Shown here: in pieces, positions 1-64,000 of the stretch
Position numbering within the stretch: position 1 is the stretch's first letter
How the letters are laid out: every line of letters starts with the position of its first letter
Source: Phenylobacterium sp.
GTDB taxonomy: Bacteria > Pseudomonadota > Alphaproteobacteria > Caulobacterales > Caulobacteraceae
DNA length: 64,000 nucleotides
NCBI RefSeq assembly: GCF_030693405.1
Contig: NZ_JAUYAW010000007.1
Location: 1 to 64,000, forward strand
Direction: 5' to 3'
Notes under the pieces: model-generated
Database searches by the model: none
Seen by the model: only the letters and a program-made list of their open reading frames with translations
Told to the model about the DNA's origin: nothing
Position numbers and translations under genes: made by a program

Positions 1-2
1 AA

Positions 3-809
3 GGCGCCGAAGGCCTGATGGGCAAGACCGTCGCCATGCTGGGCGGCGCCATGTACGCCCAGTACCGCACGGTCCGGGCGGCTGACGCGCTTTTGCTGCC
101 CGACGACGTGACCCCGGCCGAAGGCGCCTCCTGCTTCGTCAATCCGCTGACCGCGCTCGGCATGGTCGAGACCATGCGCCGGGAAGGCCACACCGCCCTG
201 GTCCACACCGCGGCGGCGTCCAATCTCGGCCAGATGCTCAACCGCCTCTGCCTGAAGGACGGCGTGGCCCTGGTGAACATCGTCCGCAGCGCCGAGCAGG
301 CAGCCCTGCTGAAGGGCCAAGGGGCGGTCCATGTTTTGGACAGCACCTCGCCGAACTTCACTGAGGAGCTGACCGAGGCCCTCGTCACCACCGGCGCGAC
401 GCTCGCCTTCGACGCCATCGGCGGCGGCCGCCTGGTGGGCCAGATCCTGACCGCCATGGAAGTGGCGGCCAATCGCAAGGCCACCGAATACAGCCGCTAT
501 GGCTCCTCCACCTACAAGCAGGCCTATATCTATGGCGGCCTCGACACCCGGCCCACCGAGCTGAACCGGGGCTTTGGCATGTCCTGGGGCGTGGGCGGCT
601 GGCTGCTGACGCCCTTCCTCATGAAGATCGGCGCCGACGCCGCCCAGGCCCTGCGCCAGCGGGTGGCTTCGGAGCTGAAGACCACCTTCGCCAGCCACTA
701 CACCGCCGAGATCTCCCTGGCCGAGGCCCTGCAGCCGGACATTCTGGCGGCCTATAACCGCCGCGCCACGGGCGAAAAGTATCTGATCAATCCCAACAAG
801 GGCGTCTAG
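3..809 (+). CDS. Zinc-type alcohol dehydrogenase family protein (MDR superfamily), 5' end cut by window
   Basis: The reading frame is open to the left edge of the window, so the true start lies outside; the ATG at 18 is internal. About 268 residues are visible. They cover the nucleotide-binding half of a medium-chain dehydrogenase/reductase: a segment HTAAASNLGQM where the glycine-rich cofactor loop should be, then a Rossmann fold and a C-terminal substrate region. The GroES-like N-terminal domain, which would hold any zinc ligands, is missing from view. It is probably an NAD(P)-dependent oxidoreductase; the substrate cannot be told. The gene is closed by an 11-bp hairpin 23 bases after the stop. 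Confidence 0.75.
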   Translation, partial: GAEGLMGKTVAMLGGAMYAQYRTVRAADALLLPDDVTPAEGASCFVNPLTALGMVETMRREGHTALVHTAAASNLGQMLNRLCLKDGVALVNIVRSAEQAALLKGQGAVHVLDSTSPNFTEELTEALVTTGATLAFDAIGGGRLVGQILTAMEVAANRKATEYSRYGSSTYKQAYIYGGLDTRPTELNRGFGMSWGVGGWLLTPFLMKIGADAAQALRQRVASELKTTFASHYTAEISLAEALQPDILAAYNRRATGEKYLINPNKGV

Positions 810-831
810 GCCCCACTTCGCGAAGTGTTCA

Positions 832-862
832 GCGTCCCCTGAGGCCTGGCTTCAGGGGACGC
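832..862. terminator. Bidirectional terminator between the dehydrogenase gene and tRNA-Cys
   Basis: A perfect 11-bp stem, GCGTCCCCTGA (832-842) pairing with TCAGGGGACGC (852-862), with a 9-base loop. No strong T tract follows on either strand. It lies between the end of the + strand dehydrogenase and the 3' end of the - strand tRNA, so it probably serves both. Confidence 0.6.
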
Positions 863-919
863 CGACTCGCGTCTGGCGATTCGTTTCAGGGCCAGGGCGG
901 CGCTGCGTGGGGGGAGGTT

Positions 920-993
920 TGGAGGCCTGGCCCGGAATCGAACCGGGGTGCACGGATTTGCAGTCCGCTGCGTAACCACTCCGCCACCAGGCC
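920..993 (-). tRNA. tRNA-Cys (anticodon GCA)
   Basis: Read on the minus strand this is a 74-nt cloverleaf. The acceptor stem GGCCTGG pairs with CCAGGCC, the T arm contains GGTTCGATTCC, and the anticodon loop reads CTGCAAA with GCA at 961-959. The discriminator T is followed by an encoded CCA (922-920). Cys is assigned from the anticodon. Confidence 0.95.
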
Positions 994-1152
994 ATCCGGC
1001 GCCCGACGCGCCCTTTCGGGCCCGTCGTCTTCAGCGGAGGCGGATCGCTAACAGAACCGCCCGCCCGCGGCAATCTCTCTTGCAGGGGGTGATTGCGCTC
1101 CGGTCCGGGCCGGACCTATAAGCGCGCTTCACCTGCACGCTCCCGAGGTCAC

Positions 1153-1722
1153 ATGGTCGACTTCTCCGCCGCCCGCCTGAACATGGTCGACAGTCAGGTC
1201 CGCACCAATGACGTGACCGATCTCCGGGTTCAGGACGCCATGCGGGTCATTCCCCGGGAAGCCCTGCTGCCGCCGGGCAAGGCCTTCCTGGCCTATGCCG
1301 ACGCAGAGGTCCCCTATGGTCCCGGCCGCGCCCTGCTGGCGCCGCGGGACGTGGCCAAGCTGCTGCACGCCCTGGCCATAGCGCCGGGCCAGAAGGCCCT
1401 GGCCATCGCCGCCCCCTATGGCGCGGCTGTGCTCGAGCACGCGGGCCTGAGCGTCGAACGTCTGGACGGGGACGACCTGGCCTCGCCCAAGGCCGGGACC
1501 TATGACGTCATCATCTGCGAGGGGGCGGTGGCCCGCACCCCCGACGCCTGGACCGGGGCGCTGGCGCCTGGCGGACGGCTGGCGGTGATCGAGCGTATCG
1601 GCCCGGTGGGCAAGGCGGTGGTCTACACCCAGAGCCCCACGGGCCTCGCCCGGCGGGAAATCTTCGATGCGACCCCCAGCTACCTCGGTGGTTTTGAGCC
1701 TGAGCAAGGATTTGCTTTCTGA
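1153..1722 (+). CDS. Protein-L-isoaspartate O-methyltransferase family protein (PCMT-like)
   Basis: A 189-residue protein. The ATG at 1153 is preferred over the upstream in-frame ATG at 1093 because a GAGGT ribosome site precedes it and the conserved start MVDFSAARLNMVDSQVR begins there. It resembles the PCMT family: the N-terminal segment VDSQVRTNDV is followed by a Rossmann-type fold. It is shorter than typical Pcm enzymes (about 210 residues), and the SAM-binding loop is weak (LAIAAPYGAAVLEHAG rather than a glycine-rich GTGSGY), so methyltransferase activity is uncertain. Alphaproteobacteria often carry this gene just before a tolC homologue, as here (147 bases to the next start). The function is inferred from family only. 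Confidence 0.75.
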   Translation: MVDFSAARLNMVDSQVRTNDVTDLRVQDAMRVIPREALLPPGKAFLAYADAEVPYGPGRALLAPRDVAKLLHALAIAPGQKALAIAAPYGAAVLEHAGLSVERLDGDDLASPKAGTYDVIICEGAVARTPDAWTGALAPGGRLAVIERIGPVGKAVVYTQSPTGLARREIFDATPSYLGGFEPEQGFAF

Positions 1723-1868
1723 GGCGTGCTGAAACACGTGCGAAAGCCACGCGTGAAAAAAGCTTAAGGTTGCGACCCCTGGCCGAGTTGAAAACCGCGG
1801 GCCATATAGGTCGCAGAGACACACTGCCTTAATCGGGGTCCCATCGGGGCCTGAGTCGGGGACTACGC

Positions 1869-3368
1869 ATGTTCATCAGCCGTCGCGGAGCCTTGCTGGC
1901 CGCCGTATTCACTGCGGGCCTGTCGTTTGGAGGACCTGCGTCCGCCGAGTCCCTGGCCGATGCTATTGCGCTGGCCTACGAAACCAACCCGACCTTGCAG
2001 GCCCAGCGGGCCTCCCTGCGGGCGCTCGACGAGAGCATCGTCCAGGCCAGGTCAGGATGGCGCCCGTCGCTCAGCGCCTCGGCCTCAGGCCAGTACACCG
2101 AAACCCGCACCCCCCGTCAGCTGGTCGATCTGAATGGCGACGGCATCCCCGACACCTCCGTCGGCGGGATCGATGAGGGTAATTCCGGGACCGCCGGGCT
2201 CAACCTGACCCAGCCGGTCTGGACCGGCGGCCGGGTCGGTGCGGCGGTCTCCGCAGCGCAGGCCGATGTCTTCGCCGGCCAGGAAAATTTGCGACGGATC
2301 GAGGCCGAGGTCCTGGGCGGCGTGATCGTCGCCTATGTGGACGTTCGCCGTGACCAGGAAGCCCTGCGAATCCGCCAGGACAATGTTCAGGTCCTGACCC
2401 GGCAGCTGGAAGAGACCGACGCGCGCTTCGAGGTCGGCGAAATCACCCGCACAGACGTCGCTCAGGCGCAGGCCCGTCTGGCGGCGGCCGAGGCGCAGAT
2501 GCGCTCGGCCGAAGCCCAGCTGGCGATCAGCCGGGCGGGCTACGCCGCCATCGTTGGTCAGAACCCCGGCGACCTTGCGCCCGAGCCGCCGCTCACCGCG
2601 GTGCTGCCCGCCACGGTAGATCAGGCCTATGAGGCGGCGGAACGCAACAATCCCCAGCTCCGCCAGGCCCGCTACAACGCCCAGGCCGCCGGCGCCCGCG
2701 TCGCCGCCGCCCGGGCCGAGCGCATGCCGAACCTGTCGCTGACCGGCAGCGTCGGCTGGAGCGGCCTGGCCGATCCCTTCGAGCCTTCGGACTATTCGCG
2801 CAACGTGACGGGGCGCGCGACCCTGACCGTGCCGATCTTTACCGGCGGCCTGAACAACTCCCGTGTGCGGGCGGCCCGCGAACGCGAGAACGCCAGCGAG
2901 CTCACCGTCGAGCAGGCGCGCCGCAGCGCCTTGCAGAATGTCACCCAGGCCTGGAGCCAGCTTCTGGCCGCCCGGGCCAATATCGGCTCCACCGACGTCC
3001 AGGTCCGCGCCGCGCGCATCGCCGCCGAGGGGGTGCGTCAAGAGCAGCAGGTCGGCCTGCGCACCACGATCGATGTGCTGAACGCCGAACAGGAACTCCG
3101 CGCCGCTGAGCTGGCCCAGATCTCGGCCCGGCGGGACGAGTATGTCGCCGCCGCTTCGGTCCTGTCGGCGGTGGGACGCCTGGACGCCGCCAATCTCGCG
3201 CCTCAGCTCGACATCTACGACGCCACGGCCAATTCCCGGGGCCTGCGCTACGCCTGGGGCTGGACGCCGTGGGAGGAGCCGATCGCCCTCGTCGACTCCG
3301 TCTTCACGCCGCAACCTGAGCAACTGGCGCGGGACGCGCCCATGAGCACGGCCGGCGCGCCGCAATAG
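1869..3368 (+). CDS. tolC: TolC-family outer membrane channel of type I secretion or efflux
   Basis: A 499-residue outer membrane protein. A signal peptide (about residues 1-27, ending in ASA) is followed by two repeated halves rich in Ala/Gln/Arg heptads, typical of the TolC alpha-barrel (outer membrane factor) fold. The motifs NLTQPVWTGGRV and LTVPIFTGGLNN mark the equivalent beta strands of the two halves. TolC trimers bridge the periplasm and dock to ABC or RND pumps. In Caulobacter crescentus the homologue next to popZ and valS is a candidate RsaF, which exports the S-layer protein; that exact role is inferred from synteny as I recall it. There is no pump gene beside it in this window. 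Confidence 0.9.
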   Translation: MFISRRGALLAAVFTAGLSFGGPASAESLADAIALAYETNPTLQAQRASLRALDESIVQARSGWRPSLSASASGQYTETRTPRQLVDLNGDGIPDTSVGGIDEGNSGTAGLNLTQPVWTGGRVGAAVSAAQADVFAGQENLRRIEAEVLGGVIVAYVDVRRDQEALRIRQDNVQVLTRQLEETDARFEVGEITRTDVAQAQARLAAAEAQMRSAEAQLAISRAGYAAIVGQNPGDLAPEPPLTAVLPATVDQAYEAAERNNPQLRQARYNAQAAGARVAAARAERMPNLSLTGSVGWSGLADPFEPSDYSRNVTGRATLTVPIFTGGLNNSRVRAARERENASELTVEQARRSALQNVTQAWSQLLAARANIGSTDVQVRAARIAAEGVRQEQQVGLRTTIDVLNAEQELRAAELAQISARRDEYVAAASVLSAVGRLDAANLAPQLDIYDATANSRGLRYAWGWTPWEEPIALVDSVFTPQPEQLARDAPMSTAGAPQ

Positions 3369-3480
3369 GCGCCCCCGGCGGTCTTATCGGTCTTGCGTCG
3401 CAAAGCTGAAATTGCAGGATCGCTCCATCGCGCCTAGGCTGGCGCACGGATTCCCTACCGCATTCAAAACGGCGCGCCCC

Positions 3481-4065
3481 ATGTCCGATCAAACCTCCCA
3501 AGAACCGACGATGGAGGAGATTCTCGCCTCCATTCGCCGCATCATTTCGGAGGACGACGCGCCTGCGGACGAGGCGAAGGCCGAGGAGGCGCCGGCGGAG
3601 GCCGCCGCGCCCGAGCCCGAGTCGACCTACGAGCCTGAGCCTGAGCCGGAACCTGCGCCGGCCTATGAGGCGTCCGCGCCTGAGCCCGAGCCGGAAGACG
3701 ACGCCCTCGAACTCACCGAGCGGGTCGATCAGGTCGGCGACCTGGACGTCTACAGCCCCACCTCTGCGCCGGCTTCGTCGGAGCCTGAGTCGGCCGTCTA
3801 TTCGCCGCCGTCCAGCTACGAGCCGGTCAGCCGTGGTGATGATGAGGGGCTGCTCAGCCAGACGGCGGCCACGGCTGCGGCCTCGGCCTTCGGTCAACTG
3901 TCGGCGGCGATCGGCATGCCGCACTCCGACCGCACCCTTGAGGACGTGGTCCGCGAAATGCTCCGCCCGCTACTCAAGCAGTGGCTGGACGACAACCTGC
4001 CGCAGATCGTCGAGGCCTCGGTCCGCGAAGAGGTCGAGCGCATCGCCCGCGGTCGCGTACGCTAA
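3481..4065 (+). CDS. popZ: PopZ-like polar organising protein (DUF2497)
   Basis: A 194-residue protein. The ATG at 3481 is chosen because the conserved PopZ N terminus begins there: SQEPTMEEILASIRRIISED, a helix known in Caulobacter to bind client proteins. The middle (about residues 27-110) is a low-complexity Pro/Glu/Asp region with repeated EPEPE stretches, expected to be disordered. The C terminus (about 135-194) holds the oligomerising helices, including TLEDVVREMLRPLLKQWLDD. PopZ forms a polar scaffold that anchors ParB/oriC and cell-cycle kinases. The C. crescentus protein is 177 residues, so the acidic linker here is somewhat longer. Next to valS, as in Caulobacter. Confidence 0.93.
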   Translation: MSDQTSQEPTMEEILASIRRIISEDDAPADEAKAEEAPAEAAAPEPESTYEPEPEPEPAPAYEASAPEPEPEDDALELTERVDQVGDLDVYSPTSAPASSEPESAVYSPPSSYEPVSRGDDEGLLSQTAATAAASAFGQLSAAIGMPHSDRTLEDVVREMLRPLLKQWLDDNLPQIVEASVREEVERIARGRVR

Positions 4066-4104
4066 TCTATCTGTCTCTCACGCCCCACGGGCGTGCGAGT
4101 CGCC

Positions 4105-4137
4105 GAACCCGCCCCGTCAGGGCGGGTTCGTTCGTTT
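4105..4137 (+). terminator. Terminator after popZ
   Basis: GAACCCGCC (4105-4113) pairs with GGCGGGTTC (4121-4129) around a 7-base loop, followed by the T-rich GTTCGTTT. It lies 40 bases after popZ and 60 bases before valS, so valS probably has its own start site or relies on read-through. Confidence 0.7.
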
Positions 4138-4196
4138 CGGCGCAGCATCCGGCTTTCGCGCAAATGCGCGGGCCTGTATGGACCCCCTGATCCGCC

Positions 4197-6863
4197 ATGC
4201 TTGAAAAGACCTTCGATCCCAAGACCGCCGAGCCCCGCCTCTATGAGGCCTGGGAGCAGTCGGGCGCGTTCGCCCCCACCGACGATCCGAACGCCGAGCC
4301 GTTCTCCATCGTCATCCCGCCGCCGAACGTCACCGGCTCCCTGCACATCGGCCATGCGCTGAACAATACGCTGCAGGACGTGCTGATCCGGTTCGAGCGG
4401 ATGCGGGGCAAGGCCGCGCTGTGGCTGCCCGGCACCGACCATGCGGGCATCGCCACCCAGAACATCGTCGAGCGCCAGCTGGCCGAGGCCGGGAACATCA
4501 GCCGCCGCGACATGGGCCGCGAGGCCTTCGTCGAGAAGATCTGGGAGTGGAAGGCCAAGTCTGGCGGGACCATCGTCAACCAGCTGCGCCGCCTGGGCGC
4601 CTCGTGTGACTGGAGCCGCGAGCGGTTCACCCTGGACGAAGGTCTGTCGGCCGCCGTCCGTAAGGTGTTCGTCCAGCTCCACAAGGAAGGCCTGATCTAT
4701 CGCGACAAGCGGCTCGTGAACTGGGACCCCCATTTCCAGACCGCCATCTCCGACATCGAGGTCGAGCAGCGCGAGGTCGACGGCCACTACTGGCACTTCG
4801 CCTATCCGCTGGAGGATGGCTCCGGCGAGATCGTCGTCGCCACAACCCGGCCCGAAACCATGCTTGGTGACACCGCCGTGGCAGTCCATCCCGATGATGA
4901 GCGCTACAAGCACCTCGTGGGCAAGGCTGTTCGGCTGCCGATCGTTAACCGGCCGATCCCGATCATCGCCGACGAATACCCCGACCCGGAAAAGGGCTCC
5001 GGCGCGGTGAAGATAACGCCTGCCCACGACTTCAACGACTTCCAGGTGGGCAAGCGCCACAACCTGCCCGTTATCAACGTCTTCGACGACTTCGCGAAGA
5101 TCAACGACAACGCGCCGGAAGACTACCGCGGCTTGGACCGGTTCGCCGCCCGCAAGAAGGTGGTCGAAGCGTTCGAAGCGCTCGGCCTGCTGCGCGAGAT
5201 CGAGAAGACCCGCCATGTGGTCCCGCACGGGGACCGCTCCGGCGCCGTGGTCGAGCCCTATCTGACCGACCAATGGTACGTCGACGCCAAGACCCTAGCT
5301 GGCCCCGCCATCAAGGCAGTGGAGGAGGGGCGGACGGTTTTCGAGCCCCGCAACTGGGACAAGACCTATTTCGAATGGATGCGGAACATCCAGCCCTGGT
5401 GCATCTCCCGCCAGCTCTGGTGGGGCCATCGCATCCCGGCCTGGTATGGTCCGGACGGCAAGCCCTTCGTCGCCGAGACCGAGGAGGAGGCGCGCGCCGC
5501 CGCCCGGGAGCACTATGGCCGCGACGAGACCCTGAAGCAGGACGAGGACGTCCTCGACACCTGGTTCTCCTCAGGCCTGTGGCCGTTCTCCACCATGGGC
5601 TGGCCGGACAAGACCAGCGACCTGGCGCGGTTCTATCCGACCCACACCCTGATCACCGGCTTCGACATCATCTTCTTCTGGGTCGCCCGGATGATGATGC
5701 AGGCCATCCACTTCACCGGCGAAGTTCCCTTCAAGCGGGTCTTCATCAACGCTCTGGTCCGCGACGCCGAGGGCAAGAAGATGTCCAAGTCCAAGGGCAA
5801 TGTCCTGGACCCGCTGGAGCTGGTGGACGAGTTCGGCGCCGACGCCCTGCGTTTCACCCTGACCGCCATGTCGGGCCAGGCCCGGGACATCAAGCTCTCG
5901 CGCCAGCGCATTGAAGGCTATCGGAATTTCGGCACCAAGCTGTGGAACGCCACGCGCTTCTGCCAGATGAATGGCTGCGCCCGGGCCGAGGGCTTCGACC
6001 CTGCCGCCCTGCAGGTTCCGCTCAACCGCTGGATCGTCGGCGAGGCTGCGCGCACCAGCCAGGCGGTGACCAAAGCCCTGGACGGCTGCGGCTTCGATGA
6101 GGCCGCGGGCCTGCTCTACCGCTTCATCTGGAACGTCTATTGCGACTGGTATGTCGAGCTCGCCAAGCCGCTGCTGAACGGCGAGGACGCCGCCGCCAAG
6201 GCCGAGACCCAGGCCACCGCCGCCTGGGCTCTGGACGTCATCCTGACCCTGCTGCACCCGATCATGCCCTTCCTGACCGAAGAGCTCTGGGTGCAGACGG
6301 CGGGCGAGGGGGCGGCGCGCAACCATCAGGGCTTCCTGATGACCGCGCCCTGGCCCAAGCTCGGCGAGGACCTGATCGACAAGGCGGCCGAGGCCGAGAT
6401 CGGCCTGATCATCGCCGCCGTCAGCGAAGGCCGCTCGGTGCGGGCCGAACTGAATGTCCCCCCCGGCGCCCGGCCCGACCTGCTGGTCATCGAGGCCAGC
6501 CCCGCCCAGCGGGACGTCCTGGAGCGCTCGGCCCCGGTGATCTGTCAGACCCTGCGGGTGGCCAGCGTCCAGATGGCGGAGCGCGCCCCGGACGGCGCCA
6601 TCCCGTTTGTGGTGGAGGGCGCGACGCTCGCCCTGCCGGTCGCGGCCTTCATCGACCTGGCCGCCGAGCGCGCGCGCCTGACGAAGGAGATCGCCACGCT
6701 CGCCTCGGACGTGGAGCGGACGGCCAAGAAGCTGGGCAATGCCGACTTCGTCGCCCGCGCGCCTGAGGAGGTGGTCGAGGAGAACCGCGAGCGTCTGGCC
6801 GAGGCGGAGGCCGCCAAGGCCAAGCTTGAGGCCGCCCTGCAGCGTCTGTCCGGCGTCGGCTGA
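4197..6863 (+). CDS. valS: Valyl-tRNA synthetase
   Basis: An 888-residue class Ia aminoacyl-tRNA synthetase that charges tRNA-Val in the cytoplasm. The HIGH signature is [13 protein letters not shown] (about residues 41-53), and the KMSKS loop appears as [11 protein letters not shown] (about 524-534). Between them lies the CP1 editing domain, which clears mischarged Thr. After the anticodon-binding domain comes a C-terminal coiled coil (about 815-885, rich in Ala/Glu/Arg), a ValS hallmark. The length is normal for a compact alphaproteobacterial ValS. Confidence 0.97.
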
Positions 6864-6869
6864 TCGCGT

Positions 6870-8939
6870 CTAGGCCGCGGCGTCCCGGGCGTCTTGGCCG
6901 CCCGGCGTCATCGCCTGGGCCGCGAGGGCCAGCAGGTCACGCTGGGCGATCGGCTTGGCGAGCACCGCGTCCATGCCGGCGTCGAAGCACTTCTGCTCGA
7001 TCTCGGCCCCCGTCTGGGCGGTCAGGGCGACAATAGGCGTGTCGGCGTTCAACGGGCAGCTGGTGCGGATGGCGCTGGCGGCCGCCAGGCCGTCCATCAC
7101 CGGCATGTTCACGTCCATCAGGATCAGGTCGAAATGTTCGACACTGGCTCGCTCGATAGCCGCCCGCCCATTGTCGGCCTCCGCGGTGACCACCCCGGGA
7201 CTGGACAGGAAGAGGCGCACCAGTTCGCGATTGATGGGGTGGTCATCCACGATGAGCACCCGGCCTGTCAGCTGGAGCGCCTCGCCGTCGCGGCCCCCGT
7301 CAGCGATCTTCGCCTGGGCTGGGCACACGGCCGGAGCCGGGATTTCCACCCAGAAGCAGGCCCCGGGCTGATCCCGACTCTCTGCGCCGATCTGTCCACC
7401 CATGAGCTCCACCAGCTCGCGGCAGATCGCCAGGCCGAGCCCTGAGCCGCCGTGCCGGCGGGTCACGCTGGAATCCCCCTGGACGAACCGCTGGAAGAGG
7501 CGTTTGCGATGGGCTTCAGACAGGCCAGGACCGCTGTCGATGACTTCGATCCGAAGGCGGTCGCCCGACGCGCCGGCCTCCGTGAGATGCACCCGGACCG
7601 CGCCGCGATCGGTAAATTTCACAGCATTGCCCACCAGATTCAGCAGGATCTGGCGAAGCCTCAGACTGTCGACCTGACGTCTGGGGCGGGGCAGGTCATC
7701 GATGACCTGCAGACTGACCCCCTTCACGAACGCCTGGACGGACAGGATTTCCCGCACATCTTCCACCAGGGCCGGTACCTCGGCGGCGTTCAGCTCCAGT
7801 TCGATCTGGCCGGCCTCCAGCTTGGAGACGTCAAGGATATCGTTGATCAGGGCCAGCAGGGCGTCGCCGGCGATGGCGATGCGGCGGACATGGCTTTCGG
7901 CCGGCGCCGGCAGGCTGGTCTGCTGCAGCAGCGCGGTGAAGCCGAGAATGCTGGTCAGGGGCGTCCTCAGCTCGTGGCTCATATTGGCCAGGAAGGCGGC
8001 CTTGGCCTCCACGGCCGCCTCCAGCCTCTGCTGAAGCGCGCGCTGGGCGGTCACATCGCGGTAGACGCTGATCAGCTCGGATGGCTGGCCTGCGGCGTCC
8101 CGCACCACCGTGGACGCGCCTTCCAGCCAGATCGTTTCTCCTGTGCGGGTCTGAGCGGGGTAGGGCCGCTGCATCACCTCCCGCGGGGAGGCGGGATCAA
8201 AGCCGGGTGCGGTGGGGTCAAACAGCTTCGCCAAGCCGGAGACAACCGCCTCGTGGTGGTCGCTTGAGACGAAATCGACCAAGTTTCGACCGAGGACTTC
8301 GTCTGGCGAATAGCCCAGGATCTGGGTCGAGGGCGACGCGTAGGAGATCGTCCCGTGGCGATCGGTGCGCACCAGGATGTCGTGGCAATGGTTGGCCAGC
8401 ATCCGGTAGCTCGCCTCCGACTGGATCAGCCGGGCCTCGGTCTCCCGTTGCAGATTGAGTTGGACCCGCAGTCGGAGCGCATCTTCGATCGCGTCAGCCA
8501 GACTTCTCATCTGGCTGCGTCCCAAGGCGTTCATCGGTGCGCGCGGAACGGTGTCCAGGACACACAGGGTCCCGACGGGCTCGCCTGAAGGGCATCGGAT
8601 CAGGGCGCCCGCATAGTAGCGCAGGCGCGTCTCACCCCAGACCAGCGGATTGCCGTCGAAGCGGGGGTCGGCGGCGGCGTCGAGGATCTCATAGACCGGT
8701 GCGCCAGAGGCGAGGGCATGGGTGCAGAAGGAGATGTCGATCGGCGTGTCAGTGGGAATGATCCCCACACGGGCCTTGAACCACTGGCGATCGCCGTCCA
8801 GGAGCGAGAAGGCGCTGTAGGGCGCAGCGAAGATCTGCGCCGCCAGGCTGACGAGCGAATCGAAGGACGCCTCCGGCTCGGTCTCCACGATGTTCAGCCG
8901 CCGCAGGGCTGTAAGGCGTGCGGCGATGGGAGAGTCCAT
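6870..8939 (-). CDS. Hybrid sensor histidine kinase: GAF, PAS, HisKA, HATPase, receiver
   Basis: A 689-residue soluble kinase with no transmembrane segment. In order: a GAF domain (about 20-160), a PAS domain (about 175-300), a dimerisation/phosphoacceptor domain with H322 in FLANMSHELRTPL, an HATPase domain (about 425-535, N box NLVGNAVKF and G box GGSGLGLAI), and a C-terminal receiver whose phospho-acceptor is D609 in LILMDVNMPVMDG. The GAF input suggests a cytoplasmic ligand or redox signal; the signal itself cannot be told. It faces valS tail to tail with only 6 bases between, and no separate response regulator gene adjoins it, so output probably goes to an unlinked partner. Confidence 0.92.
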   Translation of the reverse strand: MDSPIAARLTALRRLNIVETEPEASFDSLVSLAAQIFAAPYSAFSLLDGDRQWFKARVGIIPTDTPIDISFCTHALASGAPVYEILDAAADPRFDGNPLVWGETRLRYYAGALIRCPSGEPVGTLCVLDTVPRAPMNALGRSQMRSLADAIEDALRLRVQLNLQRETEARLIQSEASYRMLANHCHDILVRTDRHGTISYASPSTQILGYSPDEVLGRNLVDFVSSDHHEAVVSGLAKLFDPTAPGFDPASPREVMQRPYPAQTRTGETIWLEGASTVVRDAAGQPSELISVYRDVTAQRALQQRLEAAVEAKAAFLANMSHELRTPLTSILGFTALLQQTSLPAPAESHVRRIAIAGDALLALINDILDVSKLEAGQIELELNAAEVPALVEDVREILSVQAFVKGVSLQVIDDLPRPRRQVDSLRLRQILLNLVGNAVKFTDRGAVRVHLTEAGASGDRLRIEVIDSGPGLSEAHRKRLFQRFVQGDSSVTRRHGGSGLGLAICRELVELMGGQIGAESRDQPGACFWVEIPAPAVCPAQAKIADGGRDGEALQLTGRVLIVDDHPINRELVRLFLSSPGVVTAEADNGRAAIERASVEHFDLILMDVNMPVMDGLAAASAIRTSCPLNADTPIVALTAQTGAEIEQKCFDAGMDAVLAKPIAQRDLLALAAQAMTPGGQDARDAAA

Positions 8940-9133
8940 GGGGCGCGCTCCTAGGTTGGCCTCGTACCTGAGCGATTGGTCATTAACGACATCCTTCGAG
9001 GCCCTGCGGCCCGCCGCCGCAGGTTGAGTGCGATCGTGACGAACACATGTTTGCCACCGGTCTCAGGTTATGCTTGTTCACCCAGGAAGATGCGGGGGCT
9101 GTCTGACCCCTGCGCAGCATTAGGAGAACGCTC

Positions 9134-10891
9134 ATGACCGAGGCCGCTCTGCCTCCCGGCTGGCCTGCCATGTCCATCGCCGACGCCCACGCCCTGCTGA
9201 CCGCACCCGGCGTTCCGTTCGAGATGGAAGAGGTCACCGTCCGCGGGGTGACCATGAAGTCCTGGAAGAACTCGCCGCCGTCGCTGCGTTCGGTGGTCGA
9301 GGCTGGCCGCGCCCACGGGGAGCGAATCTTCCTGGTCTACGAGGATGAGCGCGTCTCGTTCGAGGCCTTTCACCGGGCGGTGGCCAATCTCGCCAAGGAA
9401 TTCGCCGCCCGCGGCGTGACCAAGGGTGACCGCGTCGCCATCGTTATGCGCAATTTGCCCGAATGGGTTGTGGCCTTCTATGCCGGCGCCTCGTTGGGCG
9501 CGATCGTCACGCCGCTCAACGCCTGGTGGACCGGGCCCGAGCTGGAATACGGCCTCACCGATTCCGGCGCCAAGATCGTCGTCCTGGACGCCGAGCGCTA
9601 TGAACGCCTCACCGAGCACCTGCCCAACTGCCCTGACCTGGTGCGGGTCTATGTCTCGCGGGAGTCCGACGAGATCGCCCACCCCGATGTCACCAAGCTT
9701 GAGGACATCTTGGGCGAGGCCAACAGCTGGAGCGGCCTGCCCGACATCGCGCTGCCCGACGTGGTCATCGACCAGGACGATGACGCGACCATCTTCTACA
9801 CCTCGGGCACCACGGGTAAGCCCAAGGGCGCGCTCGGCACCCACCGTGGCGTCAACTCCAACATTCTCACCGCCGCCTGCGCCGGCGCGCGGCGGTTCCT
9901 GCGTCGCGGTGAAATGCCGCCGGCGCCGGATCCGGACGGTCCGCAGCGCTCGTCCCTGATCTCGGTGCCCTTCTTCCATGTGACGGGCTGCTTCGCGGTC
10001 CTGAACCCCAGCCTGTTCGCCGGAGCCAAGCTGGTGATGATGCACAAGTGGGACGCGGTCCGGGCCTTCGAGCTGATCGAGCGCGAGAAGATCCAGTCGG
10101 CCGGCGGCGTGCCGACCATCGCCTGGCAGCTGATCGAGCACCCGGCCCGGGCCAATTACGATCTGTCGTCCCTGGAATCCGTGGCCTATGGCGGCGCGCC
10201 CTCGGCGCCCGAACTGGTCCGCCGGCTCAGCGAGACCTTCCCCAAGTCGCAGCCCGGTCAGGGCTGGGGCATGACCGAGACCTGCGCCACCGTCACCAGC
10301 AATGGCGCTGAGGACTACACCCACCGTCCCGATAGCTGCGGTCCGGCCGCCCCGGTGGCCGAGTTGAAAATCGTCGATCCGGCTGATGGCGTGACCGAGC
10401 TTCCCATCGGCGCGGTGGGTGAGCTGTGGGCCAAGGGGCCGATGGTGGTGAAGGGCTATTGGAACAAGCCCGAGGCCACCGCCCAGACCTTCGTCGATGG
10501 CTGGGTCCGCACCGGCGACCTGGCGCGGCTGGATGAGGAAGGCTTCTGCTTCATCATCGACCGGGCCAAGGACATGCTCATCCGTGGCGGCGAGAACATC
10601 TACTGCGTCGAGGTCGAGAACGTCCTCTATGACCATCCGGCCATTATGGACGCCGCCATTGTCGGCGTGCCTCATCGCACGCTCGGGGAAGAGCCGGCCG
10701 CAGTGGTCACCCTGAAGCCCGGCGCCGAAGTGACGGAGCAGGAGCTGCGGGCCCATGTGGCCGAGCACCTGGCGGCCTTCAAGGTGCCGATCGCGGTCAA
10801 GTTCTGGCACGAGACCCTGCCGCGCAACGCCAACGGCAAGATCCTCAAGAACGAGCTCAAGAAGCTGTTCGAGGACAAGGCCGACGCCTGA
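9134..10891 (+). CDS. Class I adenylate-forming enzyme, acyl-CoA synthetase/ligase
   Basis: A 585-residue ANL-superfamily enzyme that should activate a carboxylic acid with ATP and transfer it to CoA. The phosphate-binding loop is YTSGTTGKPKG (about 222-232). The motifs GWGMTET and YWNKPEAT...GWVRTGDLA are present, and the catalytic C-terminal Lys lies in RNANGKILKNELKK. The start has a good GGAG site (TAGGAGAACGCTC before ATG). The family includes long- and medium-chain fatty acyl-CoA ligases; the chain length used cannot be read from the sequence. The tlyA gene begins 3 bases after the stop, so the two are almost certainly co-transcribed. Confidence 0.9.
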   Translation: MTEAALPPGWPAMSIADAHALLTAPGVPFEMEEVTVRGVTMKSWKNSPPSLRSVVEAGRAHGERIFLVYEDERVSFEAFHRAVANLAKEFAARGVTKGDRVAIVMRNLPEWVVAFYAGASLGAIVTPLNAWWTGPELEYGLTDSGAKIVVLDAERYERLTEHLPNCPDLVRVYVSRESDEIAHPDVTKLEDILGEANSWSGLPDIALPDVVIDQDDDATIFYTSGTTGKPKGALGTHRGVNSNILTAACAGARRFLRRGEMPPAPDPDGPQRSSLISVPFFHVTGCFAVLNPSLFAGAKLVMMHKWDAVRAFELIEREKIQSAGGVPTIAWQLIEHPARANYDLSSLESVAYGGAPSAPELVRRLSETFPKSQPGQGWGMTETCATVTSNGAEDYTHRPDSCGPAAPVAELKIVDPADGVTELPIGAVGELWAKGPMVVKGYWNKPEATAQTFVDGWVRTGDLARLDEEGFCFIIDRAKDMLIRGGENIYCVEVENVLYDHPAIMDAAIVGVPHRTLGEEPAAVVTLKPGAEVTEQELRAHVAEHLAAFKVPIAVKFWHETLPRNANGKILKNELKKLFEDKADA

Positions 10892-10894
10892 TCC

Positions 10895-11629
10895 ATGGGC
10901 CGCAAGCGCGCCGACCTGCTGCTGGTCGAGCGCGGCCTGTTCGACAGCCGCGCCAAGGCCCGGGCCGCCATCGAGGCGGGCCGGGTCCTGGCCGGCGGGG
11001 CGGCGGTCGCTCGGCCGTCCGATCTTCTCGATGAACAAGCTGAGATCATCGCCGAGCCGGCCCATCCCTGGGTCGGTCGCGCGGCGCTGAAGCTCGCCCA
11101 TGCTCTGGAGCTCTGGCCGATCGCCGTCGAGGGGCGGTTAGTGCTCGATGTGGGGGCGTCTACCGGGGGGTTCACGCAGGTGTGCCTCAGCCGGGGCGCC
11201 GCCCGCGTCTGCGCCGTCGATGTGGGGCGGGGGCAACTCCATCCCAAGGTCGCCGGTGACCCGCGGATTCACAGTCTGGAGGCGACCGACGCCCGGGACC
11301 TGGACGAGCCTCGCCTGGGGTTCGTCCCTGACCTCGTCGTCTGCGATGTCAGCTTCATCAGCCTCTCCAAAGCGCTGCCCAGGGCGCTGGACCTGGCGGC
11401 GCCGGGCGCGGATCTTGTGGTCCTGGTCAAGCCGCAGTTCGAGGTCGGTCCGGCCCTGGTCGGCAAGGGCGGCGTGGTCAAGGATGAGGCCGCCCGCGCC
11501 CGCGCCCTTTCGGAGGCTCAGACCTTCCTGACGGCCTCAGGCTGGGAGGTGCAGGCGACCGCCCTCAGTCCCATCACCGGCGGCGACGGCAATATCGAGT
11601 TTCTCGTCTGGGCGACGAAACCCGCCTGA
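10895..11629 (+). CDS. tlyA: TlyA family rRNA 2'-O-methyltransferase / hemolysin-like
   Basis: A 244-residue protein with an N-terminal S4 RNA-binding domain (residues 1-60, RADLLLVERGLFDSRAKARA) and an FtsJ-like SAM-dependent methyltransferase domain. The latter has LVLDVGASTGGFTQ as motif I, then VCDVSFISL and VKPQFEVG. TlyA in mycobacteria makes 2'-O-methylcytidine in 16S and 23S rRNA. Alphaproteobacterial members are usually assumed to modify rRNA, which is inference here. It starts 3 bases after the acyl-CoA synthetase. Confidence 0.9.
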   Translation: MGRKRADLLLVERGLFDSRAKARAAIEAGRVLAGGAAVARPSDLLDEQAEIIAEPAHPWVGRAALKLAHALELWPIAVEGRLVLDVGASTGGFTQVCLSRGAARVCAVDVGRGQLHPKVAGDPRIHSLEATDARDLDEPRLGFVPDLVVCDVSFISLSKALPRALDLAAPGADLVVLVKPQFEVGPALVGKGGVVKDEAARARALSEAQTFLTASGWEVQATALSPITGGDGNIEFLVWATKPA

Positions 11630-11637
11630 TCGGCCAT

Positions 11638-11669
11638 GAAAAAGGCCGCCCACCCGAAGGCAGACGGCC
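11638..11669 (-). terminator. Terminator for the minus-strand glycine-zipper gene
   Basis: Read on the minus strand, GGCCGTCTGCC pairs with GGTGGGCGGCC over 11 positions (with some G-T pairs) around a TTCG tetraloop, followed directly by TTTTT. It lies 22 bases past the stop at 11692. On the plus strand the hairpin may also end the tlyA transcript. Confidence 0.75.
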
Positions 11670-11691
11670 CATCCCGTAGCAGGGATCAGGT

Positions 11692-12393
11692 CTAGTCGAC
11701 GACCTGATAGCGTCCCGAATTATCGCGGCAGACGCGGACGAACCGCTTCTGAGTCGTGCCATCGGGCATGTAGATCGGGCTCTCGGCGATGCTGCAGCCA
11801 TCGGCGCCGGGGCGCTGAGCCACCGAATAGGTGCGGCCATGGCGGTCATAGGCCTGACCGTAGGACGAACTCGAGGCCGAGTAGCCATAACGGTTGCTGT
11901 CATAGGACGAGCCGTAATAGCCGGGGGCCGCGCCGCTCTGATAGTAGCCGCCCTGGTACTGCGGCTGGCCATAGGATTGGCCGTAGCCCTGGCCATAGCG
12001 GTTCTGGTCGTAATAGCCGCCGTTCCCGTAGTGGCTGTTCTGCGTCGTGCGGTTGTCATAGCCCGGCGCACAGGCCGCAGCCCGGTTGCCGACCGCCGCG
12101 CCGGCCGCCGCGCCGAGCGCCCCACCCAGCAGAGCGCCTTCGGTGCGCACGCCGCCGGCCGCGGCGTTGGAGCCGATCACCGCGCCCAGCGCGCCGCCGA
12201 TGAGGGCGCCGGCCGTGCTGCGGTTGGTCTGGTCGCGGCGGCAGGGGTCGTAATAGGTATTGCCCTGGGTCTGGCCGTAATAGCCGTAGGACTGGGCCGA
12301 AGCCGCGGTCGGGGCGACGGCGGCGGCGGCGAGAGTGGCGACGCCCGCAACCGCGGCGACGGCGCCCTTGGCGATGGTGGAACGGGTGGACAT
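11692..12393 (-). CDS. Secreted glycine-zipper, Tyr/Gly-rich surface protein
   Basis: A 233-residue protein. The start at 12393 (MSTRSTIAKG) is preferred over the upstream ATG at 12498 because it opens a clean signal peptide (about 1-34, ending ASAQS). After it come a glycine-zipper region (about 60-105, with GALIGGALGAVIG and GALLGGALGAAAG), a long Tyr/Gly/Gln-rich stretch (about 115-190, many YG, YGQ and YYG units), and a short folded tail with two Cys. Glycine zippers pack in membranes and occur in 17-kDa-antigen-like lipoproteins. The Tyr/Gly stretch is probably disordered or wall-associated. No precise function is recognised. Confidence 0.8.
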   Translation of the reverse strand: MSTRSTIAKGAVAAVAGVATLAAAAVAPTAASAQSYGYYGQTQGNTYYDPCRRDQTNRSTAGALIGGALGAVIGSNAAAGGVRTEGALLGGALGAAAGAAVGNRAAACAPGYDNRTTQNSHYGNGGYYDQNRYGQGYGQSYGQPQYQGGYYQSGAAPGYYGSSYDSNRYGYSASSSSYGQAYDRHGRTYSVAQRPGADGCSIAESPIYMPDGTTQKRFVRVCRDNSGRYQVVD

Positions 12394-12555
12394 CGAAGCT
12401 CTCCCTTGAGCGGAAATCGTGGACGGGGCCGGGCCTCGTCCTTGTCGATCGTCAATATGGCGGCGCTTATCTGAACGGCCGTTGAGCGGGTCGTTCATCT
12501 TCGTTCATCTTGCCCTGCGACGCCCCAGTCGTGGCGTCCGGCGTCGAAATGTGGA

Positions 12556-13863
12556 ATGGCCCTGGGGATGCGAAGTTCCAAACCGATCCGCCGCACCTCG
12601 ACCCGCCCTCCTGCCGGCCCCGCCCCGGAGTCTGAGGTCACCATCACCGAGATGGGCGGGGAGGGCGACGGCATGGCGCCTGGGCCCATCTTCGCCAGCT
12701 TCACCCTGCCGGGCGAGCGGGTTCGTGTCGCCGGGACGGGCGAGCGTCGGAAGACCCTGGAAATCCTTTCAGCCAGCCCCGAGCGGGTCGAGCCGCCCTG
12801 TCCGCACTTTGGCCAGTGCGGCGGGTGCGCCCTGCAGCATTGGGGCATGCAGCCCTATCTGGCCTGGAAGCGCGACCGGATGATCGGCACGCTGGCCCGC
12901 CAGCATATCGAAACCGAGGTGCTGCCGATCTTCGCCTCGCCCCCGTACAGCCGCCGCCGGGCGGCCCTGCACGCCCGCCAGGGGCGCAAGGACGAGGCGC
13001 GGCTGGGGTATAAGATCCGGAATTCCTGGGACCTGGTGGACATCAGCGTCTGTCCGATCTCCGATCCCAAGATCACCGCCGCCCTGCCGGCCATGCGCCG
13101 CCTGGCCGCGCCGCTTTTCGAGCATCCCAAGTCTGCGCCGACCCTGCACGTCACCCTGACCGATGACGGGCTCGACATCGACATCACCGGTGTCGAGCGC
13201 AAGAGCGGCGGTCTGTCCGCCGACGCCCGCATGCGCCTGGCCGAGCAGGCCGCCGCCGGCGGCTTCGCCCGGGTCTCCATGGACGGCGAGATCGCCTATA
13301 TGGACCAGGCCGTCCCTGGAGTGCGGCTGAGCGGCGTGCGCGTCGACCTGCCGCCCGGCGCCTTCCTGCAGGCGGTGCCTGCAGCCGAGAGCGCCATGGT
13401 CGACTTCGTGGTGGAGGCCGCGGCCGGCGCCGATCGGATCGCCGACCTGTTCTGTGGGGTCGGCACCTTCACCTTCGCCCTGGCTGGCGTCGCGCCCGTC
13501 TATGCCGCCGATGGCGCCGCACCGGCGATCACGGCGTTAAACGCGGCTGTCGCCAATGCGCCGGGCCTGAAGGGCGTCACGGCCGAGGCCCGTGATCTGG
13601 TGCGCCGTCCCCTGCTGGCCCAGGAAATGAAGAAGCTCGACCTGGTGCTGTTCGACCCGCCCCGGGCCGGCGCCGCCGAACAGGCCGGAGAGATCGCGCG
13701 TTCCAAGGTCAGCCGGGTGATCGGCGTCTCCTGCGCCCCGGCCACCTTCGCCCGGGATGCGCGGACCCTGATCGACGCCGGCTTCCGGCTGGAGCGGGTT
13801 CTGCCCGTCGACCAGTTCCTGTGGTCGCCGCATGTGGAGCTGGTCGGCGTCTTCTCCCGCTAG
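12556..13863 (+). CDS. 23S rRNA (uracil-C5)-methyltransferase family (TrmA/RlmD-like), with iron-sulfur motif
   Basis: A 435-residue RNA m5U methyltransferase. An N-terminal TRAM-like stretch is followed by a CPHFGQCGGCALQHW cluster that would bind 4Fe-4S as in RlmD. The SAM domain has ADLFCGVGTFTF (motif I) and FDPPRAGA (motif IV), and the catalytic Cys lies in GVSCAPATFARD. Whether the target is 23S U1939, U747 or tRNA U54 cannot be decided by eye. An internal ATG at 12571 is also a possible start. The stop overlaps the stop of the opposing radical SAM gene by 4 bases. Confidence 0.9.
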   Translation: MALGMRSSKPIRRTSTRPPAGPAPESEVTITEMGGEGDGMAPGPIFASFTLPGERVRVAGTGERRKTLEILSASPERVEPPCPHFGQCGGCALQHWGMQPYLAWKRDRMIGTLARQHIETEVLPIFASPPYSRRRAALHARQGRKDEARLGYKIRNSWDLVDISVCPISDPKITAALPAMRRLAAPLFEHPKSAPTLHVTLTDDGLDIDITGVERKSGGLSADARMRLAEQAAAGGFARVSMDGEIAYMDQAVPGVRLSGVRVDLPPGAFLQAVPAAESAMVDFVVEAAAGADRIADLFCGVGTFTFALAGVAPVYAADGAAPAITALNAAVANAPGLKGVTAEARDLVRRPLLAQEMKKLDLVLFDPPRAGAAEQAGEIARSKVSRVIGVSCAPATFARDARTLIDAGFRLERVLPVDQFLWSPHVELVGVFSR

Positions 13864-14936
13864 CCGAAGAGATCGACCTGGTCGCCGGGCTTCGGTGGAA
13901 CCTTGAAGGCCGTCAGGTCCAGATCGGGGAGGGGGCGGTCAAGGCCGTAACGCCGCCGCGCGGCCCGGAACCTCTGGCCCATCATCTGGGCCACGGGACC
14001 CTGGCCCTTCATCCGGGCGCCAAACGTGGCGTCATAGTTTTTGCCGCCGCGCATCTGCCGGACCAGGGACATGACGCGGCTGGCCCGGTCGGGATGGTCG
14101 GTGGCCAACCACTCCTGGAAGAGGTCGCTGATCTCCAGGGGCAGGCGGAGCGCCACATAGCCCGAACCCACCGCGCCCGCCGCGGCGCTGCGCTCCAGAA
14201 CCGCCTCCATCTCATGGTCGTTCAGGCCCGGAATGGCCGGGGCGAACATCACCACCACCGGGACGCCGGCCTTGGCCAGGCCCTCGACCGCCGACAGCCG
14301 TCGCTCCGGCGTGGCCGCGCGGGGCTCCATGCTGCGAGCGAGCTTGCGCTCGAGGCTGGTGATCGAGATGGCGACGCGGGTCAGGCCGCGGGCGGCCATG
14401 TCCCCCAAGATGTCGGCGTCCCGCAGGATCAGGGCTGACTTGGTGATGATGGTGAAGGGATGGCCAAAGCGCTGCAGCACCTCCAGCACCTGCCGGGTCA
14501 CCCGCTGTTGGCGCTCGATAGGCTGATAGGGATCGGTGTCGCCGCCGATGTGGATCACCCGAGGAACATACCGCGGCGCAGACAGCTCCTTCTCCAAAAG
14601 GGCCGCGGCGTCAGGCTTGAAAAACAGCCGGCTCTCGAAATCGAGGCCGGGCGACAGACCGAGGAAGGCGTGGGCGGGCCGGGCGTAGCAATAGATGCAG
14701 CCATGCTCGCAGCCGCGATAGGGATTGATCGAGCGGTCGAAACCGACATCGGGGCTGGTGTTGCGCGCGATGATGGTCTTGGCCCTGTCCGGCAGGACAT
14801 GGGTCTGCAGCTGGGCGGGCGCCTCGTCGTCCAGGGTCCAGCCGTCGTCGAACGCCTCCAGCTTACGGCTCTCAAACCGGCTGCTGGCGTTGGTGCGCGC
14901 GCCTCGGCCGCGGATCTGCTGGGTGAAGGTGACCAC
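13860..14936 (-). CDS. PA0069-type radical SAM protein (SplB-related)
   Basis: A 358-residue radical SAM enzyme. The iron-sulfur motif is CEHGCIYCYAR (CxxxCxxC) near residue 78, preceded by NPYRGCEHGC, a hallmark of this subgroup. A TIM-barrel domain follows, with VHIGGDTDPYQP and TKSALILRD. The group is related to spore photoproduct lyase but occurs in non-sporulating bacteria, and its substrate is unknown as far as I know. It converges on the RNA methyltransferase gene, with a 4-base stop overlap. Confidence 0.88.
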   Translation of the reverse strand: MVTFTQQIRGRGARTNASSRFESRKLEAFDDGWTLDDEAPAQLQTHVLPDRAKTIIARNTSPDVGFDRSINPYRGCEHGCIYCYARPAHAFLGLSPGLDFESRLFFKPDAAALLEKELSAPRYVPRVIHIGGDTDPYQPIERQQRVTRQVLEVLQRFGHPFTIITKSALILRDADILGDMAARGLTRVAISITSLERKLARSMEPRAATPERRLSAVEGLAKAGVPVVVMFAPAIPGLNDHEMEAVLERSAAAGAVGSGYVALRLPLEISDLFQEWLATDHPDRASRVMSLVRQMRGGKNYDATFGARMKGQGPVAQMMGQRFRAARRRYGLDRPLPDLDLTAFKVPPKPGDQVDLFG

Positions 14937-15013
14937 CAGCCCAGTCTAGGGCGAGGAGTGGAACATAACAAGAACGATCTTGACCCGGCGCCAGAACCGT
15001 CCCCTTTGGCGCC

Positions 15014-15472
15014 ATGATCACCGTCATCGTGCCTGCCCATGATTCCGCCGAGCCCCTGGCGGGCCTGCTCGCCGCGTTGGTGCCGGCCGCCGTCGACGGA
15101 CTGGTGCGGGACGTCATCGTCGCCGATGGAGACGCTGACCCGGCCACGGTCGCCCTCTGCGAGGACGCGGGCGCCACGCTGCTCCGGGGCTCCATTGCCG
15201 CGGCCGCCGCCGTCGCCAAGGGCAACTGGCTGCTGATCGTCGCCCCGGAGATGCGCTTTCCCAGCCGCTGGATCGAGATCGTCGCCGATCACAGTTCGCG
15301 GGCGACCCGCCCGGCCCTGGTGCTGCCGCCGCTGAAGACGGGCTGGTTCGCCGGCCGACGGCAGGCTCGCAATGCAGGCCTGCTGATCCGGACCCGGGAC
15401 TTCGGCGGGACCCAGGGGGACCTGAAGGTCCTGCTGGCTCAGTTCGGGCGCAACGCGGTCCGGCTGGCCTAG
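15014..15472 (+). CDS. Short glycosyltransferase family 2-like protein
   Basis: A 152-residue protein that begins like a GT-A glycosyltransferase: ITVIVPAHDSAEPLAGLLAA, then VIVADGDADPAT, where the DXD-like sugar-nucleotide site would be. It is about half the length of a full GT2 enzyme, and the acceptor-binding part is short, although a run such as RWIEIVADH follows. It could be a minimal transferase or a non-catalytic relative. It starts 77 bases from the divergent radical SAM gene and overlaps the lytic transglycosylase stop by 4 bases at its own end. Confidence 0.7.
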   Translation: MITVIVPAHDSAEPLAGLLAALVPAAVDGLVRDVIVADGDADPATVALCEDAGATLLRGSIAAAAAVAKGNWLLIVAPEMRFPSRWIEIVADHSSRATRPALVLPPLKTGWFAGRRQARNAGLLIRTRDFGGTQGDLKVLLAQFGRNAVRLA

Positions 15473-17088
15473 AACTTCATCGCGCCGTTGAAATCCAGCC
15501 TCGCGTCGATGATGCGCGCGCCGCGGGCCGCAGCATCCAGGGTGCGCGAGGTTTCGCCGAAGTGGTCGCGATAGGCCCAATAGGCGGCCACGACCTTTTC
15601 CACATAGTTGCGGGTCTCGACCGACGGCAGGCACTCGATGACCAGCAGGCTGTCGGCCTGCTCGCCGACCATGGCCACGGTCTTTTGAAGCGTGCCGGGG
15701 CCGCCATTATAGGCAGCGACGACCTGCAGCAGATCATAGCCAACGCCGCGCTCCATCAGCCAGGTCAGATAGTCCTGGCCGACCCGCAGGTTGAAGGCGG
15801 GGTCGAACAGCGGGGTCATGTCACTGCGCAGCTTGTCGTCGCCGGCCGCGCGGGCGGCGGCTTCGGGCATCAGTTGCATCAGGCCGACGGCGCCGGCGGG
15901 GGACACCGCCGCAGGATTGAACCGGCTCTCCTGATGGACGATGGCGTAGACCAGGGCCCGGTCGATGGTGAAGCCCCACTTGGGCTCCAGCGTCGGGGTC
16001 GGATAGGCGAAGGTCGCCCGCATCCGGCCGCGGGAGGTGTCGGCCTGCGACGTCAGGGGCGCATTGAGAGCCAGGGCGAGCGTGGTCCAGCGGCTGCGCT
16101 CGGCCTCGGTCTTGGCCAGCATCAGGCCGGCGCGAAGTTCCAGGCCGGCCTCCAGGGACAGGCCCAGTTGGGAAAGCGCCACGGCGCGGTGGGCGCGGGG
16201 CTCAGTCTTGGCGAAGCGGACGATGTCGATGCTGTCGGCGCCTCTGCCGCTGGCGCGGAACAGCTGCGCCCGGGACGTGTCCTGCGACAGGCGAAGGGGG
16301 GCGGAATCGTCGCCAGAGAGGGCTAGGCGACGATCGGCGATCATGCCGTAGAAGGTCTGGGGATGGCGGGCGGCCACCCGAAGGTGGGCTGAGGCCCGAT
16401 CGGCGTCTTCGTCCCGGCCGGCGGCGCGGGCGGCCCAGAAGCCGGCGCCGGCCTGCAGCCACTCGCCTTCTTCGGGATCACGGGCGACGGCGCTGAAGAA
16501 GCCCTCGGCCTCCTCGAAGCGGCCCATGCGGTAGGCGGCCATGCCGGCGATCCACCGCTCGCCGGACTCGCCGGCGAGATCGAAGGCGCGGGTGACGTCG
16601 CCGCCATAGAAGGCCTGGCGGGCGGCGCGGCCCTTGTCGGAATTCAGCCGCCCGCCGACCCGCTGGGCGGCGCTCTCCACCCGGCCCCAGTCAAGCCCGT
16701 TGACCACGGGGGCCGGGGGCGCCGGCGCGCCGGGCGGACGGCGCTTGATCGCCAGGGCGTAGACCCGCTCGGCGCCGGGCAGGTCAGAATAGGCGGCCAG
16801 CCAGCCGCTGAGTTCCTGGTAGGACGATGTGTGGGCGGTGGGGTGCATCAGCTGGCGCAGGGCGATGTGGCCAGCCAAGCTGCGGTCCTTCAGCTCCACC
16901 AGGTGCATCTGGGCGTCGATGAAATCGCCCCGGTCGACGGCGGCGAAGGCGGCGCGATAACGGGCGAGATCCCAGGGGTTAAGCACCTGGGGCGCGGCCC
17001 AGGCGGGGGTCGCCGCGCCCGCGGCCATAGCCGCGCCCATGGCGCCCAGACCCAGGCCGAAGACCTGCCTTCGCGTCGATGTCGTCAT
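15469..17088 (-). CDS. Lytic transglycosylase with SLT domain
   Basis: A 539-residue exported murein hydrolase. The start at 17088 (MTTSTRRQVFGLGLGAMG) is chosen over the ATG at 17112 because it gives a compact signal sequence with a twin-Arg-like TRRQVF and a cleavage site near PAWAA. A long alpha-helical superhelical region (about 40-370) precedes the C-terminal goose-type lysozyme fold. The catalytic Glu is in VHQESRFNPAAVS and the fold continues in AGAVGLMQLMP and VAAYNGGPGT. It should cut the glycan strands of peptidoglycan to 1,6-anhydro ends. It resembles Slt70 in layout. Confidence 0.92.
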   Translation of the reverse strand: MTTSTRRQVFGLGLGAMGAAMAAGAATPAWAAPQVLNPWDLARYRAAFAAVDRGDFIDAQMHLVELKDRSLAGHIALRQLMHPTAHTSSYQELSGWLAAYSDLPGAERVYALAIKRRPPGAPAPPAPVVNGLDWGRVESAAQRVGGRLNSDKGRAARQAFYGGDVTRAFDLAGESGERWIAGMAAYRMGRFEEAEGFFSAVARDPEEGEWLQAGAGFWAARAAGRDEDADRASAHLRVAARHPQTFYGMIADRRLALSGDDSAPLRLSQDTSRAQLFRASGRGADSIDIVRFAKTEPRAHRAVALSQLGLSLEAGLELRAGLMLAKTEAERSRWTTLALALNAPLTSQADTSRGRMRATFAYPTPTLEPKWGFTIDRALVYAIVHQESRFNPAAVSPAGAVGLMQLMPEAAARAAGDDKLRSDMTPLFDPAFNLRVGQDYLTWLMERGVGYDLLQVVAAYNGGPGTLQKTVAMVGEQADSLLVIECLPSVETRNYVEKVVAAYWAYRDHFGETSRTLDAAARGARIIDARLDFNGAMKF

Positions 17089-17157
17089 GCGACCTTCCAC
17101 GTCCGCCGACATGCCGCAGCGGTTCCGTGGCCCTTTTCTCGAAGCTCAGCCTCCGGT

Positions 17158-17976
17158 CTAGTGGGGACGCTCCGGGCGATCAAGCCTCTGCACCAGAGAC
17201 ACGAGATCGCTCCACGCTTTCTTCTTGGCTGCCGGCTGACGAAGCAGAAACGCCGGGTGAAGCGTCGGCATGGCAGGCAGTTCGAGGCTTTCGTCTTCGG
17301 CCCGCCACTCGAACCAGCGCCCGCGCATGGCCAGAATGCCTTCGTCGCGCTTCAGCATGGTCTTGGCTGACGCGCCCCCCACCAGCAGCAGCATCTTCGG
17401 CTGAACCAGGGCGATCGCCCGCTCGACAAAGGGCGCACACACCGCCTGTTCGGCGGCCGACGGCGTGCGGTTGCCCGGCGGGCGCCAGAAGACGGTATTG
17501 GTGATGAACACCCGGTCGGTGAGGCCGGCCGCGGCCAGCATCCGGTCCAGCAACTGGCCGGCGCGGCCGACGAAGGGCTCGCCCCGTGCGTCCTCGTCGC
17601 CGCCCGGACCCTCGCCGATGATCATGACCGGGGCGTCTGCCGGGCCGCGGCTGAACACCGAGCGCGTGGCCGCGCCCTCATAGCGCAGTGGGCAGCCCTC
17701 GAAACCGGCGATCGCCTGAGCCAGGGCTTCGAGGTCCTGGGCCTGGGACGCCAGCTGGCGGGCCTCGGTGACGGCGTCGGCGGCGGGTCCGCCCTGCGCC
17801 CCAGGGGCCCGCAGCGGCGTCGGGGCCGGCTCCACCCGCCTTGGCGGCGGGCTCAACCCCGCGGCGATGCGGTCGGTCGGCTCGTCCTGATAGAGGCAGT
17901 CCACACCCGCATCGGCCCAGAAGGCGAGCAGGCTATGGGCCAGGATTTCGGGGGCGGGCGGGACGGACTGGTCCAT
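17158..17976 (-). CDS. Uracil-DNA glycosylase, family 4-like, lacking two cluster cysteines
   Basis: A 272-residue protein when started at 17976 (MDQSVPPAPEIL). Family-4 motifs are clear: IIGEGPGGDEDARGEPFVGR (the GEGPG motif), NTVFWRPPGNR, and a C-terminal LHPAFLLRQ. It should remove uracil from DNA and start base excision repair. Family-4 enzymes usually hold a 4Fe-4S cluster through four Cys. Here the first CxxC reads FEGC and the third Cys position is W (FWRPP), so two ligands are missing and the cluster is probably absent. It has no KRRIH loop, so it is not UdgX. An in-frame ATG at 18054 would add 26 poorly conserved residues. Confidence 0.88.
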   Translation of the reverse strand: MDQSVPPAPEILAHSLLAFWADAGVDCLYQDEPTDRIAAGLSPPPRRVEPAPTPLRAPGAQGGPAADAVTEARQLASQAQDLEALAQAIAGFEGCPLRYEGAATRSVFSRGPADAPVMIIGEGPGGDEDARGEPFVGRAGQLLDRMLAAAGLTDRVFITNTVFWRPPGNRTPSAAEQAVCAPFVERAIALVQPKMLLLVGGASAKTMLKRDEGILAMRGRWFEWRAEDESLELPAMPTLHPAFLLRQPAAKKKAWSDLVSLVQRLDRPERPH

Positions 17977-18119
17977 ACTGGCGGGTCGAAATCCTTGAGT
18001 TTCGCGGGGTTTGTCCTTGACCGCGTAGGGGCGACCTTCCGATAAGACGGCCAAAGGATCAACGCTGTCGGCGAGGGTGAGGGGCCCTGACCGTCACATA
18101 ATGGAGTTCCGAGGGGATC

Positions 18120-19793
18120 ATGAGCGAAGACGTCGAACGCGAAGCCATGGAATACGACGTCGTCATCGTGGGCGCCGGACCCGCGGGACTGTCGGCCGCC
18201 ATCCGTCTGAAGCAACTCGCCGCCGAGGCCGGGACCGAGATCAGCGTTGCGGTCCTGGAAAAGGGCTCCGAGGTCGGCGCCCACATCCTGTCGGGCGCGG
18301 TCATCGATCCCAGCGGCATCAATGAACTGCTGCCGGACTGGAAGGCGCTGGGCGTTCCGCTGGAGACCAAGGTCACCCGCGACAAGTTCGTGATGCTCGG
18401 CCCGCAGGGGGAGCTGGACATCAGCTTCCTGCCCTTCCCCAAGTGGATGCTGAACCACGGCAACTACATCGCCTCCCTCGGGAATGTCTGCCGCTGGCTA
18501 GGTCAGCACGCTGAGAGCCTGGGCGTCGAGATCTATCCCGGCATGGCCGCCTCTGAGGTGGTCTACAGCGAGGATGGCTCGGTCAAGGGCGTCGTGGCCG
18601 GCGTGTTCGGCATCGGCAAGGACGGCGAGCCCACCGGCGACTTTCAGCCCGGCATCGAGCTGCACGCCAAGTACACCTTTATCAGCGAGGGCGTTCGTGG
18701 CTCGCTCGCCAAGCAGATCCAGGCCAAGTTCGGCCTTACCGAGGGCCGTGAGCCCCAAAAGTTCGGCATCGGCATCAAGGAGCTGTGGCAGGTCCCTGAC
18801 GCCGTGTTCGAGCCCGGCCTGACCCAGCACACTTTCGGCTGGCCCCTGGATAACGCCACCGGCGGCGGCTCCTTCATGTACCACTTCGGGGACAACTACG
18901 TGGCCATCGGCTTCGTGCTGCACCTCAACTACAAGAACCCGTGGCTTTCGCCCTTCGACGAGTTCCAGCGCTTCAAGACCCACCCCACGATCCGCGGTTA
19001 TCTGGAGGGCGGCAAGCGCATCTCCTACGGCGCCCGCGCCATTACCGAAGGGGGCTCCCAGTCCCTGCCGCAGCTCTATTTCCCCGGTGGCGCGCTGCTC
19101 GGCTGCTCGGCGGGCATGGTCAATGTTCCGCGGATCAAGGGCAGCCATAACGCGGTCAAAAGCGGCATCCTCGCCGCCGAGGCCGCTTTCGCCGCCATTT
19201 CCGAGGGCCGGTCGGGCGACGCGCTCACCAGCTACGAGGACGCCTACAAGAAATCCTCGATCCATAAGGAGCTGTGGAACGTCCGCAACTTCAAGCCGCT
19301 CTGGTCCAAGTTCGGCACCATCCCGGGCCTGGTCCTGGGGGGTATGGACGCGATGATCGCCACCCTGTTCGGTGGCTGGTCGCCCTGGGGCACCCTGAAG
19401 CACGGCAAGACCGACGCGGAATCCACGGGCCTGGCCAAGGACTACAAGCCGATCGTCTATCCGAAGCCCGACAACGAGATCAGCTTCGACAAGCTGTCCT
19501 CGGTCTTCCTGTCGGCCACCAACCACGACGAGAACCAGCCCGCCCACCTGCGGCTGAAGGACCCGGCGATCCCGATCTCGGTCAATCTGCCCCGGTTCGG
19601 CGAGCCGGCCCGGCTCTATTGCCCGGCGGGTGTGTATGAGGTCCTCTACGACGAGGCCGGACAGAACCCGAAGTTCCAGATCAACTTCCAGAACTGCGTC
19701 CACTGCAAGACCTGCGACATCAAGGATCCGTCGCAGAACATCGTCTGGACGACGCCTCAGGGTGGGGACGGGCCGAACTATCCCAATATGTGA
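18120..19793 (+). CDS. Electron transfer flavoprotein-ubiquinone oxidoreductase
   Basis: A 557-residue inner-membrane-associated flavoprotein (ETF-QO) that passes electrons from ETF, reduced by acyl-CoA dehydrogenases, to ubiquinone. The FAD-binding motif is VVIVGAGPAGLSAAIRL (about 13-29). The C terminus holds the 4Fe-4S cluster site in CVHCKTCDIKDP, with a further Cys upstream in LYCPAGVYE. The length and order match the single-chain mitochondrial/alphaproteobacterial enzyme. It works with fatty-acid beta-oxidation, in line with the acyl-CoA synthetase elsewhere in the window, though the two are not linked. Transcribed alone, divergent from the uracil glycosylase. Confidence 0.96.
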   Translation: MSEDVEREAMEYDVVIVGAGPAGLSAAIRLKQLAAEAGTEISVAVLEKGSEVGAHILSGAVIDPSGINELLPDWKALGVPLETKVTRDKFVMLGPQGELDISFLPFPKWMLNHGNYIASLGNVCRWLGQHAESLGVEIYPGMAASEVVYSEDGSVKGVVAGVFGIGKDGEPTGDFQPGIELHAKYTFISEGVRGSLAKQIQAKFGLTEGREPQKFGIGIKELWQVPDAVFEPGLTQHTFGWPLDNATGGGSFMYHFGDNYVAIGFVLHLNYKNPWLSPFDEFQRFKTHPTIRGYLEGGKRISYGARAITEGGSQSLPQLYFPGGALLGCSAGMVNVPRIKGSHNAVKSGILAAEAAFAAISEGRSGDALTSYEDAYKKSSIHKELWNVRNFKPLWSKFGTIPGLVLGGMDAMIATLFGGWSPWGTLKHGKTDAESTGLAKDYKPIVYPKPDNEISFDKLSSVFLSATNHDENQPAHLRLKDPAIPISVNLPRFGEPARLYCPAGVYEVLYDEAGQNPKFQINFQNCVHCKTCDIKDPSQNIVWTTPQGGDGPNYPNM

Positions 19794-19841
19794 GCCGTCG
19801 TCGCGCTTGCGGCGGGGGCCGGAAAAGGAAACCCTGCGGGG

Positions 19842-21554
19842 ATGCGCCTTCGTTCTCTGACCGTGACGGTCCCTGTTCTGTTCCTGGCGGCCTGCGCCAG
19901 TCCCTCGGCTCCGGCCGGGGGGGCTGAGGCCCGTTCGCCCTATGGCCTGTTCCTGGCGGGGCAGGCGGCGCTCAATGACGGCGAGAGCCGGCAGGCCGCC
20001 GACTACTTCGAGCGCGCCACCCGCAGCGACGAGACCCCCGGTCTTATCTCCGAGCGGGCCTTCACCGCCGCGGTGCTGAGCGGGGAGATCGAAAAAGCCG
20101 CTGCCATGGCGCCGGTGGGCGATGAGGCTTCTGAAGGCGCCAAGCGCCTGGGCCGGCTGGTCCTGGCCGTGGACGCCCTGGCCGCCGGTCGAGGCGACGC
20201 CGCCTACAGGCTCCTGACCTCCGAGGAGATCGGCTTCCCCCACCGGACGGCTGCAGCCCTGCTGACCCCCTGGGCGGCCGCCCAGGCCGGTGACATGGAT
20301 CTGGCCACCCGGCGTCCCGACGTGCCCGGCGACAAGCTCGTGGAGTATTTCGGCATGCTCGGCCAGGCGCACCAGTATGAGCGGGTGCGCCGCTATGACG
20401 AGGCCGAGACGGACTTCAAGGCCCTGACCGAGGGGCCTGACGCCCCGCCCATGCTGGTCCTGGCCTATGGCGAGTTCCTGGAGCGTCGCGGTCGCCGCAC
20501 CGATGCGGTGGCGCTTTACGACCGGGCGTTGGCGACCTATCGCCGGGACGTAGCGCTGTCTCTGGCCCGGGAGCGGGCCCTGGCCCGCCGCGCCGCGCCG
20601 CCCGCGCCGAGCGTGCGCCAGGGGGCGGCCCAGGCCATTCTGACGCCGGCCGCGGCCATGCTGGCCGCCCGCCAGAGCCAGTTCGCCCTGGCCTATGTGC
20701 GCCTGGCCCTGCGTCTGGATCCGGAGCGCATGGACGCCTGGATGATGGTCGGTGACCTGATGGGGGCCGCCGGCGACGTAGAGGCCGCCCGTTCCGCCTA
20801 TGGTCGCGTGCCGAAGGACCACCCCGACTACGCCGCCGCTCAGAGCAAGCTGGCCTGGAGCCTCCAGGGCGCCGGTGACATCGACGCGGCCCTCGACACC
20901 GCCGCCCGGGCCGCGGAGGGGGGCGATCCCACGGCGCTGCTGACCCTCGCCGATCTGCTGCGCAGCAATGAGCGCTATGAGGCCGCCATCGCGCCGCTGA
21001 ACCAGCTGGTGGAGTCCAGCCCCGAACCGGACTGGCGGCTGCTGTTCGCCCGTGGCGCGGCCTATGAGCGCATGGGCGACTGGCCCCGCGCCGAGGCCGA
21101 CCTGCAGGCGGCTCTGGCGCTCAATCCCGACGAGCCCGACATACTGAACTATCTCGCCTATGGCTGGATCGATCGGGGAGAGCGGCTGGAAGAGGCCCTG
21201 GCCATGGTCCAGGCGGCCGTGGACGCCAATCCCCGCTCAGGCGCCATGATCGACAGCCTGGGCTGGGGCTACTATCGCCTCGGCCAGTACGAGAAGGCCG
21301 TGGAGATCCTGGAGGAGGCGGTCGGCCTGGAGGCTGGCGATCCGGAGATCAACAATCACCTGGGCGACGCCTACTGGCAGGTGGGCCGCCGGGACGAGGC
21401 GGTGTTCCAGTGGCGTAGGGTGCTGACCCTTGAGCCTGATGCAAAGATCCGGGCGGATGCTGAGGCCAAGCTGGCCTCGGGCGTCGGGCCTGGGGCCGCC
21501 GGGGCGGCCGCCCAGGCCGCGGCCGAGCCTGCGCCTAGCACCATCGCTCGCTAG
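19842..21554 (+). CDS. TPR-repeat lipoprotein
   Basis: A 570-residue protein with a lipoprotein signal (VLFLAACAS, lipid-modified Cys at about residue 18), so it is probably anchored in the outer membrane facing the periplasm. The rest is alpha-helical with tetratricopeptide repeats, clearest between about 290 and 540 (WMMVGDLMGAAGD, FARGAAYERMGDW, SLGWGYYRLGQYEKAVEIL). Such proteins act as scaffolds in envelope complexes; no specific partner is evident. ispE starts 8 bases after the stop, so the two are likely co-transcribed, as is common in Caulobacterales and Rhizobiales. Confidence 0.85.
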   Translation: MRLRSLTVTVPVLFLAACASPSAPAGGAEARSPYGLFLAGQAALNDGESRQAADYFERATRSDETPGLISERAFTAAVLSGEIEKAAAMAPVGDEASEGAKRLGRLVLAVDALAAGRGDAAYRLLTSEEIGFPHRTAAALLTPWAAAQAGDMDLATRRPDVPGDKLVEYFGMLGQAHQYERVRRYDEAETDFKALTEGPDAPPMLVLAYGEFLERRGRRTDAVALYDRALATYRRDVALSLARERALARRAAPPAPSVRQGAAQAILTPAAAMLAARQSQFALAYVRLALRLDPERMDAWMMVGDLMGAAGDVEAARSAYGRVPKDHPDYAAAQSKLAWSLQGAGDIDAALDTAARAAEGGDPTALLTLADLLRSNERYEAAIAPLNQLVESSPEPDWRLLFARGAAYERMGDWPRAEADLQAALALNPDEPDILNYLAYGWIDRGERLEEALAMVQAAVDANPRSGAMIDSLGWGYYRLGQYEKAVEILEEAVGLEAGDPEINNHLGDAYWQVGRRDEAVFQWRRVLTLEPDAKIRADAEAKLASGVGPGAAGAAAQAAAEPAPSTIAR

Positions 21555-21562
21555 GCGATCCG

Positions 21563-22453
21563 ATGTTCGGTCAGGCCTTCGCCCCCGCCAAGGTGAATCT
21601 GTTCTTGCACGTCGGGCCGCCCGGGGCGGAGGGCTACCATCCCCTATGCTCCCTGATGGTGTTCGCCGATGTGGGCGACCGCGTCTCCCTGGCGCCGGCT
21701 GAGGCCATGGACTTCGCCCTGACCGGGACCTTCGCCCGGGACCTCGCGGCCGATGGCGACAACCTTGTCCAGAGGGCCGCCTTGGCCATGCTCCAGGCGG
21801 TGCGGGCGCCGCGGTCTCCCGTCATGCTGGCCCTGGACAAGCAGCTGCCGGTGGCGGCCGGGCTGGGCGGTGGCTCCAGCGACGCGGGGGCGGCGTTGCG
21901 CCTTTTGCGGGCGGCCTGGGCGCCGGACATGTCTGATGCGCGTCTGCAAGACCTCGCCGCAAGCCTGGGCGCGGACGGCGCGGCCTGCCTCTGGGGCGCG
22001 CCCGTCCTGGCTGAGGGGCGGGGAGAGCGCCTGAGCCCGGCGCCGGACCTGCCGGTGATGCCCGCAGTTCTGGTCAATCCTCGGGTCGCCTCGCCGACCG
22101 GCGCCGTCTATGGCCGGTTCGACGCCCTGGGCGCGTTCGGCGATGTGACCCCGCCGCCGACGCCCGAAGCCTTTGAGACGGTGGAAGAGGTCGCCGGCTG
22201 GGTCAGCCTGCTGCGCAATGATCTTGAAGCCGCCGCCGTCCAGATCGCACCTGAGATCGGGGATGTGCTGAACGCCCTGCGTGGCGAGCCTGAGACCCTG
22301 GTCGCCCAGATGTCGGGCTCTGGAGCCACCTGCTTCGCCCTGTGCGCCAGCGACATCGAGGCCGAACAACTGGCCGAAGGGCTGGAGCGCCTGCGGCCTG
22401 ACTGGTGGGTGCGTCGCTGCCGCCTGGGCGGCCCCTGGCCCGATCCGGCCTGA
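21563..22453 (+). CDS. ispE: 4-diphosphocytidyl-2-C-methyl-D-erythritol kinase
   Basis: A 296-residue GHMP kinase of the MEP isoprenoid pathway; it phosphorylates CDP-ME at the 2-hydroxyl. The N-terminal APAKVNLFLHV motif with the catalytic Lys, the ATP-binding glycine loop LGGGSSDAGAALR (about 104-116) and the C-terminal MSGSGATCFAL are all present. It lies 8 bases downstream of the TPR lipoprotein gene. A GC-rich hairpin follows the stop. Confidence 0.95.
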   Translation: MFGQAFAPAKVNLFLHVGPPGAEGYHPLCSLMVFADVGDRVSLAPAEAMDFALTGTFARDLAADGDNLVQRAALAMLQAVRAPRSPVMLALDKQLPVAAGLGGGSSDAGAALRLLRAAWAPDMSDARLQDLAASLGADGAACLWGAPVLAEGRGERLSPAPDLPVMPAVLVNPRVASPTGAVYGRFDALGAFGDVTPPPTPEAFETVEEVAGWVSLLRNDLEAAAVQIAPEIGDVLNALRGEPETLVAQMSGSGATCFALCASDIEAEQLAEGLERLRPDWWVRRCRLGGPWPDPA

Positions 22454-22525
22454 CTCCCTTGCCATCGATCTGAACGCTGTGCGCCTTGCGGGGCGCCGCG
22501 GCTGTCCATGTCTCGCCCCAAACGA

Positions 22526-22553
22526 GAACGGGGGCCCCGAAGGACCCCCGTTC
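22526..22553. terminator. Hairpin between convergent ispE and amtB
   Basis: GAACGGGGG (22526-22534) pairs with CCCCCGTTC (22545-22553). It sits between two converging genes and may end both transcripts, although neither side has a real T tract. Confidence 0.6.
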
Positions 22554-22576
22554 CGTGATCAGGCCAGAAGGCCCTA

Positions 22577-24028
22577 TCAGCTGTGGATGGCTTCTCCGTG
22601 TTGGGAGAGGTCCAGACCTTCGACTTCCTCTTCCTCCGACGCCCGCAGTCCGACCGTGAACTTGCAGATCATCAGGATGATGAAGGTGACGACTGCCGAC
22701 CAGGCGATGGTGGCGATGATGCCATAGCCCTGGGTAATGACGCTGGCGCCTTCGCCGGCCCCATTGATGGCCGGGTCGGCCAGGGCGCCGGTGAGCAGGG
22801 CGCCGGCGATGCCCGCGATCCCGTGCACGCCGAAGGCGTCGAGGCTGTCGTCGTACTTCAGCAGCTTCTTCAGCCACACCGCGCCCACATAGGCCGCCGC
22901 GCCGCCGACGATGCCGATGATCAGCGCGCCCTGCGGGTTGACGAAGCCGGCGGCCGGGGTGACGGCCACGAGGCCGGCGATGGCGCCCGAGGCCAGACCC
23001 AGCATGCCGGGCTTCTTGCGCTCGACCCACTCGATGATCATCCAGGTCAGGGCCGCGCCCGCGGCGGCGACCTGGGTGTTCATCATGGCTGCGGCGGCAA
23101 GGCCGTCAGCAGCCCATTCCGAGCCGGCGTTGAAGCCGAACCAGCCCACCCACAGAAGGCTCGCGCCGATCATGGTGTAGACGAGGTTGTTGGGGGCCAT
23201 GTTGTCGACGCCGTAGCCCTTGCGCTTGCCAAGGACGATGGCGCAGACCAGACCGGCGACGCCGGCGTTGATGTGCACCACGGTGCCGCCGGCGAAGTCG
23301 AGCACGCCCGCGCCGCCGAGGAAGCCGCCGCCCCAGACCCAATGACAGACCGGGGCGTAGACGAAGATCGACCACAGACCCATGAACAGCAGCATGGCCG
23401 AGAACTTCATCCGCTCGGCGAAGGCGCCGGCGATCAGGGCCGGGGTGATGATGGCGAAGGTCAGCTGGAACATGATCCAGAGGAACTCCGGCAGGCCCGA
23501 GGTCAGGGAGTGGGCCGTCTCAACCGTCACGCCGCCGAGGAACACGGCGTCGAAGCTGCCGATATAGGCGTTGAGGCCTTCATCGGCGTTGGTGCCGAAG
23601 GCGAGGCTGTAGCCGACCGCCATCCAGAGCACCGTCACCAGGGCGGTGATGGCGAAGCTGGTCGCCACGGTGTTGATGACGTTCTTGTGCCGAACCATGC
23701 CGCCATAGAAGAGGGCGAGACCAGGAATGGTCATCAGCAGAACCAGACAGGTGGAGACCAGGATCCAGCCGGTGGAAGCTTCGTTCAGCTCCAGGGGCAC
23801 CTGGTGGGCGTAGAGCGTGCTCGGCGCAGCTTCTTCCGCAGCCTCCTCAACCGGAGGCGCCTCGGCGGAGGCGGTGTCGACGACGGGCGCGGCCTCTTCG
23901 ACCGGGGCCTCCACGGCGGCCTCGGCCGGCGGCGGCGCTTCTTGCGCCCAGGCCGAGGCGACGGGCGCCCCGACAATTGCGGCGGCGAGCATCAGGCCCG
24001 CCAGCCCCTTGAATTTCAACGACATCAT
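22577..24028 (-). CDS. amtB: Ammonium transporter AmtB
   Basis: A 483-residue inner-membrane ammonium channel. The ATG at 24028 (MMSLKFKGLAG) opens a cleavable signal peptide (to about ASAWA), followed by an Ala/Pro/Glu-rich periplasmic stretch (about 30-65) before the eleven-helix Amt fold. The Amt signature region includes FAGGTVVHINAGVAGLV (His of the pore), and GIAGIAGALLTG is near the end. The acidic linker between signal and first helix is longer than in E. coli AmtB. It follows glnK by 34 bases on the same strand; the pair is a standard nitrogen-sensing operon in which GlnK blocks AmtB when nitrogen is plentiful. Confidence 0.96.
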   Translation of the reverse strand: MMSLKFKGLAGLMLAAAIVGAPVASAWAQEAPPPAEAAVEAPVEEAAPVVDTASAEAPPVEEAAEEAAPSTLYAHQVPLELNEASTGWILVSTCLVLLMTIPGLALFYGGMVRHKNVINTVATSFAITALVTVLWMAVGYSLAFGTNADEGLNAYIGSFDAVFLGGVTVETAHSLTSGLPEFLWIMFQLTFAIITPALIAGAFAERMKFSAMLLFMGLWSIFVYAPVCHWVWGGGFLGGAGVLDFAGGTVVHINAGVAGLVCAIVLGKRKGYGVDNMAPNNLVYTMIGASLLWVGWFGFNAGSEWAADGLAAAAMMNTQVAAAGAALTWMIIEWVERKKPGMLGLASGAIAGLVAVTPAAGFVNPQGALIIGIVGGAAAYVGAVWLKKLLKYDDSLDAFGVHGIAGIAGALLTGALADPAINGAGEGASVITQGYGIIATIAWSAVVTFIILMICKFTVGLRASEEEEVEGLDLSQHGEAIHS

Positions 24029-24062
24029 TGTGGCTATCCCCTTGTCCCGTTCAGTTGCGCCC

Positions 24063-24778
<716 letters not shown>

Positions 24779-25603
24779 ATGCGTCTGACCCGCCTTATGT
24801 CCGCCACCGCCATCGCCGCCCTCGTGTCCGGCGCCGCCCACGCACAGACCGTCGATCCCGCGCCCTCTACGCCGTCGGCCGGGATGCCCGCCGCTCAGGC
24901 GGGCGCCGAGGCGCGCGCAGGCGGTCAGGTGTCGCCGGCTGGGGACATCGTCGAGACGGTCCAGGCGTCAGGCCAGTTCACGACCCTTATCAAGGCGCTC
25001 GAGGCGACCAACCTGGTTCAGCTTCTGAAGACCACCCCGAACCTCACCGTGTTCGCCCCCACGGACGCCGCCTTCTCGGCACTGCCGGCCGGTGAGCTGG
25101 ACCGCCTGATGGCTGAGGAGAACCGCGCCGAATTGCAGAAGCTGCTCACCTACCACGTGGTCAACGCCCGCCTCGATGGCGCGAAGATCGAGAACTCCCG
25201 GGGCCCGGTCCCCACCGTGGCTGGAGAGGCCATCCAGGTTGATGGCGTCGAAGAGACCTGGATGATTGGTGAAGCCCGGATCACCCAGGCCGACATCAAC
25301 GCCGACAACGGCGTGATCCACGTGGTCGACAAGGTGCTCATGCCGGGCGCCATACCGGCGGCCGGCGCTGCAGCCGCGTCTGGCTCTGACGCCTCGGCGA
25401 TGATGGAAGCTCCGGCTCAGGGCGTCTCCGGCGCGATGTCGGAGCCGTCGCCGGAAATGGCCCCGATGGGCGCTGCCAGCGACACCTCGGCCAGCGTCTC
25501 GGCCACTCAGATGCAACCCATTCCGGACACTCCGGAAAATCGCGCCGCTTATGGCGCACCGCTTTCCAACGCCGGTAAACGCACCGCCGCTGAGAGCAAC
25601 TAA
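24779..25603 (+). CDS. Secreted fasciclin (FAS1) domain protein
   Basis: A 274-residue exported protein. The ATG at 24779 (MRLTRLMSATAIAAL) is chosen because it follows GAGAGG and starts a signal peptide ending AHAQ; ATG 24773 is a near alternative. An Ala/Gly-rich linker leads into one FAS1 domain (about 55-185): ATNLVQLLKTTPNLTVFAPTDAAF is its H1 region and VIHVVDKVLMP its H2 region. A long Ala/Ser/Met-rich, probably disordered tail then ends in PIPDTPENRAAYG...AGKRT. FAS1 domains mediate cell-surface adhesion. The last 30 residues match the tail of the next gene's product, 57 bases downstream. Confidence 0.88.
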   Translation: MRLTRLMSATAIAALVSGAAHAQTVDPAPSTPSAGMPAAQAGAEARAGGQVSPAGDIVETVQASGQFTTLIKALEATNLVQLLKTTPNLTVFAPTDAAFSALPAGELDRLMAEENRAELQKLLTYHVVNARLDGAKIENSRGPVPTVAGEAIQVDGVEETWMIGEARITQADINADNGVIHVVDKVLMPGAIPAAGAAAASGSDASAMMEAPAQGVSGAMSEPSPEMAPMGAASDTSASVSATQMQPIPDTPENRAAYGAPLSNAGKRTAAESN

Positions 25604-25660
25604 GCCGATGGCAGGGCGCTGGGGGGACCTGCGGTACGACCAAACCCAAGGAATCCAGCA

Positions 25661-26194
25661 ATGAACCTCAAGCTTGTTCTTTCGACCTCGGCGGCCGCCC
25701 TACTCGTGGCGTCCGCCGCCCACGCCCAGACCGCCTCAGGCGGCATGACCGGCGACATGTCCGGCCAGGCCGCAGGCGCCGTCAGCGGCCCTGCCGATCA
25801 CACCCGGTCCAGCACCGGTCTGCCATCGGTTGATTCGACCCGTCCCACGGGCGCCGACGCCGGTCGCACCAACATGCCGGGGGGCCAGATCACAGGCGCC
25901 ACCGCCATGGAGGATGACGCGGTCAATGCGCAGGGCGCCATGCGGGGCGCGACGCAGAACAGCGCCTCCATGAACAGCGGCGGCATGTCGGCGGACACCG
26001 GCATGACCGCGAGCGGTCAGGGCCAGATGAACACCCAGGCCCAGTCGGCCGGCTCCATGGGGGCTATGGCCTCCAGCACCACCGGCGCCCAGGTGACGAC
26101 CAATGGTCCGATCCCGGACACGGAGGAAAACCGGGCCAAGTATGGCGAGCCCCAGTCCCGGGCCGGCAAGATGACCGAACCCAGCGGCAACTGA
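25661..26194 (+). CDS. Secreted low-complexity protein sharing its tail with the FAS1 neighbour
   Basis: A 177-residue protein with a signal peptide (about 1-23, ending AHAQ). The body is rich in Gly, Met, Ser, Thr, Ala and Gln, with no recognisable fold (GGMTGDMSGQAAG, NSGGMSADTGMTASGQGQ). The end reads PIPDTEENRAKYG...AGKMTEPSGN, almost the same as the end of the FAS1 protein. AAGGAATCCAGCA precedes the ATG. The short spacing to the FAS1 gene and the strong terminator after this one suggest a two-gene unit. No function is known to me. Confidence 0.75.
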   Translation: MNLKLVLSTSAAALLVASAAHAQTASGGMTGDMSGQAAGAVSGPADHTRSSTGLPSVDSTRPTGADAGRTNMPGGQITGATAMEDDAVNAQGAMRGATQNSASMNSGGMSADTGMTASGQGQMNTQAQSAGSMGAMASSTTGAQVTTNGPIPDTEENRAKYGEPQSRAGKMTEPSGN

Positions 26195-26219
26195 TCTTCG
26201 CCGCGCGCTTGATGCACAG

Positions 26220-26252
26220 GTCGGCGGGCCCTATGGTCCGCCGACTTTTTTT
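26220..26252 (+). terminator. Strong terminator upstream of glyQ
   Basis: GTCGGCGGGCC (26220-26230) pairs with GGTCCGCCGAC (26235-26245) around CTAT, followed by TTTTTTT. It ends only 20 bases before the glyQ ATG, so it closes the FAS1/tail-protein unit and may also affect glyQ expression. Confidence 0.85.
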
Positions 26253-26272
26253 GCGCCTGCAAATCAGCCCAG

Positions 26273-27175
26273 ATGTCCTCAGAAAAACCGCTCTCGTTTC
26301 AGGGCCTGATCCTGAAACTCCATGACTATTGGAGCCGCCAGGGTTGCGTGATCCTGCAGCCGCACGACGTCGAGGTAGGAGCAGGCACGCTTCACCCGGC
26401 CACGGTGCTGCGCGCGCTCGGTCCAAAGCCGTGGCGGGCGGCCTATGTGCAGCCCTCCCGCAGGCCTGCAGACGGCCGCTATGGGGAGAACCCCAACCGG
26501 CTGCAGCACTATTACCAGTACCAGGTGATCCTGAAGCCAAACCCCGACGACCTGCAGGATCTCTATCTGGGCAGCCTCGAGGCCATCGGCCTCGACACCC
26601 GCCTGCACGACATCCGCTTCGTCGAGGACGACTGGGAGAACCCCACCGTGGGCGCCTGGGGCCTGGGCTGGGAGGTCTGGTGCGATGGTATGGAAGTGAC
26701 TCAGTACACCTACTTCCAGCAGGTGGGGGGCGTGGACGTCTGGCCGGTGGCCGGCGAGCTCACCTACGGGCTGGAGCGGTTGGCCATGTATCTGCAGGGC
26801 GTCGACCATTTCACCGACCTGGCCTTCAACGATCCGGACGGGCCTGCGCCCATGACCTATGGCGAGGTGTTCCTGGAGAACGAGCGCCAGCAGTCGACGG
26901 CCAATTTCGACGGCTATGACGTGGCCACGCTCAAGCGCCAGTTCGAGGACATGGAGATTCAGGTCCCGCGCCTGCTTGCGATGAAGGGGCCGCAGGGCCA
27001 GGCCATCGTCCTGCCTGCCTATGACCACGTGCTGAAGGCCAGCCACCTGTTCAATCTGATGGACGCCCGCGGCGCCATCGCGGTGGCCGAGCGCCAGAGC
27101 TATATCGGCCGTATCCGCGACCTGACCAAGATGTGCGCCGAGGCCTGGGTGACCAATGAAGGGGGCAACGCCTAA
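26273..27175 (+). CDS. glyQ: Glycyl-tRNA synthetase alpha subunit
   Basis: A 300-residue class II synthetase subunit of the bacterial alpha2beta2 glycyl-tRNA synthetase. Recognisable motifs are [12 protein letters not shown] (N-terminal), [36 protein letters not shown] (motif 2 region) and [13 protein letters not shown] (motif 3). Its length matches the family. glyS follows after 3 bases. Confidence 0.97.
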
Positions 27176-27178
27176 GTC

Positions 27179-29175
27179 ATGCCCCAACTGCTTCTTGAGC
27201 TCTTTTCCGAAGAGATTCCTGCGCGCATGCAGGTTCAGGCCGCCCGTGACCTGGAGCGCATGGCCCGTGAGCGCCTGGCCGAGCAGGGCTTCCTGCCCGA
27301 GGCCATGACCGCCTTCGCCGGCCCCCGTCGCCTGACCCTGGTGATCGAGGGCCTGCCCGAGGCCCAGGCCGACCGGACCGAAGAGCGCAAAGGCCCCCGG
27401 GTCGGCTCGCCGGAAAAGGCCATGGAAGGCTTTCTGCGCTCCACCGGCCTGACGATGGACCAACTGGTCGATCAGGACGGGGTCTGGTTTGCGAAGATTG
27501 AACGCAAGGGCCGGCCGACGCCGGAGATCATCGCCGAGATGGTCGAGGCCATTGTGCGGAACTTCCCCTGGCCCAAGTCGATGACCTGGGGGCGGGGGAC
27601 CCTGCGCTGGGTCCGGCCGCTGAAGCGGATCGTCTGCCTGTTCGACGGGACGGTCGTGCCGGTCTCCATCGATGGGATCGTGAGCGGCGACGTCACCGAG
27701 GGCCATCGCTTCATGGGCAAGGCCCAGCCCTTCCGCGTGAAGGACTTCGACACCTATCGCGACGGCTTGGCCGCCCATTTCGTTGTGCTGGACGTGGAAG
27801 AGCGCAAGGCGCGCATCCTCGACGCCGCCCGCACCCTCTGCTTCGCCCGCAATCTGGAGCTGGTGGAGGACGAGGGCCTGCTGAACGAGGTCGCGGGCCT
27901 CGCCGAATGGCCGACGCCGGTCCTCGGCGACATGGACCCCGACTTCCTGGACCTGCCGCCCGAGGTGATCCGCACCTCCATGCGCACGCACCAGAAGTAT
28001 TTCGCCGTGCGTGACCCGGCGACCGGGGGGCTCGCGCCCCACTTCATCACGGTGGCCAATATACAGGCGGCGGACGGCGGGGCGGCCATCGCCGCGGGCA
28101 ACGCCAAGGTGCTGTCGGCCCGCCTGTCGGACGCCCGCTTCTTCTGGGACGAGGACCGCAAGCTGCGGCTGGAAGACCGGCTGGATAAGCTGAAGGGCGT
28201 TACCTTCCACGCCAAGTTGGGCGCCATGTCCGACCGTGTGGCCCGCATCACCGACCTCGCCCGCAGCCTGGCCCCCCGGGTCGGCGCCGATCCAGACGCC
28301 GCGGCCCAGGCCGCCCGCCTGGCCAAGGCGGACCTGGTCACCGGCATGGTCGGGGAGTTTCCTGAGCTGCAGGGCCTGATGGGTGGCTACTACGCCCAGG
28401 CCGAGGGTCTGCCGGCCGAGGTGGCCGCCGCCATTCGCGATCACTACAAGCCGCAGGGACCAAGCGACGCCCTGCCGGCCGGCCCCGTGGGCGCGGCGCT
28501 CGCCCTGGCCGACAAGCTCGACAGCCTGACCGGCTTCTTCGGCATCGATGAAAAGCCCACGGGCTCGCGCGACCCCTACGCCCTGCGCCGCTCGGCGCTC
28601 GGCGTGATCCGCATCGTGCTTGAGGGCGGCATCCGACTGCCCCTGCGCGAGCTGGCCGGCGACGATCTGGTGGCCTTCTTCGCGGACCGCCTGAAGGTCC
28701 TGCTGCGCGACCAGGGCAGGCGGCATGATCTGGTGGACGCCGTCTTCGCCCTCGGCGACGACGACCTCGTGCGGATCGTGGCCAGGGTCGAGGCCCTCGA
28801 CGGCTTCCTGACCACCGAGGACGGGGTCAACCTGCTGGCCGGCTATAAGCGGGCGACCAATATCCTCAAGGCCGAGGAAAAGAAGGGCGCCATGCCCTCG
28901 GGGCCTGCGGTCGCCATGGGCGGCGCGCCCGAGGCCGAGCTCGCCCTGGTGGCGGCCCTGGCCGGGGTGGAGCCGCGGGTGGCCCAGGCCCTGGCCGCTG
29001 AAGACTTTGTGGCCGCCATGCAGGCCCTGTCGGGTCTGCGCGGTCCTGTGGACGCCTTTTTCGAGCAAGTGCTGGTGAATGCTGAAGACCCCGCAGAACG
29101 GGACAACCGCCTGCGGCTTCTGAGCCAGGTCCGCGACGCCATGGGGCGCGTGGCGGATTTCAGCCAAGTGACGGG

Positions 29176-29179
<4 letters not shown>
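27179..29179 (+). CDS. glyS: Glycyl-tRNA synthetase beta subunit
   Basis: A 666-residue beta subunit that binds tRNA-Gly together with GlyQ. It starts [18 protein letters not shown], the typical N terminus. It continues with [32 protein letters not shown] (HD-like region) and a C-terminal anticodon-binding domain. Co-transcribed with glyQ; its TGA lies inside the first codons of ppdK (4-base overlap), implying translational coupling to ppdK. Confidence 0.97.
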
Positions 29180-31878
<2,699 letters not shown>

Positions 31879-31888
31879 ACAGACAAAA

Positions 31889-31925
31889 GGGCCCCGCCAG
31901 TCACCCGGCGGGGCCCTTCTTGTTT
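31889..31925. terminator. Bidirectional terminator between ppdK and the FabH-like gene
   Basis: GGGCCCCGCC (31889-31898) pairs perfectly with GGCGGGGCCC (31907-31916) around 8 bases. TTCTTGTTT follows on the plus strand and a short A run precedes it, so it can act on the minus strand too. Confidence 0.88.
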
Positions 31926-31942
31926 GTGGCTGACCTTGCGGC

Positions 31943-33064
31943 TTAGCGCTTGCGGACGAACACCGTGCCGGCCGAATAGCCCGCGCCGAACGAGCAGATC
32001 AGGCCCATCTCGCCTGCGGCGAACCCGTCATTGGCCTTGTGGAAGGCGATGATCGAACCGGCCGACGAGGTGTTGGCGTACTCGTCCAGAATGATGACGT
32101 TCTCCTCCGGCGAAGGATCGCGGCCCAGCACCTTGCGGCCGATCATGTCGTTCATGTTGATATTGGCCTGATGCAGCCACATGCGCTTCAGCGCCGTGGG
32201 GTCCAGGCCCAGGTCGCCGGCGTGATCGACGATCATTTCCGAGACCATGGGCACCACCTCGCGGAACACCTTGCGGCCCTCCTGAACGAAGAGCTTGTCC
32301 TTCGCGCTGGCCCCTTCCGGGGCGGCCCGGTTCAGGAAGCCGAAATTGTTGCGGATATTGTTGGAGAAGACCGTCTTAAGTCGCGTGCCGATGATGTCCC
32401 AGCCCTGGCCCGGCGCGGCGTCTTCAGCGGCTTCGACGATCACGGCGGTGGCCACGTCGCCGAAGATGAAGTGGCTGTCGCGGTCGCAGAAGTTCAGGTG
32501 GCCCGAGGTGATCTCCGGATTGACCATCAGCACCGCCTTGGCCGAACCGGTGGCGATATAATCGGCGGCGGTCTTGATGCCGAAGGTGGCCGAGGAGCAG
32601 GCGACATTCATGTCGAAGGCGAAGCCGTCGATGCCCAGCGCCTGCTGCACTTCGATGGCCATGGCCGGATAGGCCCGCTGCATGTTCGACGCCGCGCAGA
32701 TCACCGCGCCGATCTCGCTCACCGGCTTGCCCCAAGCCTCGATGGCCTGGCGGGCCGCGGCCACGGCGATCTCGGCCAGGACTGAGATTTCTTCGTTGGG
32801 CCGCTCGGGGATCACTGGACGCATGACGTCGGGATCGATCAGGCCGGACTTATCGATCACGTAGCGCGACTTGATGCCCGACGCCTTCTCGATGAAGGGC
32901 TCCGAAGAGGGGGTCAGGGCCTCGACCTCGCCCGCGGCGATGGCCTCGGCGTTGCGGGCGTTGAAGCGCTCCACGTAGGCGTTGAACGTGGCCACCAGCT
33001 CCGCATTGGTAAGCGTATGAGGCGGGGTGTAGAGGCCGGTGGCGGCGATGACGGCGTGACGCAA
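31943..33064 (-). CDS. Beta-ketoacyl-ACP synthase III (FabH-like)
   Basis: A 373-residue thiolase-fold condensing enzyme. The Cys-His-Asn triad is visible: Cys in MNVACSSATFGI, His in MWLHQANINMND and Asn in DEYANTSSAGS. It is about 50 residues longer than E. coli FabH. Extra sequence near the N terminus (about 25-75, TFNAYVERFNARNAEAIAAG) belongs to the longer FabH-like subgroup of proteobacteria. It may start fatty-acid synthesis or condense a special acyl group; the substrate is not evident. Transcribed alone, facing ppdK. Confidence 0.9.
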   Translation of the reverse strand: MRHAVIAATGLYTPPHTLTNAELVATFNAYVERFNARNAEAIAAGEVEALTPSSEPFIEKASGIKSRYVIDKSGLIDPDVMRPVIPERPNEEISVLAEIAVAAARQAIEAWGKPVSEIGAVICAASNMQRAYPAMAIEVQQALGIDGFAFDMNVACSSATFGIKTAADYIATGSAKAVLMVNPEITSGHLNFCDRDSHFIFGDVATAVIVEAAEDAAPGQGWDIIGTRLKTVFSNNIRNNFGFLNRAAPEGASAKDKLFVQEGRKVFREVVPMVSEMIVDHAGDLGLDPTALKRMWLHQANINMNDMIGRKVLGRDPSPEENVIILDEYANTSSAGSIIAFHKANDGFAAGEMGLICSFGAGYSAGTVFVRKR

Positions 33065-33270
33065 GTTCGCTTCTCCGATGGCAGCCTCTTCCGGGCTTGC
33101 GGCCCTTAGATAGCACAGCGCCGGAAAATTGCAGGGGAGGGGAGTCGTGGCGGAATTGTCACAGGTTGTGGCCGCCCTGCAATTGTCTGCCCGCGGACAA
33201 GAAGCCGCCCTGATTGGCGGCGATTGAGGCCCGGTTCGAGGACACAGATCCTCAAGTCGGAGTACCTATT

Positions 33271-33819
33271 ATGAAGTCTCTCATCACCGCCGCCGCCGCT
33301 GTCGCCGTGCTGGCCGCTGTCCCCGCCGCCGTTCAGGCCCAGTCCATGTCGGCGCCGGAAATCTACGGCTCGGTGGGTTACGCCCATGCCGACGCCGGCG
33401 ACTTCGACCTGGGCGCCATCCAGGGCCGCCTGGGCGCCAAGCTCACCCCCTATTTCGGCGTTGAAGGCGAGCTCGCCTTTGGCGTGAAGGACGACACCTA
33501 TCGTCCGCCGGTCAGCATCGGGGGTTCGCCGATCAAGGTGGAGCTCAACCACAGCGCGGCCATCTACGGTGTCGGCTTCCTGCCCATCAACCCCAATGCC
33601 GACCTGTTCGCGCGGGTGGGTTATGGCACCACCGAAGTCGAAGCCTCCGCCGCGGGCATCAGCAGCAAGGCCGATGGCGAAAGCTGGAACTATGGCGTCG
33701 GCGGCCGCTACTTCATCGACGCCAACAACGGCTTCCGGGCGGACTACACCCGCCAGGAGTTCCAGGACGACGGCGGTTCGGCTGACGTCTGGGCCGTGGG
33801 TTACGTCCGGAAGTTCTAA
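33271..33819 (+). CDS. Outer membrane beta-barrel protein (OmpA/OmpW-like small porin family)
   Basis: A 182-residue protein started at the ATG 33271 (MKSLITAAAAVAVLAAV), which opens a signal peptide ending VQAQS. The rest has alternating hydrophobic strands and Gly turns typical of an eight-stranded barrel (PEIYGSVGYAHAD, GRLGAKLTPYFGVEGELAFG, WNYGVGGRYFIDANNG), and it ends in the C-terminal Phe (VRKF) expected for outer membrane insertion. Its function beyond a structural or adhesin-like barrel is unknown. A terminator follows. Confidence 0.88.
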   Translation: MKSLITAAAAVAVLAAVPAAVQAQSMSAPEIYGSVGYAHADAGDFDLGAIQGRLGAKLTPYFGVEGELAFGVKDDTYRPPVSIGGSPIKVELNHSAAIYGVGFLPINPNADLFARVGYGTTEVEASAAGISSKADGESWNYGVGGRYFIDANNGFRADYTRQEFQDDGGSADVWAVGYVRKF

Positions 33820-33851
33820 GCTTCCGCGATCCATCTGATGGATCTGGTGCG

Positions 33852-33882
33852 ACGGCGCGTCCCGCGAGGGGCGCGCCGTTTT
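33852..33882 (+). terminator. Terminator after the beta-barrel gene
   Basis: ACGGCGCG (33852-33859) pairs with CGCGCCGT (33872-33879), with three more C-G pairs possible in the loop, followed by TTTT. Confidence 0.75.
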
Positions 33883-33936
33883 GCTTGACCAGGCCGCCTC
33901 GCCGGGGGACCGTGCCCTCAAGGGGAGGAAAGCGCT

Positions 33937-34326
33937 GTGGACAAGGCGTTCCTGATACAATTCACGGGCTCAATGGCCGCGGTCGCCGTGCTTGTGGGTC
34001 TGGCGGCGTGGGCGCGGATTGGCCGTCCGTCGCCGGGTCTCGACGAGGTCCGCGCCCGCGACCTGCTGGCTGAGGATTTTCCGGACCGGCAGGTCGACCA
34101 GTTGTGGATCGCTCGGGAGGGCCGCGGCGCCCTGGCCCGTTCAGGCGCCTGCGCCCTGGTGCTGATCCAGGTCGGTGACGGCTATGCAGCCCGTCGGCTC
34201 TCCTGGTGCCAGGCCTCTTCGGCCATGTTCCGCAACGGCCTGCTCGATATCCACCTGGACGAGGTGGCGGCGCCCCGGGCCGTCCTCGCCTTCGACAACT
34301 GGCCGCCCAAGGACCTGGCCGCCTGA
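33937..34326 (+). CDS. Hypothetical membrane-anchored protein upstream of a sterol desaturase
   Basis: A 129-residue protein that starts with GTG at 33937 behind a strong GGGGAGGAA site. One transmembrane helix (about 8-26, FTGSMAAVAVLVGLAAWA) is followed by a soluble domain of about 100 residues with no motif I recognise. Its last base is the first base of the next gene's ATG, so the two are translationally coupled and probably act together. Confidence 0.75.
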   Translation: MDKAFLIQFTGSMAAVAVLVGLAAWARIGRPSPGLDEVRARDLLAEDFPDRQVDQLWIAREGRGALARSGACALVLIQVGDGYAARRLSWCQASSAMFRNGLLDIHLDEVAAPRAVLAFDNWPPKDLAA

Positions 34327-35288
34327 TGGACGACATCGATCCGGTCGGCCTGGCCGTTCCCTTCTTCATCCTGGCCATCGTGCTGGAGTTGCTGCTCGGT
34401 CGCCTGGGCTGGGCGCGAGCCCGCTACGAGCCCAAGGACACCTTCACCTCGCTGGCCATGGGCCTGGGCAGCTCGGTGGCGGGTCTCGCCACGGCCGGGG
34501 TTATTTTCGCCGCCAGTCTCTGGGTCTATCAGCACCGGCTGTTCGACATCCCCATGATCGCCGTCTGGGCCTGGGTGCTGATCTTCCTGCTGGAGGACAA
34601 GACCTACTACTGGTTCCATCGCCTCTCGCACGAGCGACGGTTCTGGTGGGCCAGCCACGTCAATCACCACACCTCGCAGCACTACAACCTCTCCACCGCC
34701 TTGCGGCAGACCTGGACAGGCGGGGTGGCCGGCACGTGGCTTCTGTGGCTGCCCCTGTCCCTGATCGGGTTCCCACCGGCCATGGTGGCGATCCAGAAGG
34801 GGATCAGCCTCGTCTATCAGTTCTGGATCCACACCGAGGCGATCGGCCGTATGCCGCGGTGGTTCGAGGCGGTGTTCAACACCCCGTCCCATCACCGGGT
34901 CCACCACGCGCGCAATCCCCGCTATCTGGACCGCAATTATGCGGGGATCCTGATTATCTGGGACCGCATGTTCGGCACCTTCCAGAGCGAGTTGGAGACC
35001 GAGGCCTGCCGCTATGGGGTGGTCAAGAACCTGGCGACCTTCAATCCCATCCGCGTCGCCTTCCATGAGTGGGCGGCCATCGGGCGGGACCTGTTGCGGG
35101 CGAAGTCCCTGCGGGAGGCGGCCCTCTACGTGTTTGGCGCCCCGGGCTGGAGCCCGGACGGCTCGCGGGAAACCTCGCAGCAGATCCGCGCCCGCTGGGC
35201 CGCGGGGCAGGGGCCAGCGCAGGTCAGTCCCGCAGCAGCGGAAGCGACAGCCCCGACACCGGACGCGCGTTCAGGCTCTCCCGCCTGA
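34326..35288 (+). CDS. Sterol desaturase / fatty acid hydroxylase family membrane protein
   Basis: A 320-residue integral membrane di-iron enzyme. The ATG at 34326 overlaps the preceding TGA by one base. Several N-terminal transmembrane segments precede the histidine clusters: HRLSHE, HVNHHTSQH and HRVHHARN, which hold two irons as in other members of the family. The final tract WDRMFGTFQSE is also a family hallmark. Members hydroxylate or desaturate lipids (fatty acids, hopanoids, carotenoids); the substrate is not clear here. The last 65 bases overlap the end of the convergent NadQ-like gene, so the C-terminal tail is unlikely to be conserved. Confidence 0.9.
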   Translation: MDDIDPVGLAVPFFILAIVLELLLGRLGWARARYEPKDTFTSLAMGLGSSVAGLATAGVIFAASLWVYQHRLFDIPMIAVWAWVLIFLLEDKTYYWFHRLSHERRFWWASHVNHHTSQHYNLSTALRQTWTGGVAGTWLLWLPLSLIGFPPAMVAIQKGISLVYQFWIHTEAIGRMPRWFEAVFNTPSHHRVHHARNPRYLDRNYAGILIIWDRMFGTFQSELETEACRYGVVKNLATFNPIRVAFHEWAAIGRDLLRAKSLREAALYVFGAPGWSPDGSRETSQQIRARWAAGQGPAQVSPAAAEATAPTPDARSGSPA

Positions 35289-36243
35289 AGCGGAAGAGCT
35301 CGGCCGGCCGCCCGCCCGTATCGGCGTCGATTCGACCAAGGCCCTCAACCAGGCCGCCCCGCTCCAGGGCGCGGCGGAAGTTCTGCTTGTGCAGGGGCGC
35401 GCCGGCTATGGCCTCCACCGCCCGCTGCAGGGCCAGCAGGGTGAAGGCCTCGGGCATCAGCTCGAACACCACCGGCCGATACTTGATCTTCCCCCGCAAC
35501 CGGCTGAGCGCGGTGGCCAGGATGCGGCGGTGGTCGGAGATCATCGGCGCCCCCAGGGCTGCCTTGAGCGCGTCTGAGCGCTCCCCCGAGGCCTCGCCCC
35601 GGTCACGGGCCGCCTCGGGCGCAAGACCGGCCCCATAGAGCAGCTCATAGCGCTCCAGGACACGCTCCTCGTTCCAGGGCGCGCCGTCCAGGGCGAAGGC
35701 TAGCCGGGCCCGGGCCATGCGCAGGTCCCGCTGGGCCGGCGGCGCCCGGTCGGCCCAGCGACGCAGGGCGTCCTCGATCAGGACGGCGGCGGCGGGCCGC
35801 CCCTGCCGCCAGTCCTCCCACGGGAAGAACCGCGTCCATGGGGCCCAGGCGGTGTCGGGCGCCTCGGTATCGACGGCTTGTGGTGTGAGGGCTAGATAGC
35901 CCACGGAAATGACCCTGCTGGGTGGCGCGCCTGGGGCGCTTTCGGCGCCCGCGCCCATATCGGCCAGCGGCGCGTCGCGGCCGCGGTCACCGAAGGTATA
36001 GAGCTGCTCCACATAGCCGAGGTCGAACCGGGTCTGGGCCGTCACAAAGGCGCGCAGGGCCAGCTCAAAGGTCCGGTGGCCGTCCGGGTCGAAGGGGCCG
36101 AAGGGCAGGCCCGCGGGTTCGGCGGCGGCCTCCTGGGCGCCTCGGGGCTGGACCGTAAGGACCATGGCCTCGGCGTCGCGCACGGCCACGACCACCGCCG
36201 ACAGGCCGATGACGACCGGCGTTGGGGTCGGGCCCTTGGCCAT
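35224..36243 (-). CDS. NadQ-like NAD-biosynthesis regulator (degenerate Nudix domain plus C-terminal winged helix)
   Basis: A 339-residue protein. The N-terminal half (about 10-150) has a Nudix-type fold (VVIGLSAVVVAVRDAEAMVL, then LPFGPFDPDG where the Nudix box begins), but the catalytic REUXEE signature is absent. The C-terminal part (about 255-330) contains KFRGKIKYRP-type and EALERGGLVEGLGR-like segments expected for a winged helix. This layout fits the alphaproteobacterial NAD repressor NadQ (COG4111 as I recall) or an NrtR relative. It is the last gene of a three-gene minus-strand operon; its ATG overlaps the phosphatase stop by one base. Confidence 0.75.
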   Translation of the reverse strand: MAKGPTPTPVVIGLSAVVVAVRDAEAMVLTVQPRGAQEAAAEPAGLPFGPFDPDGHRTFELALRAFVTAQTRFDLGYVEQLYTFGDRGRDAPLADMGAGAESAPGAPPSRVISVGYLALTPQAVDTEAPDTAWAPWTRFFPWEDWRQGRPAAAVLIEDALRRWADRAPPAQRDLRMARARLAFALDGAPWNEERVLERYELLYGAGLAPEAARDRGEASGERSDALKAALGAPMISDHRRILATALSRLRGKIKYRPVVFELMPEAFTLLALQRAVEAIAGAPLHKQNFRRALERGGLVEGLGRIDADTGGRPAELFRFRRESLNARPVSGLSLPLLRD

Positions 36244-36755
36244 CAGTGGCGGGCGGCGAAGTCGAAGGGCGCGCCGAGGCTCACATAGCTGTTGCCCCCG
36301 ATCGCGGTGATGGCGTCGACCATGCGTCCGCCGCGGCCCAGCATGTCGTCGGCCAGGGCGACGATCCGCCGATTGGGATAGGCGTGCGGGGCGAGGCTGC
36401 GCAGGGTCCAGGCGATCTGCGCCTCGTCAGCCTCCGGGCTGCGGGCGCAGGCCAGGGTGAAGGCGCTGGCGGTGGAGCGGCTGACGCCGGCCCAGCAGTG
36501 CACCACCATCGGCGCGGATTCGTCCCAGGAGTGGGCGAAATCCAGCAGGCGGGTGACCAGATCCTCCTGCGGGGCCGTCATGCCCTCCATGGGCTGGGCG
36601 ATGTCATTGACCCCCAGTTGCAGGTGCCGCTCCGGAGAAATGCCGGCCGGTGTGGGGATCAGGGTCGTGGGGTCCAGAAGGGTGACCACGTGGGAAGGGC
36701 GCCGGGCCGATATCACCCCAGGCAGATCGGCCAGGCCGCAGACGATCATCGTCAT
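36243..36755 (-). CDS. Dual-specificity / tyrosine phosphatase family protein
   Basis: A 170-residue protein with the P-loop signature MVVHCWAGVSRSTASA (HCX5R, about residues 82-97). The catalytic Cys and Arg are present, and a plausible general-acid Asp lies upstream in HSWDESAP. It should hydrolyse phospho-Tyr or phospho-Ser/Thr, or possibly phosphoinositide-like substrates; the natural substrate is unknown. It lies between the HD hydrolase (6 bases upstream) and the NadQ-like regulator (1-base overlap), so the three genes form one operon. Confidence 0.88.
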   Translation of the reverse strand: MTMIVCGLADLPGVISARRPSHVVTLLDPTTLIPTPAGISPERHLQLGVNDIAQPMEGMTAPQEDLVTRLLDFAHSWDESAPMVVHCWAGVSRSTASAFTLACARSPEADEAQIAWTLRSLAPHAYPNRRIVALADDMLGRGGRMVDAITAIGGNSYVSLGAPFDFAARH

Positions 36756-36761
36756 GTCTGG

Positions 36762-37409
36762 CTACTCCGTGTCGAAGGCCGCGTCGGCCGGGGCGAATCC
36801 CGCGGCCTCTGAAAGCACATGATAGCGCTGAACATAGCGCGCCTGCGCGACAGACGCTGTCTGCGGTTCGATGCGCAGATCGTAGCCCTTCGGCGGCGCG
36901 CCGAAGAATTCCAGGGCCTCGTGGGCCTCGAAGCCCGCCAGCTGGGTCGCCTCGAAATAGGCGCAGGCGTGGTCGGCCCGCTTGATCAGCGTCTTGACCC
37001 AGGCCGGGGACTTGGCCGGCAGGCCGAAGCGAACATGGATGGCGGTTTCCAGACGCTCCTCAAAGACCTTGTAGTCGAGGCCCAGGGCGGACTTGAACGG
37101 CGAGATCATGTCGCCGATCACATATTCGGCCGCATCATGCAGCAGGGCCGCCAGGCGCCAGCGCGGTTCGATGTCGGGCTGCAGATGCGCGACGATCTCC
37201 TCGACGATGATGGAGTGTTGCGCGACGGAAAAGGCGTGCTCGCCCACCGTCTGGCCGTTCCAGCGGGCGACCCGCGCCAGACCGTGGGCGATATCCTCGA
37301 CCTCGATATCCATGGGGGAGGGGTCGAGCAGGTCGAGGCGGCGCCCCGACAGCATCCGCTGCCAGGCCCGCGGTTCCAGGGGCTTTCGACGCAGCCCTTT
37401 CCTCATCAA
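36762..37409 (-). CDS. HD-domain hydrolase (YfbR-like 5'-nucleotidase family)
   Basis: A 215-residue metal-dependent phosphohydrolase. The HD motif is ALLHDAAEYVIGD (about 92-104), with an upstream metal His in VGEHAFSVAQHSII and a downstream RADHACAYFEA. E. coli YfbR removes phosphate from 5'-dNMPs and also accepts nicotinamide-type nucleotides weakly in some relatives. Coupling to a NadQ-like regulator hints at a nucleotide or NAD-related role, which is inference. First gene of the minus-strand operon. Confidence 0.85.
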   Translation of the reverse strand: MMRKGLRRKPLEPRAWQRMLSGRRLDLLDPSPMDIEVEDIAHGLARVARWNGQTVGEHAFSVAQHSIIVEEIVAHLQPDIEPRWRLAALLHDAAEYVIGDMISPFKSALGLDYKVFEERLETAIHVRFGLPAKSPAWVKTLIKRADHACAYFEATQLAGFEAHEALEFFGAPPKGYDLRIEPQTASVAQARYVQRYHVLSEAAGFAPADAAFDTE

Positions 37410-37524
37410 GGCGTTCCTTCCACAGTGCTACGGTCAAGGCGTCGGACCGCCGCGAGATTGGCAAAGATCAATGCACGGTTCGAACGCAGGACGCATCATC
37501 GGCGCTAGAGGAAAAGGGACGCAA

Positions 37525-38337
37525 ATGAGCTGGGCGAAAATCATGGCGCCGCTGTCAGGCGGCGAGGGAGACCAGGTCGTGCTCGAGGCCGGCGCCCACG
37601 TGGCCGCAGCCTTCGGCGCGGAACTGGCGGGCGTCTACACGCCGGCGGATGTGGCCGATGTCATGCCGTGGATGGGCGAGGGCTTCATGGGCGGGGTTCA
37701 GGCCACCGCACTGGAATCCCTGAAAGAAGCCGCCGCCGTTGGTGAGAAGAAGGCCCGCGCCTCTGTCGCGGCCCTGGCCTATGAGGCTAAGAGCTTTCTC
37801 GCCTTGCAAACACCGGTCTGGGCGAACCTGTCGGCTGAGAGCCGCCTGTCGGACGTGGTGATCTTCTCCGACGAGCCAGGGCGTGGCCGTGGCCCCCTGG
37901 CCGAAGCCTTTCAGGAGGTTCTGGCCGACGAACAACGACCCGTCATCATCGCTCGTCCGGGCTTGAAGATCGGCGGCGTCGTCGCTGTGGCCTGGGATGG
38001 CGGCAAGGAGGCCTCGCGCGCGGCGCGGCAGGCGGTCCCCCTTCTGCAGAAGGCCAGCAAGGTGGTGATCCTCACGGCGCCGCGGGCGACCACTCGCGCG
38101 CTCGATCCGGCGCGCCTGCAAGCCTACTACGCCGCCCGCGGGGTGAGCGCAGAGTTTGAGATGCTGCCGGATTCCGGGGAGGCGGCGCCCATGCTGCTCT
38201 ACGCCGCCCAGAAGGCGGGCGCCGACATTCTGGTGGCCGGCGCCTTTGGCCATCCGCGCCTGCAAGAATTCATCTTCGGCGGCACCACCCGTTCGCTCCT
38301 GGCGGCGGACTCGCCGTCCCTGTTCCTGTCCCACTGA
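37525..38337 (+). CDS. Universal stress protein family, two-domain
   Basis: A 270-residue protein. The ATG at 37525 is chosen since GAGGAAAAGGG precedes it at a proper distance. It has two UspA-like alpha/beta domains. The first is degenerate. The second (about 150-270) ends in GADILVAGAFGHPRLQEFIF and GGTTRSLLAADSPSLFLS, which match the ATP-binding tail of UspA (GX2GX9G-S/T type). Alphaproteobacteria often use such tandem forms in stress or oxygen limitation. A small unknown protein follows after 14 bases. Confidence 0.88.
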   Translation: MSWAKIMAPLSGGEGDQVVLEAGAHVAAAFGAELAGVYTPADVADVMPWMGEGFMGGVQATALESLKEAAAVGEKKARASVAALAYEAKSFLALQTPVWANLSAESRLSDVVIFSDEPGRGRGPLAEAFQEVLADEQRPVIIARPGLKIGGVVAVAWDGGKEASRAARQAVPLLQKASKVVILTAPRATTRALDPARLQAYYAARGVSAEFEMLPDSGEAAPMLLYAAQKAGADILVAGAFGHPRLQEFIFGGTTRSLLAADSPSLFLSH

Positions 38338-38351
38338 GTACGAGGTCGATC

Positions 38352-38723
38352 ATGACCCTTTCACGCATCGTCATGCGTCTCGCCCGCAATCCCGGCACGG
38401 AGTTCGCCGGCGGCGACGATCATCGCGGCTACGCGCTCACTGCGCCGCTGACCGCCGATGGCTTCCTGGATGAAGCCGCCTATGCCGAGAAGAAGGCGCA
38501 ATGTGTCGTTCGCCGCTTTGCGCCCGACGAGCCGCCGGCCGATGGCCGGCTGGCCAGGCGGGGCAAGCACTGGTTCTTCGACTATGACTCCGCCGATACC
38601 GATGACGATGAGCCGGTGCACCGCCTGGGCGAGCATCGCTTTGCGCTGGGCGAGTATGTCACGGTCACCGATGATGACGGCCGGCCGCTGACCTACAAGG
38701 TGATGGAAGTCGTCGCCGCCTGA
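38352..38723 (+). CDS. Conserved small protein of unknown function
   Basis: A 123-residue soluble, acidic protein. No signal peptide, membrane helix or known domain is visible; segments such as HWFFDYDSADTDDDE and FALGEYVTVTDDDGR suggest a beta-rich fold. GAGGTCGATC precedes the ATG. It lies 14 bases after the universal stress protein gene and is probably co-transcribed. I recognise no family. Confidence 0.7.
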   Translation: MTLSRIVMRLARNPGTEFAGGDDHRGYALTAPLTADGFLDEAAYAEKKAQCVVRRFAPDEPPADGRLARRGKHWFFDYDSADTDDDEPVHRLGEHRFALGEYVTVTDDDGRPLTYKVMEVVAA

Positions 38724-38731
38724 GGCCTGCG

Positions 38732-38756
38732 CGGCGGGGTCCCTCAGACCCCGCCG
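38732..38756. terminator. Bidirectional terminator with a stop codon in its loop
   Basis: CGGCGGGGTC (38732-38741) pairs perfectly with GACCCCGCCG (38747-38756). The 5-base loop overlaps the TGA of the minus-strand lipoprotein gene (38744-38746). It separates two converging genes. Confidence 0.75.
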
Positions 38757-39523
38757 TTCTCGCGCACGAGATCCTGGATGTCGTCGAGGATTTCGGCCTC
38801 TTCGCCTTCCGTAGCCGCCGAGACGATGGCCACCACCAGCGGACCGGTCTTGGGGCCGCCAGCCTCAAGGCCTACATAGGTCGCCCCGCTGGCTTGCCGG
38901 CCGTCAGCCAGAATGTAGGTGGCCCGAACGCCGCGACGCTCCCGCGACAGGGACTCGCCCCGTAGACGGACCTCGCGGTAAATCCGCACGGTGGCCCCGT
39001 CCTCTGAGGCGTCAATGTTGATAGGGCCGATCTTGACCTGCGCCTGGTCCTCGCTGGCGTCGATCTTCAGGCCAGGCAGGGTGATGTTGACCGATTCAGG
39101 TCCTGAATCGATCTTGGTCCCGGGCGCGCGGACACTGGTTGTGCCCTCGCCCGCCACATCGGCCTCTGCCTGAGCCAAGGTGCTGGCGGCCAGGGCGGCG
39201 GTCTCGCTGCTCTCCGCCGTGTTCGAGGCTTCGGTCGCAGGGGCCGGCTGAGTCGCCGCCAGACTGGCGAGTTGGGCTTCTAGCCGCTCCAGCGTGGCCT
39301 TCGGCCCACCCTCGACGGGCACCAGCCGCAGCTCCATATCGGCGCCGTCGGCGGTGCGATAGCGGCAGGATTGTCCGTCCTCCGCGGCGCTGACCCGGGT
39401 CAGCTGACCCTTGGTCTCAGGGCAATCAAGACGGCCGGTGGTGATGGCGGACACCGGCGGCTGAGCGCAGCCCGACAGAGTGAGCAGGGCGCCCGCCGCG
39501 CCGGCCATGAGAAAAGTTTTCAT
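38744..39523 (-). CDS. Predicted lipoprotein of unknown function
   Basis: A 259-residue protein. The start at 39523 (MKTFLMAGAAGALLTLSGCAQ) is chosen because it gives a textbook lipobox (LSGC, Cys at about residue 19); the ATG at 39544 would add 7 residues. After a Ala/Glu-rich central stretch comes a domain (about 140-259) with repeated DASEDQAQVKIGPINIDASE units and a final section YVGLEAGGPKTGPLVVAIVSA. It looks like a surface or periplasmic lipoprotein; no function is recognised. Confidence 0.8.
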   Translation of the reverse strand: MKTFLMAGAAGALLTLSGCAQPPVSAITTGRLDCPETKGQLTRVSAAEDGQSCRYRTADGADMELRLVPVEGGPKATLERLEAQLASLAATQPAPATEASNTAESSETAALAASTLAQAEADVAGEGTTSVRAPGTKIDSGPESVNITLPGLKIDASEDQAQVKIGPINIDASEDGATVRIYREVRLRGESLSRERRGVRATYILADGRQASGATYVGLEAGGPKTGPLVVAIVSAATEGEEAEILDDIQDLVRENGGV

Positions 39524-39603
39524 CCGGAAGCTCCCGTACGCCATGGTCGTGACGGTGTACGGGAGCGACCGGCAGGTCGAGTGAAATCGCGGTAAGCTTG
39601 AGC

Positions 39604-40473
39604 CTACTGTCCCGGACGGGAGCCCGCGCCCTCGCGCCGCGCCAGGAAGGCCAGGCGCTCGAACAGATGCACGTCCTGCTCGTTCTTCAGCAGGGCGCCA
39701 TGCAGCGGCGGGATCAGCTTGGTGGGGTCGCGTTCCTTGAGCGCTTCAGCGTCGATGTCTTCGACCATCAGCAGCTTAAGCCAGTCGAGCAGCTCAGAGG
39801 TCGACGGCTTCTTCTTCAGGCCCGGCACCTTGCGCATGTCGTAGAAGATGCGCAGGGCCTCGGCGACCAACTTCTGCTTGATCCCGGGATAGTGGACCTC
39901 GACGATCTGGTTCATCGTGTCGGCGTCGGGGAAGCGGATGTAGTGGAAGAAGCAGCGGCGCAGGAAGGCGTCGGGCAGTTCCTTCTCGTTGTTCGAGGTG
40001 ATGATCACGATGGGGCGGATCGCCGCCTTGATCGTCTCATTGGTCTCGTAGACGTAGAATTCCATCCGATCGAGCTCCTGCAGGAGGTCGTTGGGGAATT
40101 CGATGTCGGCCTTGTCGATCTCGTCGATCAGCAGCACGGGGCGCTTGGGGGCGTCGAAGGCTTCCCAGAGCTTGCCCTTCTTGATGTAGTTCTTGACGTC
40201 CTTGACCCGCTCATCGCCCAGCTGGCTGTCGCGCAGACGGGTGACGGCGTCGTATTCATAAAGCCCCTGGTGGGCCTTGGTCGTCGACTTGATGTGCCAG
40301 GTGATCAGTTCGGCGTCGAGCGCCTTGGCGATCTCGTAGGCCAGCACGGTCTTGCCGGTGCCGGGCTCGCCCTTGATCAGAAGGGGACGTTCCAGCGCGA
40401 CGGCCGCGTTGACGGCGACCTTCAGATCCTCGGTGGCGACGTAATCGTCTGTGCCTTCGAAACGCTCGGCCAT
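39604..40473 (-). CDS. MoxR-family AAA+ ATPase
   Basis: A 289-residue AAA+ chaperone-like ATPase. The start at 40473 (MAERFEGTDDYVATEDL) is preferred over the ATG at 40593, whose extra 40 residues are not typical. Walker A is GEPGTGKT (about 34-41), Walker B is VLLIDEIDKAD, and sensor 1 lies in IITSNNEKELPDAFLRR. MoxR proteins remodel partners, usually with a von Willebrand factor A protein encoded next door. No such gene lies beside this one here, so its partner is unlinked or outside the window. Confidence 0.92.
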   Translation of the reverse strand: MAERFEGTDDYVATEDLKVAVNAAVALERPLLIKGEPGTGKTVLAYEIAKALDAELITWHIKSTTKAHQGLYEYDAVTRLRDSQLGDERVKDVKNYIKKGKLWEAFDAPKRPVLLIDEIDKADIEFPNDLLQELDRMEFYVYETNETIKAAIRPIVIITSNNEKELPDAFLRRCFFHYIRFPDADTMNQIVEVHYPGIKQKLVAEALRIFYDMRKVPGLKKKPSTSELLDWLKLLMVEDIDAEALKERDPTKLIPPLHGALLKNEQDVHLFERLAFLARREGAGSRPGQ

Positions 40474-40628
40474 ATGAGCTCCCAATGTCCGCGGGTTCAA
40501 TGCGGCCCGCGTTCGAACAAATGTTTCAACTGACGCCAACCTAAAGGGCGGCGCGGGACATTCAAGCGGCTTGAGCATCTGAAGGGCCGGCAAGGCGCGC
40601 CCGCCGCCGGAATAGGCCTCCCCGGTGG

Positions 40629-42434
40629 TTAGACGCGGCGCAGGTCGGGGCCGCCCGACTGGCCCAGGGCCATAGCCATCTCGGACAGCATCGGCGCCCA
40701 GTCGCCCAGGGCGCTGGCGGTGAAGACGCGCATCTGCGGGTACCAGGGGTAGTGGTCGCTCCCCAGCCTGGGCCAGGCACCAGGCGCCGAGGTGATCCAG
40801 GCGCTGGCGCCGCAGGCGCCGGCCAGGTTCACAGTCGCATTGGGGAACCCGACCACCAGATCCAGGGCGCAGGTGAGGGCGGCGATGTCGTCCAGGTCCT
40901 GCTTCAGATCGATCCCGGGGGGCGTCCAGATTTCCACCCCCATCTCCCGCCGGGCCTGGTCGAGCTCAGCGGCGCAATCGCCATACTGCAGGTTGACGAA
41001 GCTGACGCCCGGAACCGCGAGCACCTCAGCCCAGGCCTCGAAGGGGGAGAAGTAGCGTCGGCGGGCCCCGTTCATCAGGCCGCTCTTCCAGAGAAGCCCC
41101 ACCTTCAGGCCGGCCGGCGCCTGCTTCAACGCCTCGCGCCAATGGGCCACCCGATCGGGGGCCGGCGTCAGAAAGCCAGGGCGAGGCGGAAACGAGTCCA
41201 CCGTGGGTCGGAAGCGTCGCAGCAGGGACCCCATAGGCGCCCAGTAATCCAGCGCCTCGTCTTCGGCCAGGAAGGGCGCCACCCGCACGGTCCGTCCCCC
41301 CACGGCATAGGTCGCGTGGCCGCCCACCCGGGCGCTGGGGAAGCTGCGTTGGAACAGGGGGATCAGGCGGGGCTCCACCGCCAGGGTCAGACGCCCCTTG
41401 GGGCCCAGGGCCTCGATGACCTCAGGGATGAGGTTTGCGAACATCACCTCATCGCCCAGGCCCTGCTCGCCGAAGACCAGCAGCGAGCGGCCGTTCAGGT
41501 CGGTCTCCGGGGTCCACGGCGCGCCGGGCGACTGAAACTGCGTGCGGTCGGCGAACTGCGGGTGCAGGCGCGCCTCATAGTCCGCCCAGCCTTCGGCGGT
41601 GCGGCCCAGCTCCATCAGGATGGTGGACCGCGACAGACGCATCATCTGGCGTTCATCCTGGGCTATGGTTCCCGCCAGGGCGATGTCGCAGTCGGCGAGG
41701 GCCTCCTCCGGCCGGCCCAGGGACAGGCGAACATTGCCCCTGTTGTACTGAGCCTTGGGGAAGTTGGGCTGCAGCCGCAGCGCCTCATCAAAGAAGGTGT
41801 GCGCCGCCTCCAAATCCCCTTGTTCGGTGACGATGGTCCCCAAGGTGTTCCATGGCATGGCCGCGGTGGGATTGGCCTCGATGGCCGGCCGGAGGATCTC
41901 AATGGCTTCCTCGGCGCGGTCCTGATCCCGGATGGCGCAGGCCAGGTTGTTGGCCCCCTCCGGATGGTTCGGCTTGGCGGCGAGGAAGTGGCGGAAGAGC
42001 TTCTCGGCCTCGACCTTCATGCCCATGCGAAAAGCCAGGCGGCCGAGGTCATTGGCGACGTCGGCCTGGTTGGGCAGCAGGGCCAGAGCCGATTCATAGC
42101 AGGTGATGGAGCTGGTGAAGTCGCCCGCCCGTTCCCGGGCGATGGCCAGCAGGTACCAGGCGAAGCCATTCCGCTCGTCCTGCTCCAGGGCCTGGATGGC
42201 CAGGCGACCGCCTGTCTCGTGGTCTTCAGCCTCCAGGGCGGTCACCGCCCGGTTGAGCAGGGGCTCCACGGACAGGGCCTTCAGTTCGCTGATGGCGGCG
42301 TTCAGCCGTCGCAGGGCGTCCTGGGACCCGGCCGTTCCCATGGCGTCGGCCGCGCGGCCGGGAGAGGTCGGTCCAGCCTGGGCGGCCGAGAGGGCGATGG
42401 CCGAGGTTTCGCTGGTCCGGCTGGGGCGCGTCAT
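40629..42434 (-). CDS. flmG: FlmG-like flagellin glycosyltransferase (TPR plus GT domain)
   Basis: A 601-residue soluble protein in two parts. Residues about 50-290 are tetratricopeptide repeats (ATRMGMKVEAEKLFRHFLAA, NTLGTIVTEQGDLEAAHTFF, AQYNRGNVRLSLGRPEEAL). Residues about 315-590 are a glycosyltransferase-type domain (VFGEQGLGDEVMFANLIPE, LKVGLLWKSGLMNGARRRYF, ALDLVVGFPNATVNLAGACG). This is the layout of Caulobacter FlmG, in which the TPR part binds flagellins and the GT part attaches a nonulosonic-acid sugar (pseudaminic acid there). The divergent flbT and the flagellins beside it support the call strongly. Which sugar is used here cannot be read from the window, as no sugar-synthesis genes are present. 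Confidence 0.85.
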   Translation of the reverse strand: MTRPSRTSETSAIALSAAQAGPTSPGRAADAMGTAGSQDALRRLNAAISELKALSVEPLLNRAVTALEAEDHETGGRLAIQALEQDERNGFAWYLLAIARERAGDFTSSITCYESALALLPNQADVANDLGRLAFRMGMKVEAEKLFRHFLAAKPNHPEGANNLACAIRDQDRAEEAIEILRPAIEANPTAAMPWNTLGTIVTEQGDLEAAHTFFDEALRLQPNFPKAQYNRGNVRLSLGRPEEALADCDIALAGTIAQDERQMMRLSRSTILMELGRTAEGWADYEARLHPQFADRTQFQSPGAPWTPETDLNGRSLLVFGEQGLGDEVMFANLIPEVIEALGPKGRLTLAVEPRLIPLFQRSFPSARVGGHATYAVGGRTVRVAPFLAEDEALDYWAPMGSLLRRFRPTVDSFPPRPGFLTPAPDRVAHWREALKQAPAGLKVGLLWKSGLMNGARRRYFSPFEAWAEVLAVPGVSFVNLQYGDCAAELDQARREMGVEIWTPPGIDLKQDLDDIAALTCALDLVVGFPNATVNLAGACGASAWITSAPGAWPRLGSDHYPWYPQMRVFTASALGDWAPMLSEMAMALGQSGGPDLRRV

Positions 42435-42483
42435 CCCGACTCCATTTCCTGGGTGAACAAAGCGATGCTTCGGTCCATTATGG

Positions 42484-42498
42484 TTACCTCTTGCTTAA
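42484..42498. promoter_or_regulatory. Possible CtrA box between flmG and flbT
   Basis: TTACCTCTTGCTTAA matches the CtrA site TTAA-N7-TTAA in seven of eight defined bases (first half TTAC). It lies 50 bases upstream of the flmG start codon in the divergent interval; a GACTC (CcrM GANTC) site also occurs at 42438. FlmG is known to be cell-cycle regulated in Caulobacter, which fits. One mismatch means it needs experimental proof. Confidence 0.4.
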
Positions 42499-42631
42499 GC
42501 GCGGCCTTCCGTCGCAGGGCCAGCAAGGGCTCGTTAACAGTCCCCGCCTAGCTTGGGCCTGTCCGCTGCGCCGCCTTGATGACGGCCAGTCTGGGCTCAA
42601 CGCGTCGGGGCGCGTAATTGGGGGTCGAGCA

Positions 42632-43057
42632 TTGCCGCTCAAGCTGTCGCTGAAACCGGGCGAGAAGTTCGTTCTTAACGGCGCTGTCGTTCAGAATGGC
42701 GATCGTCGCGGGACCCTGGTGCTCCAGAACAAGGCGTCTGTTCTTCGTGAGAAGGACATCATGCAGCAGGACGAGGTGACGACGCCGGCGCGGCGCGTGT
42801 ATTTCCCTGTCATGATGATGTATCTCGATGAGGCGGGCGCCGAGCGTTACTACGATGAATTTGTCCGGCGGCTTTCGGAGTTCATGAGCGCCGTCCGGAA
42901 CCCTGCGGTGCTCGCAGAGTGCGTCTCCATCTCCAAGCACGCCATGACCCGAGAATACTATAAGGCGCTCATGCTGTGCCGGAAACTTATCGACTACGAG
43001 GACGAGGTGTTCGGTAATGTCCCTACGAGCCTACCAACAGGCGGCGCAGAGAGCTGA
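42632..43057 (+). CDS. flbT: Flagellar biosynthesis repressor FlbT
   Basis: A 141-residue protein started with TTG at 42632, which gives the conserved N terminus (M)[20 protein letters not shown]. An in-frame ATG 47 codons upstream has no conserved sequence after it. The FlbT family is plain in [34 protein letters not shown] and [20 protein letters not shown]. In Caulobacter FlbT binds the 5' leader of the flagellin mRNA and blocks translation until the hook is finished. The last 41 bases overlap flaF in another frame, so the pair is translationally coupled. Confidence 0.95.
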
Positions 43058-43382
43058 ATCCCCGCGCGAGGCGGAATACCGCCTTTTCGCCCAGGTGACT
43101 CGTGCGCTCATCGAGGCGTCCAAGGCCGATCCCTTCGACTTCGGGACCCGCGCCGACGCCCTGGATTGGAACCGGCGGCTATGGATCGCGCTGGGGGACG
43201 ACTGTGCCCATACCGACAATGGCCTGCCTGAGGCCCTGCGGGCGCAGATCATTTCGCTCAGCATCTGGGTCCAGAAGCACACCAGCGCCGTGATCCGTCG
43301 CGAGGATGACTTCGAGGCCCTGATCGATGTGAACCGAATCATCATGCAGGGGCTATCGCCCTCGGCGGCCGAGGCCGCCTGA
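43017..43382 (+). CDS. flaF: Flagellar biosynthesis regulator FlaF
   Basis: A 121-residue FlaF homologue of normal length. Family features are [23 protein letters not shown], a central [17 protein letters not shown] and a C-terminal [14 protein letters not shown]-type segment. FlaF is needed for flagellin secretion or translation and acts opposite to FlbT. The ATG lies inside the flbT gene (41-base overlap). A terminator follows 30 bases later, so flbT-flaF is a closed two-gene unit. Confidence 0.95.
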
Positions 43383-43412
43383 CCAGGCTCCAGTCCTACT
43401 GAACCGATTGAA

Positions 43413-43438
43413 GGCCCGGCCCCGCTCCGGGCCTTTTT
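43413..43438 (+). terminator. Terminator after flaF
   Basis: GGCCCGG (43413-43419) pairs with CCGGGCC (43427-43433) around CCCCGCT, then TTTTT. Confidence 0.88.
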
Positions 43439-43462
43439 CGTATGCGCCGCCGTTCCTGCCGC

Positions 43463-43494
43463 CCCGGCAGATTTGACTGGGCGATTCCTGCCCA
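43463..43494. promoter_or_regulatory. FlbD (ftr)-like enhancer sites upstream of flagellin 1
   Basis: CCCGGCAGATTTGACTGGGC (43463-43482) resembles the Caulobacter ftr element (a CGGC...GCCG dyad around an A/T core); TGGGC GATTCCT GCCCA (43478-43494) partly overlaps it. They lie about 110-140 bases before the expected start of the sigma-54 transcript, the distance seen for FlbD enhancers. The match is from memory of the ftr consensus. Confidence 0.5.
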
Positions 43495-43574
43495 GAACGG
43501 TTGGGGCGTGGTTTCCCGCCCATGAAAAGTCTAGGTGAATCAGGCGTTTACTGAGCGCTCGGACCTGGGCGCCC

Positions 43575-43591
43575 TTGGCGCGCCAATTGCG
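43575..43591 (+). promoter_or_regulatory. Sigma-54 promoter of flagellin 1
   Basis: TTGGCGCGCCAATTGCG has GG at 43577-43578 and GC at 43589-43590, exactly 10 bases apart, as required for the -24/-12 elements of RpoN promoters. It lies 76 bases before the flagellin start codon. Confidence 0.8.
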
Positions 43592-43666
43592 ACGCCTCAC
43601 GCGAGCCAACAAAGGCTCTCCGGTGAAAAATCGCCGGGTACCCGACCAGAATGGAAGGACAAGGCC

Positions 43667-44500
43667 ATGCCGATGAATTCGGTCAACACCAATGTCGGCG
43701 CCATGGTGGCGCTTCAGAACCTTAACAAGACGAATACGGACCTCAACACCACTCAGAACCGGATCAACACCGGCCTGAAGGTCGGCAGCGCCAAGGACAA
43801 CGGGGCCATCTGGGCGATCGCTCAGAACCAGCGGTCCAACTCCGGCGCGCTGAACGCCGTCAAGGAATCGCTTTCCCGGTCGATCTCGACCGTGGACGTG
43901 GCCCTGTCGGCGGGGGAGAGCGTCTCCGATCTGCTCCTGCAGATGAAGGAGAAGTCTCTCGCGGCCTCCGACACCACCCTGGATGCGGCCAGCCGCACGG
44001 CCCTGAATGATGACTTCAAGGCCCTGCGCGACCAGATCACCAAGGTGGTCACCAACGCCGTGTTCAACGGCGCCAACATGATCACGGCGACCACCCCGAC
44101 CACGGTCGCGGCGCTCGCCAGCTCCGATGGGGTGAACAAGATCACGGTGGCGGCGCAGAACCTGGCGCTTGGCGGCGGCAATGTGACGATTGCGGCGACG
44201 GCCTCCATCGGAACCCAGACGACGGCTGCGGCGATGATCGCGACGATCAACACCTCAATCGCCAACGTCTCGGCCGCACTGTCCAAGCTCGGCACCGGAT
44301 CCAAGGCGCTGAGCTCGCACATGGAGTTCGTCGGCAAGCTGCAAGACTCCATCGACGCCGGGGTCGGCAACCTGGTCGATGCGGACCTGGCCAAGGAGAG
44401 CGCCAAGCTCCAGTCGCTGCAGACGAAGCAGCAGCTGGGCATCCAGGCCCTGTCCATCGCCAACCAGTCGTCGGGTACGATCCTGTCGCTGTTCCGTTAA
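43667..44500 (+). CDS. Flagellin 1
   Basis: A 277-residue flagellin (fljK/L/J-type; the exact Caulobacter counterpart cannot be assigned). The start at 43667 follows GGAAGG; ATG 43673 ([17 protein letters not shown]) is the alternative. The conserved N-terminal D0/D1 helices (residues about 3-140) and C-terminal D1/D0 helices (about 215-277, ending [14 protein letters not shown]) flank a short variable middle rich in Ala/Thr. The central domain is small, so the filament is thin-domain type, as in Caulobacter. Much of the sequence is nearly identical to flagellin 2. Sigma-54 transcribed; its leader is a candidate FlbT target. Confidence 0.96.
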
Positions 44501-44509
44501 CGTCTTGAG

Positions 44510-44537
44510 GCCGGGCGGCGCGCTCGCGTCGCCCGGC
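44510..44537 (+). terminator. Hairpin after flagellin 1
   Basis: GCCGGGCG (44510-44517) pairs with CGCCCGGC (44530-44537) around 12 bases. Its right arm overlaps the first ftr-like site of the next promoter, so the same bases may do both jobs. Confidence 0.5.
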
Positions 44538-44634
44538 AGACTTTTCACCGGGCAGGTCGCGCCCGGCGATTTTTGCCGGGTTGCGCTCGGCAGAAATTAC
44601 CGGGCATTTTGGCGGTCGGCAGAAACTGCCGGGC
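44531..44634. promoter_or_regulatory. Array of four ftr-like FlbD enhancer sites upstream of flagellin 2
   Basis: Four similar dyads lie in series: 44531-44553 (GCCCGGCAGAC...ACCGGGC), 44562-44580 (CCCGGCGATTTTTGCCGGG), 44587-44605 (TCGGCAGAAATTACCGGGC) and 44616-44634 (TCGGCAGAAACTGCCGGGC). Centres are about 25-30 bases apart, roughly three helical turns. They occupy about -100 to -200 relative to the predicted start site, as expected for FlbD binding. The second is a near-perfect palindrome. Confidence 0.65.
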
Positions 44635-44705
44635 CAAAACGTGCCTAACGCCCCTATAACGCAATGATTCCAGATATTTGAGAGCGGCCTTCCCGCCAAG
44701 GCGAC

Positions 44706-44722
44706 TTGGCGCGTCCGTTGCT
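44706..44722 (+). promoter_or_regulatory. Sigma-54 promoter of flagellin 2
   Basis: TTGGCGCGTCCGTTGCT has GG at 44708-44709 and GC at 44720-44721 with the required 10-base gap, close to the TGGCAC-N5-TTGC consensus. It lies 75 bases upstream of the flagellin 2 ATG, giving a leader of about 65 bases. Confidence 0.85.
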
Positions 44723-44797
44723 GCCCTATGGTCCGGGCAAAACGCCCACGGCGGTCAAAACGACGGCCGGCTTCCTTAAGAACAAGGACCTAGGCGC

Positions 44798-45625
44798 ATG
44801 AATAGCGTTAACACCAACATCGGGGCGATGGTCGCCCTGCAGAACCTCAACAAGACCAGCGGCCAGCTCGGTGAAGTTCAGAACCGTATCAATACGGGCC
44901 TGAAGGTCGCCAGCGCCAAGGACAACGGCGCCGTTTGGGCCATCGCCCAGAACCAGCGTTCGAACTCCGGCGCCCTGAATGCGGTCAAGGACTCCCTCCA
45001 GCGCTCGATCTCGACGGTGGACGTGGCCCTTTCGGCCGGCGAGAGCATCTCCGACACCCTGCTCCAGATGAAGGAAAAGGCCCTGGCCGCTTCCGACACC
45101 ACTCTGGACGCCGCCAGCCGCACGGCCCTGAACGATGACTTCAAGGCCCTGCGCGACCAGCTGGCGAAGGTCGTGAACAACGCCGAGTTCAACGGCGCCA
45201 ACATGATCAAGGCCACCACCCCGACCACCGTCGCGGCCCTCGCTTCGGCCGATGGCGTGAACAAGATCACTGTGGCGGCCCAGAGCCTTGCGCTCGGCGG
45301 CGCCAACGTGACCGTTTCGGCCACGGCCTCGATCGGCACCCAGACCACGGCCGCGGCCATGATCGCCACGGTCAACACCTCGATCGCCAACGTGTCCTCG
45401 GCCCTGTCCAAGCTCGGCACCGGGTCCAAGGCTCTGTCCTCGCACTTCTCCTTCGTGAGCAAGCTGCAGGACACGATCGACGCCGGCGTGGGCAACCTCG
45501 TCGACGCCGACCTGGCCAAGGAAAGCGCCCGTCTCCAGTCGCTGCAGACCAAGCAGCAGCTGGGCATTCAGGCCCTGTCCATCGCCAACAGCTCCAGCTC
45601 CTCGCTGCTGGGCCTGTTCCGTTAA
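44798..45625 (+). CDS. Flagellin 2
   Basis: A 275-residue flagellin starting [17 protein letters not shown]. Conserved D0/D1 helices at both ends ([17 protein letters not shown] near the N terminus; [19 protein letters not shown] near the C terminus) flank a short Ala/Thr-rich middle. It differs from flagellin 1 by scattered substitutions only, concentrated in the middle and the last few residues (ANSSSSSLLGLFR). It has the strongest promoter architecture in the locus (four ftr-like sites plus a good sigma-54 site), so it is probably the main filament subunit; this is inference. Confidence 0.96.
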   Translation: MNSVNTNIGAMVALQNLNKTSGQLGEVQNRINTGLKVASAKDNGAVWAIAQNQRSNSGALNAVKDSLQRSISTVDVALSAGESISDTLLQMKEKALAASDTTLDAASRTALNDDFKALRDQLAKVVNNAEFNGANMIKATTPTTVAALASADGVNKITVAAQSLALGGANVTVSATASIGTQTTAAAMIATVNTSIANVSSALSKLGTGSKALSSHFSFVSKLQDTIDAGVGNLVDADLAKESARLQSLQTKQQLGIQALSIANSSSSSLLGLFR

Positions 45626-45633
45626 TCCGCTTA

Positions 45634-45664
45634 CCAGCCCCGGGCGCCTGGCGTCCGGGGCTGG
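45634..45664 (+). terminator. Hairpin after flagellin 2
   Basis: CCAGCCCCGG (45634-45643) pairs perfectly with CCGGGGCTGG (45655-45664) around 11 bases. No T tract follows, so it may stabilise the mRNA end or terminate weakly. Confidence 0.6.
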
Positions 45665-45751
45665 CCGAGGCCGGCGGGGAGGGCGACCTCTCCGTCGGCG
45701 TCGGTCCTCTAGCAGGGAGGCCGGCGACAGAAAGGTCCCGGTCACGACAGT

Positions 45752-46042
45752 ATGGAAAACAGAGTGGCGGCTGTGGCGGCCACGAACAGAGCCAGCTTCG
45801 AGCGGCCCACGCCCCAGGCGACCAGGACCGCACCGGAAGTCGCTCCGCGACCCGCCCCCAAGTCCGAACAGGCCGATCTCAGATTGATCATCGAGGAAGA
45901 CGCCGCCGTCGGCGCCTATGTCTACAAGACCGTTGATCGACACACCGGCGAGGTGATCTCGCAGATCCCCCGGGAAGAGGTCCTCAAGATGCGCGACCGG
46001 CCTGAGTACGAAGTCGGCGACGTGGTGAGCACCCAGGTCTGA
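45752..46042 (+). CDS. flaG: FlaG-family flagellar protein
   Basis: A 96-residue protein. The first half is Ala/Pro-rich and probably disordered. The second half (about 40-90) is the FlaG domain: DAAVGAYVYKTVDRHTGEVI followed by SQIPREEVLKM, the typical VYKxVDxxTGEVIxQIPxEEVL pattern. FlaG proteins influence filament length or cap function in several bacteria. It lies between flagellins 2 and 3. I found no sigma-54 site before it; it may be read through from flagellin 2 or have another promoter. Confidence 0.85.
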   Translation: MENRVAAVAATNRASFERPTPQATRTAPEVAPRPAPKSEQADLRLIIEEDAAVGAYVYKTVDRHTGEVISQIPREEVLKMRDRPEYEVGDVVSTQV

Positions 46043-46232
46043 CCCGCAGGTCCGGCGCGCCGGGTCTGAAGAAGATGAGTCGTTTCAACCGTCTCGGTCC
46101 GCCGAGGCGGCCGCAGGCGTTTGCGCGTTAACCATCTAGACACCATGATTCCATAGCTTGCCCTTCGAACAGCAACCCGCGACTCGTCCCATGAGGCGAG
46201 GCGGGCGGCGGACGATGAAGGAGGTCCGGGCC

Positions 46233-47063
46233 ATGGCGATCAGTGTTCACACCAACAAGTCTGCGTTGGTCGCACTGCAGAATCTGAACCGCACGAACGA
46301 CGAGCTGTCGGGAGTTCAGAACCGCATCAGCACCGGCCTCAAGATCGGCAACGCCAAGGATAACGCTTCGGTCTGGTCCATCGCTCAGGGGCAGCGGGCC
46401 GACATCGGCGCTCTCGGCGCGGTGAAGATGAGCCTGAACCGGGCTCAGTCGATTTCCGAGGTCTCCATGGCCGCCGGCGAGTCGGTGTCCGACCTGCTGG
46501 TGCAGTTGAAGGAAAAGGTCGTCGCGGCGATGGACACATCGCTGGACGCGTCCTCGCGCACGGCGCTCAACTCCGACTTCAAGTCGATCCTCCGCCAGAT
46601 CACTCAGGTGGTTGAAAACTCGGAGTTTGACGGCGCCAACATCCTGGACGGCTCCGTGGCAGGCTCGATCCGCTTCCTCGCCAACGCCGACGCCAACGCC
46701 TACATCACGCTCTCGACCCAGAACATGTCTCTGGGCGGGGCCATCATCACCATGGCTGCGACGGCCTCGATCACCACTTCTACGTTGGCGGCGGGCATCC
46801 TGACACAGCTGGACGCCTCGATCGCCAATGTGAACCAGTCGCTGGGCAGCCTCGGCGCCCAGGCCAAGCAGATCGAGGCGCACAACAAGTTCGTCTCCAA
46901 GCTGACCGACGTGCTGACGTCTGGCGTCGGCAATCTGGTGGACGCCGACCTGGCCAAGGAGAGCGCGCGCCTGCAGGCCCTTCAGGTCCAGCAGCAGCTG
47001 GGCGCCCAGGCCCTGTCCATCGCCAATGAGGCGCCGCAGGTCATCCTGTCGCTCTTCCGCTAA
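46233..47063 (+). CDS. Flagellin 3 (divergent)
   Basis: A 276-residue flagellin that starts at 46233 (MAISVHTNKSALVALQNL) behind an excellent GAAGGAGG ribosome site; the ORF ATG at 46158 has no conserved sequence. The D0/D1 helices are clear ([35 protein letters not shown]), but it differs from flagellins 1 and 2 throughout, with a distinct central segment (LDGSVAGSIRFLANADAN) and C-terminal end (NEAPQVILSLFR). No sigma-54 or ftr-like element was found within 600 bases upstream. It may be differently timed or minor. Confidence 0.95.
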   Translation: MAISVHTNKSALVALQNLNRTNDELSGVQNRISTGLKIGNAKDNASVWSIAQGQRADIGALGAVKMSLNRAQSISEVSMAAGESVSDLLVQLKEKVVAAMDTSLDASSRTALNSDFKSILRQITQVVENSEFDGANILDGSVAGSIRFLANADANAYITLSTQNMSLGGAIITMAATASITTSTLAAGILTQLDASIANVNQSLGSLGAQAKQIEAHNKFVSKLTDVLTSGVGNLVDADLAKESARLQALQVQQQLGAQALSIANEAPQVILSLFR

Positions 47064-47097
47064 CACCCATTCAGAGTTCTACACGGGGCGTCGAAAT

Positions 47098-47127
47098 GAG
47101 CCCGGACCACAGGCCTGGTCCGGGCTC
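47098..47127 (+). terminator. Strong hairpin after flagellin 3
   Basis: GAGCCCGGACCA (47098-47109) pairs perfectly with TGGTCCGGGCTC (47116-47127) around CAGGCC. A 12-bp perfect stem, followed by a T-containing but not T-rich sequence. Confidence 0.8.
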
Positions 47128-47210
47128 ACTTCGTCTGTAGGCCTTAACCCCCTGTAAGCTCCGCAGGCCTGATCATAGGCGCGCAGGCGCCTGCCTGTGA
47201 GGGGGACCCC

Positions 47211-49991
47211 TTGATCGGCTTCGATTCCAACCTGCTGGTGAACTACTACCAGTCCAAGCTCACCGGGCTCGGCGGCGCGTCGAGCAGCGGGGGGACTGGA
47301 GTCGCGACCAAGTATGCGCCGACGGCGCCCTGGTCACCCCAGGCGAAGCCCGCCGACACCTCAGCCCTGCTGAAGACGGCTCTTCAGGGCGGCAAGCTCA
47401 TCGATGAGGGCGCCGCGAGCCTTGATCTCTCCGGAGCGAGCTCAGACTACAAGAAACTCTTCGCCCTCTATCAGGGGCTGGGAACGCTGACCGCCCTGGC
47501 TGAGCGCGCCAACGCCAAGAACCTGACCAGCTTTGATTCGTCGCGCATCCTCGCAGCCTTCAACAAGGGCATGGCCGAGGTGGCCGGCTATGTGGACACC
47601 GCCGCCTTCGAAAAGGTCCGGCTCGGCTTCGCCGAAGTGTCCGACACCTCCCGCGCAGCGATCGGCATCGCCCGGGCCAAGACCGAGTATGTCACCGCGC
47701 CCCTGGTCACGGGCGTCGCCGACAGCGCCGTGCCCGCCTTCGCAGGCGACGTCCGCTTCAACATCGCTGTCCAGCAGATCAATTCGAGCCAGACGGTCCA
47801 GATCGATCTGGCGGAGATGGGCGCCCAGACCCGCACCCTCCCCAATGTGATCAATCACATCAACGCCAAGCTCGAAGCCGCTGGCGTCACGACGCGATTC
47901 GCCCAGGAGCGGATTCCTGGCGCCGAGCGCTCCTATCAGTCGGGCGGCAAGACCATCAAACTGGCTCCGGCCCCCGATCAGTGGGCCATGAAGATCAAGA
48001 CCGACATCACCGAGAAGGTCACCTTCCAGGCGGTGGACACGGCGCCAGCCGTCTATCTGACGCAGAAGGTCGGTGACCCCGATCCGGACGGCAAGCCCGA
48101 AACCAAGGACGGCGTCCTGGTCAATCAGCTCCTCAAGTTCCAGACCGAGGCCGGCGTGGTGCCGGCGCCGTTGCAGCCCACCGGCGAGGCCAACTGGGTC
48201 GAGGGGCGCATCTTCGCCAAACCTCTTGAGGGCGCCATCGAGACCGTCCGCGCCACCCAGGTAGGCAGCGATGGCTCCGTCTATGTGCTGGCCGATATCA
48301 CCGGCCCGGCGGGTGGTCAGGCGATCAAGGGCGCGCGCGACGTCGCCCTGATGAAGTACGATTCCGCCGGCAATCTGCTCTACACCCGCGTTCTGGGCGC
48401 GGCCGACGACGCCAAAGGTCTGGCTCTGGCCGTTTCCGCCGATGGTCAGGTGGCGGTGGCGGGTTCGGTGACCGGCGGACTGAACGGCGCCGTGGACGGC
48501 CCGCTGAACTCCAGCACCTCGGCGGCCCTGGCCGACAAGAGCGACAGCTTCGTCACGGTGTTCAACGCCAAGGGCGAGGAGCTCTGGACCGCCCGTCGCG
48601 GCGCGCGCATGGAGGACGAGGCCAGCCAGATCACCTTCGGACCCGACGGCAAGGTCTATGTGGCCGGCCGGTCCAAATCGACCATGCCGGGAACTACTGC
48701 GCTCGGCGGTTGGGACTCCTATGTGGAAGGCTTCAGCGTCAACGCCAAGGGCGAACCCCAGGCCCTGTTCACCCAGAGCTTCGGCACGGCGGCGGACGAC
48801 CGGCCTGCGGGTCTCGTCCTTGATGGAAACGCCCTGGTCACCGCCAGCGTCGAGGATGGCCGCGCCGTGGTGCGCCGTTTCGACATCTCCAGCGGCGCGC
48901 CGGTTCAGACCGCCATGCGCGATCTGGGCGATCTCCAGGGTGGCTCCATCACGGGACTGGCGCTGGACGGGGGCCAACTGGTGATCGCGGGTTCGACCCG
49001 CAATGCGGCGCTGGACGCCGGGACCGTGACGCGGGCCCATGCGGGGGGCGTCGACGCCTTCGCCGCCCAGATTTCGGCCGACCTCTCGACGACCCCCGGC
49101 GACGCCGTGGCCTATTATGGCGGGGCAGGGGACGACAGGGCCGCCGGCCTCGCCGTCTCCAATGGCCAGGTCTGGATAACCGGTCAGGCGGGCGGAGCCC
49201 TGCCGGACCTCGCGGCCATGGGCAAGGCCGATGGTTTCCTGGCGCGCCTGGATGTGGCCGCTGGCGCAGTGGCCTGGTCTCAACAGTTCACCGGCAAGGA
49301 CGGACACGCCGTCCCCGGCTCCATCGCCATCGCCCAGCAGGGCGCCAGCGTCCTCGATCGGCTGGGTCTGCCCACCGGCGAGCTCAGCTTCAGCGGCTCC
49401 TCCAAGCTGACCGCGGTCAGCGCGCTTCGGGCTGGCGACCAGTTCAACATCGCGGTCAATGGCGGCCGGCCAAAGGCCATCTCTATCGCCGTGGATGAGA
49501 CGCTTGAGAGCCTGATGCTCAAGATCCGCCGGGCGACCGGCTTTCAGGTCAAGGTGGACACCGCCGTCACCGACGGCGTGCGTCGCCTGCAGATCAAGCC
49601 TCTGAACGACCGCTCGGTGATCGAGCTGACGCCGGCGGCGGCGGGCCAGGACGCCCTGTCGATCCTGGGGCTCAAGGAAGGCGTGATCCGGGCCAGCAAG
49701 ATCGAGGATGGCAAGACAGTTGCGGCCGATGGCAAGGCCAACTTCTACGGCCTGGGACTTCACTCGAAGATCAATCTGAGCAGTCCCGAGCAGGTCAGGC
49801 ACGCCATCTCCGAGCTGACCCAGGCCCAGGGCGTGATCCGCAAGATCTATACCGACCTGCGCGACGCGGCCACGCCCAAGAGCGTGCTGGCCCAGCGGCA
49901 GGCCGCCAGCACCGGCCAGGCGCCGGCCTATATGACCGCCAGGATCGCCAACTATCAGGCGGCGCTGGATCGGCTTACCGGCGGCGGGTAG
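47211..49991 (+). CDS. FlaEY-like flagellar regulatory protein with beta-propeller core
   Basis: A 926-residue protein started with TTG at 47211, after GAGGGGGA. I see no signal peptide. N-terminal helices (1-165) lead to a segment resembling the flagellin hook IN motif (about 180-230, TVQIDLAEMGAQTRTLPNVI). A middle region (about 345-700) shows repeats of a beta-propeller kind (GSDGSVYVLADITGPAGG, FGPDGKVYVAGRSKS, DDRAAGLAVSNGQVWITGQ). A second IN-like segment follows (about 740-800, NVAVNGGRPKAISIAVDETL region) and then a helical end. C. crescentus FlaEY, encoded near its flagellins, is the likely homologue; it affects flagellin levels. The IN motifs suggest contact with filament or hook proteins. 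Confidence 0.78.
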   Translation: MIGFDSNLLVNYYQSKLTGLGGASSSGGTGVATKYAPTAPWSPQAKPADTSALLKTALQGGKLIDEGAASLDLSGASSDYKKLFALYQGLGTLTALAERANAKNLTSFDSSRILAAFNKGMAEVAGYVDTAAFEKVRLGFAEVSDTSRAAIGIARAKTEYVTAPLVTGVADSAVPAFAGDVRFNIAVQQINSSQTVQIDLAEMGAQTRTLPNVINHINAKLEAAGVTTRFAQERIPGAERSYQSGGKTIKLAPAPDQWAMKIKTDITEKVTFQAVDTAPAVYLTQKVGDPDPDGKPETKDGVLVNQLLKFQTEAGVVPAPLQPTGEANWVEGRIFAKPLEGAIETVRATQVGSDGSVYVLADITGPAGGQAIKGARDVALMKYDSAGNLLYTRVLGAADDAKGLALAVSADGQVAVAGSVTGGLNGAVDGPLNSSTSAALADKSDSFVTVFNAKGEELWTARRGARMEDEASQITFGPDGKVYVAGRSKSTMPGTTALGGWDSYVEGFSVNAKGEPQALFTQSFGTAADDRPAGLVLDGNALVTASVEDGRAVVRRFDISSGAPVQTAMRDLGDLQGGSITGLALDGGQLVIAGSTRNAALDAGTVTRAHAGGVDAFAAQISADLSTTPGDAVAYYGGAGDDRAAGLAVSNGQVWITGQAGGALPDLAAMGKADGFLARLDVAAGAVAWSQQFTGKDGHAVPGSIAIAQQGASVLDRLGLPTGELSFSGSSKLTAVSALRAGDQFNIAVNGGRPKAISIAVDETLESLMLKIRRATGFQVKVDTAVTDGVRRLQIKPLNDRSVIELTPAAAGQDALSILGLKEGVIRASKIEDGKTVAADGKANFYGLGLHSKINLSSPEQVRHAISELTQAQGVIRKIYTDLRDAATPKSVLAQRQAASTGQAPAYMTARIANYQAALDRLTGGG

Positions 49992-50136
49992 GGGCCTTCT
50001 TGAAACCTTCGCACGGTCGGTCTAGAGCCGCCCGTGATCGTGCAGGCCGGTCCTGCGCGGGCCAGGATCGCAATTTTATCGGGGCGTTTGGGTCCCCGAT
50101 GTGGTCTTTGGCAGGAATCCCCGCGTGCGAGGCCCC

Positions 50137-50829
50137 ATGGACTTCCTGAACGACCGTCGCGTTGTGCTGTCCCTCGTTGGCGGGGCGCTGGCCCTGCTGG
50201 CGGGCATGGGCATCGCCGTAGGCCTGCTGGCGCGCGGCGGTGATGAGCCGGCTGAGGATCCGCCAGCCTCCAAGGCGGGCCTTGTGGTCGAGACCACCGA
50301 GATGGACGACGGCCGCCTTGATCCCGCCAGACCGCTGCGTTGCTTCGTTGGCGGTCAGTTCGTGGGCGAGGTGACGCTGAGCGAATGCGCACAGCGCAAT
50401 GGCGTCGCCACCGGCGCCCTCGATGTCGGGGTCGATGAGACCGGCGCCCTGGCCGCGGCCGATGCAGCGGGCACCGTGCTAACCCCGCTGCCGCCGCCGG
50501 TGGAGACGGTGACGCCCGCCGCTACGGCGCCTCGCGAGGCGGCCGCGCCGTCGGCCACTGAAACCGCCGCTCAGGCCGCCCCGGCCGGCGCCTGCTGGCG
50601 CTATACCGACGCCGAATGGCGTCGCCTGCCTGGCGACCTGACCCTCAACGCCTGCGTCCAGGCCCTGTTCGCCGGGCGCTGCGAATCCCCTGGCGGGGCC
50701 ACCTATGGCCGCTGGATGCAGCAGACCCTGCGTCTGGTGCCAGGTCGGGTGGAGGTCTCGGCCGACAACCGGCGCTTCCGCACCCTGGCGGAGCAGGGCG
50801 CGGGCTGCGCTATCGCGCCGATCGGTTGA
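50137..50829 (+). CDS. Membrane-anchored hypothetical protein with periplasmic Cys-containing domain
   Basis: A 230-residue protein started at 50137 (MDFLNDRRVVLSLVGG). One transmembrane helix (about 9-31) is followed by a periplasmic part: a first segment with RCFVGGQFVGEVTLSECAQ, a Pro/Ala-rich linker (about 110-145) and a second segment with CWRYTDAEWRRLPG and CVQALFAGRC. Six Cys could form disulphides. The two segments resemble a duplicated small domain (a Cys, then a V/T-L-x-E/N-C turn), but this is only impression. No known family recognised. Confidence 0.7.
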   Translation: MDFLNDRRVVLSLVGGALALLAGMGIAVGLLARGGDEPAEDPPASKAGLVVETTEMDDGRLDPARPLRCFVGGQFVGEVTLSECAQRNGVATGALDVGVDETGALAAADAAGTVLTPLPPPVETVTPAATAPREAAAPSATETAAQAAPAGACWRYTDAEWRRLPGDLTLNACVQALFAGRCESPGGATYGRWMQQTLRLVPGRVEVSADNRRFRTLAEQGAGCAIAPIG

Positions 50830-50868
50830 GGCTTCGCCCCGGCGGCGATCTGCGTGTAGGATTTGGTC

Positions 50869-51255
50869 ATGCTGAGAACCGCCATCCTTCTGGGCGCCTG
50901 CGCCCTCGCGCTCGCCGCCTGTCAGAAGCGCACCTACCCCCCTGGAGACCCTGGGGTCTGCTACCAGGTGGTCCGCACGCCTGAAGGCGCGCTCAAGTAC
51001 AACAAGATCCCCGGGACCCAGCCAGACCTCGAGCATTGCGCCGCAGCCCTTGAGGCCATCCGGATCCGGTTCCTGCAGATGGGCGGCTCCACCCGGACCC
51101 TTGTGGGCGCCTATCAGGGGAATTTCATCTTCGTCCAGCGCGAGGGTATCTTCACCTCTCGCGCCTGGGAGCAGAATCGATATCTGGCCCTCGTGCGCAC
51201 GGGCGACGGGCGCCTGGCCATCCCGGGCGCCATGCCGCAGCAGCCGGCGCAATGA
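50869..51255 (+). CDS. Small lipoprotein of unknown function
   Basis: A 128-residue protein with a lipoprotein signal (MLRTAILLGACALALAACQK, lipobox LAAC, Cys at about residue 18). The mature part has three further Cys (CYQVV, HCAAAL, and QMGG region nearby) and aromatic residues in GNFIFVQREGIFTSRAWEQNRY. Function unknown. It lies 40 bases after the membrane-anchored hypothetical gene. The LexA box of ssb starts directly after its stop codon. Confidence 0.75.
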   Translation: MLRTAILLGACALALAACQKRTYPPGDPGVCYQVVRTPEGALKYNKIPGTQPDLEHCAAALEAIRIRFLQMGGSTRTLVGAYQGNFIFVQREGIFTSRAWEQNRYLALVRTGDGRLAIPGAMPQQPAQ

Positions 51256-51270
51256 GAACGTATGTGGAAC
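51256..51270. promoter_or_regulatory. LexA (SOS) operator upstream of ssb
   Basis: GAACGTATGTGGAAC is a perfect GAAC-N7-GAAC, the reverse complement of the alphaproteobacterial SOS box GTTC-N7-GTTC. It starts one base after the previous gene's TGA and lies 85 bases before the ssb ATG, so LexA probably controls ssb. Confidence 0.8.
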
Positions 51271-51354
51271 ATTGGCGTTGATCGCGCCGATCTGCGGCGC
51301 TAGCCTTAGGGCTCGCTGCGGTTTTAATTTTTCGAGAGCTTCAAGGACATCGAC

Positions 51355-51828
51355 ATGGCGGGCAGCGTCAACAAGGTCATTCTGGTCGGCAATCTGGGCG
51401 CTGACCCGGAAATCCGCGCCCTGTCGTCCGGCGACCGGGTGGCCAATCTTCGCATCGCGACCTCGGAAACCTGGCGCGACCGGTCCTCGGGCGAGCGCAA
51501 GGAGCGCACCGAGTGGCACCGGGTGGTGATCTTCAACGAGAACCTGGTGAAGGTGGCCGAGAGCTATCTGCGCAAGGGCTCCAAGGTCTATATCGAGGGC
51601 GCCATCCAGACCCGCAAATGGACCGACCAGAGCGGCGTGGAGAAGTACTCCACCGAGATCGTGCTCCAGAAGTTCCGCGGCGAGCTGACCATGCTCGATG
51701 GCCGTGGCGGCGATGGCGACGAGGGTGGCGGCTCCGGTGGCGGCTTCTCCTCGAGCGGCCCGCGCAGCCAGCCGTCTGGCCCCCGGGAGGACTTCTCCGC
51801 CGACCTGGACGACGAAATCCCCTTCTGA
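51355..51828 (+). CDS. ssb: Single-stranded DNA-binding protein
   Basis: A 157-residue SSB. The OB-fold domain covers about residues 1-110 ([40 protein letters not shown]). A Gly/Ser-rich flexible linker follows, and the acidic tip DLDDEIPF at the C terminus recruits repair proteins. It coats ssDNA in replication and recombination. The LexA box upstream implies SOS induction. A terminator follows. Confidence 0.97.
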
Positions 51829-51857
51829 TCCTGGCTCTCAGCCAGCAGACGCCAATG

Positions 51858-51887
51858 CGGCCGGTCCCCTACGGGGCCGGCCGTTTC
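51858..51887 (+). terminator. Terminator after ssb
   Basis: CGGCCGG (51858-51864) pairs with CCGGCCG (51877-51883), extended by CCCC/GGGG in the interior, followed by TTTCTGTT. Confidence 0.75.
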
Positions 51888-52035
51888 TGTTGGATGACGG
51901 CGGGCTGGCCATGGTCAAGCCTACGCAGCCCTACCTAGGGGGAGGGCCCGAATGTCGGAGGCGCTCGCCAGGGCCTATCAACATCCTCAGTAACTTACGC
52001 CCTGGCGACAGGGCCGCAGCTTGAGGACCGCTTCC

Positions 52036-52725
52036 ATGACCGCCCCGCTCGTTGACCTCTCCATCCATCACGCGCCCAAAGGTGTGTCTGACGCCGTCGC
52101 CCTGGGTTTCACCAAGCTGCTGCGCTTCACCGCCGACACCTTCTTCGCCAAGCGCTATGGCCACCGGGCCGTGGTGCTGGAAACCGTCGCGGCCGTGCCG
52201 GGCATGGTCGGCGCCACCATCAATCACCTGACCTGCCTGCGGCGCATGTGCGACGACAAGGGCTGGATCAAGACGCTGATGGACGAGGCCGAGAATGAGC
52301 GCATGCACCTGATGACCTTCATCGAGGTCGCCAAGCCCACCGCCTTCGAACGGTTCGTCATCGTCGCCGTGCAGTGGGTCTTCTACCTGTTCTTCTTCGC
52401 CCTTTATCTGGTCTCCGCCAAGACCGCCCACCGGGTGGTGGGCTATTTCGAGGAAGAGGCGGTGATCAGCTACACCCACTATCTCGCCGAACTGGATGAG
52501 GGCCGCTCGCCCAACGTCCCGGCGCCTGAGATCGCCAAGCGCTACTGGAACCTGCCGGCGGACGCGACCTTGCGCGACGTGGTCATGGTGGTCCGCGCCG
52601 ACGAGGCCCACCATCGCGACGTCAACCACAGCTTCGCCAATGAGATCGCAGGCCTGCCCACCGGCGAGATCGCGCCTTGCCCGCCGCACGTGGAATTGCA
52701 GCCGACCTGGAAGACCGCAGCCTGA
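52036..52725 (+). CDS. Alternative oxidase (AOX)
   Basis: A 229-residue membrane-bound di-iron ubiquinol oxidase that reduces oxygen to water without pumping protons. The start at 52036 ([12 protein letters not shown]) is chosen over an upstream TTG. All iron ligands are present: E49 in VVLET, E88 and H91 in ENERMH, Glu 139-140 in YFEEEA, and E190/H193 in RADEAHHRD. Two hydrophobic helices (about 52-66 and 107-127) attach it to the membrane. AOX is common in plants and fungi but found in only some alphaproteobacteria. It stands alone, with its own terminator, between ssb and gyrA. Confidence 0.95.
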
Positions 52726-52764
52726 GCGCAGCGCACCCAAACCGGACCATCAACTATGAAAAAA

Positions 52765-52797
52765 GGGCGGGGCCTCGCGGTCCCGCCCGTCTTTTTT
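52765..52797 (+). terminator. Terminator after the alternative oxidase gene
   Basis: GGGCGGG (52765-52771) pairs with CCCGCCC (52782-52788), followed by GTCTTTTTT. AAAAAA precedes the stem. Confidence 0.88.
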
Positions 52798-52818
52798 GCG
52801 CCGGCTGAAGGTGCGCCT

Positions 52819-52867
52819 AGAGCATTTTCCGATAAGTGTGACGCGGTTATCGGATCAAAAATGCTCT
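52819..52867. repeat. Palindromic intergenic repeat
   Basis: GAGCATTTTCCGATAA (52819-52834) and its approximate inverted copy TTATCGGATCAAAAATGCTC (52848-52867) form a long imperfect palindrome. I recall similar GAGCATTTTCCGA elements as dispersed repeats in alphaproteobacterial genomes. Confidence 0.6.
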
Positions 52868-52880
52868 AACTTTATGATTT

Positions 52881-52931
52881 GGAGCCCGTTTCATTCGGTC
52901 TGATTGAAGCAATCAGACCGGAAAGGGCTCT
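52881..52931. repeat. Second palindromic repeat, running into a gene end
   Basis: GAGCCCGTTTC (52881-52891) pairs with GAAAGGGCTC (52921-52930), and inside it CGGTCTGATTG pairs with CAATCAGACCG around AAG. The right edge overlaps the stop codon of the minus-strand DUF3617 gene (52930-52932). It probably belongs to the same class of dispersed hairpin elements as its neighbour. Confidence 0.6.
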
Positions 52932-53370
52932 AGTCTGCGGCGTCCTTCGGGGGACACACGTCGCTGATCCGCCGGGCCTCGGTGCTGGCGCGACCCGAGA
53001 CGGGGATGCCAGCGAAGGTGGTGGCGATGTTGGCGGTCAGCTTGAATGTCGTCGGGGTGAAGTTCCCTTCGCCGGACACGGCCACTTGGCGGCCCTTCTT
53101 GCTGACGCAGGTGCCCTTTAGCAGGATCTGGCCGCCCGCGAACGACCGGGTGGGGTAGGTGCAGGTGTAGTGCCGGTTGCTGGGACCCATCATGAACTTC
53201 TCGACGTCAGCCTTTGTCAGGCAACGCTTTTCCACATCCGTCGTGCGGATCGGAGAGAGCATCCGGTTGGTGCTCTCCCAATAGCCGGGCAGGATGGTGT
53301 CGGCAGCCGCCGCGGGGCCGGCCAGGGCCACTAGGGCCAGTGCGAGGGGCGCAAGGCGTGTCATCGTCAT
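52930..53370 (-). CDS. DUF3617 family periplasmic protein
   Basis: A 146-residue exported protein: a signal peptide (about 1-23, ending GPAAAA), then a single domain with ILPGYWESTNRMLSPI, CLTKADVEKFMMGPSN, a paired Cys pattern (RHYTCTYP, LKGTCVSKKG) and a final VSGRASTEARRISDVCP. This is the DUF3617 pattern; its function is unknown, though it is frequent in alphaproteobacteria. It is divergent from gyrA (176 bases between). The end of the gene is touched by a palindromic repeat. Confidence 0.85.
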   Translation of the reverse strand: MTMTRLAPLALALVALAGPAAAADTILPGYWESTNRMLSPIRTTDVEKRCLTKADVEKFMMGPSNRHYTCTYPTRSFAGGQILLKGTCVSKKGRQVAVSGEGNFTPTTFKLTANIATTFAGIPVSGRASTEARRISDVCPPKDAAD

Positions 53371-53546
53371 GTCCTGGATAATTTAGGAGGCCGGTCTAGC
53401 GCCTTCAACCTGAACCAATCCTGCACGCCCGATACGGGCGCAGGGCCAGGTGAGACGGGGAGGGGCCGCAAAGTTGGCGCAACCGCCTGGGAATGCTAAC
53501 AACCCAATTCCGTAATTTTGTCCGATTCTGACGGCTTTTCCCTGCT

Positions 53547-56339
<2,793 letters not shown>

Positions 56340-56401
56340 GTCTTGCTTTCGTCGTGTCGTGCGGCGAAAGCCGGACGAACGGGAACACGGGGAAACGTCG
56401 C

Positions 56402-56893
56402 ATGACCCGCATCGGGCTCTATCCGGGCACCTTCGATCCAATCACCAACGGCCATTCCGATATCATGGGTCGGGCGGTGAAGCTGGTGGACAAGCTGGTG
56501 ATCGGCGTCGCCATCAACGCCGGCAAGGGGCCGATGTTCTCCCTCGAGGAGCGCGTCGAGATCATCAAGGCCGAGACCGCCCCCCTGGCCACCCACATCG
56601 AGATCGACGTCCAGCCCTATGAGGGCCTGACCCTGCAGTTTGCGCGGCAGATCGGGGCGACCATGATTATCCGCGGCCTGCGGGCCGTGGCGGACTTCGA
56701 GTACGAATTCCAGATGACGGCCATGAACCAGCAGCTCGATCGCGAGATCGAGACCGTGTTCTTGATGGCCGACCCCCGCCACCAGGCCATCGCCTCGCGC
56801 CTGGTCAAAGAGATCGCCACCCTGGGCGGCGAAGTGGGCAAGTTCGTCAGCCCGCGGGTCAAGGAGGCCTTGCTGGCCAAGGTCCGCGGCTGA
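56402..56893 (+). CDS. coaD: Phosphopantetheine adenylyltransferase
   Basis: A 163-residue nucleotidyltransferase of CoA synthesis: 4'-phosphopantetheine + ATP give dephospho-CoA. The ATG at 56402 (MTRIGLYPGTFDPITNGH) is chosen because the T/HxGH-type motif follows directly. RGLRAVADFEYEFQM and the C-terminal LVKEIATLGG are family features. Its TGA overlaps the next ATG. Confidence 0.96.
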   Translation: MTRIGLYPGTFDPITNGHSDIMGRAVKLVDKLVIGVAINAGKGPMFSLEERVEIIKAETAPLATHIEIDVQPYEGLTLQFARQIGATMIIRGLRAVADFEYEFQMTAMNQQLDREIETVFLMADPRHQAIASRLVKEIATLGGEVGKFVSPRVKEALLAKVRG

Positions 56894-57243
56894 TGGTTGA
56901 CGGCGAGGCTTTCGCCGACGCCTGGATCGCCGCCTGGAACCAGCACGATCTGCCGGCCATCCTGTCCCACTACCGCGAGGATATCGTCTTCGTCAGCCCG
57001 GCGGCCGCCCGGATCACCGGCGAGGCGTCAGGCCGGGTGGTGGGCAAGACGGCCCTGGCCGCCTATTGGGGCGAGGCCTTGCGCCGGGTCCCTGATCTCA
57101 CCTTCACCCTGCGCAGCGTTCTGAAGGGCGTGGACTCTGTCGCCCTGCGCTATCACAGCTCGCGCACGGACGCCGAGGTGGTCGAGGTGCTTCGTTTCGG
57201 ACCCGACGGTCTGGCGGTCGAGGCCGCCGCCTATTACGAGTGA
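56893..57243 (+). CDS. SnoaL-like / NTF2-fold protein
   Basis: A 116-residue single-domain protein of the cone-shaped NTF2 fold. Sequence features are FADAWIAAWNQHDLPAILSH, a DIVFVSPAA strand and KGVDSVALRYHSSRTDAEVVEV. The family includes isomerases and binding proteins as well as domains of unknown role, so no activity is assigned. The ATG overlaps the coaD stop by one base, so the two are translationally coupled. Confidence 0.82.
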   Translation: MVDGEAFADAWIAAWNQHDLPAILSHYREDIVFVSPAAARITGEASGRVVGKTALAAYWGEALRRVPDLTFTLRSVLKGVDSVALRYHSSRTDAEVVEVLRFGPDGLAVEAAAYYE

Positions 57244-57247
57244 TCCC

Positions 57248-58102
57248 ATGATCCGCATGACCCTGATCGCCGCCCTCGCATTTGCGACGGCGGCCGCGCC
57301 CGCCGCGGCCCAGCCAATGGCCCAGGCCGAACCCGCCGCGCCGACCGCTGCGGATTGGCGCTCGCCCGACGCCGAGAACGTCATGGTGATCGACACCAAC
57401 AAGGGGCGGGTCTTCGTCGAACTTGCCCCCCGTCTGGCGCCGACCCATGTGGAGCGGATCAGGACGCTCACCCGCCAGGGCTTCTATGACGGGCGCAGCT
57501 TCTTCCGCGTCATCGACGTCTTCATGGCCCAGACGGGCGACCCGCTGGACTCTGGCGCCGGCGGCTCGGATCTGCCTGACATGAGCGCCGAATTCACCTT
57601 TCGCCGGGGGGCGGCCGATCCCTTCGTGCCGGTGGCCGACACCGGCGGCAGCCAGACGGGCTTTGTCGGCGTCGTGCCGGTCATGACCCAGAGCCCGATG
57701 CTGATGGCCATGACCGCCGACCAGAAGGTCACCGGGTGGGCCCTGTTCTGTCCAGGCGTCGCCGGCATGGCCCGCGGCTCGGAGGAGAATTCAGCCAACA
57801 GCCAGTTCTTCCTGATGCGCCAGGCCTATCCGTCGCTGGAGAAGCGCTACACCGCCTTCGGGCGGGTGGTGGCGGGCCTTGAGGTGGTCCGCGCCATCAA
57901 GACCGGCGAGCCGGTGGCCGCGCCGCAGGACCAGATGACCAAGGTGCGCATGCTCGCCGATATTCCGGCGGCCGAGCGCCCGACCTTGCGCGTTGTCGAT
58001 ACGGCGGGCCCCTGGTTCGCCGCCCAGGTTGCGCAACAGCGCGCCGAAGACGGGGCCGATTTCTCGGCCTGCAATCTCAAAATCCCTTCCGAGGTAAAGT
58101 GA
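57248..58102 (+). CDS. Periplasmic peptidyl-prolyl cis-trans isomerase (cyclophilin)
   Basis: A 284-residue protein with a signal peptide (about 1-22, ending AAAQP) and a cyclophilin domain (about 40-220). FYDGRSFFRVIDVFMAQTGDPL, GGSQTGFVGVVPVMTQ, SEENSANSQFFLMRQAYPSL and YTAFGRVVAGLEVVRAIKTG are the landmark segments. It should help outer membrane or periplasmic proteins fold. An extended C-terminal tail of about 60 residues follows the domain. The stop overlaps the ATG of the next cyclophilin. Confidence 0.92.
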   Translation: MIRMTLIAALAFATAAAPAAAQPMAQAEPAAPTAADWRSPDAENVMVIDTNKGRVFVELAPRLAPTHVERIRTLTRQGFYDGRSFFRVIDVFMAQTGDPLDSGAGGSDLPDMSAEFTFRRGAADPFVPVADTGGSQTGFVGVVPVMTQSPMLMAMTADQKVTGWALFCPGVAGMARGSEENSANSQFFLMRQAYPSLEKRYTAFGRVVAGLEVVRAIKTGEPVAAPQDQMTKVRMLADIPAAERPTLRVVDTAGPWFAAQVAQQRAEDGADFSACNLKIPSEVK

Positions 58103-58563
58103 TGGATTCCGAAAACACCCTGATCATGACGCTGGAGTCCGGTCCGGTGACCATTCGCCTGCGGCCCGACCTGGCGCCTGGCCACGTGGCCCGCATCAAG
58201 GAACTGGCCCGCGAGGGCTTCTATGACGGTGTCGTCTTCCACCGGGTCATTCCGGGGTTCATGGCCCAGGGCGGCGACCCCACGGGCACCGGCTCGGGCG
58301 GCTCGAACAAGCCGAACCTGAAGGCCGAGTTCAACGCCGAGCCCCATGTGCGCGGCGTCTGCTCCATGGCCCGCACCGCCGTCCCGGACTCTGCCAACAG
58401 CCAGTTCTTCATCTGCTTCGACGACGCCCGCTTCCTGGATGGCCAGTACACGGTCTGGGGCGAGGTTTCCGAGGGCATGGAACTCATCGACGCCCTGCCC
58501 AAGGGCGAGCCGCCGCGCAGCCCGGGCAAGATTGTCTCCATGAAGGTCGCCGCCGACGCTTGA
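58102..58563 (+). CDS. Cytoplasmic peptidyl-prolyl cis-trans isomerase (cyclophilin)
   Basis: A 153-residue single-domain cyclophilin with no signal peptide. FYDGVVFHRVIPGFMAQGGDP, SMARTAVPDSANSQFF and YTVWGEVSEGMELIDALPKG are the active-site landmarks (Arg of HRVIPGF, SANSQFF). The ATG at 58102 overlaps the previous TGA; an in-frame GTG just before it is less likely. With its exported neighbour this makes a tandem pair for cytoplasm and periplasm. Confidence 0.95.
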   Translation: MDSENTLIMTLESGPVTIRLRPDLAPGHVARIKELAREGFYDGVVFHRVIPGFMAQGGDPTGTGSGGSNKPNLKAEFNAEPHVRGVCSMARTAVPDSANSQFFICFDDARFLDGQYTVWGEVSEGMELIDALPKGEPPRSPGKIVSMKVAADA

Positions 58564-58576
58564 GGCCTCGGCAATC

Positions 58577-58603
58577 CCCCGGCCGGCGTTCAGTCGGCCG
58601 GGG
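58577..58603. terminator. Bidirectional terminator with a stop codon in its loop
   Basis: CCCCGGCCG (58577-58585) pairs perfectly with CGGCCGGGG (58595-58603). The TGA of the minus-strand gene (58590-58592) lies in the 9-base loop, the same arrangement as at 38732. Confidence 0.75.
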
Positions 58604-59585
58604 ATAGCGCCAGGGTCACGATCACCGGGAAGTGGTCAGATCCCAAAGATGGCCCGCGCTCCACGTTCACCGTCTTCCAGTCGGCCCCCGCATAGACGTG
58701 GTCGATGGCCAGGAAGGGCAGGGGCATGTGGATGTTCCAGCGCGAAAACGCCATGGCCGGCCAGGTCAGCATCGACCGGTTCCGCCGGGTCAGGCCCAGC
58801 GCCTTGTCCTGTCGACGCAGGGTGAAGGACCAGGGCGTCGAGTTGAAATCGCCGGTGATGATGAGCCGGTCGCGGTCATAGAGCTCGGCGATCTTGGTCA
58901 GGCGCAGGCTCTGTTGCTGCTGCGGCCCGGCCGGAATCGGCCACGTGTAATGGGCCCCAATGACCGTGAAATCCCCCCCTGGCGCATCAAAAGTGGCCCT
59001 TGTGGCGGGGAAATAGGACCCTTCGCTGACCCGTGGCAGGCCGCCGGAGACCGGGGCGACCTTGCTGTAGATGATCACTTCGCAGCGATCGTCGGGATCG
59101 CAGGTGCGGTGGTAGTCGCCCCGAGCCTCAAGGGCGCGCTGGAAACGGCGGCTGGATTCTTCGACGACGATGATGTCCGGATCCTGGGCGACCAGCCAGT
59201 CGGCGGTCTCGTCCATGGTCTGGTTGCGACCGCTCCAGGTGTTCATCTGGATAATCTTCAGCTGGGCGAGTTCGGCGCCCTCGGCGTCTGACGCCCGGTG
59301 GGTGTCGCGCACCATTTCCGGGAGGATCAAAACGCCGGCGAGCGCCACGGCCAGGGCTGCGGAGCCCAGAGTGACGCGTCGCAGCAGGCTCTTCGGCGTC
59401 AGGGCCGCCATCAGGGCCGCGGCCATGGCCAGGACCAGGAAAACCAGGGCGAAATGCGTGGCGATGTCGAGGCGGTCGCTGAACCGACCCCCCTGGGCGG
59501 CCAGCATAGCCAGGGCCGAACCCACCGCCAGGGCAGCGGCGATGTCTTCCAGGATCCGGGTGATGACGACTCGCACGAGGCCCAT
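58590..59585 (-). CDS. Endonuclease/exonuclease/phosphatase (EEP) family protein with N-terminal membrane segments
   Basis: A 331-residue protein. Three hydrophobic helices fill about residues 1-95. The catalytic EEP domain (about 105-330) faces the periplasm by inference, with QMNTWSG and DIIVVEE (metal Glu), the ITGDFNSTPWS motif and the final GSDHFPVIVTL (catalytic His). Members cut DNA, or phospholipid or phosphoester bonds; this subgroup is often called UPF or EEP with unclear substrate. The stop codon sits in a terminator loop. Divergent from queA. Confidence 0.88.
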   Translation of the reverse strand: MGLVRVVITRILEDIAAALAVGSALAMLAAQGGRFSDRLDIATHFALVFLVLAMAAALMAALTPKSLLRRVTLGSAALAVALAGVLILPEMVRDTHRASDAEGAELAQLKIIQMNTWSGRNQTMDETADWLVAQDPDIIVVEESSRRFQRALEARGDYHRTCDPDDRCEVIIYSKVAPVSGGLPRVSEGSYFPATRATFDAPGGDFTVIGAHYTWPIPAGPQQQQSLRLTKIAELYDRDRLIITGDFNSTPWSFTLRRQDKALGLTRRNRSMLTWPAMAFSRWNIHMPLPFLAIDHVYAGADWKTVNVERGPSLGSDHFPVIVTLALSPAD

Positions 59586-59649
59586 GGATCGCCTCTAGCA
59601 TGAGCCTGCGCTTGACGCGCGGGGTCTCGCATGGCCTGAGGCGGGTCAC

Positions 59650-60726
59650 ATGAAGACCGCCGATTTTGACTTCGATCTGCCTGACAGCGCCATCGCCCTG
59701 CGGCCAGCCCAGCCCAGGGACGCCGCGCGCATGTTGCGGGTCATCCCAGGCCAACCGCTGGCTGACCTGCAGGTGCGCGACCTGCCTGGCGAGCTACGGG
59801 CGGGCGACATCCTGGTGCTGAACGACACCCGGGTGATCCCGGCCAGGCTCAGCGGCCGACGGACCCGGGGCGAAAGCGTCGTCGCCGTGGAGGCCACCCT
59901 GCACAAGCGGGTCTCGTCCTCCCGCTGGAGCGCCTTCATGCGGCCTGGCAAGCGCCTGGCGCCCGGCGACCGGGTAGGCTTCGGCGAGACCGAGGACCGC
60001 GCCTGCCTGCTGGGGACGCTCGACGCCACCGTGGTCGAGAAGGGGGAGGGCGGCGAAATCCTGCTGGCGTTCGATCTGTCGGGTCCGGCCCTGGACGAGG
60101 CGATCAAGGCCCGCGGGGCCATGCCCCTGCCGCCCTATATCGCCGCCAAGCGCCCCGAGGACGATCAGGACCAGACCGACTATCAGACGGTCTACGCCCA
60201 GGCCGACGGCTCGGTGGCCGCGCCCACGGCGGGTCTGCACTTCACCCCTGAACTCCTGGCGCGGCTGGGCGAGGCCGGCGTCGAGACCTGCTTCGTCACC
60301 CTGCATGTGGGGGCCGGCACCTTCCTGCCGGTCAAGGTGGACGACATCTCAGGCCACCGCATGCATGCCGAGTTCGGCGAGGTGAGCCCGGAAACCGCCG
60401 ATCGACTCAACCGCGCCCGGGCCGCAGGCGGCCGGATCATCTGCGTCGGCACCACCTCCCTGCGGCTTGTGGAGAGCGCGGCGGGGGAGGATGGCGTCGT
60501 GCGCCCATTCGCTGACGACACCGCCATCTTCATCACTCCGGGCTACCGGTTCCGGGCGGCCGACGGGCTGATGACCAATTTCCATCTGCCGCGCTCGACC
60601 CTGTTCATGCTGGTCAGCGCGTTTTCGGGCCTGGAGACAATGCGGGCGGCCTACGCCCATGCCATCGAGTCCGGCTACCGCTTCTATTCCTATGGCGACG
60701 CCAGCCTGCTCTGGAGGGCCGACTGA
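59650..60726 (+). CDS. queA: S-adenosylmethionine:tRNA ribosyltransferase-isomerase
   Basis: A 358-residue enzyme of queuosine synthesis; it turns preQ1 in tRNA into epoxyqueuosine with SAM. The start is [20 protein letters not shown]. The family signatures are [27 protein letters not shown] and [20 protein letters not shown]. The stop and the tgt ATG overlap in one base (TGATG at 60724-60728), so it is coupled to tgt, as is usual. Confidence 0.97.
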
Positions 60727-61841
60727 TGGCCGCCTTTCCTTTCGAGATCGCCGCCACGGACGGCGCCGCACGCACCGGCGTGCTCAAGACCGCCCGCGGC
60801 GATATCCGCACGCCCGCCTTCATGCCGGTAGGGACAGCCGCCACGGTAAAGGCCCTGACCGTGGACCAGGTGGCCTCCACCGGCGCCGACATCATCCTCG
60901 GCAACACCTATCACCTGATGCTGCGGCCGGGCGCCGAGCGGGTGTCGCGCCTGGGCGGGCTGCATCGCTTCATGCGCTGGGAGAAGCCGATCCTCACCGA
61001 TTCCGGCGGCTTCCAGGTGATGTCGCTCTCCAACATCGCCAAGGTGACCGAAGAGGCCGTGACCTTCGCCAGCCACATTGATGGCTCGCGTCACGTGCTG
61101 TCGCCCGAGCGCTCGGTCGAGATCCAGGCCGACCTGCTGGGCTCCGACATCGTCATGCAGTTGGACGAATGCGTCGCCTGGCCGGCCGAGGAAACCCGCG
61201 CGGCTGAGGCCCTGCGGCTATCGGCCCGCTGGGGCGCGCGCTGCAAGGCGGCGTTCGGCGAGCGGGAGCATCAGGCCCTGTTCGGCATCCAGCAGGGCTC
61301 GACGATCGAGGCCCTGCGCCGGGAATCGGCCGAGCGGTTGATCGAGATCGGCTTCGACGGCTACGCCATCGGCGGCCTGGCCGTGGGCGAGGGCCATGAG
61401 GCCATGTGCGAGGTGCTGGACTATGCGCCAGGCCTGCTGCCGGCTGATCGGCCGCGCTATTTGATGGGGGTGGGCAAGCCCATCGACCTGGTGGAGGCCG
61501 TGGCCCGCGGGGTGGATATGTTCGACTGCGTCCTGCCGACCAGGTCAGGCCGCCATGGCCAGGCCTGGACCTGGAACGGTCCTATCAATCTGAAGAACGC
61601 CCGCTTCGCCGAGGACGACACGCCGCTGGACGAGACCTCGGACTGCCCGGCCAGCCGGGATTATTCCAAGGCCTATCTGCACCACCTGGTGAAGGCCGAG
61701 GAGATCCTCGGGCAGGTGCTGCTCTCCTGGCACAATATCGCCCATTTCCAGGCCCTGACGGCGGCCATGCGTGCGGCTATCGCCGAGGGGCGGTTCGAGG
61801 CCTTCCGCCGGGACTTCCGCAGCGCTCAGCGGACGGGATAG
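60726..61841 (+). CDS. tgt: tRNA-guanine transglycosylase, with unusual zinc site
   Basis: A 371-residue enzyme that swaps guanine-34 of tRNA for preQ1. The active site is intact: the nucleophile region [14 protein letters not shown] and the earlier [13 protein letters not shown] (Asp). In E. coli the zinc is held by C-x-C-x2-C plus a His. Here that segment reads [18 protein letters not shown], with Ser in the first and third Cys positions, though the later His in [10 protein letters not shown] remains. Two of the four ligands are thus missing. Activity is probably retained, but structural zinc may be lost. Co-transcribed with queA. Confidence 0.95.
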
Positions 61842-62419
61842 CGGGGACGCAGCTCCTGCTGGATCACCTCGGGCTTTTCCCGCCCGTGGTTAGGGGTGGC
61901 CGGCGGGTTGCAGCCGCGCGCCTCGCCCAGACCCTTCAGATAGGCCCGCCGCACGCCGCCGGCGATGATGGCGTCGCGGACCAGATTGTCATGCTGCTCG
62001 GCGCCGCTCAGCTTGCGCACCCAGCCGCGGAACGGGATCACGTCCTGGGTGAAGCCGGCTACTGCCCCGAAGGCGGTGCTCCGCCCCTGGGACATCAGGT
62101 CGTCCTCATCGACCGCCGCCTCATCGAGATCGGCACCCAGGGCCTGGTTCAGGGGGGTGATCAGGGCGATCAGCTGGGCGCAGGTCGCCGGCTGCGGCCG
62201 CTGATAGGGATCAGCCTGAGCCTCCAGCAATACGGTCGGAATCTTCGTCCGCAGCAGGTTCACATCCCGCAGCGGCGCCGAGACCGCGCCTTCGAAGCTC
62301 TCGCGGGTGGCTTGGGAAGATGTCTGCACCTGAGGTGAGCCATCGGCGCGGGTGGTGGTGCAGCCGGCGAGCGCCAGGGCCAGAAGGGCGAGGGCGGGGG
62401 TAAGCGCGATACGGGTCAT
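61826..62419 (-). CDS. Predicted lipoprotein of unknown function
   Basis: A 197-residue protein. The signal is [20 protein letters not shown], with lipobox LAGC (Cys at residue 20). The mature protein has an Arg/Gln-rich stretch, one [18 protein letters not shown] segment and a [13 protein letters not shown] region. No family is recognised. The end overlaps tgt by 16 bases tail to tail. The promoter lies in the short gap toward tRNA-Lys. Confidence 0.75.
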
Positions 62420-62537
62420 GGTCCAAGTTTATCCCCGAGCGATCCGAACAGGAAACACCCAAGCCTCACTTGCCCGAGTCGGACCTGCGCCCTATGGTCC
62501 GCCCCCTTCGACCGGCGCCCATTCCGCGCCATGTCGT

Positions 62538-62612
62538 GGGCCGGTAGCTCAGTGGTAGAGCATTCGACTTTTAATCGAATGGTCGTGGGTTCGACCCCCA
62601 CCCGGCCTACCA
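62538..62612 (+). tRNA. tRNA-Lys (anticodon TTT)
   Basis: A 75-nt cloverleaf with encoded CCA. The acceptor stem GGGCCGG pairs with CCGGCCT (first pair G-T). The D arm is GCTCAGTGGTAGAGC and the anticodon loop CTTTTAA holds TTT at 62570-62572. The T arm is GTGGGTTCGACCCCCAC. Lys is assigned from the anticodon. Confidence 0.95.
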
Positions 62613-62733
62613 ATCCTTCCCAGGATTGCCGCGTCTCCATCGGACGTGAGGGCGGCTCTAATATTCCGCAATTCTGGAAATGTGATAGACGGAGCGCTTC
62701 GCGGCGCGGGCGCCGTGCCGGTGAGGAACGATC

Positions 62734-63792
62734 ATGTCGGTTTTTGAGCGCTATCTGACGCTTTGGGTGGGTCTGGCCATCGTGGCCGGCATCGGGCTTG
62801 GGCAGGTGTTCCCGGACATCTTCCAAGCGGTGGCCGCCCTGGAGGTGGCCAGCGTCAACCTGCCGGTGGCCGTGCTGATCTGGGCCATGATCATCCCCAT
62901 GCTGGTGAAGATCGACTTCCGCGCCCTGGGCGGGGTGGCGGCGCATTGGCGGGGTATCAGCGTCACCCTGTTCGCAAACTGGGCGGTCAAGCCCTTCACC
63001 ATGGCCGCGCTGGGCTGGCTGTTCATCGGCTGGCTGTTCCGACCCCTGCTGCCCGAGGCGCAGATCGAATCCTATATCGCCGGCCTGATCCTGCTGGGCG
63101 CTGCGCCGTGCACGGCCATGGTCTTCGTCTGGAGCCATCTGACCAGGGGGGACGCGCCGTTCACCCTCAGCCAGGTCGCCCTGAACGACACGGTGATGGT
63201 GGTGGCCTTTGCGCCCATCGTCGCCCTGCTGCTGGGCCTGTCGGCGATCATCGTGCCCTGGGCGACCCTGCTGCTGTCGGTGGTGCTCTATATCCTGACG
63301 CCGGTGGCGATCTCACAGGTGCTGCGGGCCTGGCTGATCCGGTCCGGGCGGCTGGAGGCGTTTCTGAGCGCGGTGCAGCCCGTGGCCATCGCCGCCCTAC
63401 TGGGCACCGTGGTGCTGCTGTTCGCCTTCCAGGGGGAGCAGATCCTGGCCCAGCCGGTGGTGATCGCCCTGCTGGCCGTGCCCATCATCATCCAGACCTA
63501 TTTCATCTTCGGCCTGGCCTATCTGCTGAACCGCGCCACGGGCGAGATTCACGGTGTGGCCGGGCCCTCCGCGCTGATCGGGGCCAGCAACTTCTTCGAA
63601 CTGGCCGTGGCTGCGGCCATCAGCCTGTTTGGCCTGCAGTCGGGCGCGGCGCTCGCCACCGTGGTCGGGGTGCTGATCGAGGTGCCGGTCATGCTGACCC
63701 TGGTGGCGCTGGTGAACCGCTCGCGCCCCTGGTACGAGGCCGGCCGCCGGGTCCGCCAGCGGCTGCAAGGGACCGACCCCGCGGGAGGCTGA
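62734..63792 (+). CDS. acr3: Arsenite efflux transporter of the ACR3 family
   Basis: A 352-residue inner-membrane protein with about ten transmembrane helices. It belongs to the BASS/ACR3 superfamily: VLIWAMIIPMLVKIDF, GLILLGAAPCTAMVFVW with the essential Cys (residue 126) and ALNDTVMVVAFAPIV are ACR3 signatures. It exports arsenite. No arsR or arsC gene is next to it in this window. It begins 121 bases after tRNA-Lys. Confidence 0.93.
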   Translation: MSVFERYLTLWVGLAIVAGIGLGQVFPDIFQAVAALEVASVNLPVAVLIWAMIIPMLVKIDFRALGGVAAHWRGISVTLFANWAVKPFTMAALGWLFIGWLFRPLLPEAQIESYIAGLILLGAAPCTAMVFVWSHLTRGDAPFTLSQVALNDTVMVVAFAPIVALLLGLSAIIVPWATLLLSVVLYILTPVAISQVLRAWLIRSGRLEAFLSAVQPVAIAALLGTVVLLFAFQGEQILAQPVVIALLAVPIIIQTYFIFGLAYLLNRATGEIHGVAGPSALIGASNFFELAVAAAISLFGLQSGAALATVVGVLIEVPVMLTLVALVNRSRPWYEAGRRVRQRLQGTDPAGG

Positions 63793-63807
63793 CCACGGGC
63801 CGCCTCA

Positions 63808-63833
63808 CCGGTCCGGACCTAGGCCCGGACCGG
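63808..63833. terminator. Bidirectional terminator between acr3 and the copper-chaperone gene
   Basis: CCGGTCCGG (63808-63816) pairs perfectly with CCGGACCGG (63825-63833) around 8 bases. It lies between two converging genes. Confidence 0.7.
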
Positions 63834-63845
63834 GGGCGCTGGGGT

Positions 63846-64000
63846 TCAGTGGGCCATGCCGTGCGGCGCGGAGCGGATCTGCGCGGTGACGGTCTGGGCC
63901 GGAGCCTTTTCGAAGGTCAGGGTGAGCTCGACCTCGCCGCCTTCGTCCAGGGCGCCGGTGGGCGCCATCAACATCAGGTGTTCGGCGCCAGGCTTCAGGG
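63846..64000 (-). CDS. PCu(A)C-type copper chaperone, C-terminal part (cut by window)
   Basis: The minus strand is open from the right edge to a TGA at 63846-63848, giving 50 visible residues that begin LKPGAEHLMLMAPTG. The pattern EHLMLM, then GGEVELTLTFEKAPA, then HGMAH at the end matches the periplasmic copper chaperone PCu(A)C (DUF461). The HLMLM...HGM set includes part of its H-M-x10-M-x21-H-x-M copper site. It would deliver Cu(I) to cytochrome oxidase. The N terminus is outside the window. Confidence 0.82.
   Translation of the reverse strand, partial: LKPGAEHLMLMAPTGALDEGGEVELTLTFEKAPAQTVTAQIRSAPHGMAH

Follow-up and report, generated by a model that had tools for sequence, protein, structure and literature searches.

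A conserved C-terminal tail on a small family of exported proteins in Caulobacteraceae, encoded mostly at one locus beside glyQS

We analysed a 64,000-nucleotide stretch of a Phenylobacterium sp. genome (contig NZ_JAUYAW010000007.1, positions 1 to 64,000; hereafter the window), in which two adjacent genes for apparently exported proteins lie just upstream of glyQ and glyS. The features of this locus are:

24779..25603, + strand: exported FAS1 protein of 274 aa that ends in the tail, PF02469 match, start chosen as described below
24779..24844, + strand: predicted signal peptide of the FAS1 protein, MRLTRLMSATAIAALVSGAAHA, cut before Q (heuristic; kept among the relatives aligned)
24974..25345, + strand: FAS1 (fasciclin) domain, profile match E = 9.8e-36
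25346..25507, + strand: linker of the FAS1 protein, low-complexity and poorly conserved
25508..25600, + strand: first copy of the 31-residue tail, followed by the stop codon at 25601-25603
25661..26194, + strand: exported low-complexity protein of 177 aa that ends in the tail and belongs to no known family
25661..25726, + strand: predicted signal peptide of the low-complexity protein, MNLKLVLSTSAAALLVASAAHA, cut before Q (heuristic)
25727..26098, + strand: Gly/Met/Ser/Thr/Ala low-complexity body
26099..26191, + strand: second copy of the 31-residue tail, followed by the stop codon at 26192-26194
26218..26252, + strand: terminator-like hairpin followed by 7 T, 3' of the tail gene, ending 20 bases before glyQ
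26273..27175, + strand: glyQ (glycyl-tRNA synthetase alpha), the syntenic anchor
27179-29179: glyS, after glyQ

The names glyQ and glyS are ones we presume from the protein sequences. For the FAS1 protein we took as start the ATG preceding the signal peptide (24779); the listed open reading frame begins at 24704, and the signal-peptide heuristic favoured the ATG at 24773. This first protein is clearly a FAS1 protein (PF02469, E = 2.6e-35, 121.8 bits vs a Pfam cut-off of 22). The second matched no Pfam or NCBIfam model, in agreement with the earlier observation that the bodies of the two neighbours differ; UrcA (TIGR04433) gave an above-cut-off match in neither. In the window's lineage a second conserved stretch, ADHTRSSTGLPSVDSTRPTGADAGRT, lies at 25793-25870 (residues 45-70 of the low-complexity protein) in an otherwise variable body. 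Another terminator-like hairpin is found at 24564-24596 on the minus strand, between the divergent glnB and FAS1 genes; it is on the glnB strand, but upstream of glnB.

The FAS1 protein ends in PIPDTPENRAAYGAPLSNAGKRTAAESN-stop and the low-complexity protein in PIPDTEENRAKYGEPQSRAGKMTEPSGN-stop. The two tails are identical at 18/28 residues and directly precede the stop codon in each gene, as the sequence-only reading had noticed; the motif it described is present, and the real conserved stretch is longer, 31 residues including the last Asn. BLASTP of the two whole proteins (E = 1e-9) aligned 87 columns that comprise linker and tail and finish with the tail. A profile of 11 tails, which includes both window tails, matched only the window pair in their own genome (E 2e-19 and 3e-17, with matches considered up to E 10); the genome's second FAS1 protein, encoded on contig C23, lacks the tail. 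A chance origin of the shared tail is excluded, because many genomes carry it at the same position ahead of the stop codon.

We took the family to be searched as Caulobacteraceae, from six named relatives of the second protein (Phenylobacterium and Caulobacteraceae assemblies). A 29-row tail profile matched 169/390 family genomes and 14/22 genera (E <= 0.001), so the tail extends well beyond this gene pair; the remaining 221/390 genomes gave no match at this threshold, and the tail is therefore dispensable in many lineages. An earlier scan of the family with the 11-tail profile, in which nearly all candidates were scored, matched 63/149 genomes (E <= 0.001), with one copy in 51, two in 10 and three in 2. 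The proposition that the tail occurs only in this gene pair, as a local duplication, is thus false for the family and nearly true for the locus.

Outside the family, a class sample of 385 genomes (four family genomes and 381 outside by the kinship column) gave a match to the 29-row profile in the window's own genome alone and in none of the 381 (E <= 0.001), at most 21 candidates being scored per genome in the class scans, so that remote relatives could escape detection. With a broader profile, to which divergent tails had been added, 17/385 genomes matched at E <= 0.02, the window's own among them; we rejected the 16 outside the family, of which G487 and G314 fell below 0.001, as chance matches to short stretches in unrelated or non-coding frames. 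Two order scans (200 and 299 genomes) gave strong tail matches inside the family only. Weak ones outside it, six in all (five genomes in the first scan, one of these again in the second), were recorded for five genomes at E 0.003-0.008 and for G652 at 8e-4; on reading these too are chance, none being a protein C-terminus of the tail kind. Searches of plasmids and of the PDB for the tail returned nothing, and 19 pattern matches in viral contigs yielded 0 confirmed tails. To the limit of the samples searched, the tail is family-specific.

The tail consensus is TNGP[VI]PDTxENRAxYGxPxSxAGK[RHM]Tx[AP]xGN-stop, some members having one residue fewer after the Tyr, and 32 divergent tails show no variation in six columns (P4, D7, R12, P18, S20 and G23). 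We collected 101 distinct tail proteins, whose loci come mostly from best-scoring matches, so that divergent tails are under-sampled. The tail end is the protein end in 96/101 (94 Asn, 2 Asp), by our own reading of the counts, which take in 3 secondary matches and one tail shorter by a residue; the motif is C-terminal, and the opposite outcome raised at the outset, a motif lying inside proteins, is false. Gly-Asn stands at the C-terminus of 89/101 tail proteins vs 0/313 control ORFs, 9/313 of the controls ending in Asn. The exceptions (L018, L088, L100, L101 and L102) are divergent or extended members in which the tail is not at the protein end, and the free Asn end is therefore not universal.

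Conservation is concentrated in the tail. Within the window's own lineage, mean pairwise identity among 6 FAS1-tail sequences (that of the window included) is 0.81 for the tail and 0.84 for the FAS1 domain, and 0.37 for the linker; among 7 low-complexity sequences (again including that of the window) it is 0.82 for the tail vs 0.57 for the body. Because the tail is kept while the bodies change freely, it is probably the working part of these proteins. At unchanged residues of 84 gapless tails the third codon positions vary, and Ser-20 is encoded by TCN or AGC; since these rows were selected by a pattern that fixes several residues, only their silent variation counts, and it shows selection acting on the protein. 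The pN/pS of the same 84 tails is 0.47, a saturated value dominated by free columns, on which we place no weight. The tail is acidic over columns 1-11 and then basic, with a mean charge of +4.3 over columns 12-31 (84 tails). AlphaFold runs on alignments of 6 and 7 rows gave mean pLDDT of 37 and 48, and placed the best-scored ten-residue block in the tail both times (means of 71 and 75), where ENRAxY forms a short helix. The FAS1 domain itself was left unmodelled because the alignments are shallow, and the models therefore say nothing on docking; they lend weak support to a preformed tail motif.

Export of the tail proteins, as the sequence-only reading had it, is supported by a crude signal-peptide test, which 91/94 tail proteins passed vs 128/313 control ORFs under a similar test; the control set itself includes exported proteins, and the 94 are what remains of 96 after omission of the chance ORFs L075 and L076. 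Two of the three failures are cut by contig ends and the third has no Lys or Arg. The AxAQ signature, a sharper criterion, is present in 82/93 tail proteins vs 38/313 control ORFs.

The tail also sits on unrelated bodies, as the window pair had suggested. A FAS1 domain is present in 15/93 tail proteins and an UrcA body (TIGR04433) in 3/93, the UrcA-matched stretch finishing before the tail in each of the three:

L083:3847-4440: UrcA-tail protein
L084:4286-4765, - strand: UrcA-tail protein
L045:1501-2082, - strand: UrcA-tail protein

The surroundings of these three genes gave no match to glyQ, glyS, amtB, glnB, ispE or the window FAS1 protein. Because the UrcA bodies are unrelated, the tail is modular, and the sequences indicate that it travels between unrelated exported proteins. 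The 78 proteins with non-FAS1 bodies have bodies of 41-131 residues in which Ala, Thr, Ser, Pro and Gly are dominant, with a mean net charge of -3.5. Other matches among the 93 were single and weak (BimA_second, PRK05270, T7SS_Rv3446c and EccD, E 0.001-0.009).

Unrelated exported bodies (FAS1, UrcA and low complexity) with a tail at the extreme C-terminus are what one would expect of a sorting or anchoring signal read by a transpeptidase, a protease or a secretion machine and leading to covalent attachment or outer-membrane passage. In PEP-CTERM and LPXTG-type signals a hydrophobic membrane segment precedes basic C-terminal residues, and Lpp-type proteins have a C-terminal Lys that serves peptidoglycan linkage. 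Against such a signal, the tail has no hydrophobic stretch (the highest 15-residue mean hydropathy in the last 31 residues of 78 proteins is 0.21); no PEP-CTERM, LPXTG or type IX CTD model appeared among the matches of the 93 tail proteins; the last residue is Lys in 1/101 and Asn in 94/101; position 24, with Lys in 69/84 and Arg in 13/84, offers no fixed Lys acceptor; and a genome holds just 1-3 candidate substrates. We consider this explanation quite unlikely. The suggestion that the tail is a general sorting or anchoring signal accordingly finds no support, with 1-3 copies per genome, 86/101 of the examined tail genes at one place, and the features of known covalent signals absent; the tail may still anchor by binding.

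Clustering of neighbouring genes defined this place: glnB and amtB lie on one side of the tail locus and glyQ and glyS on the other. Of 101 tail ORFs, 86 are followed on the same strand, at no more than 1.8 kb, by a glyQ match, a further three (L139, L096 and L136) are beside glnB or amtB, and 12 are elsewhere or not placed at the glyQ/glnB locus. Eight of these 12 (L083, L084, L097, L099, L102, L103, L105 and L156) have more than 4 kb of downstream sequence without a glyQ and are therefore really elsewhere. One of them, at L099:3872-4760, adjoins another small, apparently secreted protein whose start, by eye, resembles what we take to be CHRD-type proteins. No neighbour recurs beside tail genes except those of the shared locus. 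With one to three copies per genome and 86/101 at one syntenic place, the shared tail of the window pair is best read as that of one gene family with diverged bodies.

Could shared descent then account for everything? The tail would be that of a tandem duplicate and would only stabilise a disordered protein, for example against C-terminal proteases. The concentration at one locus, the minority of genomes with tandem copies and the polar C-terminus are in keeping with this. Six invariant columns in 32 divergent tails nevertheless exceed the needs of a protective cap, and FAS1 and UrcA proteins carry the tail too; shared descent alone strikes us as rather improbable.

The tandem copies in some genomes, together with a signal peptide, a variable spacer and a conserved C-terminal peptide, also recall a secreted-peptide precursor, whose spacer would be disposable and whose tail would be cut free to act as a signal or as an antimicrobial peptide. 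The residues before the tails, however, show by eye no obvious common cleavage site, FAS1 and UrcA domains carry the tail as well, and there is no recurrent neighbour beyond the shared-locus genes. A precursor role is in our view distinctly unlikely.

We compared the glyQ loci of 102 genomes, 30 genomes having been added for their absence of a strong tail match (29 of these usable). The tail is present at 73/102 loci, and FAS1 is fused or adjacent to it, in either order, at 55/73: FAS1 then tail at 26, tail then FAS1 at 8, a fused FAS1-tail gene at 9, and a fused gene with a second tail gene, the type of the window, in 8 genomes, with four rarer orders besides. Loci with the tail and no FAS1 have one tail gene (15) or two (3); the remaining loci have FAS1 without the tail (9) or neither (20, including four genomes from outside the family). 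Some loci have short upstream flanks; among the 48 tail loci whose boundary is marked by glnB, FAS1 is present at 40. On a quick glyQ tree the fused state requires at least 8 changes, 5 of them forced by well-supported branches, and on a quick FAS1 tree of few columns at least 4, 3 of them so forced; FAS1 and tail have probably been fused or split several times. At L050:1498-2502 (minus strand) a FAS1 gene and a tail gene share one open frame with the second signal peptide still inside, as would result from a recent fusion or from an error in the sequence.

Because of these fusions and neighbours we for a time favoured FAS1 as the partner of the tail, which would dock on the FAS1 domain in cis where the two are fused and in trans where the genes neighbour. 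Both the 55/73 association and the repeated change of the fused state on the FAS1 tree speak for it. We dropped the idea mainly because 6 of 8 genomes with only the tail at the locus (G093, G091, G808, G841, G061 and G832, two of which consist of a single contig) gave no FAS1 match anywhere at E <= 0.001; G084 and G106 have one each. An obligatory partnership is thereby already contradicted, and phylogenetically independent pairs split evenly, 1.4 for and 1.4 against, being only 5 and too few for significance. Docking on FAS1 is very unlikely.

Between tail gene and glyQ, the hairpin loop contains a -10-like TATGGT (26232-26237), which with TTGATG at 26209-26214 makes a promoter-like pair for glyQS. 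By automatic test the hairpin is present at 63/73 tail loci, 7/9 FAS1-only loci and 1/20 loci with neither (the last looks like chance), and its copies are mostly near-identical in sequence. The promoter-like pair TTGA-N17-TA, with its -10 in the hairpin loop, occurs at 76/83 loci with the hairpin pattern. Where the tail and FAS1 genes are missing, the g2 and g20 genomes retain CCCTATGGTCC without the palindrome, and the g3 and g14 genomes have a similar but changed version of it. L162 and L163, which have neither tail nor FAS1, retain degraded hairpin arms. The simplest reading of this arrangement is that a terminator of the upstream unit is overlaid on the glyQS promoter, and the tail gene would then be a separate transcription unit. 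Rfam gave a single match in 24380-26400, far below the gathering score. Matches to the consensus of EcfG-type general-stress promoters upstream of the tail genes numbered 2/93 under a strict form (0.25 expected from shuffles) and 4 under a loose one (1.95 expected), and such a promoter is not a general feature of tail genes.

Because a hairpin with a T-run lies before glyQ, we followed the idea that the tail region controls glyQS as a nucleic-acid or nascent-chain element, namely a leader peptide, an attenuator or a translation-arrest peptide. A signal peptide combined with a C-terminal motif that ends at the stop does resemble export-monitoring arrest peptides as described in PMC10987492. We nonetheless rejected a leader-peptide or attenuator role, since synonymous codons vary in the tail and the promoter-like -10 inside the hairpin loop could let glyQS transcription start after the tail gene. 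Moreover, RAPP-like motifs occur in the last 60 residues of only 2/101 tail proteins, a FAS1 gene stands between tail and glyQ in the g21, g4 and g5 genomes, and glyQ is absent from the stretch of over 4 kb downstream of each of the eight copies named above. Control of glyQS by the tail is hardly credible.

What the tail proteins share can be stated plainly: they are a low-copy, family-specific family of exported proteins with a conserved, recognition-like C-terminal module, encoded mostly at one locus. Short C-terminal modules on exported proteins usually indicate a dedicated machine or binding partner. We suggest, tentatively and at somewhat less than an even chance, that the tail is the C-terminal recognition motif of this small family and docks via its free C-terminus to an envelope partner; of the readings considered we hold this docking, with the same reserve, to be the most likely. 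The proteins of this Sec-exported Caulobacteraceae family, encoded mainly between glnB/amtB and glyQS, would be made with a signal peptide and released into the periplasm or beyond. There a rapidly diverging Ala/Thr/Ser/Pro spacer, mostly of low complexity, would only hold the tail, whereas a FAS1 or UrcA domain, where present, would add a second function in some lineages. The 31-residue motif at the C-terminus would consist of two halves, the acidic PVPDTxENRAxYG, for which a short helix is predicted, and the basic xPxSxAGK[RHM]Tx[AP]xGN-COOH, and would dock non-covalently, its terminal Asn carboxylate included, to one conserved envelope partner, either a protein or an anionic polymer. Sequence conservation, C-terminal position, predicted export, modularity, family restriction within the samples examined, low copy number and synteny belong to the observed side of this proposal; we infer the docking, the need for a free carboxylate and the partner. 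Since the majority of the copies examined represent a single orthologous gene, the tail could be conserved for any function of the small protein, not docking.

A bolder form of the docking proposal, which we regard as unlikely, makes the tail a family-specific address tag: an envelope receptor would read the free Asn carboxylate and gather spacers, FAS1 and UrcA to one place. If true, such a tag would be a non-covalent sorting or assembly principle without a membrane segment, new to description. The tail has sharp limits, is missing from the protein-family libraries that were searched and is family-restricted in the samples, so that a receptor could be sought directly with a 31-residue peptide, and Caulobacteraceae include the model genus Caulobacter. 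A receptor would give a function to a gene that many genomes keep at a fixed position next to glyQS and that, unless fused to FAS1, matches neither a Pfam nor an NCBIfam model. The tail is apparently undescribed so far: its letters matched nothing in open-licence PMC papers, searches of these papers showed no description of it, and a search of the same literature for fasciclin, Caulobacter and C-terminal returned nothing. The earlier remark that no described signal of this sequence is known thus finds support in Pfam, NCBIfam, the PDB and this literature.

Among known systems, the Sec-monitoring arrest peptides SecM and ApdP (PMC10987492) have an N-terminal export signal, a variable middle and a conserved C-terminal motif, with RAPP-like motifs near the C-terminus (other motifs are also described), and are encoded upstream of the secA, secDF or yidC gene that they regulate. 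The tail proteins share the N-terminal export signal (by the crude test), the variable middle and the conserved C-terminal motif. They differ in that the next housekeeping gene is glyQ in 86/101 rather than secA, secDF or yidC, that a terminator-like hairpin and a promoter-like site precede the downstream gene, and that some bodies, such as FAS1, are folded. Like other FAS1 proteins (PF02469), of which Fdp of Rhodobacter sphaeroides is reported to be important for adherence (PMC7561615), the first window protein clearly contains a FAS1 domain, preceded by a predicted signal peptide. Its tail, however, lies outside that domain, is missing from other FAS1 proteins at the locus, and is found also in genomes without a FAS1 match. 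The UrcA family (TIGR04433) supplies the body of three tail proteins, whereas neither window protein matches it. The PEP-CTERM/exosortase, LPXTG/sortase and type IX CTD systems differ from the tail, which lacks a hydrophobic segment, is carried by few proteins per genome and matches no model; what they have in common with it is that exported proteins whose bodies are unrelated end in the same kind of short, conserved module.
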